NCBI GenBank assembly: GCA_025174535.1
Contig: JALBUN010000047.1
Location: 620,001-684,000, forward strand
DNA from: Cantharellus purpuraceus
Taxonomy: Eukaryota > Basidiomycota > Agaricomycetes > Cantharellales > Hydnaceae
DNA: 64,000 nt
Reading direction: 5' to 3'
Shown: piece after piece, positions 1 to 64,000 of the stretch
Numbering within the stretch: the first letter of the stretch is position 1
Layout of the letters: every line of letters begins with the position of its first letter
Notes under the pieces: model-generated
The model's database searches: none
Seen by the model: only the letters and a program-made list of their open reading frames with translations
What the model was told of the DNA's origin: nothing
Translations under genes and position numbers: made by a program

Positions 1-2
1 AT

Positions 3-2555
3 GGCACTATGGTAGTGTTCATGGACGACATCCTCATTTTCACTGAATCCCTAGAACAACACCACACGATCGTGCAATCTGTCCTTGAAATTCTTCGGGC
101 CAACCACCTGTACCTCAAACCAGAGAAATGCCTTTTCTCGCAACAGAAGGTAGATTATCTTGGATTGATTCTCTCACAGGGACAGGTAGCTATGGACCCA
201 GTTAAGGTGGCTGGAGTCAGGGACTGGCCCACACCGCGCAATGTGACAGAAGTCAAATCCTTCCTGGGTTTCATCAATTTCTATCGTCGCTTCATTGAGG
301 ACTTCTCACATATCGCAAAGCCTCTGAATCGGTTAACAAAGGCAGATACACAGTGGTCTTGGATACCTGATGGCCCAGAACAAGAAGCCTTTGATAAACT
401 CAAGCAGCTTGTCACGTCAACTCCAATCCTTGTCCTCCCAGATCAAACCAAGCATTTTCGACTAGAGACAGATGCTTCAGCATATGCAACAGGTGCTGTT
501 CTATCTCAACTCTGTGACGATGAGAAATGGAGGCCGGTAGGTTTTGTATCCAAGAGCCTTTCAGATGCAGAGCGCAACTATGCCATCCATGATAAGGAAT
601 TGCTCTCAGTCATCCGTGGACTAGAAGAATGGCGCCACATCTTGGAAGGGACCAAATACAAGATTGAAATCCTTAACGACCATCAAAACCTCACATATTT
701 CTGTACAGCTCAAAATCTCAATCGTCGACAAGCTCGCTGGTCACTATACCTTTCTCGTTTTGACTTTGAACTGATCCACCGTCCTGGACGACATTCAGCC
801 AAACCTGATGCCCTCTCACGACGTGTAGATCATAAGTGGGGGGAGGAAGATAACCAGAACCAGATTCTTCTTGGCCCTGAGCTGTTCCACATCGATGCGA
901 CATCCACCTATCCAGGGCCAGAAGCTCAAATGATCACAGGAGAAGGAGACATATTCCTGGAACGTGTGCGGAACTGCACCAACAGAGATGAAAAGGTTGT
1001 AAAGGCTCTTAAGGAACTTGGCCCCTCTCGGAATTTATGAGGACAGGAATGGACCGAGGAGAATGGACTCGTCCTCTATCGTGGCAAGGTATATGTCCCT
1101 CTTGACCCAAAATTGCGCCATGACATTGTAAGGGCACACCACGATACTCACATTACAGGTCACCCTGGTCGCTGGAGAACAACAGAACTTGTATCCCGCA
1201 GCTACTGGTGGCCTGGATTTGGACGATACATTGCCAAATACGTCAAGGGATGTGACCTCTGCAATCGGACAAAAACTTTCCCTGCTCCTCCTATGGGTAA
1301 ACTCCTGCCTAATCGTGTCCCAGATCGGAGGTGGCAAGTGATATCTGTTGACCTTATTGTAGAACTACCCATCAGCCATGGCTATGATGCACTCCTTGTC
1401 ATTGTGGACCGTCTTTCCAAACGAGCACATGTTATCCCTACCACCTCTGACATCAACTCCATAGGAGTTGCACGACTTTTACGAGACCATGTGTGGAAAC
1501 ACCACGGCCTTCCTGAGGAGATCATCAGTGACCGTGGCACCCAGTTTGTCTCTCAATTTATGCGTGAGCTCAATAAGCTTTTGGGGATCAAGGTTGCAGC
1601 ATCCACAGCATATCATCCACAAACCGATGGTCAGACGGAAAGGGTCAATCAAGAAATTGAACAATACTTGAGGCTTTTCGTCAATCAGCGCCAGGATGAC
1701 TGGATTGAGTGGGTTCCTCTTGCTGAATTCACATACAACAACCGCATCCACTCCTCCACGCAATCAACCCCCTTCATGCTTGATACAGGCCAACACCCAA
1801 GGCTTGGGTTAGAGCCAATCCGAGAGACACGACTTGAAGCACTGGAAGAATTCACTGAGCGTATGGAGACAGCCACCACTGAGGCTCGCTCCGCCCTGGA
1901 AAAGGCAGCAGATGATATGGCACGATTCTATGATGCCCATCGGCAAGCAGCCCCAGTATACAAACTTGGTGACAAGGTCTGGCTCAATGCACAAAATATC
2001 ACCACCACCCGTCCAACCAAGAAACTTGATCACAAATGGTTAGGACCGTATGTGATTAATAAAGTGGTCTCACGAAATGCCTATGGCCTACGACTTCCCC
2101 CAATCTTTGGTCGCACTCATCCAGTGTTCTCTGTTGTCTTACTCCGTCCTTATGAAAAGGATCCCATCCCTGAACGCCAGTCATCTCCTCCACCACCTCC
2201 AGTCATTCGAGATGGAGTACAGGAATATGAAGTTGAGAAGATCCTTGACAGCAGAGTTTTCCGAGGAAGACTGGAATACCTGGTGCGTTGGAAGGGCTAT
2301 GGAGCTGCTGACGACCTCTGGATCCCAGCTAAGGATGCCAGTGGGGCTAGAAGGCGCATTGCAGACTTCCATCAGGAAAATCCTGAAGCCCCAAGGCGTA
2401 TTTCGGCAGCCACCTATGCGGCTCTTCCCTTCAGACGCTTTGAGAACTTCACAGAACCTCCCAAACAGGTCCTCTTTGATTGGACAGCTGGCAGGAACCC
2501 AACACGTGGTATTGGACACATTTCAGAGCCGCAGAATAGGCACAGTGAAGCTTAG
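3..2555 (+). pseudogene. A1 pol: RT C-terminus, RNase H, integrase, chromodomain
   Basis: This is the C-terminal two thirds of a gypsy polyprotein that would copy element RNA into DNA and integrate it in the nucleus. Visible in order: the RT active site written FMDD near position 21, the RT connection (FLGFINFYRRFI), RNase H with ETDAS and HDKELL, an HHCC zinc domain (HITGHPG to GCDLC), integrase catalytic D in [10 protein letters not shown] in SDRGTQF and E in DGQTERVNQEIEQ, then a chromodomain ([16 protein letters not shown]) near the C-terminus. The frame is open except for one TGA at 1038-1040, where A2 has CGA, so a single C-to-T change breaks it. No frameshift was seen. Confidence 0.92.
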
Positions 2556-2593
2556 CGCTCACCAAATTCATCCATGCCGAAATTCCACTAACT

Positions 2594-2601
2594 GTATATA
2601 A
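2594..2601 (+). promoter_or_regulatory. TATA box for A1 extra ORF
   Basis: TATATAAG lies between the pol stop and the extra ORF, 61 bp upstream of its ATG at 2662. The same box is present at the matching place in A2 and A3 (read on the minus strand near 38019 and 17661). The position suggests a separate internal promoter and not read-through from the LTR. This is inference from position and sequence only. Confidence 0.5.
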
Positions 2602-2661
2602 GCCAGTGAATCCACTTCCCCTTCCTCAGTAAAACCATCATCGTTCACTACCCAACCCACC

Positions 2662-3099
2662 ATGCCTTACCAGTCTGAATCCACCCCTCTACGCTCACTC
2701 CGTTCCTACCCCTCAATCACTTGGTCAGTTGACTCAAGGGATACTGCACGTGCTGTAGAGGATTATAACCTCCCATCTCCACCTCCACAAGTTCATTTCC
2801 CCTTCTGGCATCGTAATCCATCCAGACGCCAGACATACTACATCGGGGACCCTCTATTCATCGGCAAATATGACATACCATATGCCTTCCAAGGGCTCGC
2901 TGGTAAAGTCACCTATGAGGGAGGGGAGATGATACTTGGGGCAGTTTTCAGCACGAACAATCCCATATCCCCTGGAGAGTTCACCATCCCACTTTACCCC
3001 AAGGCAGAGAAGAGTCACCATCAACACTCGTCATGGGCTCTACTTTGGCAGAGAGTGAGAAGGGACCTTGCAGAGTGCTTCAGGGTGTGTCTCTCTTGA
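2662..3099 (+). CDS. A1 extra ORF (ORF3), 145 aa, unknown function
   Basis: An intact 145-codon sense ORF sits between pol and the 3' LTR. I do not recognise a domain. It is rich in Pro, Ser, Tyr and aromatic residues, with a central stretch PPPQVHFPFWHRNPSRRQ followed by YYIGDPLFIG, and has no obvious signal peptide or membrane segment. A2 keeps a near-identical full-length copy, A3 a frameshifted one, and the E2 element carries a diverged relative with the same order of motifs. Its own TATA box lies 61 bp upstream, and the ATG is preceded by a C/A-rich leader. Conservation between two gypsy families argues for a real gene. A non-viral cargo, a Gag-like or a regulatory role are all possible and none can be chosen. 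Confidence 0.7.
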   Translation: MPYQSESTPLRSLRSYPSITWSVDSRDTARAVEDYNLPSPPPQVHFPFWHRNPSRRQTYYIGDPLFIGKYDIPYAFQGLAGKVTYEGGEMILGAVFSTNNPISPGEFTIPLYPKAEKSHHQHSSWALLWQRVRRDLAECFRVCLS

Positions 3100-3139
3100 G
3101 ATGGATGGGACAATAGTGCATATCGAGACGACATGCATT

Positions 3140-3152
3140 AAGAGGGAGGTGA
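3140..3152 (+). other. Polypurine tract of A1
   Basis: AAGAGGGAGGTGA directly precedes the 3' LTR, the expected plus-strand primer site. The reverse complement is found at the same place next to the A2 and A3 3' LTRs. Confidence 0.8.
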
Positions 3153-3514
3153 TGTCAGGGTTCAAATAAGTCATATTCTATTTTTAGTATTTTCTCTTGA
3201 CACCCCTATCAGCACAGCCTGTCAGGGTGCGTCTCCCCTATTTCATTGCCCCTATCACTTCCCCTATCTTTCCTCCCCTATCTTGGTTCTCCTATCCGTC
3301 TCCATCATTTAGTATAAAGACTCGCCTTGGTGCAGTGTGATCCCCTCAGCTTGATCTCTGAGGATATCCGCTGTACCAGGTAAGTCCCATGTATTTATCA
3401 GAAACAGCTGTATAGACTGAGGATATCCGCTGTACCAGCTGGCATTATTTCTTATCGGCTCTCACTTATTGAGTATCTTGTTGTTGTGGCCTCATCATCA
3501 GCGTCGCCCTCACA
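3153..3514 (+). repeat. A1 3' LTR
   Basis: A 362-bp LTR beginning TGTCAGGG and ending CCCTCACA. A TATAAA box lies at 3313-3318. Downstream, a 22-bp sequence occurs twice (3358-3379 and 3417-3438); the first copy is followed by GTAAGT and the second ends in CAG, which together look like a 59-nt intron. The other family A LTRs in the window match closely. Confidence 0.93.
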
Positions 3515-3529
3515 CCAGCTTGCTTAGTC

Positions 3530-5289
3530 TGGCGAAGACCATAGCATCCACCATCAATATAAACGGAGGGGTAGATGGAGTATCTATCGGAGTGGAGTCA
3601 GCGGAGGCGGAGGATAATTTCGCACCTATAGTTGCTGGTGACGTTGGGGATGACACAGCCTGTGCTGGAGAACGGAATGTGATATGGCCCAATGCCCAGT
3701 CAATCAACGGATTGTAGCGGGTGAGCCAGTTATGTCCGAGAACCACAGAACCACAGAACAGCTGGAGTCAAGTGGAGTAACATAGAATGTAAGGGTCTGG
3801 ATTTCTCTGACAGAAAAACGGATAGACAGATCTATAGCTTGTGAAATAACAGCATTAGTAGTGCCATCTAATAATCGGAGTGGTATCGGAGTTATGGCGT
3901 ATGTATGGAGTTTATGTAAATTGGAAAAAGAGGAATTGAGGAAACAGTGAGTAGAACCGGAGTCAATTAATGCTTGAATAGCGGTATCGGGAATGGAGTT
4001 GGAGTGGACGAGGAGGGTAAGGGAGTTGGAGTGGACGAGGAGGGAAAGGGAGTTGGAGTGGATGAGGAGGGTAAGGGAGTTGGAGTGGGAAAGAGCGGAT
4101 GCGTTCAGGCAGACCTCGTTTGTTGTACAGGGAGTACCAATGCAGCCCTCAGCCCGTACGGAGGCTATAGGACTGCTTACTATTTTTTTTGGTCCATCGT
4201 GGCGTTGGTGGCGTGGCCCTTTGCCTTTGCTGTGGACAAGGTTGCCTTGTTGCAATCCTTGGCTTGGTGACCAGGCTTTCCACAGAACAGACAGAGGTTG
4301 TTGTCCATGCAGCGCTGGCATTCCTGCTGGATAAGTTTCCCATCCTTCCCCAGCTTGGTGGAGAGGTCCGGAGTACTCTTGCAAGCTCTGGAGTTATTGC
4401 TGGTGCCAGAGTTGTTCTGACCAGAACCGGAAGCGGCAGCATTACCAGTGTTTGACTTCTGGCCTCAGTTGGCAGTGGCCCACTTATCAGACCCCTTGTT
4501 GGACTTTGGGGTCTTGTCTGATGATTTGTCCGATTTGTTGTTGGCTGAATTTTCACGGGAGACCTCGGATTGATGTTCCCAATAACGGGCGTTGATGGAT
4601 TGGGCGAGCTTGCAGAGGGTATCTGGCTTACCGACGTGTGATATCTCGTCCTTGATGCAGGATGGGAGTCCAACGTAAAATTGGCGTCGGAGTGCGGCAT
4701 CGCCCCATTGGACTTTCAGAGCTAGCTGCTGGAAACTCACAATGTATTTTGCAATTTTGTGATTTTCCTTCATCCGAAGTCGATCGAGTTCGTTCTCGGC
4801 ATTGGCCTCGGGGTTGTACGGACCGAAATTGGTCCGAAGTTCAGATATGAAGTCAGAGTAGTCCTCTGACCATATCGGGTCATTGGAGTCATCCATGAGC
4901 GCTGGCTCGAAGTAGTCCAGTGCGGTGCCCTTGAGATAGGACATGGCGAAGGTGACCTTCGCCCAATCGGATGTGAATGTGTCGGGGCGGTTGCGGAAAT
5001 TCAACTGGCATTGCACCAAGAACGGCTGGAGTTTGCACGGATCGGAGCCATCGAATGGGTCGGGTTCTCGGACCTTGGTCCAGGACTTAGGAGCTTGTGG
5101 GTTACGGATGCTGCTGGCGAGCAGGGAGATGGCTTGCGCCAGATTTGGAGAGGGCAGGGTGTCGTCTTCTTCATTGACGGTCTCTATGTGGTCCGTCAGT
5201 TCCTCGACGACCTCGGGGATGGTGTCAATGCTGGGGGTGGGTACCTCGACGATTCGTGCGCATTCGGAATTGGCGGTGGATCATGGCAT
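3530..5289 (-). pseudogene. B1 gag and protease region, decayed
   Basis: Gag would form the virus-like particle and the protease would mature it. The expected ATG is at 5289; the third codon is TGA where B3 has CGA, and another stop lies near 4465. Recognisable parts are a capsid-type region around 5019-4600 (DALDYF-like and FYVGLPSCIKDEI motifs), a Ser/Lys/Asn-rich linker, remains of a CCHC knuckle near 4300 in another frame, and an aspartic protease site DSGSTHCF near 3950. Frame changes and stops show it is not functional. The cut at 3515 is the A insertion. Confidence 0.85.
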
Positions 5290-5307
5290 TAGTAGGAGTG
5301 AATATAC

Positions 5308-5835
5308 TGTTACGCACTAGGTCCGATTGGGGGTTGGAGATTGGATCGGAGGTTGGGTTGGAGGTTGGGTTGGGGTCGGAGTACGTCATGGGGGTCGGAA
5401 CGGACTTGGCTTCAGCTTATGTGCTGCGCCCTCACTAATACCAGTGTCTGAGATTTTGGAGATGGAGTACAACTTAGAGAGTTAGGATCAGACTTAGGAG
5501 CTAGGTGTGATTCGATATTTGAACTGGGGAATGAAGTCCCCAGTCGGGCAACTTAAATACATATTTGAAATCTAATAATAATTACTCCGGTGATGGGTCT
5601 CCAAGGCCGACGGCCTTACATGAGTATGTCTGAGTCCAATGGGGATGGATGTCTGGGTTCCTATGGTGATGCTGATGCATCAATCGGAACCGGAGATGGG
5701 TGGGCGGAATCAGCGGTGACAATCGGACAGGTAAATGGAGACGTAGCAGTTTTCAAATGGAGTATAGATTTCATATGCGCAGGGATCTGAGTGGATTGGA
5801 TGGGGATCTGGGCATTAATGAATATAGTCATAACA
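5308..5835 (-). repeat. B1 5' LTR
   Basis: A 528-bp family B LTR, TGTTATGA...GTAACA when read on the minus strand. It contains the conserved short hairpin ACTGGGGA...TCCCCAGT (5523-5544) just downstream of a TATTTAAG-like box, and a short GGTTGG-rich tandem stretch near 5340-5375. The 5-bp flank is TCCAT at 5836-5840. Confidence 0.92.
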
Positions 5836-5840
5836 TCCAT

Positions 5841-7272
5841 TGTTTTGGAACCCGCAAAATTATGGTGTTAGGGCAAACTCTAAATCACCACAATTCCGTG
5901 AATGAACAGCTGAGAAGAATATCAAACCCTGCTGCAGCACAACTCCAGAAACGATTTAACGTTTGTACTTTGGTTACAATCCTTTGTATTGGTCAATGCA
6001 GACTATACGCAGAAAGGTAATACGTTTCTTAGCAGCAAGAAATGAATAAGACTTCCAGAGTCTAGAGTTCACGGACGCTTAGGGGTCCAGATATTCCAAA
6101 AAGAAGGGAATGCACTTAGAGGCTAAAGGAAGTAGGTGGATGAATCCAACCGTCCAACCAGTGGCACTCAGAAGCGGGTAACAGCAATGTGTGAAGTAGT
6201 CTAGCAACTGCTTCACACAAGTTCAAGCTTCTAATGCTCTGCAAAGGCAGTACACACTAGTAACTTAAACAAGAGCACTAATGGCAGGACTATCGACAGA
6301 CAATCTCACCCTGTAGATTCGTAGTCACGTGAGGCAGATACTACACTCACGCCCAAAGCAGGAATATCACTACCTTGAGTGCAATCAAGTACAGTTACAC
6401 AACTGTAAAAGATCCTTGAACTGGTAATCAACAGTTACTGAGATAGAGGATGACACTGTATGTCACTCTAGTCACACTGGTGTGCAGAAGATGGGTAGAA
6501 TGTGATGATATGTTATTCCTTCAGAGGCAGAATGGCCTCCTTATATATTGTATTTACAGGGGCTGAGTAATGCTTCTGGAATATTCTACCTATTAATAGA
6601 TGGAAACTACTGGAAGGTTGTGGAAGGTGGAAGAAAGGGGTAGAATATTCCAAGCCAATCACAGGATCTGATCACAGCACTAACACTGATCAGGAGCTGA
6701 ATAATGGTTCTGGAAAGTTCTATCTAATAATAGAGGGAAACAGCTAGAATGTTATGGAAAGGGGTAGAATATTCCAAGGCAATCACCTGATTTGATCACC
6801 CATCAGCTGATCTGATCCCTGAGCTAGGCACTGATCAGGCAAAAAGAAGGGTGTCCACCCTGTTTTCTGCACTGGTTTGGACAGCCATGGATAGCCACAT
6901 GTCAGGTGATGATCTGCATGGAAAATAGTGCCCTGAGAGGCTGTGGTTGTTAAGTTACAGAATATTTATTGATCAGAGACATCTGAGCTTGAATTCAGGC
7001 CAAATGCCTGGTCCAAAAGGGGAGAGGCGGCTGCGCGAAGGTTTGTGGGCGCCTATGGGTCCACAACTGTAGCACAGCAGAAATAAATGATTCTGAGCTG
7101 AGTTCTGCATGGAATATTCCCGAAAAAATATGGAAAAATAGAGAATATTTGAATAAGTCCATTCCAGGTACAAGCATCAAATATATGCTGATATTTAGGA
7201 ATGGAAAAGCAAAGAATAGCACATTGGTGCTGCATAAATGGAATTTGATAGGGAAAAGGTGGTTCCCATACA
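5841..7272 (-). mobile_element. C1: 1432-bp solo LTR-like element
   Basis: Begins TGTTTTGG and ends CCATACA with a 5-bp duplication TCCAT on both sides (5836-5840, 7273-7277). The TATA-like TATATAAGG reads on the minus strand, so the transcriptional sense is probably minus. No convincing ORF is present. Length, TG/CA ends and 5-bp duplication fit a solo LTR of a large, otherwise unseen retrotransposon. It sits inside another C copy (C4), immediately beside the B1 LTR. Confidence 0.85.
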
Positions 7273-7333
7273 TCCATGGAGATCATCACCTGAGATGTGG
7301 CTATCCATGGCTGTCCAAACCAGTGCAGAAAAC
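7273..7333 (+). mobile_element. C4, first visible part (cut by copia F)
   Basis: These 61 bp match C2 around 26037-26095 in the same orientation. The copy continues at 12189 after the copia insertion, which duplicated AAAAC (7329-7333 and 12189-12193). The missing 5' third of this C copy is the separate fragment C5 at 49626-49981. Confidence 0.85.
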
Positions 7334-7598
7334 TGTAGCAACTAATGCACAATAGACTAACATGATAACACCTCAGTGATATTCCTTCACTAAGTATACA
7401 TCGAACTAATTACCTAACGTGATAACTAGTGTACGTTAATACTAATCTATCATAAGTAAAATGACTACATACCACCTCAGTGATATTCCTTCACTGAGGT
7501 GGAGTGAAAACTTCTGCACATTTATATATCCTGCCAGGTGGCAGGCACTGAGTGCACAGACCATCATACGTGCTTACATAATGGCCGCATTCCCAACA
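7334..7598 (-). repeat. Copia F 3' LTR
   Basis: 265 bp, TGTAGCAACT...TTCCCAACA on the plus strand. It contains two copies of the ACCTCAGTGATATTCCTTCA motif, near 7371 and 7472. A purine run on the minus strand (complement of CTCCCCCTTAA, 7599-7609) is the likely polypurine tract. Confidence 0.94.
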
Positions 7599-7605
7599 CT
7601 CCCCC

Positions 7606-10600
7606 TTAAGCCTGACCCACTCCTACAAGTCTGGCCAAGTGGTTGAGCACGGGCGCCGCAAGGGGCTTTGTGAGCATATCAGCTGCCATGTCACTTGTAG
7701 GGCAGTAGTGAACAGATATGAGATCCCTCTGTATCACGTTGCAAATGAAATGGTAACAGATATCAATATGTTTCGTCTGTGAGTGGTAGTGGTCATCCTT
7801 GGATATCACAATCGCTGACTGACTATCACAGTACATTGTGGTTGGTTGTTCAAGCGGACGCATGATGTTGGATAGGAACATCTGGATCCATAGGGCTTCC
7901 TTCGCAGCGTGCGTAGAGGCCACATATTCTGCTTTGGTGGTAGACAACGTAACAATTGACTGCTTTTTTGAACTCCAGGACACAGCGCTGCCGTCAATCG
8001 AGAATACATATCCCGAGATTGCATGCCGGTGCTCCTGTGTACTCCCATCTGCATCAGTGAAACCCTCAAGGCCATTTCGTCCTTGCAGCTCCGGTTTTGC
8101 CCAGGTAAAGTGACCTTTTCCACCAATCACCAGCTTATATTCAACTGTTGCTTTCAGGTATCGGAGGACTCTTTTGATTGACTCCCAATGCGGTCTCCCT
8201 GGGTTTTGCATGAATTGGGACAGGTGCGTCACCGTGAATGCAATGTTGGGATGCGTTCCTAACGCTGCATACATTAGGGACCCAATGGCTTCTTGGTATG
8301 GTACCCCTCGCATGTCTTCATGCTCTCGTGGCGTGGATGGGCACTGACCCAAGCTCAACTTGCTGTGTGGGTCAAGTGGCGATGTGAGTGATCTCGCATT
8401 CTCCATTCCAAATCTCTCTAACACTTTCATGATGTAGGCTTTCTGTGAGAAAGATATTGTGCGTGCGTGGCAGTCCCGTTCGATCTCGATCCCCAGTAGC
8501 CATCGTAAGTTGCCTAAGTCCTTTATCTTGAACCTTGAACGCAGCTGATCCTTGAATTCCTGGATCACTAGTCTGCTGCTTCCGGCCATTGTGAGGTCAT
8601 CTACGTCCGCCGCGATGATGATGCTGTCTGAGGAGGTATGTTTGAAGAACACAGCATGCTCAACCTTGCATCGTGAGAACCCTAGTTCATACATGATGCT
8701 GGTTAATAACTCATACCACTCTCTTCCTGCTTGCTTTAGACCGTAGATCGTGTGTCGCAGCAGGCAGACCTTGTGCTCTTCGCCAGGGGTCTTGTAGCCT
8801 CTTGGCTGTCGCATATATATCATCTCCTTGAGTGGGGCATTGAGGTATGCTCCATCCACATCTGTTTGTTCAATTTCCCAATCATTCCGTGCAGCTATGG
8901 CGCAGATGATGCATACCGCAGTCAGCTTTGCCATCGGAGAGAATGTCTCATGGTAATCAATGCCTTCTGCCTGTGAGTACCCTTGCGCAATGAACCTGCT
9001 CTTTCGGCTTGCTATATCTCCCTCTGCATCCCACTTGTACTTTAGGACCATCCTGCTGCCAACAATGTTGGCGCCTTTGGGTGGTTCAACTAGTTCCCAG
9101 GTGCACATGTGTTGATGCTGATCAAGCTCGTTTCTGATTGATTTGTCCCATTCAGGCCAGTCATCTCAGGATTGTGCATCGTTGATGTCCCATGGGTCAT
9201 CTGTGATGGTGCGTGCCACCATTGCTGCCATTGCTACCTCAAATGGTGGGTCGGACTCCCCCTCAATCTCTGCCTCATCTTCCGCATGACTGATGTGTGC
9301 TATAGCGGCAGTGGGTGGGTCCTCCCTTGGTGCTGGCATGCCTCGTGGGAGCATGGAATCTTTTGTCCACCCAAGGGTTGTTCCTCGCCCCTCCATGATG
9401 TCACAGATGTATGCGCTGGGCTTGCATACCCACTGCCCACGTCCTTGTTCTGGCATGGACTCTGTATTCTCAAATCCCTGAAGTGGGTCAGTAAGTGGCC
9501 TTCTGTCTTCAGCCGCTTTTGGATTGGACATTGAGATTGGGGTTTCAGGTAGAGTGTCAGTGGTGGGGATTGGCTGGTCCTTGCCATTCTGACTTGGCAC
9601 TTCTGGTGCATGTTCTTGTCCAGCAGTGGCCTTGCTGACGGGATCCTCTTCTAGGCTGGTGGGCACAATCATCCTGGTGCCGTTGAAGGTTACGTTATGC
9701 TCAATGCTTATTCGGCACAATGCAGGTAAGTAAATTCGGTGCCCTTTGCTCTCACCACTATAACCCATCCAGCGTCCTTCTTCAGTTCTCTGCTCCAGCT
9801 TCCCTTGGTCTGAGCAGAGCACATGGACTTGTGTGCCCCATTCTGGCAATCCGGTGAGGTCAGGTATGTGTTTGTATACCATCTCAAATGGAGTCTTCCC
9901 GTCTAATGCATGTGTAGCGGTGTGGTTCTTGAGCCAGACTGTGTGGTGGATCATCTCCGGCCATAGGGTTTTTGGTAGGTTGGTGGCCATCAACATGGCG
10001 CGTGCATGCTCCAGGAGGGTGCAGTTCAATCTCTCTGCCACACCGTTCTCTTCAGGGGTGTCGTGTATGGTAAGGCTCCTCACTGTTCCCTTTGACTTCA
10101 GGTGTGCTGAGAACTCACTAGATAAGTACTCTCCTCCTCGGTCACTTTGCAGCCGTTTAATCCTGACCCCGTGCTGTGTTTCCATCCAGGCCTCATATTT
10201 GGTATAGCATTTCAGTGCCTCGCTCTTCTTCTCTATGGTATTTAGGTGTGTCCACCATGTATGGTCATCTGTAAAGCTGACGAAGTACTCCTTTCAGTTA
10301 TAGCTTCTGGGTTTTGCTGGTCCCCATACGTCTGAGTGGACCTTGTCACCAAGTTTGCTGGAGCGGTTATTGATGCGCTCTTTTGGTATGGGTTTCCTAG
10401 CTGCCTTTGCCTTCGCACAGGCATCACAAAAAGAAGATTCACTTGACATGTCCAGGTCTATTCCGGTGACAATCTTGTCCCATATCAACCGTTTTGCAAC
10501 CTGTGGGGATATGTGACCCATGTGACAGTGCAGTTCATCCAATGATATTGGTTTGCTGGTGGCACTTGCAGTACTCGGTAAGTGGCCTTGGTGATCTACT

Positions 10601-11919
10601 TGGTACAGTCCATTGACAAGTGGGATCAGTCCTATAGTTATTCCACGCGTATCTCAGATGCAGCACTTTTTGTCCTTCAGCATCGCTGAGTAGCCTGCGA
10701 GGTCGCATCATGTGAGAGATATCAGGGTGAATGCTAAGTTGGGGCAGTACAGTACATCTTTGAGTGTGACCTCTATGGACCAGTTTCCATTCGGTATCGT
10801 GACTCGTAGGGATCCCACACCAACGGCATTGAATACAGTCTTATCAGCTGCTTTGACAGGCTGTGGTTTGATCTTGGTGAATTGTGTGAATCGGTGTTTG
10901 TCAGGTGACATGTGCCTGGATGCACCTGAGTCATACACGTCAAATCCCTGTCCTGTGAGTCTTGCGTTTGGACATGATAGCTCTTCTCCAGCGAATGTCA
11001 TAGTAAATGCGTGGTCATCATTGCTGGCCACCGCATTGGACGATTCACTTTTCTTGCCATCTGTAGCCTTGCCCTTTTTCTTCTTGGACCTGCACTCTGA
11101 TTTGACGTGCCCTTTCTTGCCGCAGTTCCAGCATTCCACATCTGGCTTTGAGCCATTGGATCCTTGGTTTGTACCATTTCCTCAGTTGCGTCCTTTCCCT
11201 TTGGCTGTGAGTGCATTCTCCATTGATTTGAGTTGTCGTTCCTCAATGGAGAGTCGGTCAAATTCATCAAGTAGTGACTTGACTATGACAGCGGGTTGGA
11301 GCTCAATGTTTGCATGCCTAGCAGACATGGATATGGCATTTATGAGGGGGCGGTAGGACTTCAGGAGTGATCCGAGAATGAGGGTGACTAGCTCAGTGTC
11401 GGTGAGCCCGTCACCCATGCTGGTGAGTTGTTCCTGAGTCTTCATTAGGTTTTGAAGATGCATCTGGACATTTGCATCATCCTCGCATTTCATTTCATAC
11501 ATACAGCGTTGGATGTCCACCTTGACAGCTATTGCTTTCGCTTCGTGCTTTGTGCATACTGCATCCCATATCTTCTTTGCTGTCGCAAGCTTCTGAACTT
11601 CAATCAGGAGGCTCTCTGGGATTGTGGTGAATATCTGGGCTTTGATTACCACTTCTCGCTGGTTATAGTCATCCCATTGCCACTCAAGCTTCTCAAGCTT
11701 CTCCTCCTTTTCAGCCATCAGGACAAGTGTGGCGATGTTCTCGAGGAGGGGGGCTGGGACCCTGGCCGTCCCCTGTATGTGTCACATTACACTGCGACTA
11801 GAAGCCAGAACAGCAAGTGTTTGGCTTTTCCAGGTTACCCAATTGGACCCATCCAGGGCTAGTTTGGGTACGGTAAAGGACTTGGTAGAGTTCAGCTGAG
11901 TTGGTTTGGCGGGGCCCAT
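7606..11919 (-). pseudogene. Copia F gag-pol, single frame with TGA stops
   Basis: A Ty1/copia polyprotein of about 1437 codons in one frame: gag (LDGSNWVTWKSQ near the start), CCHC knuckle CWNCGKKGHVKSEC near 11135, protease DSGASRHM near 10940, HHCC zinc domain (LHCHMGH to FCDAC) near 10530-10430, integrase (SDVWGP, SDRGGEY, ENGVAERLN), RT with VDDLT near 8620, and RNase H (FTDADGS, TKAEY) to 7606. All coding pieces share the same frame from 11919 to 7606. About six stops interrupt it, every one TGA, and I saw no frameshift. The ATG at 11919-11917 lies inside the primer binding site. It is inactive as read, but only lightly damaged. Confidence 0.93.
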
Positions 11920-11923
11920 AACC
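11908..11923 (-). promoter_or_regulatory. Copia F primer binding site, half-tRNA type
   Basis: Directly after the 5' LTR, with no gap, the minus strand reads GGTTATGGGCCCCGCC. This matches the copia-type site that pairs with the anticodon arm of initiator tRNA-Met (CCCAUAACC) and not with the tRNA 3' end. The AUG in the site is the gag start codon at 11919. The tRNA match is from knowledge of copia elements; the tRNA of this fungus was not checked. Confidence 0.7.
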
Positions 11924-12188
11924 TGTAGCAACTAATGCGCGATAGACTAACATGATAACACCTCAGTGATATTCCTTCACTAAGTATACATCGAACTAAT
12001 TACCTAACGTGATAACTAGTGTACATTAATACTAATCTATCATAAGTAAAATGACTACGTACCACCTCAGTGATATTCCTTCACTGAGGTGGAGTGAAAA
12101 CTTCTGTGTGTTTATATATCCTGCCAGGTGGCAGGCACTGAGTGCACAGACCATCGTATGGGCTTACATAATGGCCGCATTCCCAACA
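11924..12188 (-). repeat. Copia F 5' LTR
   Basis: 265-bp partner of the LTR at 7334-7598, with the same TG/CA ends. Flanked by AAAAC at 12189-12193. Confidence 0.94.
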
Positions 12189-13199
12189 AAAACAGGGTGG
12201 ACACCCTTCTTTTTGCCTGATCAGTGCCTAGTTCAGGGATCAAATCAGCTGATGGGTGATCAGATCAGGTGATTGCCTTGGAATATTCTACCCCTTTCCA
12301 TAACATTCTAGCTGTTTCCTTCTATTATTAGATAGAACTTTCCAGAACTATTATTCAGCTCCTGATCAGGGTTAGTCCGGTGATCAGAACCTGTGATTGG
12401 CTTGGAATATTCTACCCCTTTCTTCCACCTTCCTTCCATCTATTAATAGGTAGAATATTCCAGAAGCATTACTCAGCCCCTGTAAATACAATATATAAGG
12501 AGGCCATTCTGCCTCTGAAAGAATAACATATCATCACATTCTACCCATCTTCTGCACACCAGTGTGACTAGAGTGACATACAGTGTCATCCTCTATCTCA
12601 GTAACTGTTGATTACCAGTTCAAGGATCTTTTACAGTTGTGTAACTGTACTTGATTGCACTCGAAGTAGTGATATTCCTGCTTTGGGCGTGAGTGTAGTA
12701 TCTGCCTCACGTGACTACGAATCTACAGGGTGAGATTGTCTGTCGATAGTCCTGCCATTAGTGCTCTTGTTTAAGTTACTAGTGTGTACTGCCTTTGCAG
12801 AGCATTAGAAGCTTGAACTTGTGTGAAGCAGTTGCTAGACTACTTCACACGTCGCTGTTACCCGCTTCTGAGTGCCACTGGTTGGACGGTTGGATTCATC
12901 CACCTACTTCCTTTAGCTTCTAAGTGCATTCCCCTCTTTTTGGAATATCTGGACCCCTAAGCATCCCTGAACTCTAGACTCTGGAAGTCTTATTCATTTC
13001 TTGCTGCTAAGAAACATATTGCCTTTCTGCATATAGTCTGCATTGACCAATACAAAGGATTGTAACCAAAGTACAAACGTTAAATCGTTTCTGGAGTTGT
13101 GCTGCAGCAGGGTTTGATATTCTTCTCAGCTGTTCATTCACGGAATTTGTGGTGATTTAGAGTTTGCCCTAACACCATAATTTTGCAGGTTCCAAAACA
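12189..13199 (+). mobile_element. C4, main part
   Basis: Continues the C copy begun at 7273 and runs to its end at GGTTCCAAAACA. It has the conserved TATATAAGG box near 12495. The right flank is GTTTC, entering family B pol at 13200. The flank expected from its other half (C5, followed by GGAAC) is the reverse complement with one change. Confidence 0.88.
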
Positions 13200-14489
13200 G
13201 TTTCTAAGGAGTATCATGAGTTCGCCAACGTGTTCAGCAAGTCTAAAGCTGACTCCCTAGCAGAACACCGACCATACGATCTCAAGATCAAACTGGATGA
13301 CAACTCCACCCCTCCGCTTGGCCCTATCTACTTGCTATCCCAAAAAGAGCTACTGGCTCTCTGAACATTCATAGACGAGAACTTGGCTACAGGCTTCATC
13401 CGCCCATCCCTATCTCCTCATGGAGCTCCAGTCCTATTTGTCCGCAAAAAGGACAGATCACTCCGTCTATGCGTTGACTTCTGTGGACTCAACAAGATCA
13501 CCAAGAAAGACCGATACCCAATACCCCACACCGCGGACCTACTCGAGAGTCCTCGAAAGGCTAAGATCTATTCCAAAATAGACCTCCAACATGCCTACCA
13601 TCTAGTCCGCATCTGAGAAGGCGACGAATGGAAAACGACCTTCCACACACGATATGGATCTTTCAAGTGGTGCGTCATGCCCTTTGGACTAACCAATGCT
13701 CCGGCCACCTTCCAGAGGTTCATGAATGATACCTTCACTGACCTCCTCGATGTGACTGTCCACGTTTACTTAGATGACATTCTGGTATATTCGGACAATG
13801 AAGAAGAACATCGGACACATGTCCAAGAGGTACTCTGATGTCTCTGAAAACATGGCCTCTTCGCCCGCACTGACAAATGCGAATTCCACTCCAACTCGGT
13901 CAAATACCTAGGCTATATCCTCTCCCCAGCAGGATTGACAATGTCCGATGACAAAATCAAAGCCATACAGGAATAGCCAGAACCCCAGAAAGTCAAGGAC
14001 GTACAGTCCTTCCTAGGGTTTGCCAACTTCTACCACCACTTTATTCACGGCTACTCCGATATCACCATTCTGCTCACCTGACTCACTAGGAAGGGTATCC
14101 AATGGAATTTCACTGACAAATGTAGACAGAGCTTTGAGACCTTGAAGAAGGCCTTTACTTCCACTCCGATACTGACTCATTGGGTTCCAGACATTCCTAT
14201 CCTATTAGAGACCGATGCCTCTGACTATGCACTTGCTGCAATCCTGTCCATCATCTCCCCGGACGACAGACAAGTCCATCCGATCGCTTTTCACTCACGT
14301 ACATTTACGCCCCCTGAACTGAACTATGATGTCCATGACAAAGAGCTCCTTGCCATATATGAAGCCTTCCAGGTATGGAGACACTACCTTGAAGGCCCCT
14401 CCGATCCGGTGGATGTCATAACTGACCACAAGAACTTGGAATACTTCTCCACAACAAAACTACTCACCCAGAGACAAGTCCAATGGTCC
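13200..14489 (+). pseudogene. B2: decayed pol fragment, RT and RNase H
   Basis: Family B pol from just before KEYHEFANVFSKS to the RNase H motif [17 protein letters not shown] motifs are visible ([21 protein letters not shown]). Several TGA codons replace CGA, for example near 13362, 13615 and 13837. It is the likely 3' continuation of B5 (49982-56969), whose pol is cut at the same place by the C insertion. The sequence is lost abruptly after QVQWS. Confidence 0.88.
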
Positions 14490-14698
14490 ATTCTGCTCAT
14501 TCACACCTACCCATCGGTACCATCTGCAAGGCCGTACAACGCCTGTATGATGTTACGAGCATGCATATATTTGCCCTGTCATAAGCGCCAGCATTTCCAG
14601 CTCCTATCACTTCCTCTGCTTCCAACCCAATCGACCTCTATTCGACTTTGGACTTAGCAAGACATTATATATGGAATATATTTATAACAAAGTCCTCA
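14490..14698. other. Unassigned spacer upstream of E1
   Basis: About 210 bp with no gene. The last nine bases before E1 (AAGTCCTCA) are shared with the sequence before E2, so at least the end may be the 3' internal part of family E. Confidence 0.4.
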
Positions 14699-15162
14699 TG
14701 TGACTCAGGGTCAACTTACCTTTGGAGCCATAGGGAAGATAGTATTGGTGGACATTTCTATTGTTCTTTTATATGACTCACCCCTGTTTCATCTTTTAAT
14801 TCATTCATACACAATTTACTTATCCTTGTTCTATTTTTGGTTCTTTTATTACTCATCACCTCCTATTCTTACAAAGATTACCCCTATCTGTCGCTTCATT
14901 TCTCCATGATTTCCCCATTAGTAGTTCAACTTCACACACTTTGTCAGCTGGCTTGATCAGCATTTCTTGCATCATATTGCATCATTTGCTCCTCATATTG
15001 TGTCATTGTGCCCTGGGGATTTGTATATAAAAGGGTGCTAGTTTCTGCCTTTGGAATCAATCAACAAGTTTTGAGCCAACACTCTAAAGTCAAAGTCCAC
15101 GCTCTAAGTCTATGCTCTACACTCTACATCACAATCCATCAGCTCTACACTGAGGTAAAACA
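14699..15162 (+). repeat. E1: LTR of a third gypsy-type family (E)
   Basis: 464 bp beginning TGTGACTCAGG and ending GAGGTAAAACA, with TATATAAAA at 15024-15032. A close copy, E2, lies on the other strand at 27116-27574. Assignment as LTR rests on TG/CA ends, the TATA box and two copies. Both copies share only the short AAGTCCTCA upstream. Confidence 0.7.
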
Positions 15163-15540
15163 CCTTGGTTCAACCATCAGATTTCCCTCCCCCACCAAGA
15201 GGTCACTTCTCCTGAAACCAGCTTTCATGTACCTCCCAACCATGTTCCCCATCATCTTACAGTCACAGAGCATGGTCAACCATCTTGCCAGAGGGCACAG
15301 AGCACAATCTACCATCTTGACCATCCCTTTTCACTCCCCCTCATCTTCCAATCACAGAGCACTATAACTCATCTTGACAGTGCCCTTATAATCACCCTCA
15401 CCAGACACAGTGTACTATTACACTTACTGATTACCCAGTACTACCCCTTGGCTTGACAATTCTTTGGCATGCTGACTGACTGTATTACACACCGTCTGTT
15501 TGCTAGGACCATTGCATGCAGGCTTATAGGATCTATTCCA
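15163..15540. other. Unassigned spacer with loose internal repeats
   Basis: No gene seen. Variants of a CACAGAGCA...CATCTTGAC motif recur between about 15270 and 15390. A 25-bp stretch ending near 15545 (starting CAGGCTTATAGGATC) also occurs before the B debris at 28229, so both places share one old junction. Confidence 0.4.
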
Positions 15541-15795
15541 TAAGCGAACTGACAATGCCCACTCTACTTTTGCCTCTTCCTCCCTCTTCCTCCCTCTTTC
15601 TCTGCTCTGCTTCCTTCTCCTCCTTCCATTTCCATTCTGCCTCCTCCTCCTCCTTCCATCTCTGTTCTGCCTCCTCCTCCTTCTGTTTCTGTTCTGCCTC
15701 CTCCTCCTCCTTCCATCTCCATTCCTCTTCCTCTTCCTTCCATCAGGCCAGGAGCAACTCCTCAAGCTCAGCCACGCTCATGTTTGCAAAAGGGG
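15541..15795 (-). pseudogene. B antisense ORF, N-terminal coiled-coil fragment
   Basis: On the minus strand this reads as the Glu/Lys/Arg-rich start of the family B antisense gene. Repeats of a 24-30-bp purine-rich unit have expanded, and the frame is broken. The B 3' internal end and an LTR follow in the normal order. Confidence 0.7.
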
Positions 15796-15941
15796 TCAAC
15801 ATCATTGAGGATAAGACCTCAACATGCCCCTCCTTTTATATGTCTCCAGACCCCCAGTATAACTCTGACTGTGCCCAACCATCTCACCTATTCAATCCAC
15901 AGACATGAGGCCCCAAGGGCTTGGCCTTAATGGAGAGATAC

Positions 15942-16451
15942 TGTTATGACTATATTCATTAACACCCCATCTGATCTACTCAGATCCCCACATACATGAA
16001 ATCTATACTCCATTTGGAAACCATCACATCTCCATTTAGTCTGTCTGATTGTCACCATCGATCTCACTCATCCACCTCCATTTCCAATTGATGCATCAGC
16101 ATTACCATAGGAACCCAGACACCCATCCCTGTCAGACTCAGACATACTCACATAAGGCCATCGGCCTTGGAGACCCATCACTGGAGCAACTATTATTAGG
16201 TTTCAAATATGTATTTAAGTCATACAACTGGGGACTTCATTCCCCAGTTCAAATATTGAATCATGCCTAGTTCCTAAGTCCAATCCAAACTACCTAAGTC
16301 ATACTCCATCTCCAAAATCTCAGATGTAAGTATTAGTGAGGGTGCAGCACATAAGCTGAAGCCAAGTCCATTCTGACCCCCATGACACACCCTGATCCCC
16401 ACTCCAACTCCAACACAAGTTCTGACCCCCAACCAGACCCAGTGTGTAACA
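15942..16451 (+). repeat. Family B LTR
   Basis: 510 bp, TGTTATGACT...GTGTGTAACA, attached on its left to the normal B 3' internal end, so it is a 3' LTR. On its right it abuts the middle of another B antisense ORF, so a deletion or insertion has joined unlike parts. CpG is scarce compared with the LTRs of B4 and B6. Confidence 0.88.
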
Positions 16452-16739
16452 TTGGCATGGAGATGTGCCCCATACCTGCACTGGTCATCACTCCCTCTGA
16501 TCTGACACCACTGCCTCCAGCTGCCATGGCACCAGTCTCTGTCTGCCACCTTTTGGTCAGACAACCCTCTGGCTCCTTCTCCACCCCTCCTTGTGCCACT
16601 GGTCAGGGCTTTGACACTCTAACTTTGAGGGTCAAACTTCCCATCAATTTTACACCCTCCTTTCTGACCCTGACAATGATTGCAGGACCAAAGTCAGTGG
16701 GTTGGACCAGTGGGCCACACACACTCCATGCCCACATTA
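16452..16739 (-). pseudogene. B antisense ORF, C-terminal half fragment
   Basis: Matches the part of the B antisense gene around and after the Zn cluster, here on the minus strand and heavily mutated. It is cut at CATTA by A3 and resumes at 22053. Confidence 0.7.
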
Positions 16740-17107
16740 TGTGAGGGCGATGCTGATGACAAGGCCACAACAACAAGATACTCAATAGATGAGAGCCGAT
16801 AAGAGATAATGCCAGCTGGTACAGAGGATATCCTCAGTCTATACAGCTGTTTCTGATAAATACATGGGACTTACCTGGCACAGCGGATATCCTCAGAGAT
16901 CAAGCTGAGGGGATCACACTGCACCAAGGCGAGTCTTTATACTAAATGATGGAGATGGATAGGAGAACCAAGGGGAATAATAGGGAGGAAGGATAGGGGA
17001 AATGATAGGGGCAATGAAATAGGGGAGATGCACCCTGACAGGCTGTGCTGATAGGGGTGTCAAGAGAAAATACTAAACATAGAATATGACTCATTTGAAC
17101 CCTGACA
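16740..17107 (-). repeat. A3 3' LTR
   Basis: 368 bp, same ends as the A1 LTR in reverse complement. Followed inside the element by the complement of the polypurine tract. The GTAAGT and 22-bp duplicated segment are kept. Confidence 0.93.
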
Positions 17108-17201
17108 TCACCCCCCTCTTAATGCATGTTATCTTGATATGCACTATCGTCCCATCCATCTCAAGAGAGACACACCCTGAAGCACTCTGCAAGGTCCCTT
17201 C

Positions 17202-17597
17202 TCACTCTCTGCCAAAGTAGAGCCCATGATGAGTGTTGATGGTGATTCTTCTCTGCCTTGGGGTAAAGTGGGTGGTGAACTCTCTGGGGGATATGGGATC
17301 ATCCATGCTGAAAACTGCTCCAAGTATCATCTCCCCTCCCTCATAGGTGACTTTACCGGCAAGCCCTTGGAAGGTGTATGATATGTCAGAGTCGCTGATG
17401 AATAGAGGGTCCCCGATGTAGTATGTCTGGCATCTTGATGGATTACGATGCCAGAAAGGGAAATGAACTTGTGGAGGTGGAGATGGGAGGTTATAATCCT
17501 CTATGGCATGTGCAGTATCACTTGAGTCAACTGACCAAGTGATTGATGGGTAGGAACGGAGTGAGCGTAGAGGGGTGGACTCAGACTGGTAAGGCAT
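17202..17597 (-). pseudogene. A3 extra ORF (ORF3), frameshifted
   Basis: Same start as A1 ORF3 (MPYQSESTPLRSLRS) and about 95 residues in common. A shift near 17270 changes the C-terminus and ends it at 131 codons. The TATA box upstream (minus strand, near 17661) is kept. Confidence 0.75.
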
Positions 17598-17703
17598 GGT
17601 GGGTTGGGTAGTGAACGATGATGGTTTTACTGAGGAAGGGGAAGTGGATTCACTGGCTTATATACAGTTAGTGGAATGTCAGCATGGATGAATTTGGTGA
17701 GTG

Positions 17704-20270
17704 CTAAGCTTCACTGTGCCTATTCTGCAGCTCTGAAATGTGTCCAATACCACGTGTTGGGTTCCTGCCAGCTGTCCAATCAAAGAGGACCTGTTTGGGA
17801 GGTTCTGTGAAGTTCTCAAAGCATCTGAAGGGAAGAGCCGCATAGGTGGCTGCCGAAATACGCCTTCTAGCTCCACTGGCATCCTTAGCTGGGATCCAGA
17901 GATCGTCAGCAGCTCCATAGCCCTTCCAATGCACCAGGTATTCTAGTCTTCCTTGGAAAACTCTGCTATCAAGGATCTTCTCAACTTTGTATTCCTGTAC
18001 TCCATCTTGAATGACTGGAGGTGGTGGAGGAGATGACTGGGATGGGATCCTTTTCATAAGGCTGGAGTAAGACAACAGAGAACACTGGATGAGTGTGACC
18101 AAAGATTGGGGGAAGTTGTAGGCCATAGGCATTTTGCGAGACCACCTTATTAATCACATACGGTCCTAACCATTTGTGATCAAGTTTCTTGGTTGGACGG
18201 GTGGTGGTGATATTTTGTGCATTGAGCCAGACCTTGTCACCAAGCTTGCCAATGGGCATGATAGAATTGTGCCATATCATCTGCTGCCTTTTCCAGGGGG
18301 GAGTGAGCCTCAGTGGTGGCTGTCTCCATACACTCAGTGAATTCTTCCAGTGCTTCAAGTCATGTCTCTCAGATTGGCTCTAGCCCAAGCCTTGGGTGTT
18401 GGCCTGTATCAAGCATGAAGGGGGTTGATTGTGTGGAGGAGTGGATGTGGTTGTTGTATGTGAATTCAGCAAGAGGAACCCACTCAACCCAGTCATCCTG
18501 GCGCTGATTGACAAAAAGCCTCAAGTATTGTTCAATTTCTTGATTGACCCTTTCTGTCTGACCATCGGTTTGTGGATGATATGCTGTGGATGCTGCAACC
18601 TTGATCCCCAAAAGCTTATTGAGCTCACGCATAAATTGAGAGACAAACTGGGTGCCACGGTCACTGATGATCTCCTCAGGAAGGCCGTGGTGTTCCACAC
18701 ATGGTCTCAGAAAAGTCATGCAACTCCTATGGAGTTGATGTCAGAGGTGGTAGGGATAACATGTGCTCGTTTGGAAAGATGGTCCACAATGACAAGGAGT
18801 GCATGATAGCCATGACTGATGGGTAGCTCTACAATAAGATCAACAGATATCACTTGCCACCTCCGATCTGGGACACAATTAGGCAGGAGTTTACCCATAG
18901 GAGGAGTGGGGAAGGTTTTTGTCCAATTGCAGAGGTCACATCCCTTAACATATTTGGCAATGTATTGTCCAAATCCAGGCCACCAGTAGCTGTGGGATAC
19001 AAGTTCTGTTGTTTTCCAGTGACCAGGGTGACCTGTAATGTGAGTATCATGGTGTGCCCTTACAATGTCATGGTGTAATTTTGGGTCAGGAGGGACATAT
19101 ACCTTGCCACGATAGAGGACAAGTCCATTCTCCTTGGTCCATTCCTGTATCATCGTCTGAAAGGTTGCTGGGCTGTTTGTGAGACCAAAGAACATGACCA
19201 GGGGTTCAAATAGACCACGATTGGTTTGAAAGGCTGCCTTCCACTCATCGCCCTCTTTAATACGCACATTGTTATATCCCCATTGGATGTCAAGCTTGGT
19301 GAAGTACTTGGCATTGGCTGTGGCAATTTTATTCATGATGTCTGGTACCAGGGGTAGTGGGTAGGCATTCTTGATCGTGATATCATTCAGCTTGTGGTAG
19401 TCTTGCACAAAATGAAGATTACCATCCTTCTTCTTCACAAAAAAAGACAGGAGATGCCATGGGTGACTTGGAAGGACATATATGATGATTCCATAGGTTC
19501 TCCTCAAGGAATGCGTCCAACTCCCTCTGCTCATTTGGGGACATTGGATAGACCTTTGTGCTGAAGGGTTGCACTCCTGGAGTGAGTTCAATAGCGTGGT
19601 CCCACAGTTTTTGAGGTAGAAGTTGGTCAAAGGACTCCTTTGCAAAAACATCCTTAAATCCCCAGTACGCCTTTGGGACAATCTCCTCAAAGGTTTTGAC
19701 TGGAGTAGATTCTGCAGCCTTCTGTGCGAGCTGTTGAGAAACTGTTGAACCAGCATAGATATTCTCCAAGTCTTCTTCTACAAAGATAACAAACATTCAG
19801 TCTCCCTCGTATTGTGGTTGCCTGTGTGAGTTCTTGCCATTTGAAGGAGTTGTGCCAAGCGAATGCTCTTTGTGTTCTGGTACTTCTCCACATGAATCAG
19901 GGCAGCGAGTCATCTGTACCTTTCCTGTATGCCAGTCTATCTCTGGGTTGTGCTTCATGAGCCAGGTGTGCCCAACAATTATGCCAGAGGTTCCCAGGCT
20001 TGTGACTGAAAATGTGGCACATTCAGTATGGGTCCCATATGTGCAGATGAGATCAACTTCTTCCTTGATTGAACCTGCTTCATTTGGGGTCCCATCAATG
20101 TTATAAACAGGTATGGCATGTGGTAGAGGGTGCATTTGAAGTTTCTCTGCTTTGACATATTCTGCATCAATGAACATTCCTGTAGCACCACTATCGAGGA
20201 GTGCATCTACTGCTAGAGGGTATCCAGTGTCTACTGAGTGGATTTTCATGGGAATTCTTGTACATCAACG
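17704..20270 (-). pseudogene. A3 pol, deleted and decayed
   Basis: Contains protease (LLDSGATGMFIDAEY near 20200), RT fingers and palm up to [14 protein letters not shown] near 19160, then a direct jump to [15 protein letters not shown] at the start of the integrase zinc domain. FMDD, the rest of RT and RNase H are missing. Integrase core ([25 protein letters not shown]) and chromodomain ([14 protein letters not shown]) remain but in broken frames. A 27-codon part before the chromodomain end is also missing compared with A2. Confidence 0.88.
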
Positions 20271-20461
20271 GATGTCTGCAGATTGAAGGTAGAGACGAGG
20301 AGGGTCATCATGTTTAGCTGGAAGTTGAGAAGGGGTTTCAGGCATGGCTGTTTTGGTTTCAGTCTGATGGACAAGGGGGTGTGCGTGTAACATATTGCTT
20401 GTGAGCCCTACAGTACATGATTCAAGAACTGGGAACCAGTTTGTCAGGCAGGGCATGCTCT

Positions 20462-21609
20462 TCACTGCTGACTGGCCTGAAAATCCTGTTTCTCCTCTTG
20501 CTTTGGAATTGCTGCCTTCTGCGCTTCTTCCTTGGCCTTCAGTGCAGCTGCTACTGACTCTGATATCATGCCGGCAATTGCTGTTTGTGTGAGATCAGCT
20601 CGGATACGTTCCTTGTGTGGTTCAGGGCATGCTGGGGATATATGGCCACACTTTCCACAGTTATAGCACATCCGAGTCTCAATGTGATGGTGGTTGGAGT
20701 CAATATCCATAGGTGCAGCACCATTAGAGATTGCCAAGGTAGTTGGTACAGAGATGACTGGAGTGCTGTGAGGGTGGGATGGGGTAGAGCAAGCAGGAGT
20801 GAGGGAAGTCTGAGCACATCTCACTTCTAGAAGATGATGGTGGTTGCGGTCAATTTGGCAGGCCACCTCCTTCCATGCCTTGAGATCGGATGAGAGGGAT
20901 GGCTGTGCATGGATCTTGTCAAGAATCATTGCAGGGAGCCCTTGGGCATAGGCATCTTCCAGTGCTGCATTGTTAAACCTAGTCCTTCCTGCTAGTATCT
21001 CAAACTGTGCTGTGTATTCATCCGCTGACATGCCAGGTGTCATCCTAAGATCGTGTAACTTTGTTTGTGCTGTTCGAGAGTGGTCAGGGTCCCCAAAAGC
21101 ATTCTCCACCTGCTTAATGAATTCCTCCAAGGTGGAGAGCAGTGAGGTTCTGTCAATGACTGCCTGTGTCTCATTGTGCGCCCATACTTCAGCAGAACCT
21201 CCCATCATAAAAGAGAGGGCATAGAGGATCTTGGTCTGCTCATCTGGGAAAGATGTAGGCTGGACTGCAATGGCAAGCCTGATAGAGTGAATGAAACCTT
21301 CCGTCTCTGCACGATCTCCATTGAATTTGGCTGGTTCAGCTGCCCTTATTGGGCAAACAGATGACAATGCAGGAGGGGGTGTGGGAAATGAGATGGTCTG
21401 AGAGATGGTCTGTGCTGCAGCAATGGTGGCAGCAGCAGTGGCAGCATCTGCTAGGTTGTTCTGGACATTGGCGAACTGGCTCTGGAGGTTCTGGTTCTGG
21501 AGTTGCAGCTGCTGGAGCTGCTGTGCCTGGGTGTTGAGCAATGCTCACAGAAAGTCACCACTTTCACCTAGAGTGTCCCAATAGGCTTCAGGGAGCTGAT
21601 CGGTCATGG
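20462..21609 (-). pseudogene. A3 gag
   Basis: Gag of family A. It has a Gln/Leu-rich N-terminal segment (QAQQLQQLQLQNQ), a capsid-like domain, and a CCHC knuckle CYNCGKCGHISPAC near 20670. A TGA near 21546 separates the first codons from a 359-codon open stretch. It would form the particle shell. Confidence 0.85.
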
Positions 21610-21675
21610 CATTGGTGAAGAAGTTAATAGGGAAAGTGCTATGAGGTGTGGGGTCATCTTATGAGCTTGATCTTC

Positions 21676-22047
21676 TGTGAGGGCAACGCTGATGGCAAGG
21701 CCACAACAACAAGATACTCAATAGATGAGAGCCGATAAGAGATAATGCCAGCTGGTACAGAGGATATCCTCAGTCTATACAGCTGTTTCTGATAAATACA
21801 TGGGACTTACCTGGCACAGCGGATATCCTCAGAGATCAAGCTGAGGGGATCACACTGCACCAAGGTGAGTCTTTATATGAAATGATAGAGACAGATAGGA
21901 GAACCAAGATAGGGGAATAATAGGGAGGAAGGATAGGGGAAATGATAGGGGCAATGAAATAGGGGAGATGCACCCTGACAGGCTGTGCTGATAGGGGTGT
22001 CAAGAGAAAATACTAAAAATAGAATATGACTCATTTGAACCCTGACA
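21676..22047 (-). repeat. A3 5' LTR
   Basis: 372-bp partner of 16740-17107, with the same ends and CATTA flank. It shares the CpG loss of the rest of A3. Confidence 0.93.
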
Positions 22048-22072
22048 CATTATGACACAAGTCACATATTAC

Positions 22073-23132
22073 TGTTATGACTATATTCATTAATGCCCAG
22101 ATCCCCATACATATGAAATCTATACTCCATTTGGAAACTGTCACATCTCCATCAGTCAGTCTGATCATCATCATCAATCTTGCTCATCCATCTCCAGTTC
22201 CAATTGATGCATCACCATCACCATAGGAACCTGGACATCCATCCCTGATAGACTTGGACATATTCACATAAGGCTGTTGGCCTCAGACGCTTGTTCAGAA
22301 TCATGTCATTATACACTATTCTGATGTATATGAGATATACATCAGAATTTCAACAATACATAAAGCCAGGGAGTTACAATTTGGATATCTTAAAAGATTT
22401 TGGACATCCAAAATTTGCATAAATATAAACATATATTTTATATTTTAATAAACTTTAAAAGATAAGATATACATAATTATTTACATGGATATAATAGGAA
22501 TGTATGTATTAATATAATTGGTATTATATAGGATATTTAGATATATAAATACCAGGTGGGGATTAAAGATAGTTCAAATTATGTTACAAGTATTGTATAA
22601 GAAAGAATCAATGATATTTGGATGTTCCCTCAACAGAGTTGCCACCACTAAATGGGGAAAAAAAGAATTATTTTTGAGAATTATGCCAAAATATCAAAAT
22701 ATGTTTTAATCTAGTATATTGTGTAAAATTTGAGAGTCATGTTGAAATATGAAAATAAGTTTTGATCTAAGTGTGTTGTGTAAAATTTGAGGAAAATAGG
22801 TTGTATATACATATTTGTTGTATTTCTGAACAAGTGTCTCAGAGATCCATCACTGGAGTAATTATTATTAGATTCCAAATATGTATTTAAGCCATACTAC
22901 TGGGGACTTCATTCCCCAGTTTGGATATCAAATCATGCCTAGCTCCTAAGTCCTATCTAAGTCATACTCTGTCTCCAAAATCTCAGACACAGACAGGTAT
23001 TAGTGAGGGTGCAGCACATAAGCTGAAGCCAAGTCTGGCCTGACCCCCATGATGCACCCCCAACACTCACTCCAATTTCAACTCCAAACTTCAATCCAGG
23101 GTCTGACCCCCCATCAAACCTAGTGCATAATG
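22073..23132 (+). repeat. Solo B LTR interrupted by a MITE
   Basis: A B LTR of about 507 bp with a 553-bp insertion at 22286-22838. The flanks are ATTAC (22068-22072) and ATTAG (23133-23137), a 5-bp duplication with one change. The last bases have decayed from TAACA to TAATG. Almost no CpG remains, so it is among the oldest insertions here. Confidence 0.85.
22286..22838 (-). mobile_element. MITE copy 3 (PIF/Harbinger-like)
   Basis: 553 bp, AT-rich, with terminal repeats GACGCTTGTTC / GAACAAGTGTC and a 3-bp duplication TCA (22283-22285, 22839-22841). Orientation is opposite to the copies at 46223 and 54408. It has no coding capacity. The 3-bp duplication and short terminal repeats fit a non-autonomous PIF/Harbinger element. 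Confidence 0.82.
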
Positions 23133-23530
23133 ATTAGGCTGGGTCTACTAAATGGCTCCATCAGAGTCAGAGCCTTGGGTGGTCTGCTCCTTTTCAATGC
23201 AGCCTCCAAATTTTCTCTCTCCTCCTCCTTGTCCTGTTGCTCTGCTGCAGTCTTCTCCATCTTATGCTTATGGAGTTTGATTGCTGACCTGGTGACACAC
23301 AACTCCTTTTTACAACACCATATGACCCTCTGTTCTGCCTCCCACTTCTCTGTATTGGTGCTCAGGTACATCTTCAATGAGAAGACTGCAACCTCAAGGG
23401 TTTTCTTGGTCATAGTGGCATATAGCTCTGCCCATTTGCAAGCTTCAACTGCATCTACCCAGGCCATCTCCTCATAATGATCCAAGGTTGGGTCAGGCCC
23501 ACATCCATTCTGAAACAGGTTGTCCCATAT
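23133..23530 (-). pseudogene. B antisense ORF, middle fragment
   Basis: On the minus strand this matches the middle of the family B antisense gene (YEEMAWVDAVEACKWAELY, then KMEKTAAEQQDKEEEREN). It continues the fragment at 16452-16739, from which A3 and a solo LTR separate it. CpG is depleted and the frame is partly open by chance or recent decay. Confidence 0.75.
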
Positions 23531-23756
23531 GAATAGGATGTCCAGAACAATGCCCCTGAAGAGGAGGCAATGCCAATGTATCACTCTAATGCAATGTGGA
23601 TTTGACCAAATCATCAAGTCCTACTGAAGCACACATACACAGTGCATTTCTGCAATATAAAAGGATTCCCAATAAGAAGGGAACTATGACAGCTACATGT
23701 AGCTGCTGTCAGTGTTGACAACTTAGCCAAACCTATGTATCATCATAGGAGCTGGC

Positions 23757-24270
23757 TGTTATGACTATATTCATTAACGCCCAGATCCCCATCCAATCCA
23801 CTCAGATCCCCACACATGAAATCTATACTCCATTTGGGAACCATCACATCTCCATTTAGTCTGTCCAATTGTCACTGTCAATCTCGCTCATCTGCCTCCA
23901 GTTCTGAATTGATGCATCAGCATCACCATAGGAACCTGGACATCCATCCCCATCAGACTTGGACATATTCACATAAGGCCATTGGCCTCGGAGACCCATC
24001 ACTGGAGTAATTATTATTATATTTCAAATATGTATTTAAGTTGCCCAACTGGGGACCTCATTCCCAGTTTGAATATCAAATCACACCTAGCTCCTAAGTC
24101 CGATCCAAACTGCCTAAGTCATACTCCATCTCCAAAATCTTGGACAAAGGTATTAGTGAGGGTGCAGCATATAAGCTGAAGCCAAGTCTGTTCCAACCCC
24201 TACAACACACCCCGATCCCCACTCTGACTCCAACCCAAACTCCAACCCCAATCAGACCTAGTGCATAACA
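23757..24270 (+). repeat. Solo B LTR
   Basis: 514 bp with a perfect 5-bp duplication CTGGC on both sides (23752-23756 and 24271-24275). There is no internal B sequence beside it, so it arose by recombination between two LTRs. Confidence 0.9.
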
Positions 24271-24352
24271 CTGGCAGAAGTCAACAGCATGACCTGATAG
24301 GCAATGCATCAATGATAAAACAATCTCCAGATACTGGGAGATTGGTGGGACA

Positions 24353-24640
24353 ATGATATCCCCTGAATTTACATGCATGACAGGCATGAAAACCTTTACA
24401 TTGGAGCAACCCATTGCACTGCAACTCATATGCATTGGGAGCAGGAGTACCATAAAATATGGTACTCATGCTACTATAAGATTTGATAGCCAAGACTTCA
24501 AAGAATACTTCAATGTCACCAATGTCAAGCATTATGATGAGGCTCAAAATCAGAGCCAATTATATCTCTCCACCACTGTGGTGGAGAGGGCATTGAGAAT
24601 TGTATGGCTGAAATTGATATACAACATTGAAGATGATGTT
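24353..24640 (+). pseudogene. Possible gypsy-type protease remnant of another family
   Basis: An open stretch contains LQLICIGSRSTIKYGTHA and YFNVTNVKHYDEA, which resembles the retropepsin-like region of another class of fungal gypsy Gag-Pol. There the usual catalytic triplet is replaced by GSRS and the domain ends in YDAILG. No RT or LTR was found beside it. The similarity is from memory of the family and should be treated as tentative. Confidence 0.4.
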
Positions 24641-25683
24641 GCAAATGCTCATCATAGAGATTATGATAAGCTGTTTGAAGACAACTCAGACCTGTTTGCA
24701 CAGGTCCAAGAACTCAAAGGATTTTTTGAACAAGAGAAATCCATGTTGAGAAATAAATTTGTGATGGTGCCTTGCTGGGGATGAATACATGTGAAGGAGA
24801 ATTCCAATAGTGAGTGGGGAAGTGATGTGGACTGGGTTTATGTGAAATCAAATGAAAGATATACTTGGGTAGTATCTTTTTATAAAATTTGAAATGATTT
24901 GGTGGATCCTTCATCTAGATATGTGCAATTTTAGTATGCACCAGGGACTGGTGGTTTGAAATTGAGTAAATGCTTAATAGTGAGCAACCCAATGAAGTTC
25001 TGGCTTCATAATTTGGGATTCAAGTAGATGTTGCAATATCCTAGTAGAATATACAAAATATTGTAGAAAGACATGTTCATTCTTGAGTTATTCCAGATAC
25101 AAATAGTTCAGATACAAGACACAGAATATTGAGAGTTAATTCTCTAGTTTATTGCATATCTAGCTAGGCATGTTTTATATATGCATGCTAATAACTTGTG
25201 ATAAAAGTTCTGTGTCATGTGAATAAAGGGAAAGTGATTTATGATAAAAATGAAATGGGGGTGATATCAAATAGGGAAAAATAATAAAATAAATGAAAAG
25301 AAAAATTAGGGTGAATGTCTGGATGATTGTGGAGCTTACAGGGGCTCCTCCTTTCCCCTATCAGTCATTTCCCCTCATCTCCTTATCCCCTCCTGACCTC
25401 CTGGGCCTCCTATCCCTCCTATCCCCTCTGTTCCCCCCTCTCCTCCTTTCTCCCCAGAAGTCCAGCTTTCCAAATAACAATTCAAAGTAACTTATCTCAA
25501 GGATGAGTTAAAATTGTTTAAGGAGCTGCAGCAAAGGCACCCCCTACATTCAAAACCAAGCTCACAACAGTGTGCTTGGCCCCAGTAGCATCTTCATTAT
25601 GCACTACAGTAGGCAAATCATTGCTTGTCACTGTTCCCTTGCTACCCATGGCACCATCATCATGGGAAATGATTGACCTCACC
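24641..25683. other. Degenerate non-coding stretch
   Basis: No gene recognised. It holds scattered short ORFs, a CT-rich patch at about 25340-25460, and very low CpG content. It is probably old transposon debris between the protease remnant and C2. Confidence 0.4.
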
Positions 25684-27115
25684 TGTATGGGAACCACCTT
25701 TTCCCTATCAAATTCCATTTATGCAGCACCAATGTGCTATTCTTTGCTTTTCCATTCCTAAATATCAGCATATATTTGATGCTTGTACCTGGAATGGACT
25801 TATTCAAATATTCTCTATTTTTCCATATTTTTTCGGGAATATTCCATGCAGAACTCAGCTCAGAATCATTTATTTCTGCTGTGCTACAGTTGTGGACCCA
25901 TAGGCGCCCACAAACCTTCGCGCAGCCGCCTCTCCCCTTTTGGACCAGGCATTTGGCCTGAATTCAAGCTCAGATGTCTCTGATCAATAAATATTCTGTA
26001 ACTTAACAACCACAGCCTCTCAGGGCACTATTTTCCATGCAGATCATCACCTGACATGTGGCTATCCATGGCTGTCCAAACCAGTGCAGAAAACAGGGTG
26101 GACACCCTTCTTTTTGCCTGATCAGTGCCTAGCTCAGGGATCAGATCAGCTGATGGGTGATCAAATCAGGTGATTGCCTTGGAATATTCTACCCCTTTCC
26201 ATAACATTCTAGCTGTTTCCCTCTATTATTAGATAGAACTTTCCAGAACCATTATTCAGCTCCTGATCAGTGTTAGTGCTGTGATCAGATCCTGTGATTG
26301 GCTTGGAATATTCTACCCCTTTCTTCCACCTTCCACAACCTTCCAGTAGTTTCCATCTATTAATAGGTAGAATATTCCAGAAGCATTACTCAGCCCCTGT
26401 AAATACAATATATAAGGAGGCCATTCTGCCTCTGAAGGAATAACATATCATCACATTCTACCCATCTTCTGCACACCAGTGTGACTAGAGTGACATACAG
26501 TGTCATCCTCTATCTCAGTAACTGTTGATTACCAGTTCAAGGATCTTTTACAGTTGTGTAACTGTACTTGATTGCACTCGAAGTAGTGATATTCCTGCTT
26601 TGGGCGTGAGTGTAGTATCTGCCTCACGTGACTACGAATCTACAGGGTGAGATTGTCTGTCGATAGTCCTGCCATTAGTGCTCTTGTTTAAGTTACTAGT
26701 GTGTACTGCCTTTGCAGAGCATTAGAAGCTTGAACTTGTGTGAAGCAGTTGCTAGACTACTTCACACATTGCTGTTACCCGCTTCTGAGTGCCACTGGTT
26801 GGACGGTTGGATTCATCCACCTACTTCCTTTAGCCTCTAAGTGCATTCCCTTCTTTTTGGAATATCTGGACCCCTAAGCGTCCGTGAACTCTAGACTCTG
26901 GAAGTCTTATTCATTTCTTGCTGCTAAGAAACGTATTACCTTTCTGCGTATAGTCTGCATTGACCAATACAAAGGATTGTAACCAAAGTACAAACGTTAA
27001 ATCGTTTCTGGAGTTGTGCTGCAGCAGGGTTTGATATTCTTCTCAGCTGTTCATTCACGGAATTGTGGTGATTTAGAGTTTGCCCTAACACCATAATTTT
27101 GCGGGTTCCAAAACA
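25684..27115 (+). mobile_element. C2: 1432-bp solo LTR-like element
   Basis: A full-length C copy, the same length as C1 and C3, TGTATGGGAAC...GGTTCCAAAACA in sense orientation. TATATAAGG is at 26408-26416, about half way. The flanks do not match (TCACC at left, GTTTT at right), so the copy is either recombined or joined to foreign flanks. The right side lies at the end of the E2 LTR. Confidence 0.85.
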
Positions 27116-27574
27116 GTTTTACCTCAGTGTAGAGATGATGGATTGTGATGTAGAGCGTAGAGCGTAGACTTAGAGCGTGGACTTTGACTTTAGAGCGTTG
27201 GCTGAAAACTTGTTGATTGATTCCAAAGGCAAAAACTAGCGCCCTTTTATATACAAATCCCCAGGGCACAACAACACAATATGAGGAGCAAATGATGCGA
27301 TATGATGCAAGAAATGCTGATCAAGCCAGCTGACGAAGCGTGTGAAGTTGAACTACTAATGGGGAAATCATGGAGAAATGAAACGACAGATAGGGGTAAT
27401 CTTTGTAAGAATAGGGGGTGATGAGTAATAAAAGAACCAAAAATAGAACAAGGATGAGTAAGTCGTGTATGAATTAAAAGATGAAACAGGGGTGAGTCAT
27501 ATAAAAGAACAATAGAAACGTCCACCAATACCATCTTCCCTACAGCTCCGAAGGTAAATTGACCCTGAGTCACA
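27116..27574 (-). repeat. E2: family E LTR
   Basis: 459-bp copy of E1 on the minus strand. The base at its end is altered at the C2 junction. It is a 3' LTR, since internal sequence with a coding remnant lies upstream of it in element orientation. Confidence 0.7.
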
Positions 27575-27755
27575 TGAGGACTTCAGTCAGCATCCACAAC
27601 AAATACTCCTTATGGTCTTAGTGATCTGTCTCCATATGGTATCCCATTCCAAGAGTATTCGGTCCCTTTGCCTGACACGATGTAACCTGAGTCAGATTGA
27701 AGTGGGAGGATAGGTCAGTGATGGCAACTGAAATTCTACCTCACGTTCGACTCTT

Positions 27756-28017
27756 CTATCTGTGTCGATATAGAGGCAAAATGTCAAGGAATGTATATGG
27801 TTCAATGGAATTGTGAAAGAATATGGGATCGCCAATGGCATAAGAGACATGGTGGGGATCTTGGATGTTGAAAGAGTTTTGGAAGTATTTTGACACGTGG
27901 AGGTGGCTTAACATGCCCGTGGAGCTCGGCATATTTTTGATAGTCCTCTGTGTCCAGAGACCAGTGTGATGTATTATTAGAAGCAATGTTGGAGAGGGGA
28001 ATAGAATGGGAAGCCAT
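27756..28017 (-). pseudogene. E2 extra ORF, homologue of family A ORF3
   Basis: Two overlapping frames on the minus strand together show the order of motifs in A ORF3: HWSLDTEDYQKYAE, then KPPPRVKILPKLF, then VSYAIGDPIFF. The A protein has the matching WSVDSRDTARAVED, PPPQVHFPFW and YYIGDPLFIG. At least one frameshift is present. The place, directly before the 3' LTR, is also the same. A TTTAAATA-like box lies about 120 bp upstream on the minus strand. Confidence 0.6.
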
Positions 28018-28230
28018 GTGAATGATGATGAAAGGATTGGTGTGAATAGAAGGCTGATAATGATTGATGGTGATGAAACACGAGTGACGATCGATGGCTA
28101 GAATTAGAGACTGAGGTGGAGGAGGAGTTGCGGCACTATTTAAAAGTTGATATGAAAAGACGCTGGCAGAGTTGGACTGTCAGAGTGGTTCGATATGTGT
28201 CCTTGATGCATCCTGGCTCGTCAGTGCGCA

Positions 28231-28425
28231 GGCTTATAGGATCTATTCCATAAGCAAACCAACACCACTCCTCCTCCTCCTCCTTCCATCTCCACTCCTC
28301 CTCCTCCTTCCATCTCTGTTCCGCCTCCTCCTCCTCCTTCCATCTCTGCTCCTCTTCCTCTTCCTTCCATCAGGCCAAGAGCAACTGCTCAAGCTCAGCC
28401 ACGCTCATGTTTGCCAAAGGATTTG
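28231..28425 (-). pseudogene. B antisense ORF, N-terminal fragment
   Basis: The first part of the family B antisense gene with its acidic/basic coiled-coil repeats, truncated at the same 25-bp junction as 15541. The start (reading LASMSVAELEQ-like) and the TATA box near 28465 are present. The B 3' internal end and LTR follow. Confidence 0.65.
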
Positions 28426-28560
28426 ACATTGTTGAGGATAAGACCTCAATCATGCCCCTCCTTTTATATGTCTCCAGACCCCCAGTATAACTCCAACTGT
28501 GCGCAACCATCTCCCCTATTCAATCCATGGACAGGGGCTCGGCCTTAAATGGAGAGATAC

Positions 28561-29087
28561 TGTTATGACTATATTCATTAACGTCCAGATCCCCATCCGA
28601 TCCACTCAGATCCCTGCGCATATGAAATCTATACTCCATTTGGAAACCGCCGTCTCCATCTACCTGTCCGATTGTCACCGCTGATTCCACCCATCCATCT
28701 CCAGTTCCAATTGATGCATCAGCATCACCATAGGGACCTGGACATCTGTCCCCATCGGACTCGGACATACTCATGTAAGGCCATTGGCCTCGGAGACCCA
28801 TCACCGGAGTAATTATTATTAGATTTCAAAATATGTATTTAAGTTGCCTGACTGGGGACTTCATTCCCCAGTTCAAATATCGAATCACACCTAGTTCCTA
28901 AGTCCGATCCTAACTCTCTAAGTTGTACTCCATCTCTGAAATCTCGGACACCGGTATTAGTGAGGGCGCAGCACATAAGCTGAAGCCAAGTCTGTTCCGT
29001 CCCCCATGACATGCTCCGACTCCAACCCAACCTCCGACCCGACCTCTGACCCAATCTCTGACCCCCAATCAGACCTAGTGCATAACA
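28561..29087 (+). repeat. B3 5' LTR, also 3' LTR of the fragment on its left
   Basis: 527 bp. On the left it joins a normal B 3' internal end, on the right the B3 gag leader. One LTR serving two internal regions usually means recombination between tandem or nested copies. Confidence 0.88.
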
Positions 29088-29119
29088 GTATATTCGAACT
29101 TCCATACTCACTCCTACCA

Positions 29120-30246
29120 ATGCCACGATCCACTGCCAATTCCAAACGCACACAAACCGTTGAGGTGCCTGCTCCCAGCATCGACACCATCCCCAAGGTC
29201 ATCGAAGAACCAACGGACCACATAGAGGCCGTCAATGAAGAAGACGACACCCCGCCCTCTCCAAATCTGGCACAAGCCATCTCCCTGCTCGCCAGCAGCA
29301 TCCGTAACCCACAAGCTCCTAAGTCCCGGACCAAGGTCCAAGAACCTGACCCCTTTGACGGCTCCAATCTGCAAAAGCTCCAGCCATTCTTGGTGCAATG
29401 CCAGTTGAATTTCCACAACTGCCCCAACGCATTCACATCCAATTGGGTGAAGGTCACCTTCACCATGTCCTATCTCAAAGGCACTGCACTGGACTACTTT
29501 GAGCCAGCGCTCATGGACGACTCCAATGACCCGATATGTTGGAGGACTACTCTGACTTCATATCTGAACTTCGGACCAATTTCGGTCCTTACAACCCCGA
29601 GGCTGATGCTGAGAACAAACTCGATCGACTTCAGATGAAGGAAAATCACAAAATTGCAAAATACATTGTGAGTTTCCAGCAGCTAGCTCCAAAAGTCCAA
29701 TGGGGCAACGCCGCACTCCGATGCCAATTTTATGTTGGACTGCCATCCTGCATCAAGGATGAGATATCATGCGTCGGTAAGCCAGATACTTTGGTTAACC
29801 TCCACAAGCTCGCCCAATCCATCGACACCCGTTATTGGGAACGTCAATCCGAGGTCTCCCATGAAAACTCAGCCAACAACAAATCAGACAAATCATCGGA
29901 CAAGACCCCAAAGTCCAACAAGGGGTCTGATAAGAGGACCACTGCCAACTCAGGCCAGAAGTCAAACACTGGTAACGCTGCCGCTTCCAGTTCCGGTCAG
30001 AACAATTCCAGCACCAGCAATAACTCCGGACCTCTCCACCAAGCTGGGGAAGGACAAAACTTACCCAGCAGGAACGCCAGCACCGCATGGACAACAACCT
30101 CTGTCTGTTCTGCGGAAAGCCTGGCCACCAAGCCAAGGATTGCAACAAGGCAACCTTGTCCGCAGCAAAGGCAAAGGGCCGTGCCACCAATGCCACGACA
30201 GACCCAAAAAAATAGTAAGCAGTCCTATAGCCTCTGTACAGGCTGA
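29120..30246 (+). pseudogene. B3 gag
   Basis: The intact-looking start MPRSTANSKRTQ begins 33 bp after the LTR. The capsid-like part (FLVQCQLNFHN, FYVGLPSCIKDEI) is followed by a Ser/Asn/Lys-rich linker. A one-base loss near 29540 shifts the frame. A later deletion near 30025 puts the CCHC knuckle (CLFCGKPGHQAKDC in B5) out of frame. Role in the family: particle formation and RNA binding. Confidence 0.85.
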
Positions 30247-30329
30247 GGGCTGCATTGGTACTCCCCATACGACAAACGAGGTCTGCCTGAATGCATCCGC
30301 TCTTTCCCACTCCAACTCCCTTACCCTCC

Positions 30330-33300
30330 TCATCTACTCCAACTCCATTCCCGATACCGCTATTCAAGTGTTAATTGACTCCGGTTCTACTCACTGTTTC
30401 CTCAATTCCTCTTTTTCTGATTTACATAAACTCCATACATACACCATAACTCTGATACCACTCTGATTATTTGATGGCACTACTAATGCTGTTATTTCAC
30501 GAGCTATAGATCTGTCTATCCGTTTTTCTGTCAGAGAAATCCAGAACCTTACATTCTATGTTACTCTGCTTGACTCCAGCTGTTCTGTGGTTCTCAGACA
30601 TAACTGGCTCACCTGCTACAATCCGTTGATTGACTGGGCATTGGGCCATATCACATTCTGTCCTCCAGTACAGGCTGTGTCATCCCCAACGTCACCAGCA
30701 ACTTTAGGTGTGAAACTATCTTCCGCCTCTGCTGACTCCGCTCCAATAGATACTCCGTCTACCCCGCCGTTTATATCACTGGTGGATGCTATGGTCTTCA
30801 CCAGACTAAGCAAACTGGATGGTTCTCACACATTCCAGGTTCACCTCTCTGACCCGACATTCCTCGCCGCTTGTCTGCCTGATCAACTCCACTGGACCTA
30901 TCTATGGTTCCTAAGGAGTATCATGAGTTCGCCGACGTGTTCAGCAAGTCTAAAGCTGACTCCCTAGCAGAACACCAACCATACGATCTCAAGATCAAAC
31001 TGGATGACAACTCCACCCCTCCGCTTGGCCCTATCTACTCACTATCCCAAAAAGAGCTACTGGCTCTCCGAACATTCATAGATGAGAACTTGGCCACGGG
31101 CTTCATCCGCCCATCCCTATCTCCCCATGGAGCTCTGGTCCTATTTGTCTGCAAAAAGGACGGATCACTCCATCTATGCATCAACTTCCGTGGACTCAAC
31201 AAGATCACCAAGAAAGACCAATACCCAATACCCCGCACCGCAGACCTACTCAAAAGTCCTCAAAAGGCTAAGATCTATTCCAAAATAGATCTCCGACATG
31301 CCTACCATCTAGTCTGCATCCGAGAAGGTGACGAATGGAAAATAACCTTCCACACACAATATGGATCTTTCAAGTGGTGCGTCATGCCCTTTGGACTAAC
31401 CAATGCTCCGGCTGCCTTCCAGAGGTTCATGAATGATACCTTCGCCGACCTCCTCGATGTGACTGTCCTCATTTACTTAGATGACATTCTGGTATATTCA
31501 GACAACAAAGAAGAACATCGGACACATGTCCAAGAGGTACTCTGATGTCTCCAAAAACATGGCCTCTTCACCCACGCTGACAAATGTGAATTCCACTCCG
31601 ACTCGGTCAAATACCTAGGCTATATCCTCTCCCCAGCAGGATTGACAATGTCCGATGACAAAATCAAAGCCATACAGGATGACAAAGAGCTCCTTGCCAT
31701 ATATGAAGCCTTCTGGATATGGAGACACTACCTTGAAGGCCCCTCCGATCCGGTAGACGTCATAACTGACCACAAGAACTTGGAATACTTCTCCACAATG
31801 AAACTGCTCACCTGGAGACAAGTCCAATGGTCCGAATACCTATCTCAGTTCAATCTCATTATCCGTTTCCATCCAGGTCGACTCGGAGCAAAGCCCGACA
31901 CTTTAACTAGATGATGGGACGTCTACCCTAAAGAGGGGAATAGCGACTATGCCACTGTAAACCCACACAACTTTCGCCCTGTGTTTACTAACGAGCAGCT
32001 GGCATCATCCCTACAAGCATCCACCCTCATGACTCCCACCCTCCAAGCTGTCACCATTATGGACATCGACCAACTCCACTCCAACATCCGCTCATCACTC
32101 CGATCTGATCCTGTTGCAGTTAAACACTTGGACAACCCTTCCGATCCGAAATGGTCACTTGACCCCAAAGGACACCCCCGACACAACAACTGGATATACG
32201 TCCCCGACACCAATGGTCTCCGACTCCGAGTTTTGCAGTATTACCATGATCACCTGATCTCTGGCCATTTTGGGCAAAATCGCACACAAGGATTAATCCG
32301 ATGGGACTACGTATGGCCTAAAATGCGAGAATACATTCAACACTACTGTAACTCCTGCACCATGTGTATGCACTCAAAAATGCAAAGGCACAAACCCTAC
32401 GGAACGCTTAAGCAACTTCCAGTCCCAGAGCAACCATGGAACTCCATCTCCATGGATTTCATAGAGAAGCTCCCCCCATCACTCGGATATGACACCATAC
32501 TCGTAATTGTCAACAGGTTCACTAAACAGTCACTATTCATTCTGATGCATGACACCATCACCTCCACCTCACTAGCTAAATTGTTCGTTCTCCACGTATT
32601 CTCTAAACACGGAGTCCCATCACATGTCACATCCGATCGGGGCTTGGAGTTCATGTCCTCCTTCTTCCGCACACTAGGAAAGGCTCTCAACATGAAACTT
32701 CACTTCACCTCCGGATACCATCCTGAAGGAGACGGACAAACAGAACGAATGAATCAGTCCCTGGAACAATATCTCCGAGTCTATTGTAACTATCAACAAG
32801 ACAACTGGGCTGACCTACTTCCGATAGCAGAGTTTGCCTACAACAACACGCTGAACGCGACTACTGGCATCTCTCTGTTCTTTGCTAATAAAGGCTATCA
32901 TCCAAACATCTCCGTCCACCCTGAGAAAGAACTTGCCTCCACCAAAGCCCGCCAATTCATAACTGACCTCAATCAACTACACCAACATCTCCAAGAAACC
33001 ATCTCCAATGCCCAGAAACAATATCAAGTCTCCACAGACCAATCCCGCATTCTGGCTCCGGACCTGCAAATCGGAGACAAAGTATTCATTAAGGCCGAAC
33101 ACTTCTGGACCACCCACCCATCGAAGAAACTCTCCAAGAAATACTTAGGTCCTTATGAGGTCATTGCTCGCGCGGGCAGCAGGTCCTTCACCCTCTGCCT
33201 CCCGGACCACTTCCAAGCAGTTCATCTGATCTTCCATATATCAATGCTCGAACCCGCTACTACGAACAAGATCTCCGGTCGCACACAACCTCCACCTCCC

Positions 33301-33531
33301 CTGATCATCATCGAAGGAGACAATGAATATGAGATATCTGAGATCCTGGACTCGAAGATTGACCATCGATACAAGTGCAAGCTCCAGTACTTAGTCAAAT
33401 GGACTGGATACAAAGGCACCGATGAAGAGTCCTCATGGATCTCCGCGTCCAAACTCGATCACGCATCCGAATCCGTCTCCGACTTTCACTCCGCTTATCC
33501 AGACAAACCTGGCCCTCTTATGAATCTTTAA
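30330..33531 (+). pseudogene. B3 pol: protease, RT, integrase, chromodomain
   Basis: Motifs in order: protease IDSGSTHCF near 30375, [13 protein letters not shown] near 31100 and [11 protein letters not shown] near 31475, a shortened RNase H ([11 protein letters not shown] near 31770), zinc domain HLISGHFGQNRTQ to CNSCTMC near 32250-32370, integrase SMDFIEKLP, SDRGLEF and GDGQTERMNQ, and chromodomain LQYLVKWTGYKGTDEESSW near 33390. There is a frameshift near 30875, and TGA stops near 30464, 31543 and 31912. The integrase-chromodomain part (31981-33531) is a clean 516-codon stretch. A deletion after KIKAIQ removes the RT thumb and most of RNase H. Confidence 0.9.
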
Positions 33532-33683
33532 GTTTGATTACTAATGCTAATTCTATTATTTCACATCATCATTTTATTACAAGTCACAAGGGAAATTACC
33601 AGCCTGCCCAAAAACTCTGAAGGAATATCACTCCGACTCATTTTTCTCTGCTCTGAAATTTATAATCATTTTCATTTTTTATT

Positions 33684-34752
33684 TTATACATTGCATTTCC
33701 TTTTTCCCTTCCCCTTATCTACCTCAGGCTCCATCTCCGACTCATCATCACTCTCTACATCTGACACCCAATCTTTTTCATCCCCCATGTCTGAATCCTC
33801 GTCCAAAGGGGCCATGAACTTCCGCAACTGACATAACTCGGCTGTCCGATGACCCTCCAGAACCTCCTTCTGTTTCATCGTCTTCACCAAGTCCACTAGC
33901 AACCCCTCCATCCGCTGGAGGTGCTCCGACTGAAGGTTAACCAGCCAGATAAGCTGGCCCATGGTACTACTGGGCACAGAGATGCACCCCGTACCTGCAC
34001 TGGTCGTTGCCCCTTCCAATCCAACACCACTACCCCCGGCTGCCACAGCACCTGTCTCCATCCGCCGCTTTTTGGTCAGACGACCTTCCAATTCTTTCTC
34101 TGCCCCTCCTTGTACCACCAGTCGGGGCTTGGCGCTCTGACTCCGGGGGTCGGACCTTCCATCGATCCTACACCCTCCTTTCCAACCCCAACAACGATCG
34201 CAGGACCGAAGGTGGCGAGTTGGGCCGGTAGGCCACATGCACTCCACGCCCGCATCACGACACAAGTTGCAAGTTACACCAGGCCTGCCAAATGGCTCTG
34301 TTGGAGCCAGAGCCTTGGGTGGTCCGCCCCTTCTCGCTGCAGCCTCCAAGTGTTCCCTCTCCTCCTCCTTGTCCTGCCGCCACCTTCTCCATCTCGCGCT
34401 TGCGAAGCTGGATCACCGACCTCACGACACGCAGCTCCTTCTTATGGGTCGCCAACACGCAACTCTCCACCTTGCACCATATGACCCTCCGATCCACCTC
34501 CCGCTTCTCCGTATCAGCACTCGGGTACGCCTTCAATGAAAAGACCGCAACATCGAGATTCTTCTTGGTGGTAGCGGCATAGAGCTCCGCTCTTTTGCAA
34601 GCCTCGACCACAGCTACCCAAGCCATCTCCTCATAGCAATTCAAAGTTGGATCCAGCTCCGCATCCGTCCCGACATCCACACCCGCCTCGGGCTCCACAT
34701 TTGTGTCGAGCTCCATATTGGCATCAGGATCCGCCTCCAAAGACATACTCAT
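33684..34752 (-). pseudogene. B3 antisense ORF, truncated and frameshifted
   Basis: Copy of the B antisense gene. Residues equivalent to the middle and C-terminus remain, including the Zn-cluster cysteines CNLCRDAGVEC and CDRCWGWKGGC near 34270-34190 and the acidic tail. A short deletion near 34375 shifts the frame. The N-terminal coiled coil is lost, because a deletion joins the ORF directly to the LTR interior near 34745. Confidence 0.8.
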
Positions 34753-35075
34753 GTAAGGCCATTGGCCTCAGAGACCCATCACCAGAGTAATTAATATTAG
34801 ATTTCAAATATGTATTTAAGCTGCCTGACTGGGGACTTCATTCCCCAGTTCAAATATTGAATCATGCCTAGTTCCTAAGTCTGATCCTAACTCTCTAAGT
34901 TGTACTCCGTCTCCAACATCTTGGACAACTGGTATTAGTGAGGGCGCAGCACATAAGCTGAAGCCAAGTCCGTTCTGACCCCCACGATGTACCCCAACTC
35001 CCTCCAACTCTGACCAAACTCTGACCCGACCTCTGACCCAATCTCTGACCCCCGATTTGGACCCAGTGCGTAACA
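34746..35075 (+). repeat. B3 3' LTR, truncated
   Basis: The last 330 bp of a B LTR, ending GTGCGTAACA. The first 190 bp are missing at the deletion that also removed the start of the antisense ORF. Confidence 0.85.
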
Positions 35076-35741
35076 ATCATTCAATTCTCCACATACTTAT
35101 ATAGGCTACTCTCTATCTGTTACAGTAGTTCATATATTGACTAAGATATGCCCCACCAACTTCTTGGTTGCTAGCTTCTTGACAAGTACTTTCTTGACGA
35201 GTCAAACTCTGGATCCTTGATCCAACTCCATACTCTGAACTCTGAAATATTGGACTGATGATCTGAGGGGGCGCAACACACAAGTTAAAGCCAAGTCCAC
35301 TCAATCCAACTTAATAGTTATTTGCCCCATTCTGTCTCCAGTTGAACTGGAACAGTAAAGTCTCCTTCCCTTCCTTACTAGCAACTGGACTCTGGTTACT
35401 CCATTGAACCTCTAGTTCCCCAGCCCTTAACACCATCCCTAGGTGGTGTTCAAAATAATGATGTAAAATAAATTTCAAATAAGAAAATAATAAAACGACT
35501 AACTGTAATATAATATAAATAAAAAATAGTTTTATTTATTTATCTCGCTTCTCTTTGCAGCGCTTATTTATTTTAATTTAATATAACTTAATAAATGAGT
35601 TTATACTCTAGAATAGAACGTATCTTATCTTTTAATAGCTACTATTTTATATAATTAGACTAATGTCTTTTATATTTGAGGACTTAATTTTTAAGCGTGA
35701 CGGTTTCCAAATGGAGTATAGATTTCATATGCATGGGGATC
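35076..35741. other. Debris: diverged LTR-like tail and AT-rich stretch
   Basis: No gene. From about 35230 to 35430 the order of short motifs resembles the second half of a B LTR (CTCTGAAATATTGGAC, GGGGGCGCAACACA, AAGCCAAGTCCACT), suggesting an older subfamily. From 35431 to 35695 the sequence is very AT-rich and begins with a small perfect hairpin, CACCATCCCTAGGTGGTG. From 35699 to 35741 there is a piece of B LTR. Confidence 0.45.
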
Positions 35742-36242
35742 TGTTACACACTAGGTCCGATTGGGGGTCGGAGATTGGGTCGGAGGTTGGGTCGGAGTCG
35801 GAGTACATCGTGGGGGTCGGAACAGACTTGGCTTCAGCTTATGTGCTGCACCCTCACTAATACCGGTGTCTGAGATTTCGGAGACGGAGTATGACTTAGA
35901 GAGTTAGGATCGGACTTAGGAACTAGGTGTGATTTGATATTTGAACTGGGGAATGAAGTCCCCAGTCGGGCAACTTAAATACATATTTTGAAATCTAATA
36001 ATAATTACTCCGGGGATGGGTCTCCGAGGCCGATGGCCTTACATGAGTATGTCCGAGTCCAACGGGGACAGATGTCCAGGTTCCTATGGTGATGCTGATG
36101 CATCAATTGGAACCGGAGACGGATGGGTGGAATCGGCAGTGACATGGAGACGGCAGTTTCCAAATGGAGTATAGATTTCATATGCGCGGGGATCTGAGTG
36201 GATCGGATGGGGATCTGGACATTAATGAATATAGTCATAACA
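35742..36242 (-). repeat. Family B LTR (3' LTR of a truncated B)
   Basis: 501 bp on the minus strand, followed by the B 3' internal end and the start of the antisense ORF. It sits inside a fragment of another B LTR. Confidence 0.87.
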
Positions 36243-36386
36243 GTATCTCCCCATTTAAGGCCAAGCCCCTGAGGCCTCATGTCCATGGATTGAATAGGTG
36301 AGACAGTTGGGTGCAGTCAGAGTTATACTGGGGGTCTGGAGACATATAAAAGGAGGGGCATGATTGAGGTCTTATCCTCAACAATG

Positions 36387-36935
36387 TCAAATCCTTTGGC
36401 AGGCATAAGCGTGGCCGAGCTTGAGCAGTTGCTCTTGGCCTGACGGAAGGAAGAGGAAGAGGAGTGGAAACGGAATGAGGAGGAGGAAGCAGAACGGAGA
36501 CGGAAGGAGGAGGAGGAGGCAGAACGAAGACGGAAGGAGGAGGAAGAGGTGGAACGGAGACGGAAGGAGGAGGAGGTGGTGGAACGGAGATGGAAGGAGG
36601 AGGAGGCAGAATGGAGATGCAAGGAGGAGGAGGAGCAGAGGCGGAAAGAGGCGGTGGAGACAGAACAGAGAAGGAAAGAGGAGGAAGCAAAGGCCGAGAG
36701 AGCCCGCAGGGTCAAGGAACTTGCAGCCACAATGGAGGCCATGAGACTGAAGGAAGTGGAGGAGCAGGCGCACGAGCTAGAAGCTGCCATGGAGGTGGAG
36801 GAGGAGGTGACCGGGGCAGGGGTGACCAGTCCAGGAGACCCGAGTGTGCCAATACGGACAGGGACCCCTGAAGTCACCATCATCTCCATTACACGGATGG
36901 AGACAACTTGTCCGAAAACTGTCACTGCAAGTCTG
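36387..36935 (+). pseudogene. B antisense ORF, N-terminal third
   Basis: Begins with ATGTCAAATCC about 36 bp after a TATAAAAG box at 36345-36352. It encodes the Glu/Lys/Arg coiled coil and the VKELAATMEAMRLKEVEEQ segment. A TGA near 36441 breaks the first part, where B6 has CGA. It is cut off at the C6 junction. Confidence 0.78.
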
Positions 36936-36948
36936 ATGGGGATGGATG

Positions 36949-37103
36949 TGTTTTGGAACCCGCAAAATTATGGTGTTAGGGCAAACTCTAAATCACCACA
37001 ATTCCGTGAATGAACAGCTGAGAAGAATATCAAATCCTACTGCAGCACAACTCCAGAAACAATTTAACGTTTGTACTTTGGTTACAATCCGTTGTAATGG
37101 TCA
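36949..37103 (-). mobile_element. C6: fragment of a C element
   Basis: The first 155 bp on the plus strand of a C copy, cut by A2 at GGTCA. The rest of the copy is not on the other side of A2, where B4 begins. Its missing part is predicted to lie left of the window, beside the 5' LTR of A1. Confidence 0.8.
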
Positions 37104-37463
37104 TGTGAGGGCGACGCTGATGACGAGGCCACAACAACAAGATACTCAATAAGTGAGAGCCGATAAGAAATAATGCCAGCTGGTACAGCGGATATCCTCA
37201 GTCTATACAGCTGTTTCTGATAAATACATGGGACTTACCTGGTACAGCGGATATCCTCAGAGATCAAGCTGAGGGGATCACACTGCACCAAGGCGAGTCT
37301 TTATACTAAATGATGGAGACGGATAGGAGAACCAAGATAGGGGAGGAAAGATAGGGAAGTGATAGGGGCAATGAAATAGGGAGGCGCACCCTGACAGGCT
37401 GCGCTGATAGGGGTGTCAAGAGAAAATACTAAAAATAGAATATGACTTATTTGAACCCTGACA
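37104..37463 (-). repeat. A2 3' LTR
   Basis: 360 bp, reverse complement of the A1 LTR with few differences. The polypurine tract complement follows at 37464-37476. Confidence 0.94.
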
Positions 37464-37516
37464 TCACCTCCCTCTTAATGCATGTCGTCTCGATATGCAC
37501 TATTGTCCCATCCATC

Positions 37517-37954
37517 TCAAGAGAGACACACCCTGAAGCACTCTGCAAGGTCCCTTCTCACTCTCTGCCAAAGTAGAGCCCATGACGAGTGTTGATGGTG
37601 ACTCTTCTCTGCCTTGGGGTAAAGTGGGATGGTGAACTCTCCAGTGGATATGGGATTGTTCGTGCTGAAAACTGCCCCAAGTATCATCTCCCCTCCCTCA
37701 TAGGTGACTTTACCAGCGAGCCCTTGGAAGGCATATGGTATGTCATAGTTGCCGATGAATAGAGGGTCCCCGATGTAGTATGTCTGGCGTCTGGATGGAT
37801 TACGATGCCAGAAGGGGAAATGAACTTGTGGAGGTGGAGATGGGAGGTTATAATCCTCTACAGCACGTGCAGTATCCCTTGAGTCAACTGACCAAGTGAT
37901 TGAGGGGTAGGAACGGAGTGAGCGTAGAGGGGTGGATTCAGACTGGTAAGGCAT
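37517..37954 (-). CDS. A2 extra ORF (ORF3), 145 aa
   Basis: Full length and open, almost identical to A1 ORF3, with the same ATG context and the same TATA box (minus strand, about 38019) upstream. It is in sense orientation relative to gag-pol. No known domain. Its survival beside a pol that has a frameshift is compatible with either recent insertion or selection; the two cannot be separated from one pair of copies. Confidence 0.72.
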   Translation of the reverse strand: MPYQSESTPLRSLRSYPSITWSVDSRDTARAVEDYNLPSPPPQVHFPFWHRNPSRRQTYYIGDPLFIGNYDIPYAFQGLAGKVTYEGGEMILGAVFSTNNPISTGEFTIPLYPKAEKSHHQHSSWALLWQRVRRDLAECFRVCLS

Positions 37955-38060
37955 GGTGGGTTGGGTAGTGATCGATGATGGTTTTACTGAGGAAGGGGAA
38001 GTGGATTCACTGGCTTATATACAGTTAGTGGAATTTCGGCATGGATGAATTTGGTGGGCG

Positions 38061-41000
38061 CTAAGCTTCACTGTGCCTATTCTGCGGCTCTGAAATGTGT
38101 CCAATACCACGTGTTGGGTTCCTGCCAGCTGTCCAATCAAAGAGGACCTGTTTGGGAGGTTCTGTGAAGTTCTCAAAGCGTCTGAAGGGAAGAGCCGCAT
38201 AGGTGGCTGCTGAAATACGCCTTGGGGCTTCAGGATTTTCCTGATGGAAGTCTGCAATGCGCCTTCTAGCCCCACTGGCATCCTTAGCTGGGATCCAGAG
38301 GTCGTCAGCAGCTCCATAGCCCTTCCAACGCACCAGGTATTCCAGTCTTCCTCGGAAAACTCTGCTGTCAAGGATCTTCTCAACTTCGTATTCCTGTACT
38401 CCATCTCGAATGACTGGAGGTGGTGGAGGAGATGACTGGCGTTCAGGGATGGGATCCTTTTCATAAGGACGGAGTAAGACAACAGAGAACACTGGATGAG
38501 TGCGGCCAAAGATTTGGGGAAGTCGTAGGCCATAGGCATTTCGTGAGACCACTTTATTAATCACATACGGTCCTAACCATTTGTGATCAAGTTTCTTGGT
38601 TGGACGGGTGGTGGTGATATTTTGTGCATTGAGCCAGACCTTGTCACCAAGTTTGTATACTGGGGCTGCTTGCCGATGGGCATCATAGAATCGTGCCATA
38701 TCATCTGCTGCCTTTTCCAGGGCGGAGCGAGCCTCAGTGGTGGCTGTCTCCATACGCTCAGTGAATTCTTCCAGTGCTTCAAGTCGTGTCTCTCGGATTG
38801 GCTCTAACCCAAGCCTTGGGTGTTGGCCTGTATCAAGCATGAAGGGGGTTGATTGCGTGGAGGAGTGGATGCGGTTGTTGTATGTGAATTCGGCAAGAGG
38901 AACCCACTCAATCCAGTCATCCTGGCGCTGATTGACGAAAAGCCTCAAGTATTGTTCAATTTCTTGATTGACCCTTTCCGTCTGACCATCGGTTTGTGGA
39001 TGATATGCTGTGGATGCTGCAACCTTGATCCCCAAAAGCTTATTGAGCTCGCGCATAAATTGAGAGACAAACTGGGTGCCACGGTCACTGATGATCTCCT
39101 CAGGAAGGCCGTGGTGTTTCCACACATGGTCTCGGAAAAGTCGTGCAACTCCTATGGAGTTGATGTCAGAGGTGGTAGGGATAACATGTGCTCGTTTGGA
39201 AAGACGGTCCACAATGACAAGGAGTGCATCATAGCCATGGCTGATGGGTAGTTCTACAATAAGGTCAACAGATATCACTTGCCACCTCCGATCTGGGACA
39301 CGATTAGGCAGGAGTTTACCCATAGGAGGAGCAGGGAAAGTTTTTGTCCGATTGCAGAGGTCACATCCCTTGACGTATTTGGCAATGTATCGTCCAAATC
39401 CAGGCCACCAGTAGCTGCGGGATACAAGTTCTGTTGTTCTCCAGCGACCAGGGTGACCTGTAATGTGAGTATCGTGGTGTGCCCTTACAATGTCATGGCG
39501 CAATTTTGGGTCAAGAGGGACATATACCTTGCCACGATAGAGGACGAGTCCATTCTCCTCGGTCCATTCCTGTCCTCGTAAATTCCGAGAGGGGCCAAGT
39601 TCCTTAAGAGCCTTTACAACCTTTTCATCTCTGTTGGTGCAGTTCCGCACACGTTCCAGGAATATGTCTCCTTCTCCTGTGATCATTTGAGCTTCTGGCC
39701 CTGGATAGGTGGATGTCGCATCGATGTGGAACAGCTCAGGGCCAAGAAGAATCTGGTTCTGGTTATCTTCCTCCCCCCACTTATGATCTACACGTCGTGA
39801 GAGGGCATCAGGTTTGGCTGAATGTCGTCCAGGACGGTGGATCAGTTCAAAGTCAAAACGAGAAAGGTATAGTGACCAGCGAGCTTGTCGACGATTGAGA
39901 TTTTGAGCTGTACAGAAATATGTGAGGTTTTGATGGTCGTTAAGGATTTCAATCTTGTATTTGGTCCCTTCCAAGATGTGGCGCCATTCTTCTAGTCCAC
40001 GGATGACTGAGAGCAATTCCTTATCATGGATGGCATAGTTGCGCTCTGCATCTGAAAGGCTCTTGGATACAAAACCTACCGGCCTCCATTTCTCATCGTC
40101 ACAGAGTTGAGATAGAACAGCACCTGTTGCATATGCTGAAGCATCTGTCTCTAGTCGAAAATGCTTGGTTTGATCTGGGAGGACAAGGATTGGAGTTGAC
40201 GTGACAAGCTGCTTGAGTTTATCAAAGGCTTCTTGTTCTGGGCCATCAGGTATCCAAGACCACTGTGTATCTGCCTTTGTTAACCGATTCAGAGGCTTTG
40301 CGATATGTGAGAAGTCCTCAATGAAGCGACGATAGAAATTGATGAAACCCAGGAAGGATTTGACTTCTGTCACATTGTGCGGTGTGGGCCAGTCCCTGAC
40401 TCCAGCCACCTTAACTGGGTCCATAGCTACCTGTCCCTGTGAGAGAATCAATCCAAGATAATCTACCTTCTGTTGCGAAAAGGCATTTCTCTGGTTTGAG
40501 GTACAGGTGGTTGGCCCGAAGAATTTCAAGGACAGATTGCACGATCGTGTGGTGTTGTTCTAGGGATTCAGTGAAAATGAGGATGTCGTCCATGAACACT
40601 ACCATAGTGCCATCGTCAATGAGCTCCTTGAAAATGCCATTCATCATCGTCTGAAAGGTTGCTGGGCTGTTTGTGAGACCAAAGAACATGACCAGGGGTT
40701 CAAATAGACCACGATTGGTTCGAAAGGCTGCCTTCCACTCATCGCCCTCTTTAATACGCACATTGTTATATCCCCATCGGATGTCAAGCTTGGTAAAGTA
40801 CTTGGCATTGGCTGCGGCAATTTTATTCATGATGTCTGGTACCAGGGGTAGTGGGTAGGCGTTCTTGATTGTGATATCATTCAGCTTGCGGTAGTCTTGC
40901 ACAAAACGAAGATTACCGTCCTTCTTCTTCACAAAAAAGACAGGGGATGCCATGGGTGACTTGGAAGGACGTATACGATGATTCCGTAGGTTCTCCTCAA

Positions 41001-41958
41001 GGAATGAGTCCAACTCCTTCTGCTCATTTGGGGACATTGGATAGACCTTTGTGCTGAAGGGTTGTGCTCCTGGAGTGAGTTCAATAGCGTGGTCCCACAG
41101 TTTTCGAGGTGGAAGTTGGTCAAAGGACTCCTTTGCAAAAACATCCTTAAATCCCCAGTACGCCTTTGGGACAATCTCCTCAAAGGTTTTGACTGGAGTG
41201 GATTCTGCAGCCTTCTGTGCGAGCTGTTGAGAAACTGTTGAACCAGCATAGATATTCTCCAAGTCTTCTTCTACAAAGATAACAAATGTTCGGTCTCCCT
41301 CGTATTGGGGTTGCCCGTGTGAGTTCTTGCCATTTGAAGGAGTTGTACCAAGCGAATGCTCTTTGTGTTCTGGTACTTCTCCACATGAATCAGGGCAGCG
41401 AGTCATCTGTACCTTTCCTGTACGCCAGTCTACCTCTGGGTTGTGCTTCACAAGCCAGGTGTGCCCAACAATTATGCCAAAGGTTCCCAGGCTTGTGACT
41501 GAAAATGTGGCACGTTCAGTATGGGTCCCATATGTGCAGATGAGATCGACTTCTTCCTTGATTGAACCTGCTTCATTTGGGGTCCCATCAATGTTATAAA
41601 CAGGTATGGCACGTGGTAGAGGGCGTGTTCGAAGTTTCTCTGCTTTGACATATTCTGCATCAATGAACATTCCTGTAGCACCACTATCGAGGAGTGCATC
41701 CACAGCTAGAGGGTATCCAGTGTCTACCGAGTGGATTTTCATGGGAATTCTTGTACATTGACGGATGTCTGCAGATCGAAGGTAGAGACGAGGAGGGTCA
41801 TCATGTTTAGCTGAAAGTTGAGAAGGGTTTTCAGGCATGGCTGTTTTGGTTTCAGTCTGATGGACAAGGGAGTGTGCGTGTAACATATTGCTTGTGAGCC
41901 CTACAGTACATGATTCAAGAACTGAAAACCGGTTTGTCAGGCAGGGCATGCTCTTCAC
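38061..41958 (-). pseudogene. A2 pol: protease to chromodomain, one frameshift
   Basis: Protease LLDSGATGMFIDAEY near 41695; RT with [28 protein letters not shown] and VVFMDDILIF near 40590; RNase H ETDASAYA and HDKELL; zinc domain HITGHPG to GCDLC near 39430-39360; integrase [16 protein letters not shown] and DGQTERVNQEIEQ; chromodomain [16 protein letters not shown] near 38330. A 2-bp loss near 40478 (A1 keeps the bases) splits pol into 515 and 822 codons. Otherwise it is open. The pol frame starts within the gag stop, one register back, which suggests frameshifting or reinitiation for Pol expression. The protein would copy and integrate the element, with the chromodomain steering it to marked chromatin. 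Confidence 0.92.
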
Positions 41959-43097
41959 TGCTGACTGGCCTGAAAATCCTGCTTCTCCTCTTGCTTTGGA
42001 ATTACTGCCTTCTGCGCTTCTTCCTTGGCCTTCAGTGCAGCTGCTACTGACTCTGATATCATGCCTGCAATTGCTGTTTGTGTGAGATCAGCTCGGATAC
42101 GTTCCTTGCATGGTTCAGGGCATGCTGGGGATATATGGCCACGCTTTCCACAGTTATAGCACGTCCGAGTCTCAATGCGATGGCGGTTGGAGTCAATATC
42201 CATAGGTGCAGCACCATTAGAGGTTGCCAAGGTAGTTGGTACAGAGATGACCGGAGTGCTGTGAGGGCGGGATGGGGTAGAGCGGGCAGGAGTGAGGGAA
42301 GTCTGAGCACGTCTCACTTCTAGAAGACGACGGTGGTTGCGGTCAATTTGACAGGCCGCTTCCTTCCATGCCTTGAGATCGGATGGGAGGGATGGCTGTG
42401 CATGGATCTTGTCAAGAATCATTGCAGGGAGCCCTCAGGCATAGGCATCTTCCAGTGCTGCATCATTAAACCCAGTCCTTCCTGCTAGTATCTCAAACTG
42501 TGCCGTGTATTCATCCGCTGACATGCCAGGTGTCATCCTAAGATCGTGTAGCTTTGTTCGTGCTGTTCGAGAGCGGTCAGGGTCCCCAAAAGCGTTCTCC
42601 ACTTGCTTAATGAATTCCTCCAAGGTGGAGAGCGGTGAGGTCCTGTCAATGACTGCCTGTGTCTCATTGTGCACCCATACTTCAGCAGAACCTCCTGTCA
42701 TAAAAGAGAGGGCATAGAGGATCTTGGTCCGCTCATCTGGGAAAGATGTAGGCTGGACTGCAATGGCAAGCCTGATAGAGCAAATGAAACCTTCCGTCTC
42801 TGCACGATCTCCATTGAATTTGGCTGGTTCAGCTGCCCTTATTGGGCGAACGGATGACGATGTAGGAGAAGGTGTGGGAAATGAGGTGGTCTGAGAGATG
42901 GTCTGTGCTGCAGCGATGGCGGCAGCAGTGGCAGCATCTGCTAGGTTGTTCTGGACATTGGCGAACTGGCTTTGGAGGTGCTGGTTCTGGAGTTGCAGCT
43001 GCTGGAGCTGCTGCGCCTGGGTGTTGAACAATGCTCGCAGAAAGCCACCACTTTCACCTAGAGTGTCCCAATAGGCTTCAGGGAGCTGATCGGTCAT
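41955..43097 (-). pseudogene. A2 gag, one TGA
   Basis: Starts MTDQLPEAYWDTLGESGG. It has a Gln-rich coiled N-terminal part, a capsid-like region (FICSIRLAIAVQPTSFPDE) and a CCHC knuckle CYNCGKRGHISPAC near 42165. About 380 codons, interrupted only by a TGA at about 42435, where A3 reads CAA. It ends QASQQ just where pol begins. Confidence 0.88.
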
Positions 43098-43165
43098 GGT
43101 ATCGGTGAAGTAGTTAATAGGGAAAGTGTTATGAGGTGTGGGGTCGTCTTATGAGCTTGATCTTC

Positions 43166-43527
43166 TGTGAGGGCGATGCTGATGACGAGGCCACAACAAC
43201 AAGATACTCAATAAGTGAGAGCCGATAAGAAATAATGCCAGCTGGTACAGCAGATATCCTCAGTCTATACAGCTGTTTCTGATAAATACATGGGACTTAC
43301 CTGGTACAGCGGATATCCTCAGAGATCAAGCTGAGGGGATCACACTGCACCAAGGCGAGTCTTTATACTAAATGATGGAGATGGATAGGAGAACCAAGAT
43401 AGGGGAGGAAAGATAGGGGAAGTGATAGGGGCAATGAAATAGGGGAGACGCACCCTGACAGGCTGCGCTGATAGGGGTGTCAAGAGAAAATACTAAAAAT
43501 AGAATATGACTTATTTGAACCCTGACA
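43166..43527 (-). repeat. A2 5' LTR
   Basis: 362 bp, partner of 37104-37463. The next bases, GCTGG (43528-43532), begin the B4 sequence. Confidence 0.94.
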
Positions 43528-43532
43528 GCTGG

Positions 43533-46500
43533 ACGGTTCTCACACATTCCAGGTCCACCTCTCCGATCCGATATTCCTCGCTGCTCGTTCCGCCCAATCC
43601 ACTCCACTGGACCTCTCTATGGTTCCCAAGGAGTATCATGAGTTTGCCGACGTGTTCAGCAAGTCTAAAGCCAACTCCCTAGCGGAACACCGACCATATG
43701 ATCTCAAGATCAAACTGGATGACAACTCCACCCCTCCACTTGGCCCTATCTACTCGCTATCACAAAAAGAGCTACTGGCTCTCCGAACATTCACAGACAA
43801 GAACTTGGCCACGGGCTTCATCCGCCCATCCCTATCTCCTCATGGAGCTCCGGTCCTATTTGTCCGCAAAAAAGATGGATCACTCCGTCTATGTGTTGAC
43901 TTCCGTGGACTCAACAAAATCACCAAGAAAGACTGATACCCAATACCCCACACCACGGACCTACTCGAGAGTCCTCGAAAGGCTAAGATCTATTCCAAAA
44001 TAGATCTCTGACATGCCTACCATCTAGTCCATATCCAAGAAGGCGATGAATGGAAAACGACCTTCCGCACACAATATGGATCTTTCAAGTGGTGCGTCAT
44101 GCCCTTTGGACTAACCAATGCTCCGGCCGCCTTCCAGAGGTTCATGAATGATACCTTCGCTGACCTCCTTGATGTGACCATCCTCATTTACTTAGACGAC
44201 ATTCTGGTATATTCGGACAATGAAGAAGAACATTGGACACATGTCCAAGAGGTACTCCGACGTCTCCAAAAACATGGCCTCTTCGCCCACGCTGACAAAT
44301 GCGAATTCCACTCCAACTTGGTCAAATACCTAGGCTATATCCTCTCCCCGGCAGGATTGACAATGTCCGATGACAAAATCAAAGCCATACAGGAATGGCC
44401 AGAACCCTGGAAAGTCAAGGACGTACAGTCCTTCCTAGGGTTTGCCAACTTCTACCACCACTTTATTCACAGCTACTCCGATATCACTGTTCCGCTCACC
44501 CGACTCACTAGGAAGGGTATCCAATGGAATTTCACTGATGAATGTAGACAGAGCTTTGAGACCTTGAAAAAGGCCTTTACTTCTGCTCCAATACTGACTC
44601 ATTGGGTCCCAGATGTTCCCATCCTATTAGAGACCGATGCCTCCGACTATGCACTTGCCACGATCCTGTCCATCATCTCTCCGGACGACGGACAAGTCCA
44701 CCCGATCGCTTTTCACTTGTGCACATTTATGCCCCCTGAACTGAACTATGACGTCCATGACAAAGAGCTCCTTGCCATATATGAAGCCTTCCAGATATGG
44801 AGACACTACCTTGAGGGTCCCTCCAATCCGGTGGATGTCATAACTGACCACAAGAACTTGGAATACTTCTCCACAACGAAACTGCTCACCTGGAGACAGG
44901 TCCGATGGTCCAAATACCTATCTCAGTTCAATCTCATTATCCGTTTCCGTCCAGGTCGACTCAGAGCAAAGCCCGATGCTTTAACTAGACGCTGGGACGT
45001 CTACCCTAAAGAGGGGAATAGCGACTATGCCACTGTAAACCCACACAACTTTTGTCCTGTGTTCACTAACAAGCAGCTGGCATCATCCCTACGAGCATCC
45101 ACCCTCATGACTCCCACCCTCCGAGCTGTCACCATTATGGACATCGACCAACTCCACTCCAACATCCGCTCATCACTCCGATCTGATCCTGTTGCGGTTA
45201 AACACTTGGACAACCCTTCCAATCTGAAATGGTCACTTGACCCCAAAGGGCACCTCCGACACAACAACTGGATATACATCCCTGACGCCAACGGCCTCCG
45301 ACTCTGAGTTTTGCAGTATTATCATCACCCGATCTCCGGCCACTTCGGGCAAAATCGCACACAAGGATTAATCCGATGAGACTATGTATGGCCAAAAATG
45401 CGGGAATACATTCAACACTACTGTAACTCCTGCACCACATGTATGTGCTCAAAATTGCAAAGGCACAAACCCTACAGAACGCTTAAGCAACTTCCAATCC
45501 TGGAGCAACCATGGAACTCCATCTCCATGGATTTCATAGAGAAGCTCCCCCCATCGCTCGGATATGACACCATACTCGTGATTGTCGACAGGTTCACCAA
45601 ACAGTCCCTATTCATTCTGACGCATGACACCATCACCTCCACCTCACTAGCTAAATTGTTCGTTCTCCACGTATTCTCTAAACACAGAGTCCCATTGCAT
45701 GTCATGTCTGATCGGGGCTTGGAGTTCGTGTCCTCCTTCTTCCGCACATTAGGAAAGGCTCTTGACATGAAGCTCCATTTCACCTCCGGATACCATCCTG
45801 AAGGAGACGGACAAATGGAACGAATGAATCAGTCACTGGAACAATATCTCCGAATCTATTGTAACTATCAACAAGACAACTGGGCTGATCTACTTCCGAA
45901 CGCAGAGTTTGCCTACAACAACGCTCCGAACGCGACTACCGGCATCTCTCCGTTCTTTGCTAATAAAGGCTACCATCCAAACATCTCCGTCCACCCCGAA
46001 AAAGAACTTGCCTCCACCAAAGCCCGCCAATTCATAACCGACCTCGATCAACTACACCAACATCTCCGAGAGACCATCTCTGATGCTCAGAAACAATATC
46101 AAGTCTCCGCAGACCAACACTGCATTCTGGCTCCGGACCTGCAAATCAGAGACAAAGTATTCGTTAAGGCTGAACACTTCTGGACCACCTGTCCATCAAA
46201 GAAACTCTCTGAGAAATACTTAGACGCTTGTTCAGAAATACAACAAATACGTATATACAACCTATTTTCCTCAAATTTTATACAATACACTTCAATTCAA
46301 ACTTATTTTCATATTTCAACATGATTCTCAAATTTTACACAATATACTAGATTAAAACATATTGTGATATTTTGGCATAATTCTCAAAAATAATTCTTTT
46401 TTTCCTGATTTAGTGGTGGCAACTCTCTTGAGGGAACATCCAAATATCATTGATTCTTTCTTATACAATACTTGTAACATAATTTGAACTATCTTTAATC

Positions 46501-47175
46501 CCCACCTGGTATTTGTATATCTAAATACCCTATATAATACCAATTATATTCATATATACATTCCTATTATATCCATGTAAATAATTATGTTCATCTCAAC
46601 CAAATATCTTATCTTTTAAAGTTTATTAAAATATAGAATATATGTTTATATTTATGAAAATTTCACACATCCGAAATTTTTTAAGATATCCAAATTGTAA
46701 CTCCCTGGCTTTATGTATCATTGAAATCCTGATGTATATCTCCTATACATCAGAATATTGTATACTGACATGATTCCGAACAAGCGTCTTAGGTCCTTAT
46801 GAGGTCATTGCTCACGCGGGCAGCAGGTCCTTCACCCTCTGCCTCCCGGACCACTTCCAAGCAGTTCATCCAGTCTTCCATATATCAATGCTTGAACCTG
46901 CCACTACAAACGAGATCTCTGGTCGCATGCAACCTCCACCTCCCCCGATCATCATTGAAGGAGACAATGAATATGAGATCTCGGAGATCCTGGACTCGAA
47001 GATTGACCGTCGATACAAGTGCAAGCTCCAGTACTTAGTCAAATGGACTGGATACGAAGGCACCGATGAAGAATCCTCATGGATCTCCACGTCCGAACTC
47101 GATCATGCATCTGAATCCGTCTCTGACTTTCACTCCGCTTATCCAGACAAACCTGGCCCCCTTATGAATCTTTAG
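43533..47175 (+). pseudogene. B4 pol: RT, RNase H, integrase, chromodomain
   Basis: One frame with TGA stops at about 43934, 44009 and 45305, all CGA in other copies, plus a TGG-to-TGA type change near 45380. RT has [11 protein letters not shown] near 44190; RNase H has ETDASDYAL and [10 protein letters not shown]; the integrase shows SMDFIEKLP, SDRGLEF and GDGQMERMNQ. The MITE enters at KYL|GP near 46222, just before the chromodomain (LQYLVKWTGYEGTDEESSW near 47040). The stop is at 47173-47175. Confidence 0.9.
46223..46788 (+). mobile_element. MITE copy 1 (PIF/Harbinger-like)
   Basis: 566 bp, AT-rich, ends GACGCTTGTTC and GAACAAGCGTC, with a TTA duplication (46220-46222, 46789-46791). An inner hairpin around CTGATGTATA...TATACATCAG lies near 46730-46755. 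It interrupts B4 pol, so it is younger than that insertion. No ORF. Confidence 0.85.
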
Positions 47176-47321
47176 TTCAATTACTAATGCTAATTCTATT
47201 ATTTTGCATCATCATTTTATTACAAGTCAAGGGAAATTACATGCCTGCCCAAAAGCTCCGAAGGAATCACTCCACCTCATTTTTCTCCGTTCCAAAATTT
47301 ATAATCATTTTCATTCTTATT

Positions 47322-48890
47322 TTATACATCGCGTTTCCTTTTTCCCTTTCCCTTATCTACCTCAGGCTCCATCTCCGACTCCTCATCACTCTCTACATCT
47401 AACACCCAATCCTTCTCATCTCCCATGTCCGAATCCTCGTCCAACGGGGCCATGAACTTCCGCAACTGACGTAACTCGGCTGTCTGACGACCCTCCAGAA
47501 CCTCCTTCCGTTTCATCATCTTCACCAAGTCCACTAATAACCCCTCCGTCCGCCGAAAATGCTCCAACTACAAATTAACCAACCGAATAAACTGGCCCAC
47601 AGTACTATTAAGCGCCAAAATGCGCCCCATACCTGCACCGGTTGTTGCCCCTTCCGATCCAATGCCACTACCCCCGGCTGCTACAGCACCCGTCTCCATC
47701 CACCTCTTTTTGGTCAGATGACCCTCCGATTCCTTCTCCACCCCTCCTTGTACCACTAGTCGGGGCTTGACGCTCCGACTCCGGGGATTGAACTTCCCAT
47801 CAATCCTACACCCTCCTTTCTGACCCCAACAATGATCGCAGGACCGAAGTCAGCAAGTTGGGCTGGTAGGCCACACGCACTCCACACCCGCATCACGACA
47901 TAAGTCGCAAGTTATGCCGGGTCCGCCAAATGGCTCCGTTGGAGCCAGAGCCTTGGGTGGTCCACCCCTCCTTGCTGTGGCCTCCAAGTGTTCCCTCTCC
48001 TCCTCCTTGTCCTGCTGTTCTGCCGCCGCCTTCTCCATCTTGCACTTGCGAAGCTGGATCGCCGACCTTGCGACACGCAGCTCCTTCTTACGGGTTGCCA
48101 ACATGCGACTCTCCGCCTTGCACCATATGACCCTCCGGTCCACCTCTCGCTTCTCCATATCAGCACTTGGGTAGGCCTTCAATGAAAAGACCGTGACATC
48201 GAGATTCTTCTTGGTGGTAGCGGCATAGAGCTCCGCTCTTTTGCGAGCCTCGACCGCAGCTACCCAAGCCATCTCCTTGTAGGAATTCAAAGTGGGATCC
48301 AGCTCCACATCCATCCCAACATCCACGCCCGCCTCGGGCTCCGCATTTACATCGAGATCCATATTGGCATCAGGATCCACCTCCACCTCCACCCTCTCCG
48401 TCCCCACCGCATCATCTTCCTCAGCTGCCCCCAACTCAAATAGGGGCCGTGCCTGTGGACGTAACGGCGAGTCCTCTGCAGTGACAGTCCTCGAATGAGT
48501 TGTCTCCGTCCGTGTAACGGAGATGATGGCGACTTCTGGGGTCCCTGGCCGTATTGGCACACTTGGACTTCCTGGGTGGCTGGTTCCCCCTGCCCTGGTC
48601 ACCTCCTCCTCTACCTCCATGGCAGCCTCTAACTCGTGCGCCTGCTCCTCCACTTCTTTTAGTCTCGCAGCCTCCATCGCTGCCGCAAGTTCCTTCACTA
48701 TGCGGGCCCTCTTGACTTTCGCTTCCTCCTCTTTCCTTCTCCGTTCTGTTTTCGCCACCTCTTTCCGCCACTGCTCTTCCTCCTCCTTCCATTTCCGTTC
48801 TGCTTCCTCCTCCTCTTTCCATTTCCACTCCTCTTCCTCTTCCTTCCGTCAGGCCAAGAGCAACTGCTCCAGCTCGGCCACACTCATGCT
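47322..48890 (-). pseudogene. B4 antisense ORF (coiled coil, Zn cluster)
   Basis: Nearly complete copy of the antisense gene. A 302-codon open stretch (48758-47850) covers coiled coil, acidic linker and the first half of the Zn cluster (CDLCRDAGVEC). The rest follows to KGKGKRKRDV at 47322 in broken frames, with breaks near 47850 and 47570. The start region has a TGA near 48850 (CGA in B6). The gene is on the strand opposite to pol and ends 147 bp from the pol stop, tail to tail. Confidence 0.82.
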
Positions 48891-49049
48891 TGCCAAAGGG
48901 TTTGACATCGTTGAGGATAAGACCTCAATCATGCCCCTCCTTTTATATGTCTCCAGACCCCCAGTATAACTCCGACCACACCCAATTGTCTCACCTATTC
49001 AATCCATGGACATGAGGCCTCAGGGGCTCAGCCTTAAATGAAGAGATAC

Positions 49050-49625
49050 TGTTATGACTATATTCATTAACGCCCAGATCCCCGTCCGATCCCCTCAGAT
49101 CCCCGCACATATGAAATCTATACTCCATTTGGAAACCGCTACATCTCCATCTACCTGTCCGATTGTCACCGCCAATTCCACCCATCCGTCTCTGGTTCCG
49201 ATTGATGCATCAGCATCACCATAGGAACCCAGACATCCATCCCCATTGGACTCAGACATACTCATGTAAGGCCGTTGGCCTTGGAGACCCATCACCAGAG
49301 TAATTATTATTAGATTTCAAATATGTATTTAAGTTGCCTGACTGGGGACTTCATTCCCCAGTTCAAATATTTGATCACACCTAGCTCCTAAGTCCGATCC
49401 TAACTCTCTAAGTTGTACTCCATCTCCAAAATCTCGGACACCGGTATTAGTGAGGGTGCAGCACATAAGCTGAAGCCAAGTCCGTTCCGACCCCCATGAC
49501 GTACTCCGACCCCAACCCAACCTCCAACCCAACCTCCAACCCAACCTCCAACCCAACCTCCAACCCAACCTCCAACCCAACCTCCAACCCAACCTCCAAC
49601 CCCCAATCGGACCTAGTGTGTAACA
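49050..49625 (+). repeat. B4 3' LTR with expanded tandem repeat
   Basis: 576 bp, longer than other B LTRs because a CCAACCCAACCT-type 12-bp unit is repeated about eight times at 49508-49605. Other LTRs have two or three units. Ends GTGTGTAACA. Confidence 0.9.
49508..49605 (+). repeat. Tandem array, 12-bp unit
   Basis: About eight near-perfect units of AACCCAACCTCC inside the U5-side of the B4 LTR. Probably replication slippage on a shorter array present in all B LTRs. Confidence 0.85.
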
Positions 49626-49981
49626 ATGGAAAATAGTGCCCTGAGAGGCTGTGGTTGTCAAGTTACAGAATATTTATTGATCAGAGACATCTGAGCTTGA
49701 ATTCAGGCCGAATGCCTGGTCCAAAGGGGAAGAGCCGGCTGTGCGAAGGTTTGTGGGCGCCTATGGGTCCACAACTGTAGCACAGCAGAAATAAATGATT
49801 CTGGGCTGAGTTCTGCATGGAATATTCCCAAAAAAAATATGAAAAATTAGAGAATATTTGAATAAGTCCATTCCAGGTACAAGCACCAAATATATGCTGA
49901 TATTTAGGAATGGAAAAGCAAAGAATAGCACATTGGTGCTGCATAAATGGAATTTGATAGGGAAAAGGTGGTTCCCATACA
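49626..49981 (-). mobile_element. C5: remaining third of the split C copy
   Basis: 356 bp that match the end of C1 and C3, starting at ATGGA and ending CCCATACA. It supplies exactly the part missing from C4 (7273-7333 plus 12189-13199). Right flank GGAAC (49982-49986) enters family B. Confidence 0.87.
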
Positions 49982-50384
49982 GGAACCATAGATGGGTCCG
50001 GTGGAATTGATCAGGTGGAACGAGCGGTGAGGAATATCGGATCGGAGAGGTGAACCTGGAATGTGTGAGAGCCATCCAGTTTGCTTAGTCTGGTGAAGAC
50101 CATAGCGTCCACCAGTGATATAAACGGCAGGGTAGATGGAGTATCTATCAGAGCGGAGTCAGCGGAGGTGGAAGATAGTTTTGCACCTACAGTTGCTGGT
50201 GACGTCGGGGATGACACAGCCTGTGCTGGAGAACGGAATGTGATACGGCCCAATGCCCAGTCAATCAACGGATTGTAGCGGGTGAGCCAGTTATGTCCGA
50301 GAACCACAGAACAGCTGGAGTCAAGCGGAGTAACATAGAATGTAAGGTTCTGGATTTCTCTGACAGAAAAACAGATAGACAGAT
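49982..50384 (-). pseudogene. B5 protease-RT linker, right part
   Basis: Family B sequence on the minus strand from [13 protein letters not shown] through [18 protein letters not shown] to the point where pol would continue with the RT. It is cut by the C insertion at its 3' side and by transposon G at its 5' side (CAGAT). The continuation of the RT is B2 at 13200. Confidence 0.85.
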
Positions 50385-50474
50385 TATGGTTGCCGAGGAG
50401 TATCACAGCAGTTACAACATGTCTTGTAACATCGTACCATGGCATATGTATTGTTGTTTATGGACGACAGTGGT
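50385..50474 (+). repeat. G left terminal inverted repeat
   Basis: 90 bp, identical to the reverse complement of 55530-55619. The two ends diverge right after the shared GACAGTGGT. A perfect repeat of this length suggests recent movement or homogenisation. Confidence 0.95.
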
Positions 50475-50551
50475 CTTTTCGAGCGCTAGTCTGTTCCCAT
50501 TCTATGTTGCAACTTCTATACCAGCACCAGTGAGGCGTCTGGGTGACAACC

Positions 50552-51992
50552 ATGGTGAGAAATCAACGCACAGGCTGCCGTGAGTCCCAACCAATCTAAT
50601 TATATGATTCATTATTTATGATATCACGTCGGTGATAGCACCTGCCGATGATGATGGGGTTTCTACTATTCTCAAGAAGTATGATTGTGTTGGTATATCA
50701 GGTCAGAAAATGGTTAGTAGGATGCTGCTTGCTGAACATGGAATAACCATGAGGTATGTCCATTTGCTTGGTTCTTATATCCTCATTAATCCTTATACAA
50801 CAAGTGAGGCAACTGTGGCCCGGCGGTGCAAGTTGCTAGGGCTTAAGGGCAGCAAGGCTACAACTGAAGAACTATCAGAGGTAGAGATACGGCAGCTTGT
50901 GTTAGATCAGCTTGAAAAAGACCCGAATCATCGAAAAGGTCCACGTCTGATTAGAGAGGCCATTTGCTTCGATACAGGTATTACACTCAAACGGTGAGTA
51001 TCACTTAGCAAAGATTTCTGCACTACGTTATTAATACTTGCAACAGTGATGTTGTTGAAGATGTCACGCATACGCATGATCCTGAAGGGTTCACCCTTCA
51101 TGAACCTACAGCGAAGAGAATCTATCGCATGGCTCTGGTATCAATTGGACCACATGAGTTTTGGAGTATGGATGGTCATGATAAGCTAAATAGAATTGGG
51201 TTTCCTGTATATAGAATCCAGGATGTGTGGACTGGAAAGTGGCTGGGTCTCTGGACGGTCCCAAACAACCGGTTGAAGAATGTTATTGCGTATCTCTACC
51301 TTAGTCTTATTGAAGAGTTCAAAGGTATTTTTTTTTTTTACCTTCACATTTTTATCTTAGTATGTACAGGTATGCCCCTGCAAACGACATCAGACTGCGG
51401 CACAGAAACAGTTGAAGTCTATGGCCTTGCTAATACTCTAAGGTACGCACACATACATATACATACGTATAAATCTAATACAAATGTAGGGAAGTATTCT
51501 CACCTGACCTGCCGATTGATGAGGTTCCGGCGCATCGATTTCTACATAGTGTCCATAATATTACCATAGAGCGTGGATGGCTCAGTCTTTGTATGTCTTA
51601 AATATGCAGACTGAACATGGACTTATGTTTAGTATAGTGATCTAGTGCAGTGGCTCTGGCCACTGCTCATACAGCAAGAGCTCAATGAAGTCAAGGAACG
51701 ATTTAATAACCATCCAGTGCGCTATAACCATAATAAACTGTTGCCATCAGGGGTTTCACCAAACGTGGTATATGCAACATTCAAAGATTATGGAGCGATA
51801 AACTGCCTCCAGCATGTGGATATCACCGTTGTAAGTAGACTTAAAGCAGATATTGGTGGTGAATATTTGGTTCAGTTTGTGTCATCTCAGTATGCTGCTC
51901 AGTGCAAAGCAGCATATGAAACACTTTCCATTCAGAAGCTTACTTTACAGAATATCTGGACTATTTTTTCGAGTATGCTACTGCTTATCTAA
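50552..51992 (+). CDS. G transposase, integrase-like DDE enzyme
   Basis: Proposed exons: 50552-50579, 50639-50993, 51047-51324, 51370-51442, 51490-51590 and 51646-51992, all with GT-AG introns of 45-59 nt that keep the frame. About 390 residues. The N-terminal half resembles a helical DNA-binding region (VSRMLLAEHGITM, ARRCKLLGLKG). Catalytic residues: D in WSMDGHDKL (51171), D in TSDCGTET (51393), E in HNITIERGW (51569), spaced D-x58-D-x42-E, as in integrase-core proteins of fungi and animals. The C-terminal part has VQWLWPLLIQQEL and NNHPVRYN. The start at 50552 is chosen because the exon 1 donor and phase fit exon 2. The last junction is uncertain: YSDLVQWLWP would read one exon start earlier (51633) but is then out of phase. 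It may be active or have one small defect. Confidence 0.8.
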
Positions 51993-52187
51993 AGTGAGCA
52001 AAGGGTATTCAAATATTACTAGAGTAGTGTAGTACTGTGAGTAAAGGACAGTTCAACAAAGGGTCTAATGAGGGTGGAATGACGAAGCTGGCGGATTAAA
52101 TGGTCTATAGAAAGGGTAGTCCGTGTGATTCCAAGTGTTATGCAAATAAAGGCTTTTTGCCTGCATCTTTGAAGGTGTCAAATTAAG
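51993..52187. other. G intergenic region between convergent genes
   Basis: About 195 bp between the transposase stop and the kinase stop. It likely holds both 3' UTRs. No other signal recognised. Confidence 0.5.
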
Positions 52188-55134
52188 CTAGCATGAATCA
52201 AAACCACACGTACCAGTATGTAACATAGAGTGAGGTGAGGCCAAATAGCTATTTGATGCCGGTTGTACGGCACTGGGTACATTGACTTTTGGTAATTCTG
52301 AGAGTTTAAGGCAATGGCATATTGGATTGCAGCGATGTGTTTCAGTGAACTTCTTAATATATGAGGGTCCGTTATCCCACTCTCCTTTATCACTGAGTTT
52401 GGTGTCAGTAGATAAGTTAACTGAACAAAAGCACCACTCACGTGTGTGCCTGAGGATCGTAAAGTGTCAGGTTACCCTGTGCATCAATCAGGCCTAGTAC
52501 ATCACATTAGAACCGGTGTTCAAACAAGAAAATGACTCACCTTGCAAATCTGCAAGTACCATGTTCTCAGCCATGTGGTCAAAGACTGAATGTGCAAATG
52601 CATCTATAATTTGCCCCAAGTCGTCTTCATTTACACCAGCTGTATCATAACCTGAATATTTTATCTCGGTCCCGTGCAGTAATGGTGCGACTAGAATAGT
52701 CTTGAACTGAAGATTACAATCATCCATTTCATCTGGTTCTGGACGGGGTAAAAGATTGCTAGTAATACTACCAAGGAATGCACCGGCAGCATTCCATTTA
52801 ATATCTTACATATTGTCCAAATTAACCAGCAAATAGAAGAAAATCAATGCAACTTACTATGCCTGATTACAGTGTCGTAATGCTTTGCTCGGTGGAAGAA
52901 TTCATCTAACAAGACTTGAGCCTCATGGAGCAGCTGAAGCTCATCAAGTAGAGCCTTATAATTGTTGGCCTCTGAAACATTGGAACTAGTGGACCAGTGC
53001 CTTAAATGGAACACTGCATAATCAATAGCACCAATGCGTCCCTACCCAAAGACCATTAAGCATGAAGAAATACTTGTAGTCTAAATACTCACCCGAAAAG
53101 CCCACTTAGTCATTCCAAGGTAACCTTCTCCAGGCCCAATGTATTTGCGTGCATGTGTGAACCAGCCCCTAGGCACTAGAATAGTCTCTATATCATTGCA
53201 TGTAACGTTCTCCACTCCACCATCATCTGATGCTACACAAAATGTCTGGTGAAACTTGTATGCATTGTACAAAAGTTGCGGGCCCCTTAGAGAGGGTATG
53301 CGATAGGCACTGACATATGCTGGTCATTTGCTAGCTTGAGGCGATGTCTCACCTTTAGTGTGGTGAGTTAAGTCACGGTATATATTAGTCACACATACCA
53401 CAGTCTGCTTTCTGCTTCATGCTACGAGTTATAAAGTTTGACACACTTTTTTTTGGTGAGGCGTCACTAGTAGTATCCTCCTCCTCAGAATTCTATTATT
53501 ATTGTTAGCCATTGAAATAGAAGGCAACAGCTACTTACCACTGCAATTGCTCTCTCATATACATAGATGCGCATGGTGAGAGAGTTAGAGCGTAGATCCT
53601 TCTCTGAAATTGCATTGATGGACTTCAGACTTTCAATGAGGCTCCCAAGCGTCTGCTCCTCCTCAAGTATTTTCCTTTCATCAATTCCCACACATTGCCC
53701 CTGTGCTCTTGCTACAGCAAACTCAACAGTCCCACTAGTTGGCCCCTTCTTGTAAATATGCAGATATTTGAAGCATTGTAAGGCTTACCGTTTAAACTGA
53801 GGGATTTGAAAATCATCTTTGTCTTTGTTTGCCAGGCATGCAAGATAATTAATATGTGCTTTATTTAAGAGTGTGTTGAAGACTGCATCGGCCTGATCTG
53901 TTGAATGACAGGCGTGCACCATGGGAGCCATTTGAACCTATGTAGTAATTTAGTACCTACATAGATGGTGTTATTTATGCTACTTACCTTTTGGGCTTGG
54001 CCTGTATTGCGGCCCATCGACGGGTATGTATAGAGTGTGAATATAATTGATGTTGAGGTACTGGACTTAGCTTGCTTTCTGAGCACATGCTGTTTTGAGT
54101 TGATGTTGTGAGCAGACAGAAGATTTGCGTTGATGCCTTGTTTCACTCGTTGGTCAAGACGATGTGTTGAAGCTTGCTGTTGATGGAAGGATGCACGCTC
54201 GTGGATCGCATCTATATCTGGAACACCACAGGCAGGGTCAGGTCAATCCATACGTACAAAGTTCAAACATACCATGCATCACTGCCTTAACACATGAACG
54301 GCACATCTTTTCCATTAAATAATCAAAGACAACACCACAGCCTTGACACTGTGGCTTAGCCTGAAAAACTTATTAGCTAAAATGCCACCCCTAGAATGAT
54401 GCACTTAGACGCTTGTTCAGAAATACATCAAATATGTATATACAACCCATTTCCTCAAATTTTATATAATATACTTATATTAAAACATATTTTGATATTT
54501 CATACATGATTCTTAAATTTATATAATTTACTTAGATTTAAAACATATTTTGATATTTTGACATGATTCTCAAAAATAATTCTTTTTTTTTCATTTACTG
54601 GTGGCAACTGCTTCAAGGGAATATTCTACTCCTGCTACACTTAATTTCTTTCACTCATTCTTTCTTGTACTATACTGGTCAAATAATCTAATGTACCTTG
54701 ACTCCTCACCTGGCATTTGTATATCTAAATATTCTCTATTATACCAATAATATTAGTATATATATTACTGTTATATTCATATAAATAATTATGTTCATCC
54801 ATAACAAACATCTTATCTTTTAAAGTTTATTAAAATATGAAATATATATTTATATTTATAAAAATTTAAGATATCCAAAAAAAACTTGGATATCCGAAAT
54901 CTTTAAAGATATCCAGATTGTAACTCCCTATTTTTATGATCATTATTAAAATTCTGATGTACATCTTGTATACATCAGAATATTGTATAACAGCATCCTT
55001 CCAAACAAGTGTCTTACATGAATCGCTTGTCGTTCTAGCTCAGACTCAACAGAGTCCTTTTTCACACACCGCATGCAACAAACATGAGGTAGAAGATGTG
55101 GGAACTCCTCTGCACATCCTGGGCAACATCCCAT
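52188..55134 (-). pseudogene. G alpha-type protein kinase gene, one nonsense codon
   Basis: Eleven proposed exons on minus: 55134-55018, 54360-54273, 54217-53988, 53937-53789, about 53750-53538, 53492-53399, 53352-53093, 53041-52858, 52804-52541, 52493-52442, 52392-52188; about 620 residues. The N-terminus has two zinc-ribbon-like pairs, CPGC/CMRC and CQGC/CRSC. The kinase domain shows a Gly-rich loop IGPGEGYLGMTKWAFRGRIG, then YAVFHLRHW, DAFAHSVFDHM, LADLQGLIDAQGNLTLYDPQ and the closing zinc motif HRCNPICHCLKL typical of alpha-kinases. The usual ATP-binding Lys is not obvious (YAVF where YAVK-like is common). A TGA at 53326-53324 stands where CGA is expected, and the phase of the fourth junction does not resolve cleanly. 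Would phosphorylate Ser/Thr if repaired; substrate unknown. Confidence 0.82.
54408..55013 (+). mobile_element. MITE copy 2 in the first kinase intron
   Basis: 606 bp, same ends as copies 1 and 3, TTA duplication at 54405-54407 and 55014-55016. In gene orientation it sits inside the first intron, at the splice donor: GTAAGT became GTAAGA followed by the MITE. A roughly 48-nt intron is now about 660 nt. Confidence 0.86.
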
Positions 55135-55529
55135 GATGTGAAGAAAAAAATTGTACTGAGTAGGGTCCAATATTGTCTCCCTTATATACGCAATTGGCAG
55201 AATGTTGAAAAAATAGCATTGAAACAATGCTGTACATGGAGAGATAATCCACCATTGTCGGAGCGGGCAAGAGGGGTCTTTCACACCCTTCACAAAACTA
55301 AGATAGACGCAGTAACTGAAGTTATCCAGCGCAGTCTTCAACTTGGATGACTCTATTTAAGAACCTGGGGAAAATATATCTTATGCTCCTTGTGTCTCTT
55401 AGCAGCAGGACACAAGGGTCGGCAACGGTGGCGCATTGGTGAGGTCACTACGTAGAATGTTGGCAACTTCAAAGTTTGGAACAGAAGAGTATTTGCCACG
55501 GAGCGCTGTGAATGGCCAAGCGTGAGGAA
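55135..55529. other. G subterminal region upstream of the kinase gene
   Basis: Holds the likely kinase promoter. An in-frame extension upstream of the chosen ATG runs to 55341 but lacks family-like sequence, so the start at 55134 (MGCCPGC) is preferred. No clear TATA box identified. Confidence 0.45.
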
Positions 55530-55619
55530 ACCACTGTCGTCCATAAACAACAATACATATGCCATGGTACGATGTTACAAGACATGTTGTAACTGCTGTG
55601 ATACTCCTCGGCAACCATA
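55530..55619 (-). repeat. G right terminal inverted repeat
   Basis: 90 bp, perfect inverse of 50385-50474, followed by CAGAT. Confidence 0.95.
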
Positions 55620-55624
55620 CAGAT

Positions 55625-56974
55625 CTATAGCTCATGAAATAACAGCATTAGTAGTGCCATCAAATAATCAGAGTGATATCGGAGTTATGGTGTATGTGTG
55701 GAGTTTATGTAAATTGGAAAAAGAGGAATCAAGGAAACAGTGAGTAGAACCAGAGTCAATTAATGCTTGAATAGCAGTATCGGGAATGGAGTTGGAGTAG
55801 ACGAGGAGGGTAAGGGAGTCGGAGTGGGAAAGAGCGGATGTGTTCAGGCAGACCTCGTTTGTTGTATGGGGAGTACCAATGCAGCCCTCAGCCCATATGG
55901 AGGCTATAGGACTGCTTACTATTTTTTTGGGTCCATCGCTTTTGCGTCGGACTTGTCCGTCGTGGCGTTGGTGGTGCAGCCCTTTGCCTTTGCTGCGGAC
56001 GAGGTTGCCTTGTTGCAATCCTTGGCTTGGTGGCCAGGCTTCCCGCAGAACAGACAGAGGTTGTTGTCCATGCGGCGCTGGTGTTCCTGCTGGGTAAGTT
56101 TCCCATCCTTCCCCAGCTTGGTGGAGAGGTCCGGAGTACTCTTGCGAGCTCCAGAGTTATTGCTGGTGCCGGAGTTGTTCTGACCGGAACCAGAAGCAGC
56201 AGCATTACCAGTGTTTGACTTCTGGCCTGAGTTGGCAGTGGTCCTCTTATCAGACCCCTTGTTGGACTTTGGGGTCTTGTCCGATGATTTGTCTGATTTG
56301 TTGTTGGCCGAATTTTCACAGGAGACCTCAGATTGACATTCCCAATAACAGGCGTCAATGGATTGGGCGAGCTTGCGGAGGTTAACCAAAGTATCCAGCT
56401 TACTGACGCATGATATCTCATCCTTGATGCAGGATGGGAGTCCAACGTAAAATTGGTGTTGGAGTGCGGCGTCGCCCCATTGGACTTTCAGAGCTAGCTG
56501 CTGGAAACTCACAATGTATTTTGCAATTTTGTGATTTTCCTTCATCTGAAGTCGATCAAGTTCATTCTCGGCATTGGCCTCGGGGTTGTAAGGACCGAAA
56601 TTGGTCTGAAGTTCGGAGATGAAGTTGGAGTAGTCTTCTGACCATATTGGGACATCGGAGTCGTCCATGAGCGCTGGCTCAATGTAGTCCAGTGTGGTGC
56701 CCTTGAGATAGGACATGGCGAAGGTGACCTTCGCCCGATCAGATGTGAATGTGTTGGGGCGGTCGCGGAAATTCAACTGGCATTGCACCAAGAATGGCTG
56801 GAGCTTTTGCGGATTGGAGCCGTCAAAGGGGTCAGGTTCTTGGACCTTGGTCCGGGACTTAGGAGCTTGTGGGTTATGGATGCTGCTGGTGAGCAGGGAG
56901 ATGGCTTGCACCAGATTTGGAGAGGGCAGGGTGTCGTCTTCTTCATTGACGGCCTCTATGTGGTCCATCGGTTC
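55625..56974 (-). pseudogene. B5 gag and start of protease
   Basis: The best-preserved B gag here: an open stretch of about 349 codons (56968-55919) with FLVQCQLNFRDRP, FYVGLPSCIKDEI, a charged Asn/Ser/Lys linker, and an intact CCHC knuckle CLFCGKPGHQAKDC near 56040. The protease site IDSGSTHCF follows near 55770 and is cut by transposon G. The first 40 or so residues are missing because B6 is inserted at GAACC; they should lie beyond the right end of the window. Confidence 0.88.
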
Positions 56975-57490
56975 TGTTACGCACTGGGTCCGATTGGGGG
57001 TCAGAGATTGGGTCAGAGGTTGGGTCGGAGTTGGAGTACGTTGTGGGGGTCAGAACAGACTTGGCTTCAGCTTATGTGCTGCACCCTCACTAATACCGGT
57101 GTCCGAGATTTCAGAGACGGAGTATGACTTAGAGAGTTAGGATCGGACTTAGGAGCTAGGCGTGATTTGATATTTGAACTGGGGAATGAAGTCCCCAGTC
57201 GGGCAACTTAAATACATATTTGAAATCTAATAATAATCACTCCAGTGATGGGTCTCCGAGGCCAACGGCCTTACATGAGTATGTCTGAGTCTGATGGGGA
57301 CGGATGTCCGGGTTCCCATGGTGATGCTGATGCATCAATTGGAACCGGAGATGGATGGGCGGAATCGGCGGTGACAATCAGACAGGAAAATGGAGATGTA
57401 GCGGTTTCCAAATGGAGTATAGATTTCATATGTGCGGGGATCTGAGGGGATCGGATGGGGATCTGGGCATTAATGAATATAGTCATAACA
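56975..57490 (-). repeat. B6 3' LTR
   Basis: 516 bp on minus. Inside, the B 3' internal end follows; outside, GGTTC (56970-56974) and B5 gag. The hairpin ACTGGGGA...TCCCCAGT is present near 57177-57198. Confidence 0.92.
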
Positions 57491-57592
57491 GTATCTCTCC
57501 ATTTAAGGCTGAGCCCCTGAGGCCTCATGTCCGTGGATTGAATAGGTGAGACAATTGGGCGCGGTCGGAGTTATACTGGGGGTCTGGAGACA

Positions 57593-57599
57593 TATAAAA
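57593..57599 (+). promoter_or_regulatory. TATA box of the B6 antisense ORF
   Basis: TATAAAA lies 33 bp before the ATG at 57632. A matching box occurs upstream of the antisense ORF at 15835, 28465, 36347 and 48940. This places transcription start a few bases before the ATG and implies an own promoter in the 3' internal region, firing towards pol. Confidence 0.6.
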
Positions 57600-57631
57600 G
57601 GAGGGGCATGATTGAGGTCTTATCCTCAACA

Positions 57632-59278
57632 ATGTCAAACCCTTTGGCAAGCATGAGTGTGGCCAAGCTGGAGCAGTTGCTCTTGGCCCGATGGAAGGAA
57701 GAGGAAGAGGAGCGGAAACGGAAGGAGGAGGAGGAGGCGGAATGGAGATGGAAGGAGGAGGAGGAGGCGGAACGGAGACGGAAGGAGGAGGAGGAGGCGG
57801 AACGGAGACGGAAGGAGGAGGAGGAGGAACGACGGAAAGAGGTGGCAAAAACGGAACGGAGAAGGAAAGAGGAGGAAGCGAAGGCAGAGAGGGCCCGCAA
57901 GGTGAAGGAACTTGCGGCAGCAATGGAGGCCGTGAGACTGAAGGAAGTGGAGGAGCAGGTGCATGAGTTAGAGGCCGCCATGGAGGTAGAGGAGGAGGTG
58001 ACCGGGGCAGGGAAAACCAGCCACCCAGGAAGTCCGAGCATGCCCATACGGCCAGGGACCCCGGAAGTCACCATCATCTCCATTACACGGACAGAGGCGA
58101 CTCGTTCGAGGACTGTCACTGTGGAGGACTCGCCGTTACATCCACGGGCACGGCCCTTATTTGAGTTGGGGGCAGCTGAGGAAGATGATGCGGCAGAGAC
58201 GGAGAGGGTGGAGGTGGAAGCGGATCCCGATGCCAATATGGAGCTTGACGCAAATGCGGAGCCCGAGGCAGGCGTGGATGTTGGGACGGATGCGGAGCCA
58301 GATCCTACTCCGAATTCTTACGAGGAGATGGCTTGGGTAGCTGTGGTCGAGGCTCGCAAAAGAGCGGAGCTCTATGCCGCTACCACCAAGAAGAACCTCG
58401 ACGTTGCGGTCTTTTCACTGAAGGCCTACCCAAGTGCTGATACGGAGAAGCGAGAGGTGGACCGGAGGGTCATATGGTGCAAGGCGGAGAGTCGCATGTT
58501 GGCAACCCGTAAGAAGGAGCTGTGTGTCGCAAGGTCGGCAATCCAGCTTCGCAAGTGCAAGATGGAGAAGGCGGCGGCAGAACAGCAGGACAAGGAGGAG
58601 GAGAGGGAACACTTGGAGGCCACAGCGAGGAGGGGCGGACCACCCAAGGCTCTGGCTCCAACAGAGCCATTTGGCGGACCCGGCGTAACTTGCGACTTGT
58701 GTCATGATGCGGGTGTGGAGTGCGTGTGGCCTACTGGCCCAACTCGCCGCCTTCAGTCCTGCGATCGTTGTCAGGGTTGGAAAGGAGGGTGTAGGATTGA
58801 TGGAAAGTTCGATCCCTGGAGTCGGAGTGTCAAGCCCCGACTAGTGGTACAAGGAGGGGTGGAGAAGGAATCGGAGGGTCGTCTGACCAAAAAGAGGCGG
58901 ACTGAGATGGGTGCTGTAGCAGCCGGGGGTAGCGGCATTGGATCGGAAGGGGCAACGACCGGTGCAGGTACGGGGTGTGTCTCTGCACCCAATAGCACCG
59001 TGGGCCAGCTTATCAGGCTGGTTAACCTGCAGTCGGAGCACCTTCGGTGGACGGAGGGGTTGTTAGTAGACTTGGTGAGGACGATGAAACAGAAGGAGGT
59101 TCTGGAGGGTCGTCAGACAGCCGAGTTACATTGGTTGCAGAAGTTCATGGCCCCGTTGGACGAGGATTCAGACATGGGAGATGAGAAGGATTGGGTGTCA
59201 GATGTAGAGAGTGATGAGGGGTCGGAGACGGAGCCTGAGGTAGATAAGGGAAAGGGGAAAAGGAAACGCGATGTATAA
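57632..59278 (+). CDS. B6 antisense ORF: coiled coil, Zn2Cys6-like cluster, 548 aa
   Basis: An intact gene on the strand opposite to gag-pol, between the pol stop and 3' LTR. Residues about 15-110 are Glu/Lys/Arg-rich coiled coil with imperfect 10-residue repeats; 150-240 is an acidic linker; 354-387 holds CX2CX6CX12CX2CX6C (CDLCHDAGVEC and CDRCQGWKGGC), the spacing of a fungal binuclear zinc cluster, though it lies mid-protein. A basic patch (LTKKRRTE) and a Lys/Arg tail (KGKGKRKRDV) suggest nuclear entry. The start at 57632 is preferred to the in-frame ATG at 57608, which is too close to the TATA box. The other B copies keep parts of it. Function unknown; a DNA-binding regulator of the element or its host is plausible. 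It ends about 165 bp from the pol stop, tail to tail. Confidence 0.78.
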   Translation: MSNPLASMSVAKLEQLLLARWKEEEEERKRKEEEEAEWRWKEEEEAERRRKEEEEAERRRKEEEEERRKEVAKTERRRKEEEAKAERARKVKELAAAMEAVRLKEVEEQVHELEAAMEVEEEVTGAGKTSHPGSPSMPIRPGTPEVTIISITRTEATRSRTVTVEDSPLHPRARPLFELGAAEEDDAAETERVEVEADPDANMELDANAEPEAGVDVGTDAEPDPTPNSYEEMAWVAVVEARKRAELYAATTKKNLDVAVFSLKAYPSADTEKREVDRRVIWCKAESRMLATRKKELCVARSAIQLRKCKMEKAAAEQQDKEEEREHLEATARRGGPPKALAPTEPFGGPGVTCDLCHDAGVECVWPTGPTRRLQSCDRCQGWKGGCRIDGKFDPWSRSVKPRLVVQGGVEKESEGRLTKKRRTEMGAVAAGGSGIGSEGATTGAGTGCVSAPNSTVGQLIRLVNLQSEHLRWTEGLLVDLVRTMKQKEVLEGRQTAELHWLQKFMAPLDEDSDMGDEKDWVSDVESDEGSETEPEVDKGKGKRKRDV

Positions 59279-59443
59279 AATAAAGATGAAAATGATTATA
59301 AATTTTGGAACGGAGAAAGAATGAGGCGGAGTGATATTCCTTCAGAGATTTTTTTTTTTTTTTTTTTGAGCAGGCTGGTAATTTCCCTTGACTTGTAATA
59401 GAGTGGTGATGCAAAATAATAGAATTAGCATTAGTAATTGAAC

Positions 59444-61765
59444 TTAAAGATTCATAAGGGGGCCAGGTTTGTCTGGATAAGCGGAGTGAAAATTGGAGAC
59501 AGAGTCAGATGCGTGATCGAGTTCGGATGCGGAGATCCATGAAGACTCTTCATCGGTGCCTTCGTATCCAGTCCATTTGACTAAGTACTGGAGCTTGCAC
59601 TTGTATCAACGGTCAATCTTCGAGTCCAGGATCTCCGAAATCTCATATTCATTGTCTCCTTCAATGATGATCGGGGGAGGTGGAGGTTGCGTGCGACCAG
59701 AGATCTCGTTTGTAGTGGCAGGTTCGAGCATTGATATATGGAAGACTGGATGAACTGCTTGGAAGTGGTCTGGGAGGCGGAGGGTGAAAGACCTGCTGCC
59801 CGCGCGAGCAATGACCTCATAAGGACCTAAGTATTTCTCGGAGAGTTTCTTTGATGAACAGGTGGTCCGGAAGTGTTCGGCCTTAACGAATACTTTGTCT
59901 CCAATTTGCAGGTCTGGAGCTGGAATGCAGCGTCGGTCTGCAGAGACTTGATATTGTTTCTGGGCATCGGAGATGGTCTCTCGGAGATGTTGGTGTAGTT
60001 GATCGAGGTCGGTTATGAATTGGCAGGCTTTGGTGGAGGCAAGTTCTTTCTTGGGGTGGACGGAGATGTTCGGATGGTAGCCTTTATTAGCAAAGAATGG
60101 AGAGATGCTGGTAGTCGCATTTGGAGCGTTGTTGTAGGCAAACTCTGCAATCGGAAGTAGATCAGCCCAGTTGTCTTGTTGATAGTTACAATAGATTCGG
60201 AGATATTGTTCCAGTGACTGATTCATTCGTTCCATTTGTCCGTCTCCTTCAGGATGGTATCCGGAGGTGAAATGGAGCTTCATGTCAAGAGCCTTTCCTA
60301 ATGTGCGGAAGAAGGAGGACACGAACTCCAAGCCCCGATCGGACATGACATGCAATGGGACTCCGTGTTTAGAGAATACGTGGAGAACGAACAATTTAGC
60401 TAGCGAGGTGGAGGTGATGGTGTCATGCGTCAGAATGAATAGGGACTGTTTGGTGAACCTGTCGACAATCACGAGTATGGTGTCATATCCGAGCGATGGG
60501 GGGAGCTTCTTTATGAAATCCATGGAGATGGAGTTCCATGGTTGCTCCGGGATTGGAAGTTGCTTAAGCGTTCCGTAGGGTTTGTGCCTTTGCAATTTTG
60601 AGTGCATACACATGGTGCAGGAGTTACAGTAGTGTTGAATGTATTCCCGCATTTTTGGCCATACATAGTCTCATCGGATTAATCCTTGTGTGCGATTTTG
60701 CCCGAAGTGGCCGGAGATTGGGTGATGATAATACTGCAAAACTCAGAGTCGGAGGCTGTTGGCGTCAGGGATGTATATCTGGTTGTTGTGTCGGAGGTGT
60801 CCTTTGGGGTCAAGTGACCATTTCAGATTGGAAGGGTTGTCCAAGTGTTTAACCGCAACAGGATCAGATCGGAGTGATGAGCAGATGTTGGAGCGGAGTT
60901 GGTCAATGTCCATAATGGTGACAGCTCGGAGAGTGGGAGTCATGAGGGTGGATGCTCATAGGGACAATGCCAGCTGCTCGTTAGTAAACACAGGATGAAA
61001 GTTGTGGGGGTTTACAGTGGCATAGTCGCTATTCCCCTCTTTAGGGTAGATGTCCCATCGTCTAGTTAATGCGTCGGGCTTTGCTCCAAGTCAACCAGGA
61101 TGGAAACGGATAATGAGGTTGAACTGAGATAGGTACTCGGACCATCGGACCTGTCTCCAGGTGAGCAGTTTCGTTGTGGAGAAGTATTCCAAGTTCTTGT
61201 GGTCAGTTATGACATCCACCGGATTGGAGGGACCCTCAAGGTAGTGTCTCCATATCTGGAAGGCTTCATATATGGCAAGGAGCTCTTTGTCATGGACGTC
61301 ATAGTTCAGTTCGGGGGGCGTAAATGTATGCGAGTGAAAAGCGATCGGGTGGACTTGTCCGTCGTCCGGAGAGATGATGGACAGGATCGTGGCAAGTGCA
61401 TAGTCGGAGGCATCGGTCTCTAATAGGATGGGAACATCTGGGACCCAATGAGTCAGTATTGGAGCAGAAGTAAAGGCCTTTTTCAAGGTCTCAAAGCTTT
61501 GTCTACATTCATCAGTGAAATTCCATTGGATACCCTTCCTAGTGAGTCGGGTGAGCGGAACAGTGATATCAGAGTAGCCGTGAATAAAGCGGCGGTAGAA
61601 GTTGGCAAACCCTAGGAAGGACTGTACGTCCTTGACTTTCCGGGGTTCTGGCCATTCCTGTATGGCTTTGATTTTGTCATCGGACATTGTCAATCCTGCC
61701 GGGGAGAGGATATAGCCTAGGTATTCAACCAAATCGGAGTGGAATTCGCATTTGTCAGCACAGGC
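59444..61765 (-). pseudogene. B6 pol, C-terminal part: RT end, RNase H, integrase, chromodomain
   Basis: RT connection ([17 protein letters not shown]), RNase H ([25 protein letters not shown]), zinc domain near 60730-60600, integrase (SMDFIKKLP, SDRGLEF, GDGQMERMNQ) and chromodomain near 59580. TGA stops lie near 61091, 60672 and 59606, with CGA in other copies at those I compared. There is no frameshift between 61732 and 59606. The stop TAA is at 59446-59444. Confidence 0.9.
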
Positions 61766-61770
61766 GAAGA

Positions 61771-63202
61771 TGTTTTGGAACCCGCAAAATTATGGTGTTA
61801 GGGCAAACTCTAAATCACCACAATTCCGTGAATGAACAGCTGAGAAGAATATCAAACCCTGCTGCAGCACAACTCCAGAAACGATTTAACGTTTGTACTT
61901 TGGTTACAATCCTTTGTATTGGTCAATGCAGACTATACGCAGAAAGGTAATACGTTTCTTAGCAGCAAGAAATGAATAAGACTTCCAGAGTCTAGAGTTC
62001 ATGGACGCTTAGGGGTCCAGATATTCCAAAAAGAAGGGAATGCACTTAGAGGCTAAAGGAAGTAGGTGGATGAATCCAACCGTCCAACCAGTGGCACTCA
62101 GAAGCGGGTAACAGCAATGTGTGAAGTAGTCTAGCAACTGCTTCACACAAGTTCAAGCTTCTAATGCTCTGCAAAGGCAGTACACACTAGTAACTTAAAC
62201 AAGAGCACTAATGGCAGGACTATCGACAGACAATCTCACCCTGTAGATTCGTAGTCACGTGAGGCAGATACTACACTCACGCCCAAAGCAGGAATATCAC
62301 TACTTCGAGTGCAATCAAGTACAGTTACACAACTGTAAAAGATCCTTGAACTGGTAATCAACAGTTACTGAGATAGAGGATGACACTGTATGTCACTCTA
62401 GTCACACTGGTGTGCAGAAGATGGGTAGAATGTGATGATATGTTATTCTTTCAGAGGCAGAATGGCCTCCTTATATATTGTATTTACAGGGGCTGAGTAA
62501 TGCTTCTGGAATATTCTACCTATTAATAGATGGAAACTACTGGAAGGTTGTGGAAGGTGGAAGAAAGGGGTAGAATATTCCAAGCCAATCACAGGATCTG
62601 ATCACAGCACTAACACTGATCAGGAGCTGAATAATGGTTCTGGAAAGTTCTATCTAATAATAGAGGGAAACAGCTAGAATGTTATGGAAAGGGGTAGAAT
62701 ATTCCAAGGCAATCACCTGATTTGATCACCCATCAGCTGATCTGATCCCTGAGCTAGGCACTGATCAGGCAAAAAGAAGGGTGTCCACCCTGTTTTCTGC
62801 ACTGGTTTGGACAGCCATGGATAGCCACATGTCAGGTGATGATCTGCATGGAAAATAGTGCCCTGAGAGGCTGTGGTTGTTAAGTTACAGAATATTTATT
62901 GATCAGAGACATCTGAGCTTGAATTCAGGCCAAATGCCTGGTCCAAAAGGGGAGAGGCGGCTGCGCGAAGGTTTGTGGGCGCCTATGGGTCCACAACTGT
63001 AGCACAGCAGAAATAAATGATTCTGAGCTGAGTTCTGCATGGAATATTCCCGAAAAAATATGGAAAAATAGAGAATATTTGAATAAGTCCATTCCAGGTA
63101 CAAGCATCAAATATATGCTGATATTTAGGAATGGAAAAGCAAAGAATAGCACATTGGTGCTGCATAAATGGAATTTGATAGGGAAAAGGTGGTTCCCATA
63201 CA
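61771..63202 (-). mobile_element. C3: 1432-bp solo LTR-like element
   Basis: Full-length C copy with a perfect 5-bp duplication GAAGA (61766-61770, 63203-63207), inserted into B6 RT. It is nearly identical to C1, so it moved recently. Same orientation as C1; no ORF. Confidence 0.9.
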
Positions 63203-63207
63203 GAAGA

Positions 63208-64000
63208 GGCCATGTTTTTGGAGACGTCGGAGTACCTCTTGGACATGTGTCCGATGTTCTTCTTCATTGTCCGAATATACCAGAATGTCGTCTAAGTAAA
63301 CGAGGACAGTCACATCAAGAAGGTCGGCGAAGGTATCATTCATGAACCTCTGGAAGGCGGCCGGAGCATTGGTTAGTCCAAAGGGCATGACGCACCACTC
63401 GAAAGATCCATATCGTGTGCGGAAGGTCGTTTTCCATTTGTCGCCTTCTCGGATATGGACTAGATGGTAGGCATGTCGGAGATCTATTTTGGAGTAGATC
63501 TTAGCCTTTCAAGGACTCTCGAGTAGGTCCACGGTGCGGGGTATCAGGTATCGGTCTTTCTTGGTGATTTTGTTGAGTCCACGGAAGTCAACACATAGAT
63601 GGAGTGATCCGTCTTTTTTGCGGACAAATAGGACCGGAGCTCCATGAGGAGATAGGGATGGGCGGATGAAGCCTGTGGCCAAGTTCTCGTCTATGAATGT
63701 TCGATAGCTCTTTTTGTGATAGTGAGTAGATAGGGCCAAGTGGAGGGGTGGAGTTGTCATCCAGTTTGATCTTGAGATCATATGGTCAGTGTTCCGCTAG
63801 GGAGTTGGCTTTAGACTTGCTGAACACGTCGGCGAACTCATGATACTCCTTGGGAACCATAGAGAGGTCCGGTGGAGTGGATTGGGCGGAACGAGCAGCA
63901 AGGAATATCGGATCGGAGAGGTGAACCTGGAATGTGTGAGAACCATCCAGCTTGCTTAGTCTGGTGAAGACCATAGCATCCACCATCAATATGAACAGAG
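63208..64000 (-). pseudogene. B6 pol, protease-RT linker and RT palm
   Basis: From the window edge: [43 protein letters not shown], then [12 protein letters not shown] near 63290, cut by C3 after HGLF. A stop and a small loss occur near 63783-63700 and another TGA near 63509. It continues at 61765. Confidence 0.88.

Follow-up and report, generated by a model that had tools for sequence, protein, structure and literature searches.

A decayed transposon, apparently of the IS3EU type, with an alpha-kinase gene in Cantharellus purpuraceus

The element and its two genes

The window, by which we mean the whole 64,000-nucleotide stretch of C. purpuraceus DNA that we analyzed, holds a DNA transposon in which a transposase gene and an alpha-kinase gene converge (Table 1). 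These two genes were modelled in 5.2 kb, other families were absent among the ORFs scanned, and Rfam gave no matches in the window. The original prediction had claimed perfect 90-bp terminal inverted repeats (TIRs) and a CAGAT target duplication, and both were borne out: the repeats are 100% complementary over 90 nt, and CAGAT is present on either side of the element. The duplication in the window is 5 bp (CAGAT) as written, or a 6-bp ACAGAT minus one A. The second complete copy that we found in the genome (C49) has an exact 6-bp duplication, CCCAAT, which makes one of the two complete copies with the length usual for IS3EU transposons. The window element sits within a high-copy LTR retrotransposon, and uninterrupted sites are present elsewhere in the genome. 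When the flanks of the window copy were joined and used as a query, all 40 matches scored, from 541 candidates, spanned all 400 bases, and the empty site was present once in each of the 12 loci read. In 10 of these 12 loci the site reads GACAGATCTATA, which implies that the window duplication is either 5 bp or 6 bp (ACAGAT) less one A.

Table 1. Coordinates of the transposon and its features in the window
Feature	Position	Strand	Remarks
DNA transposon	50385-55619		TIRs at both ends; two convergent genes
Left TIR	50385..50474	+	90 bp, starts TATGG; 100% complementary to 55530-55619
Right TIR	55530..55619	-	90 bp, ends CCATA
Left target duplication CAGAT	50380..50384	.	ACAGAT from 50379 if 6 bp
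Right target duplication CAGAT	55620..55624	.	flanks right TIR
Transposase gene, 7 exons	50552..51992	+	DDE at 51171 (D, GAT), 51393 (D, GAC), 51569 (E, GAG); frameshifted in window copy
Transposase exons	50552-50579, 50639-50753, 50805-50993, 51047-51324, 51370-51442, 51490-51590, 51638-51992	+	short first exon least certain
Alpha-kinase gene, 11 exons	52188..55134	-	PF02816; convergent to transposase; in-frame stop at codon 301
Alpha-kinase exons	55134-55018, 54360-54273, 54217-53988, 53937-53789, 53734-53539, 53492-53399, 53352-53093, 53041-52858, 52804-52541, 52493-52442, 52392-52188	-	
MITE, about 600 bp, high copy	54408..55014	.	within kinase intron 1; absent from C49, C6:785k and C20

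The spliced DDE gene of the original prediction is there with its three catalytic codons, but compared with C49 the window copy has lost 79 bp at the end of exon 6, which shifts its reading frame. The C49 transposase, when spliced, is open over 405 aa and matches Pfam rva_4 (PF24764, E 2.5e-10); its first intron does not begin with GT. A search of PDB with the transposase gave unrelated chains only (best E 0.39), and nothing was found in IMG/VR with either protein. The alpha-kinase gene likewise has the eleven exons that had been predicted, with introns that are all GT-AG in the window model and a spliced product that scores 64 bits against PF02816 (curated cut-off 21.3, E 2.5e-17), and it retrieved alpha-kinases from PDB. 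The product carries the motifs DLQG, DPQ and HxCNxxC and, at its N-terminus, two Cys4 motifs; other Pfam domains above cut-off, including any chromatin domain, were not found. In the window copy the reading frame is stopped at codon 301, and the quoted glycine-loop motif has two residues fewer than in the C49 and C6:785k copies; aligned to the conserved glycine loop upstream of HxCNxxC, this motif looks degenerate. A homologue search with the kinase protein found none among 7,996 scored candidates at E <= 0.001, in a database that is apparently poor in fungal proteins. Judged from these reading frames, both genes of the window copy are broken. The MITE in kinase intron 1, which alone accounts for 37 of the 48 matches listed, is by its distribution among copies foreign to the original element. 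Other nested inserts are of LTR type, in three other copies, and a 521-bp insert in C20.

Copies of the element in the genome

A genome search with the 90-bp TIR returned 10 matches, and nine ends were placed across seven copies, of which two are complete (window and C49) and the remaining five each lack one end. Four of the seven end-bearing copies keep sequence of both genes, five keep kinase sequence and six keep transposase sequence. In an exon-wise protein search of the 40-Mb genome (E <= 0.001), all 40 kinase-protein matches lay inside five element copies; all three matches to the PF02816 profile (E <= 0.01) lay in element copies too, and no alpha-kinase was found outside the element in the 40 Mb at these thresholds. 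The 19 transposase matches fall in end-bearing copies (15) and in a single end-less fragment cluster on C45 (4). Wherever kinase sequence is present its orientation is the same, and the junction between the genes is collinear in C49 and also in C20, where the 521-bp insert lies within the junction. In C49 and in C45:2296k, divergence from the window is similar for both genes within each copy.

These observations agree with the earlier proposal that the kinase belongs to the element and has moved with it. Copies with the same ends that lack the kinase do occur (2 of 7), and both are damaged: C6:1187k is truncated and C45:611k is internally deleted, so neither represents an intact form lacking the kinase. 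Nor did we find, among the long repeats searched, a second long inverted-repeat pair around the kinase that would point to its separate insertion. Since the kinase matches are all in the element and both genes are kept in four of seven copies, the kinase appears to be regular cargo. No intact element was seen among the copies compared.

Relation to known transposons

Polintons carry polymerase and capsid genes and Ginger elements make a 4-bp duplication; both were ruled out, given two genes in 5.2 kb and a duplication of 5-6 bp. Based on its termini, duplication, gene order and match to Pfam rva_4, the transposon is apparently of the IS3EU type. IS3EU/GingerRoot elements in general (PMC10045372) share with it TA..TA termini, usually 6-bp duplications and an IS3-like DDE transposase; unlike here, the word "kinase" is absent from the main text of that paper. 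Fungal IS3EU transposons are described in the consulted sections of Kojima 2025 (PMC12730594) as having TAYGG..CCRTA ends and 6-bp duplications, with an oppositely oriented transposase and alpha-kinase and a TET/JBP gene between them. According to the same sections, both a transposase and an alpha-kinase gene are present in every TET+ IS3EU family; the host species of these families are seven rusts and a Tuber. The original prediction knew of no description of this pairing, and in this it was mistaken, as the pairing was already in print there. Our element resembles the Kojima transposons in its ends (TATGG..CCATA in both the window and C49 copies), in TIRs that exceed the 30 bp given for fungal TET+ families, in the 6-bp duplication of C49 and in its convergent transposase and alpha-kinase. 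It differs from the TET+ families as they are described in that source by having no TET/JBP gene, the two genes being separated instead by an intergenic gap of 195 bp, and its host, a member of the Cantharellales, is not a rust. TET/JBP (PF12851) was absent from all element copies, which places the element outside the TET+ group of fungal IS3EU. Genome-wide, this profile gave two matches only, at 34.2 and 27.4 bits against a cut-off of 34.9, both on contig C15, where there is no element copy.

Two further systems are comparable in part. Styx of Zymoseptoria (PMC10853768) also combines an IS3EU-related transposase with extra genes and has a TIR of 36 bp, and its copies were searched for with a 6-bp duplication length; it differs in having four coding sequences, among which the consulted part of that paper does not name an alpha-kinase. 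Intons (Kapitonov, in a meeting report, PMC3520738) are fungal and are said to be IS3EU-derived with added conserved proteins, but Entons and Intons are said in the part consulted to encode five to six proteins. The kinase itself resembles MHCK-A, eEF2K and, to a weaker degree, the TRP-channel kinase in its PF02816 domain with DLQG, DPQ and HxCNxxC; it differs from these kinases in its N-terminal Cys4 pair, in the lack of any further Pfam domain above cut-off and in being transposon-borne. Here, all alpha-kinase matches found in the host genome are inside the transposon. We are fairly confident that it is a decayed IS3EU-type cut-and-paste transposon in which the alpha-kinase is the standing second gene.

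The role of the kinase and the counting of alpha-kinases

We propose that the DDE integrase-type transposase would have recognized the 90-bp inverted repeats and excised the element, and that a staggered cut at insertion would have duplicated 6 bp of the target, or perhaps 5 bp in the window copy. The role that we tentatively favor for the kinase is that of a trans-acting helper of transposition, which most likely would have let transposition proceed by phosphorylating either the transposase itself or a nuclear factor of the host, while its Cys4 modules might bind DNA or a partner. Counted against the reading as a whole were the 5-bp duplication, as it stands, in one of the two complete copies and, on the side of the kinase, the lack of visible constraint, the shared stop at codon 301 and the degenerate glycine-loop motif.

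It is possible, if somewhat doubtful, that the kinase was captured once and has been carried passively, with no role in transposition. In line with this, no constraint is visible from the differences between copies, which in the C49 copy fall on the three codon positions without bias (31/31/28), and exons are more diverged than introns in five of the six copies compared. Moreover, the stop at codon 301 is found in three of the four copies that cover it (window, C20 and C6:785k, not C49), accompanied by a neighboring change common to the same copies, a pattern that fits inheritance from an already-broken kinase source better than repeated mutation. If the source was already broken, a working kinase would then have been unneeded in cis. 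However, the differences between copies are mostly post-insertion decay, so earlier selection cannot be read from them, and the persistence of an inert gene is hardly expected given how widespread the kinase is, all TET+ IS3EU families described in the consulted sections of Kojima 2025 (PMC12730594) having kept it. A role in anti-silencing, in which the kinase (or its TET/JBP partner in other families) alters host chromatin or methylation factors and the element escapes silencing, seems unlikely. Nearly all inter-copy differences are transitions, many of them in CpG (75 of 115 for C49; 24-68% over six copies), which makes cytosine methylation of repeats a plausible threat in this host, and rust relatives carry TET/JBP next to the kinase (PMC12730594, sections consulted); against it, the kinase has no known target and no Pfam chromatin domain. 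Entry of the kinase into the window copy alone, by chance capture or nested insertion, is highly improbable: nested elements are common here, but the five kinase-bearing copies, all in one orientation, refute it. Equally improbable is that the alpha-kinases are a host gene family, as their treatment as expanded or enriched in rust genome papers might suggest, around one member of which a transposon came to lie by chance; this was rejected because every alpha-kinase match found in the 40 Mb (protein E <= 0.001, PF02816 E <= 0.01) is inside an element copy.

The rust counts concerned come from the consulted parts of PMC5295586, whose Table 3 lists PF02816 as enriched in rusts (enrichment 2.34), and PMC4469406, where it is among the enriched or expanded rust families; one PF02816 gene is among 46 under diversifying selection in PMC4150398, as far as consulted. 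In this one C. purpuraceus genome the alpha-kinase matches amount to few copies, all of them cargo. Conceivably, though we would not yet call it probable, transposase and alpha-kinase form an ancestral two-gene core of fungal IS3EU that predates TET/JBP capture, with the kinase working in the transposition machinery, and hence most rust and mushroom PF02816 expansions would be cargo. Basidiomycete "alpha-kinase expansions" in gene counts may be transposon cargo. If this pattern holds elsewhere, PF02816 counts in comparative papers would have to be masked, and a eukaryotic transposon that encodes a protein kinase of its own would offer a testable case of phosphorylation-controlled transposition.

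The element and its two genes

The element begins with TATGG and ends with CCATA, has CAGAT on either side, and carries a transposase gene and an alpha-kinase gene separated by 195 bp. Its target is a repeated LTR retrotransposon, and we looked for empty sites, as the original prediction had proposed. The two flanks, joined as a query of 200 bp each (400 bases), aligned over all 400 bases with 95-96% identity in 40 out of 40 scored places, so that at least 40 targets exist (541 candidates at first look). In all 12 loci read, the site was uninterrupted and single, and in 10 of them it was exactly GACAGATCTATA. These empty sites in a repeated target establish that the insertion of the window copy is real and, with their sequence known, the duplication is CAGAT (5 bp) or, if one A has been lost, ACAGAT (6 bp). 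A 12-bp tandem repeat, CCAACCCAACCT, lies near the left flank (49512-49602).

Features of the window and of the host genome (C, contigs, C47 being the window contig; G000 and L, sequences and loci taken from the host genome)
Feature	Location	Orientation	Description
Element, window copy (C47)	50385-55619		between 90-bp inverted repeats, perfect match to each other
Transposase gene	50552-51992	left to right	seven exons, GT-AG introns
Alpha-kinase gene	55134-52188	right to left	eleven exons, GT-AG introns
MITE	54408-55014		high-copy, about 600 bp; in kinase intron 1; ends GACGCTTGTT / GACACTTGTT inward, TTA at both borders
Target gag frame (PF03732)	55922-57049		after right flank
Other element copies	C49:1459039-1467475; C45:2296486; C6:1187198; C45:611042; C20:452199; C6:781017/785252
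LTR-type inserts	L016 3189-6903; L015 4887-6318; L020 554-4752		similar ends TGTATGGG..CCAAAACA
Two TET/JBP-like frames	G000 C15:137734-154124		16 kb apart, both below Pfam cut-off

Compared with C49, the other complete copy, exon 6 of the window transposase is 79 bp short at its end, and the frame is lost downstream. The spliced C49 transposase is open over 405 codons, with AT rather than GT as the first donor after a 28-bp first exon, has DDE residues D153, D212 and E255, with 42 residues separating D212 from E255, and matches Pfam rva_4 with 40.8 bits (cut-off 26). When the genome was searched exon by exon with PF24764, none of the seven matches reached the cut-off or lay within the element, which shows that such a search detects little of this spliced transposase. 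The spliced window kinase matches PF02816 with 64 bits (cut-off 21.3; profile positions 35-185) and retains LADLQG, DPQ and HRCNPIC. Among the 11 PDB sequences found at E <= 1, the best was 4kuj ('protein kinase, putative', 4.2e-7), followed by eEF2 kinase (3.3e-6) and myosin heavy chain kinase A (5.6e-5), with weak matches to alpha-protein kinase 1 (0.021) and TRP-channel kinase (0.026). Two N-terminal modules, each with two Cys-x2-Cys pairs read from the sequence, look like small zinc modules, for which Vps36-NZF-N was the sole hint from Pfam (E 0.043, below cut-off). Codon 301 of the window kinase is an in-frame stop, and six bases are missing from its glycine-rich loop; C49 and C6:785k keep the two residues concerned (GYLGKGMTKWAF in C49 versus GYLGMTKWAF, quoted from the window in the original prediction). 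Judged by these lesions, both genes of the window copy are broken.

Relation to published IS3EU elements

IS3EU elements in general have TA..TA ends and usually 6-bp duplications (PMC10045372), and those of seven rust species have 6-bp duplications, terminal inverted repeats of >30 bp and TAYGG..CCRTA ends (Kojima 2025; PMC12730594). The window element resembles these fungal elements in ends, duplication, inverted repeats and gene orientation. According to the same paper, all TET+ IS3EU families, one of them from Tuber indicum, carry TET/JBP between transposase and alpha-kinase genes of opposite orientation, whereas the window element has none. A genome search with PF12851 gave two matches (34.2 and 27.4 bits; cut-off 34.9), both on C15 and in no copy of the element, which possibly belong to another transposon or a divergent family. 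With the IS3EU features present and TET/JBP absent, the element can be placed provisionally in IS3EU, though not among its TET+ families. The pairing of transposase and alpha-kinase, which had been thought undescribed, is thus already in PMC12730594, the only source to state it in the available text of the literature examined on alpha-kinases, transposons and IS3EU, and the element is a further example of a published kind. In Agaricomycetes, IS3EU elements are known from Ganoderma (PMC8955403) and Phlebopus (PMC12411881), with no mention of a kinase in the available portions of either paper.

Alpha-kinase sequences and copies in the host genome

In the host genome (40.15 Mb, 50 contigs), the element end gave 10 matches. 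As an LTR-type insert splits one end in two, these amount to nine ends, which belong to seven copies. Both ends are present in two copies, and the C49 copy is flanked by an exact 6-bp duplication (CCCAAT) and has an LTR-type insert within its kinase gene. Kinase sequence is found in five copies (C47, C49, C45:2296k, C20 and C6:785k), transposase sequence in six (not C6:785k; only the tail in C20), and both together in four. The two copies lacking kinase are C6:1187k, whose match ends at element position 708, and C45:611k, which has an internal deletion (1584 to 4797) and whose left end was not found. Pieces of transposase lacking ends were also found at an eighth locus (C45:573-582k). The C49 alignment is unbroken over the gene junction (element 1204-2560), and the junction is collinear in C20, with a 521-bp insert inside. 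Within a copy, the two genes are similarly identical to the window (97.1 and 96.9% in C49; 96.6 and 96.7% in C45:2296k). In the presence, collinearity and identity of the two genes among these copies, nothing suggests separate entry of the kinase.

All 40 matches of the 612-residue kinase query (E <= 0.001) and all three of PF02816 (E <= 0.01) fell inside copies, five in the former case, and 15 out of 19 transposase matches fell in end-bearing copies, the other four in the end-less cluster. Neither the protein nor the PF02816 search found an alpha-kinase outside the element in this genome, although a very divergent intron-rich gene could escape because both work exon by exon. The proposal that the kinase is transposon cargo therefore holds in this genome. 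Searches of the same genome gave 17 hydrophobin matches and nine for DUF6534 (eight above cut-off), families that point to a mushroom-forming basidiomycete as the probable host and not to a rust.

The window consists largely of nested transposable elements: nine of the 10 ORFs scanned (among 27 of >=200 codons) match gag or pol domains of LTR retrotransposons, either copia-like or gypsy-like with a chromodomain. A 578-codon frame beside the retrotransposon gag (57542-59275) has no Pfam match. The MITE is absent from C49, C6:785k and C20, and alone accounts for 37 among the 48 matches listed in a genome search (two only 77% alike). LTR-type inserts occur in three of the seven element copies, once within an inverted repeat, with 5-base overlaps consistent with 5-bp duplications.

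Decay of the copies and possible role of the kinase

Between the window and C49 we counted 115 differences over 4,628 aligned bases (111 transitions, 75 in CpG context; codon positions 31/31/28). Transitions made up 109/114, 105/109, 52/56, 25/28 and 50/58 of the changes in the other five copies compared with the window, with 50, 47, 29, 19 and 14 in CpG context, respectively, and no clear codon-position bias. Exons are more diverged than introns in five out of six copies (3.03 versus 1.25% in C49; the exception is C45:611k), the opposite of what constraint predicts. The copies appear to be relics, decaying as methylated repeats would. The codon-301 stop and a second change beside it are common to the window, C20 and C6:785k; the stop is absent from C49, and C45:2296k has no coverage there. 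All three may thus stem from a source in which the kinase had already been lost as a working gene, and may have relied on help in trans for their movement. This argues against a requirement for the kinase in cis.

DDE elements move by cut-and-paste, their transposase acting at the inverted repeats. Together with the anatomy of the element, this gives good support to the view that its transposase would do the same. The lasting association of kinase and transposase, in the published rust and Tuber elements and in the window element, suggests that the kinase has a function. We tentatively favor a kinase that phosphorylates either the transposase or a nuclear factor of the host. Ranked second, and a serious possibility, is that the kinase is inert cargo; the lasting association suggests otherwise. 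An anti-silencing role ranks third, as the least likely of the three.

PF02816 is reported as enriched or expanded in rusts (PMC5295586, Table 3; PMC4469406), and one such gene appears in PMC4150398, with no link to transposons in the available text of the three. The expansion in Agaricomycetes stated in the original prediction was not found in literature searches on fungal alpha-kinases. The value of our finding lies in a clean genome-wide result and in the doubt it raises over alpha-kinase family counts.
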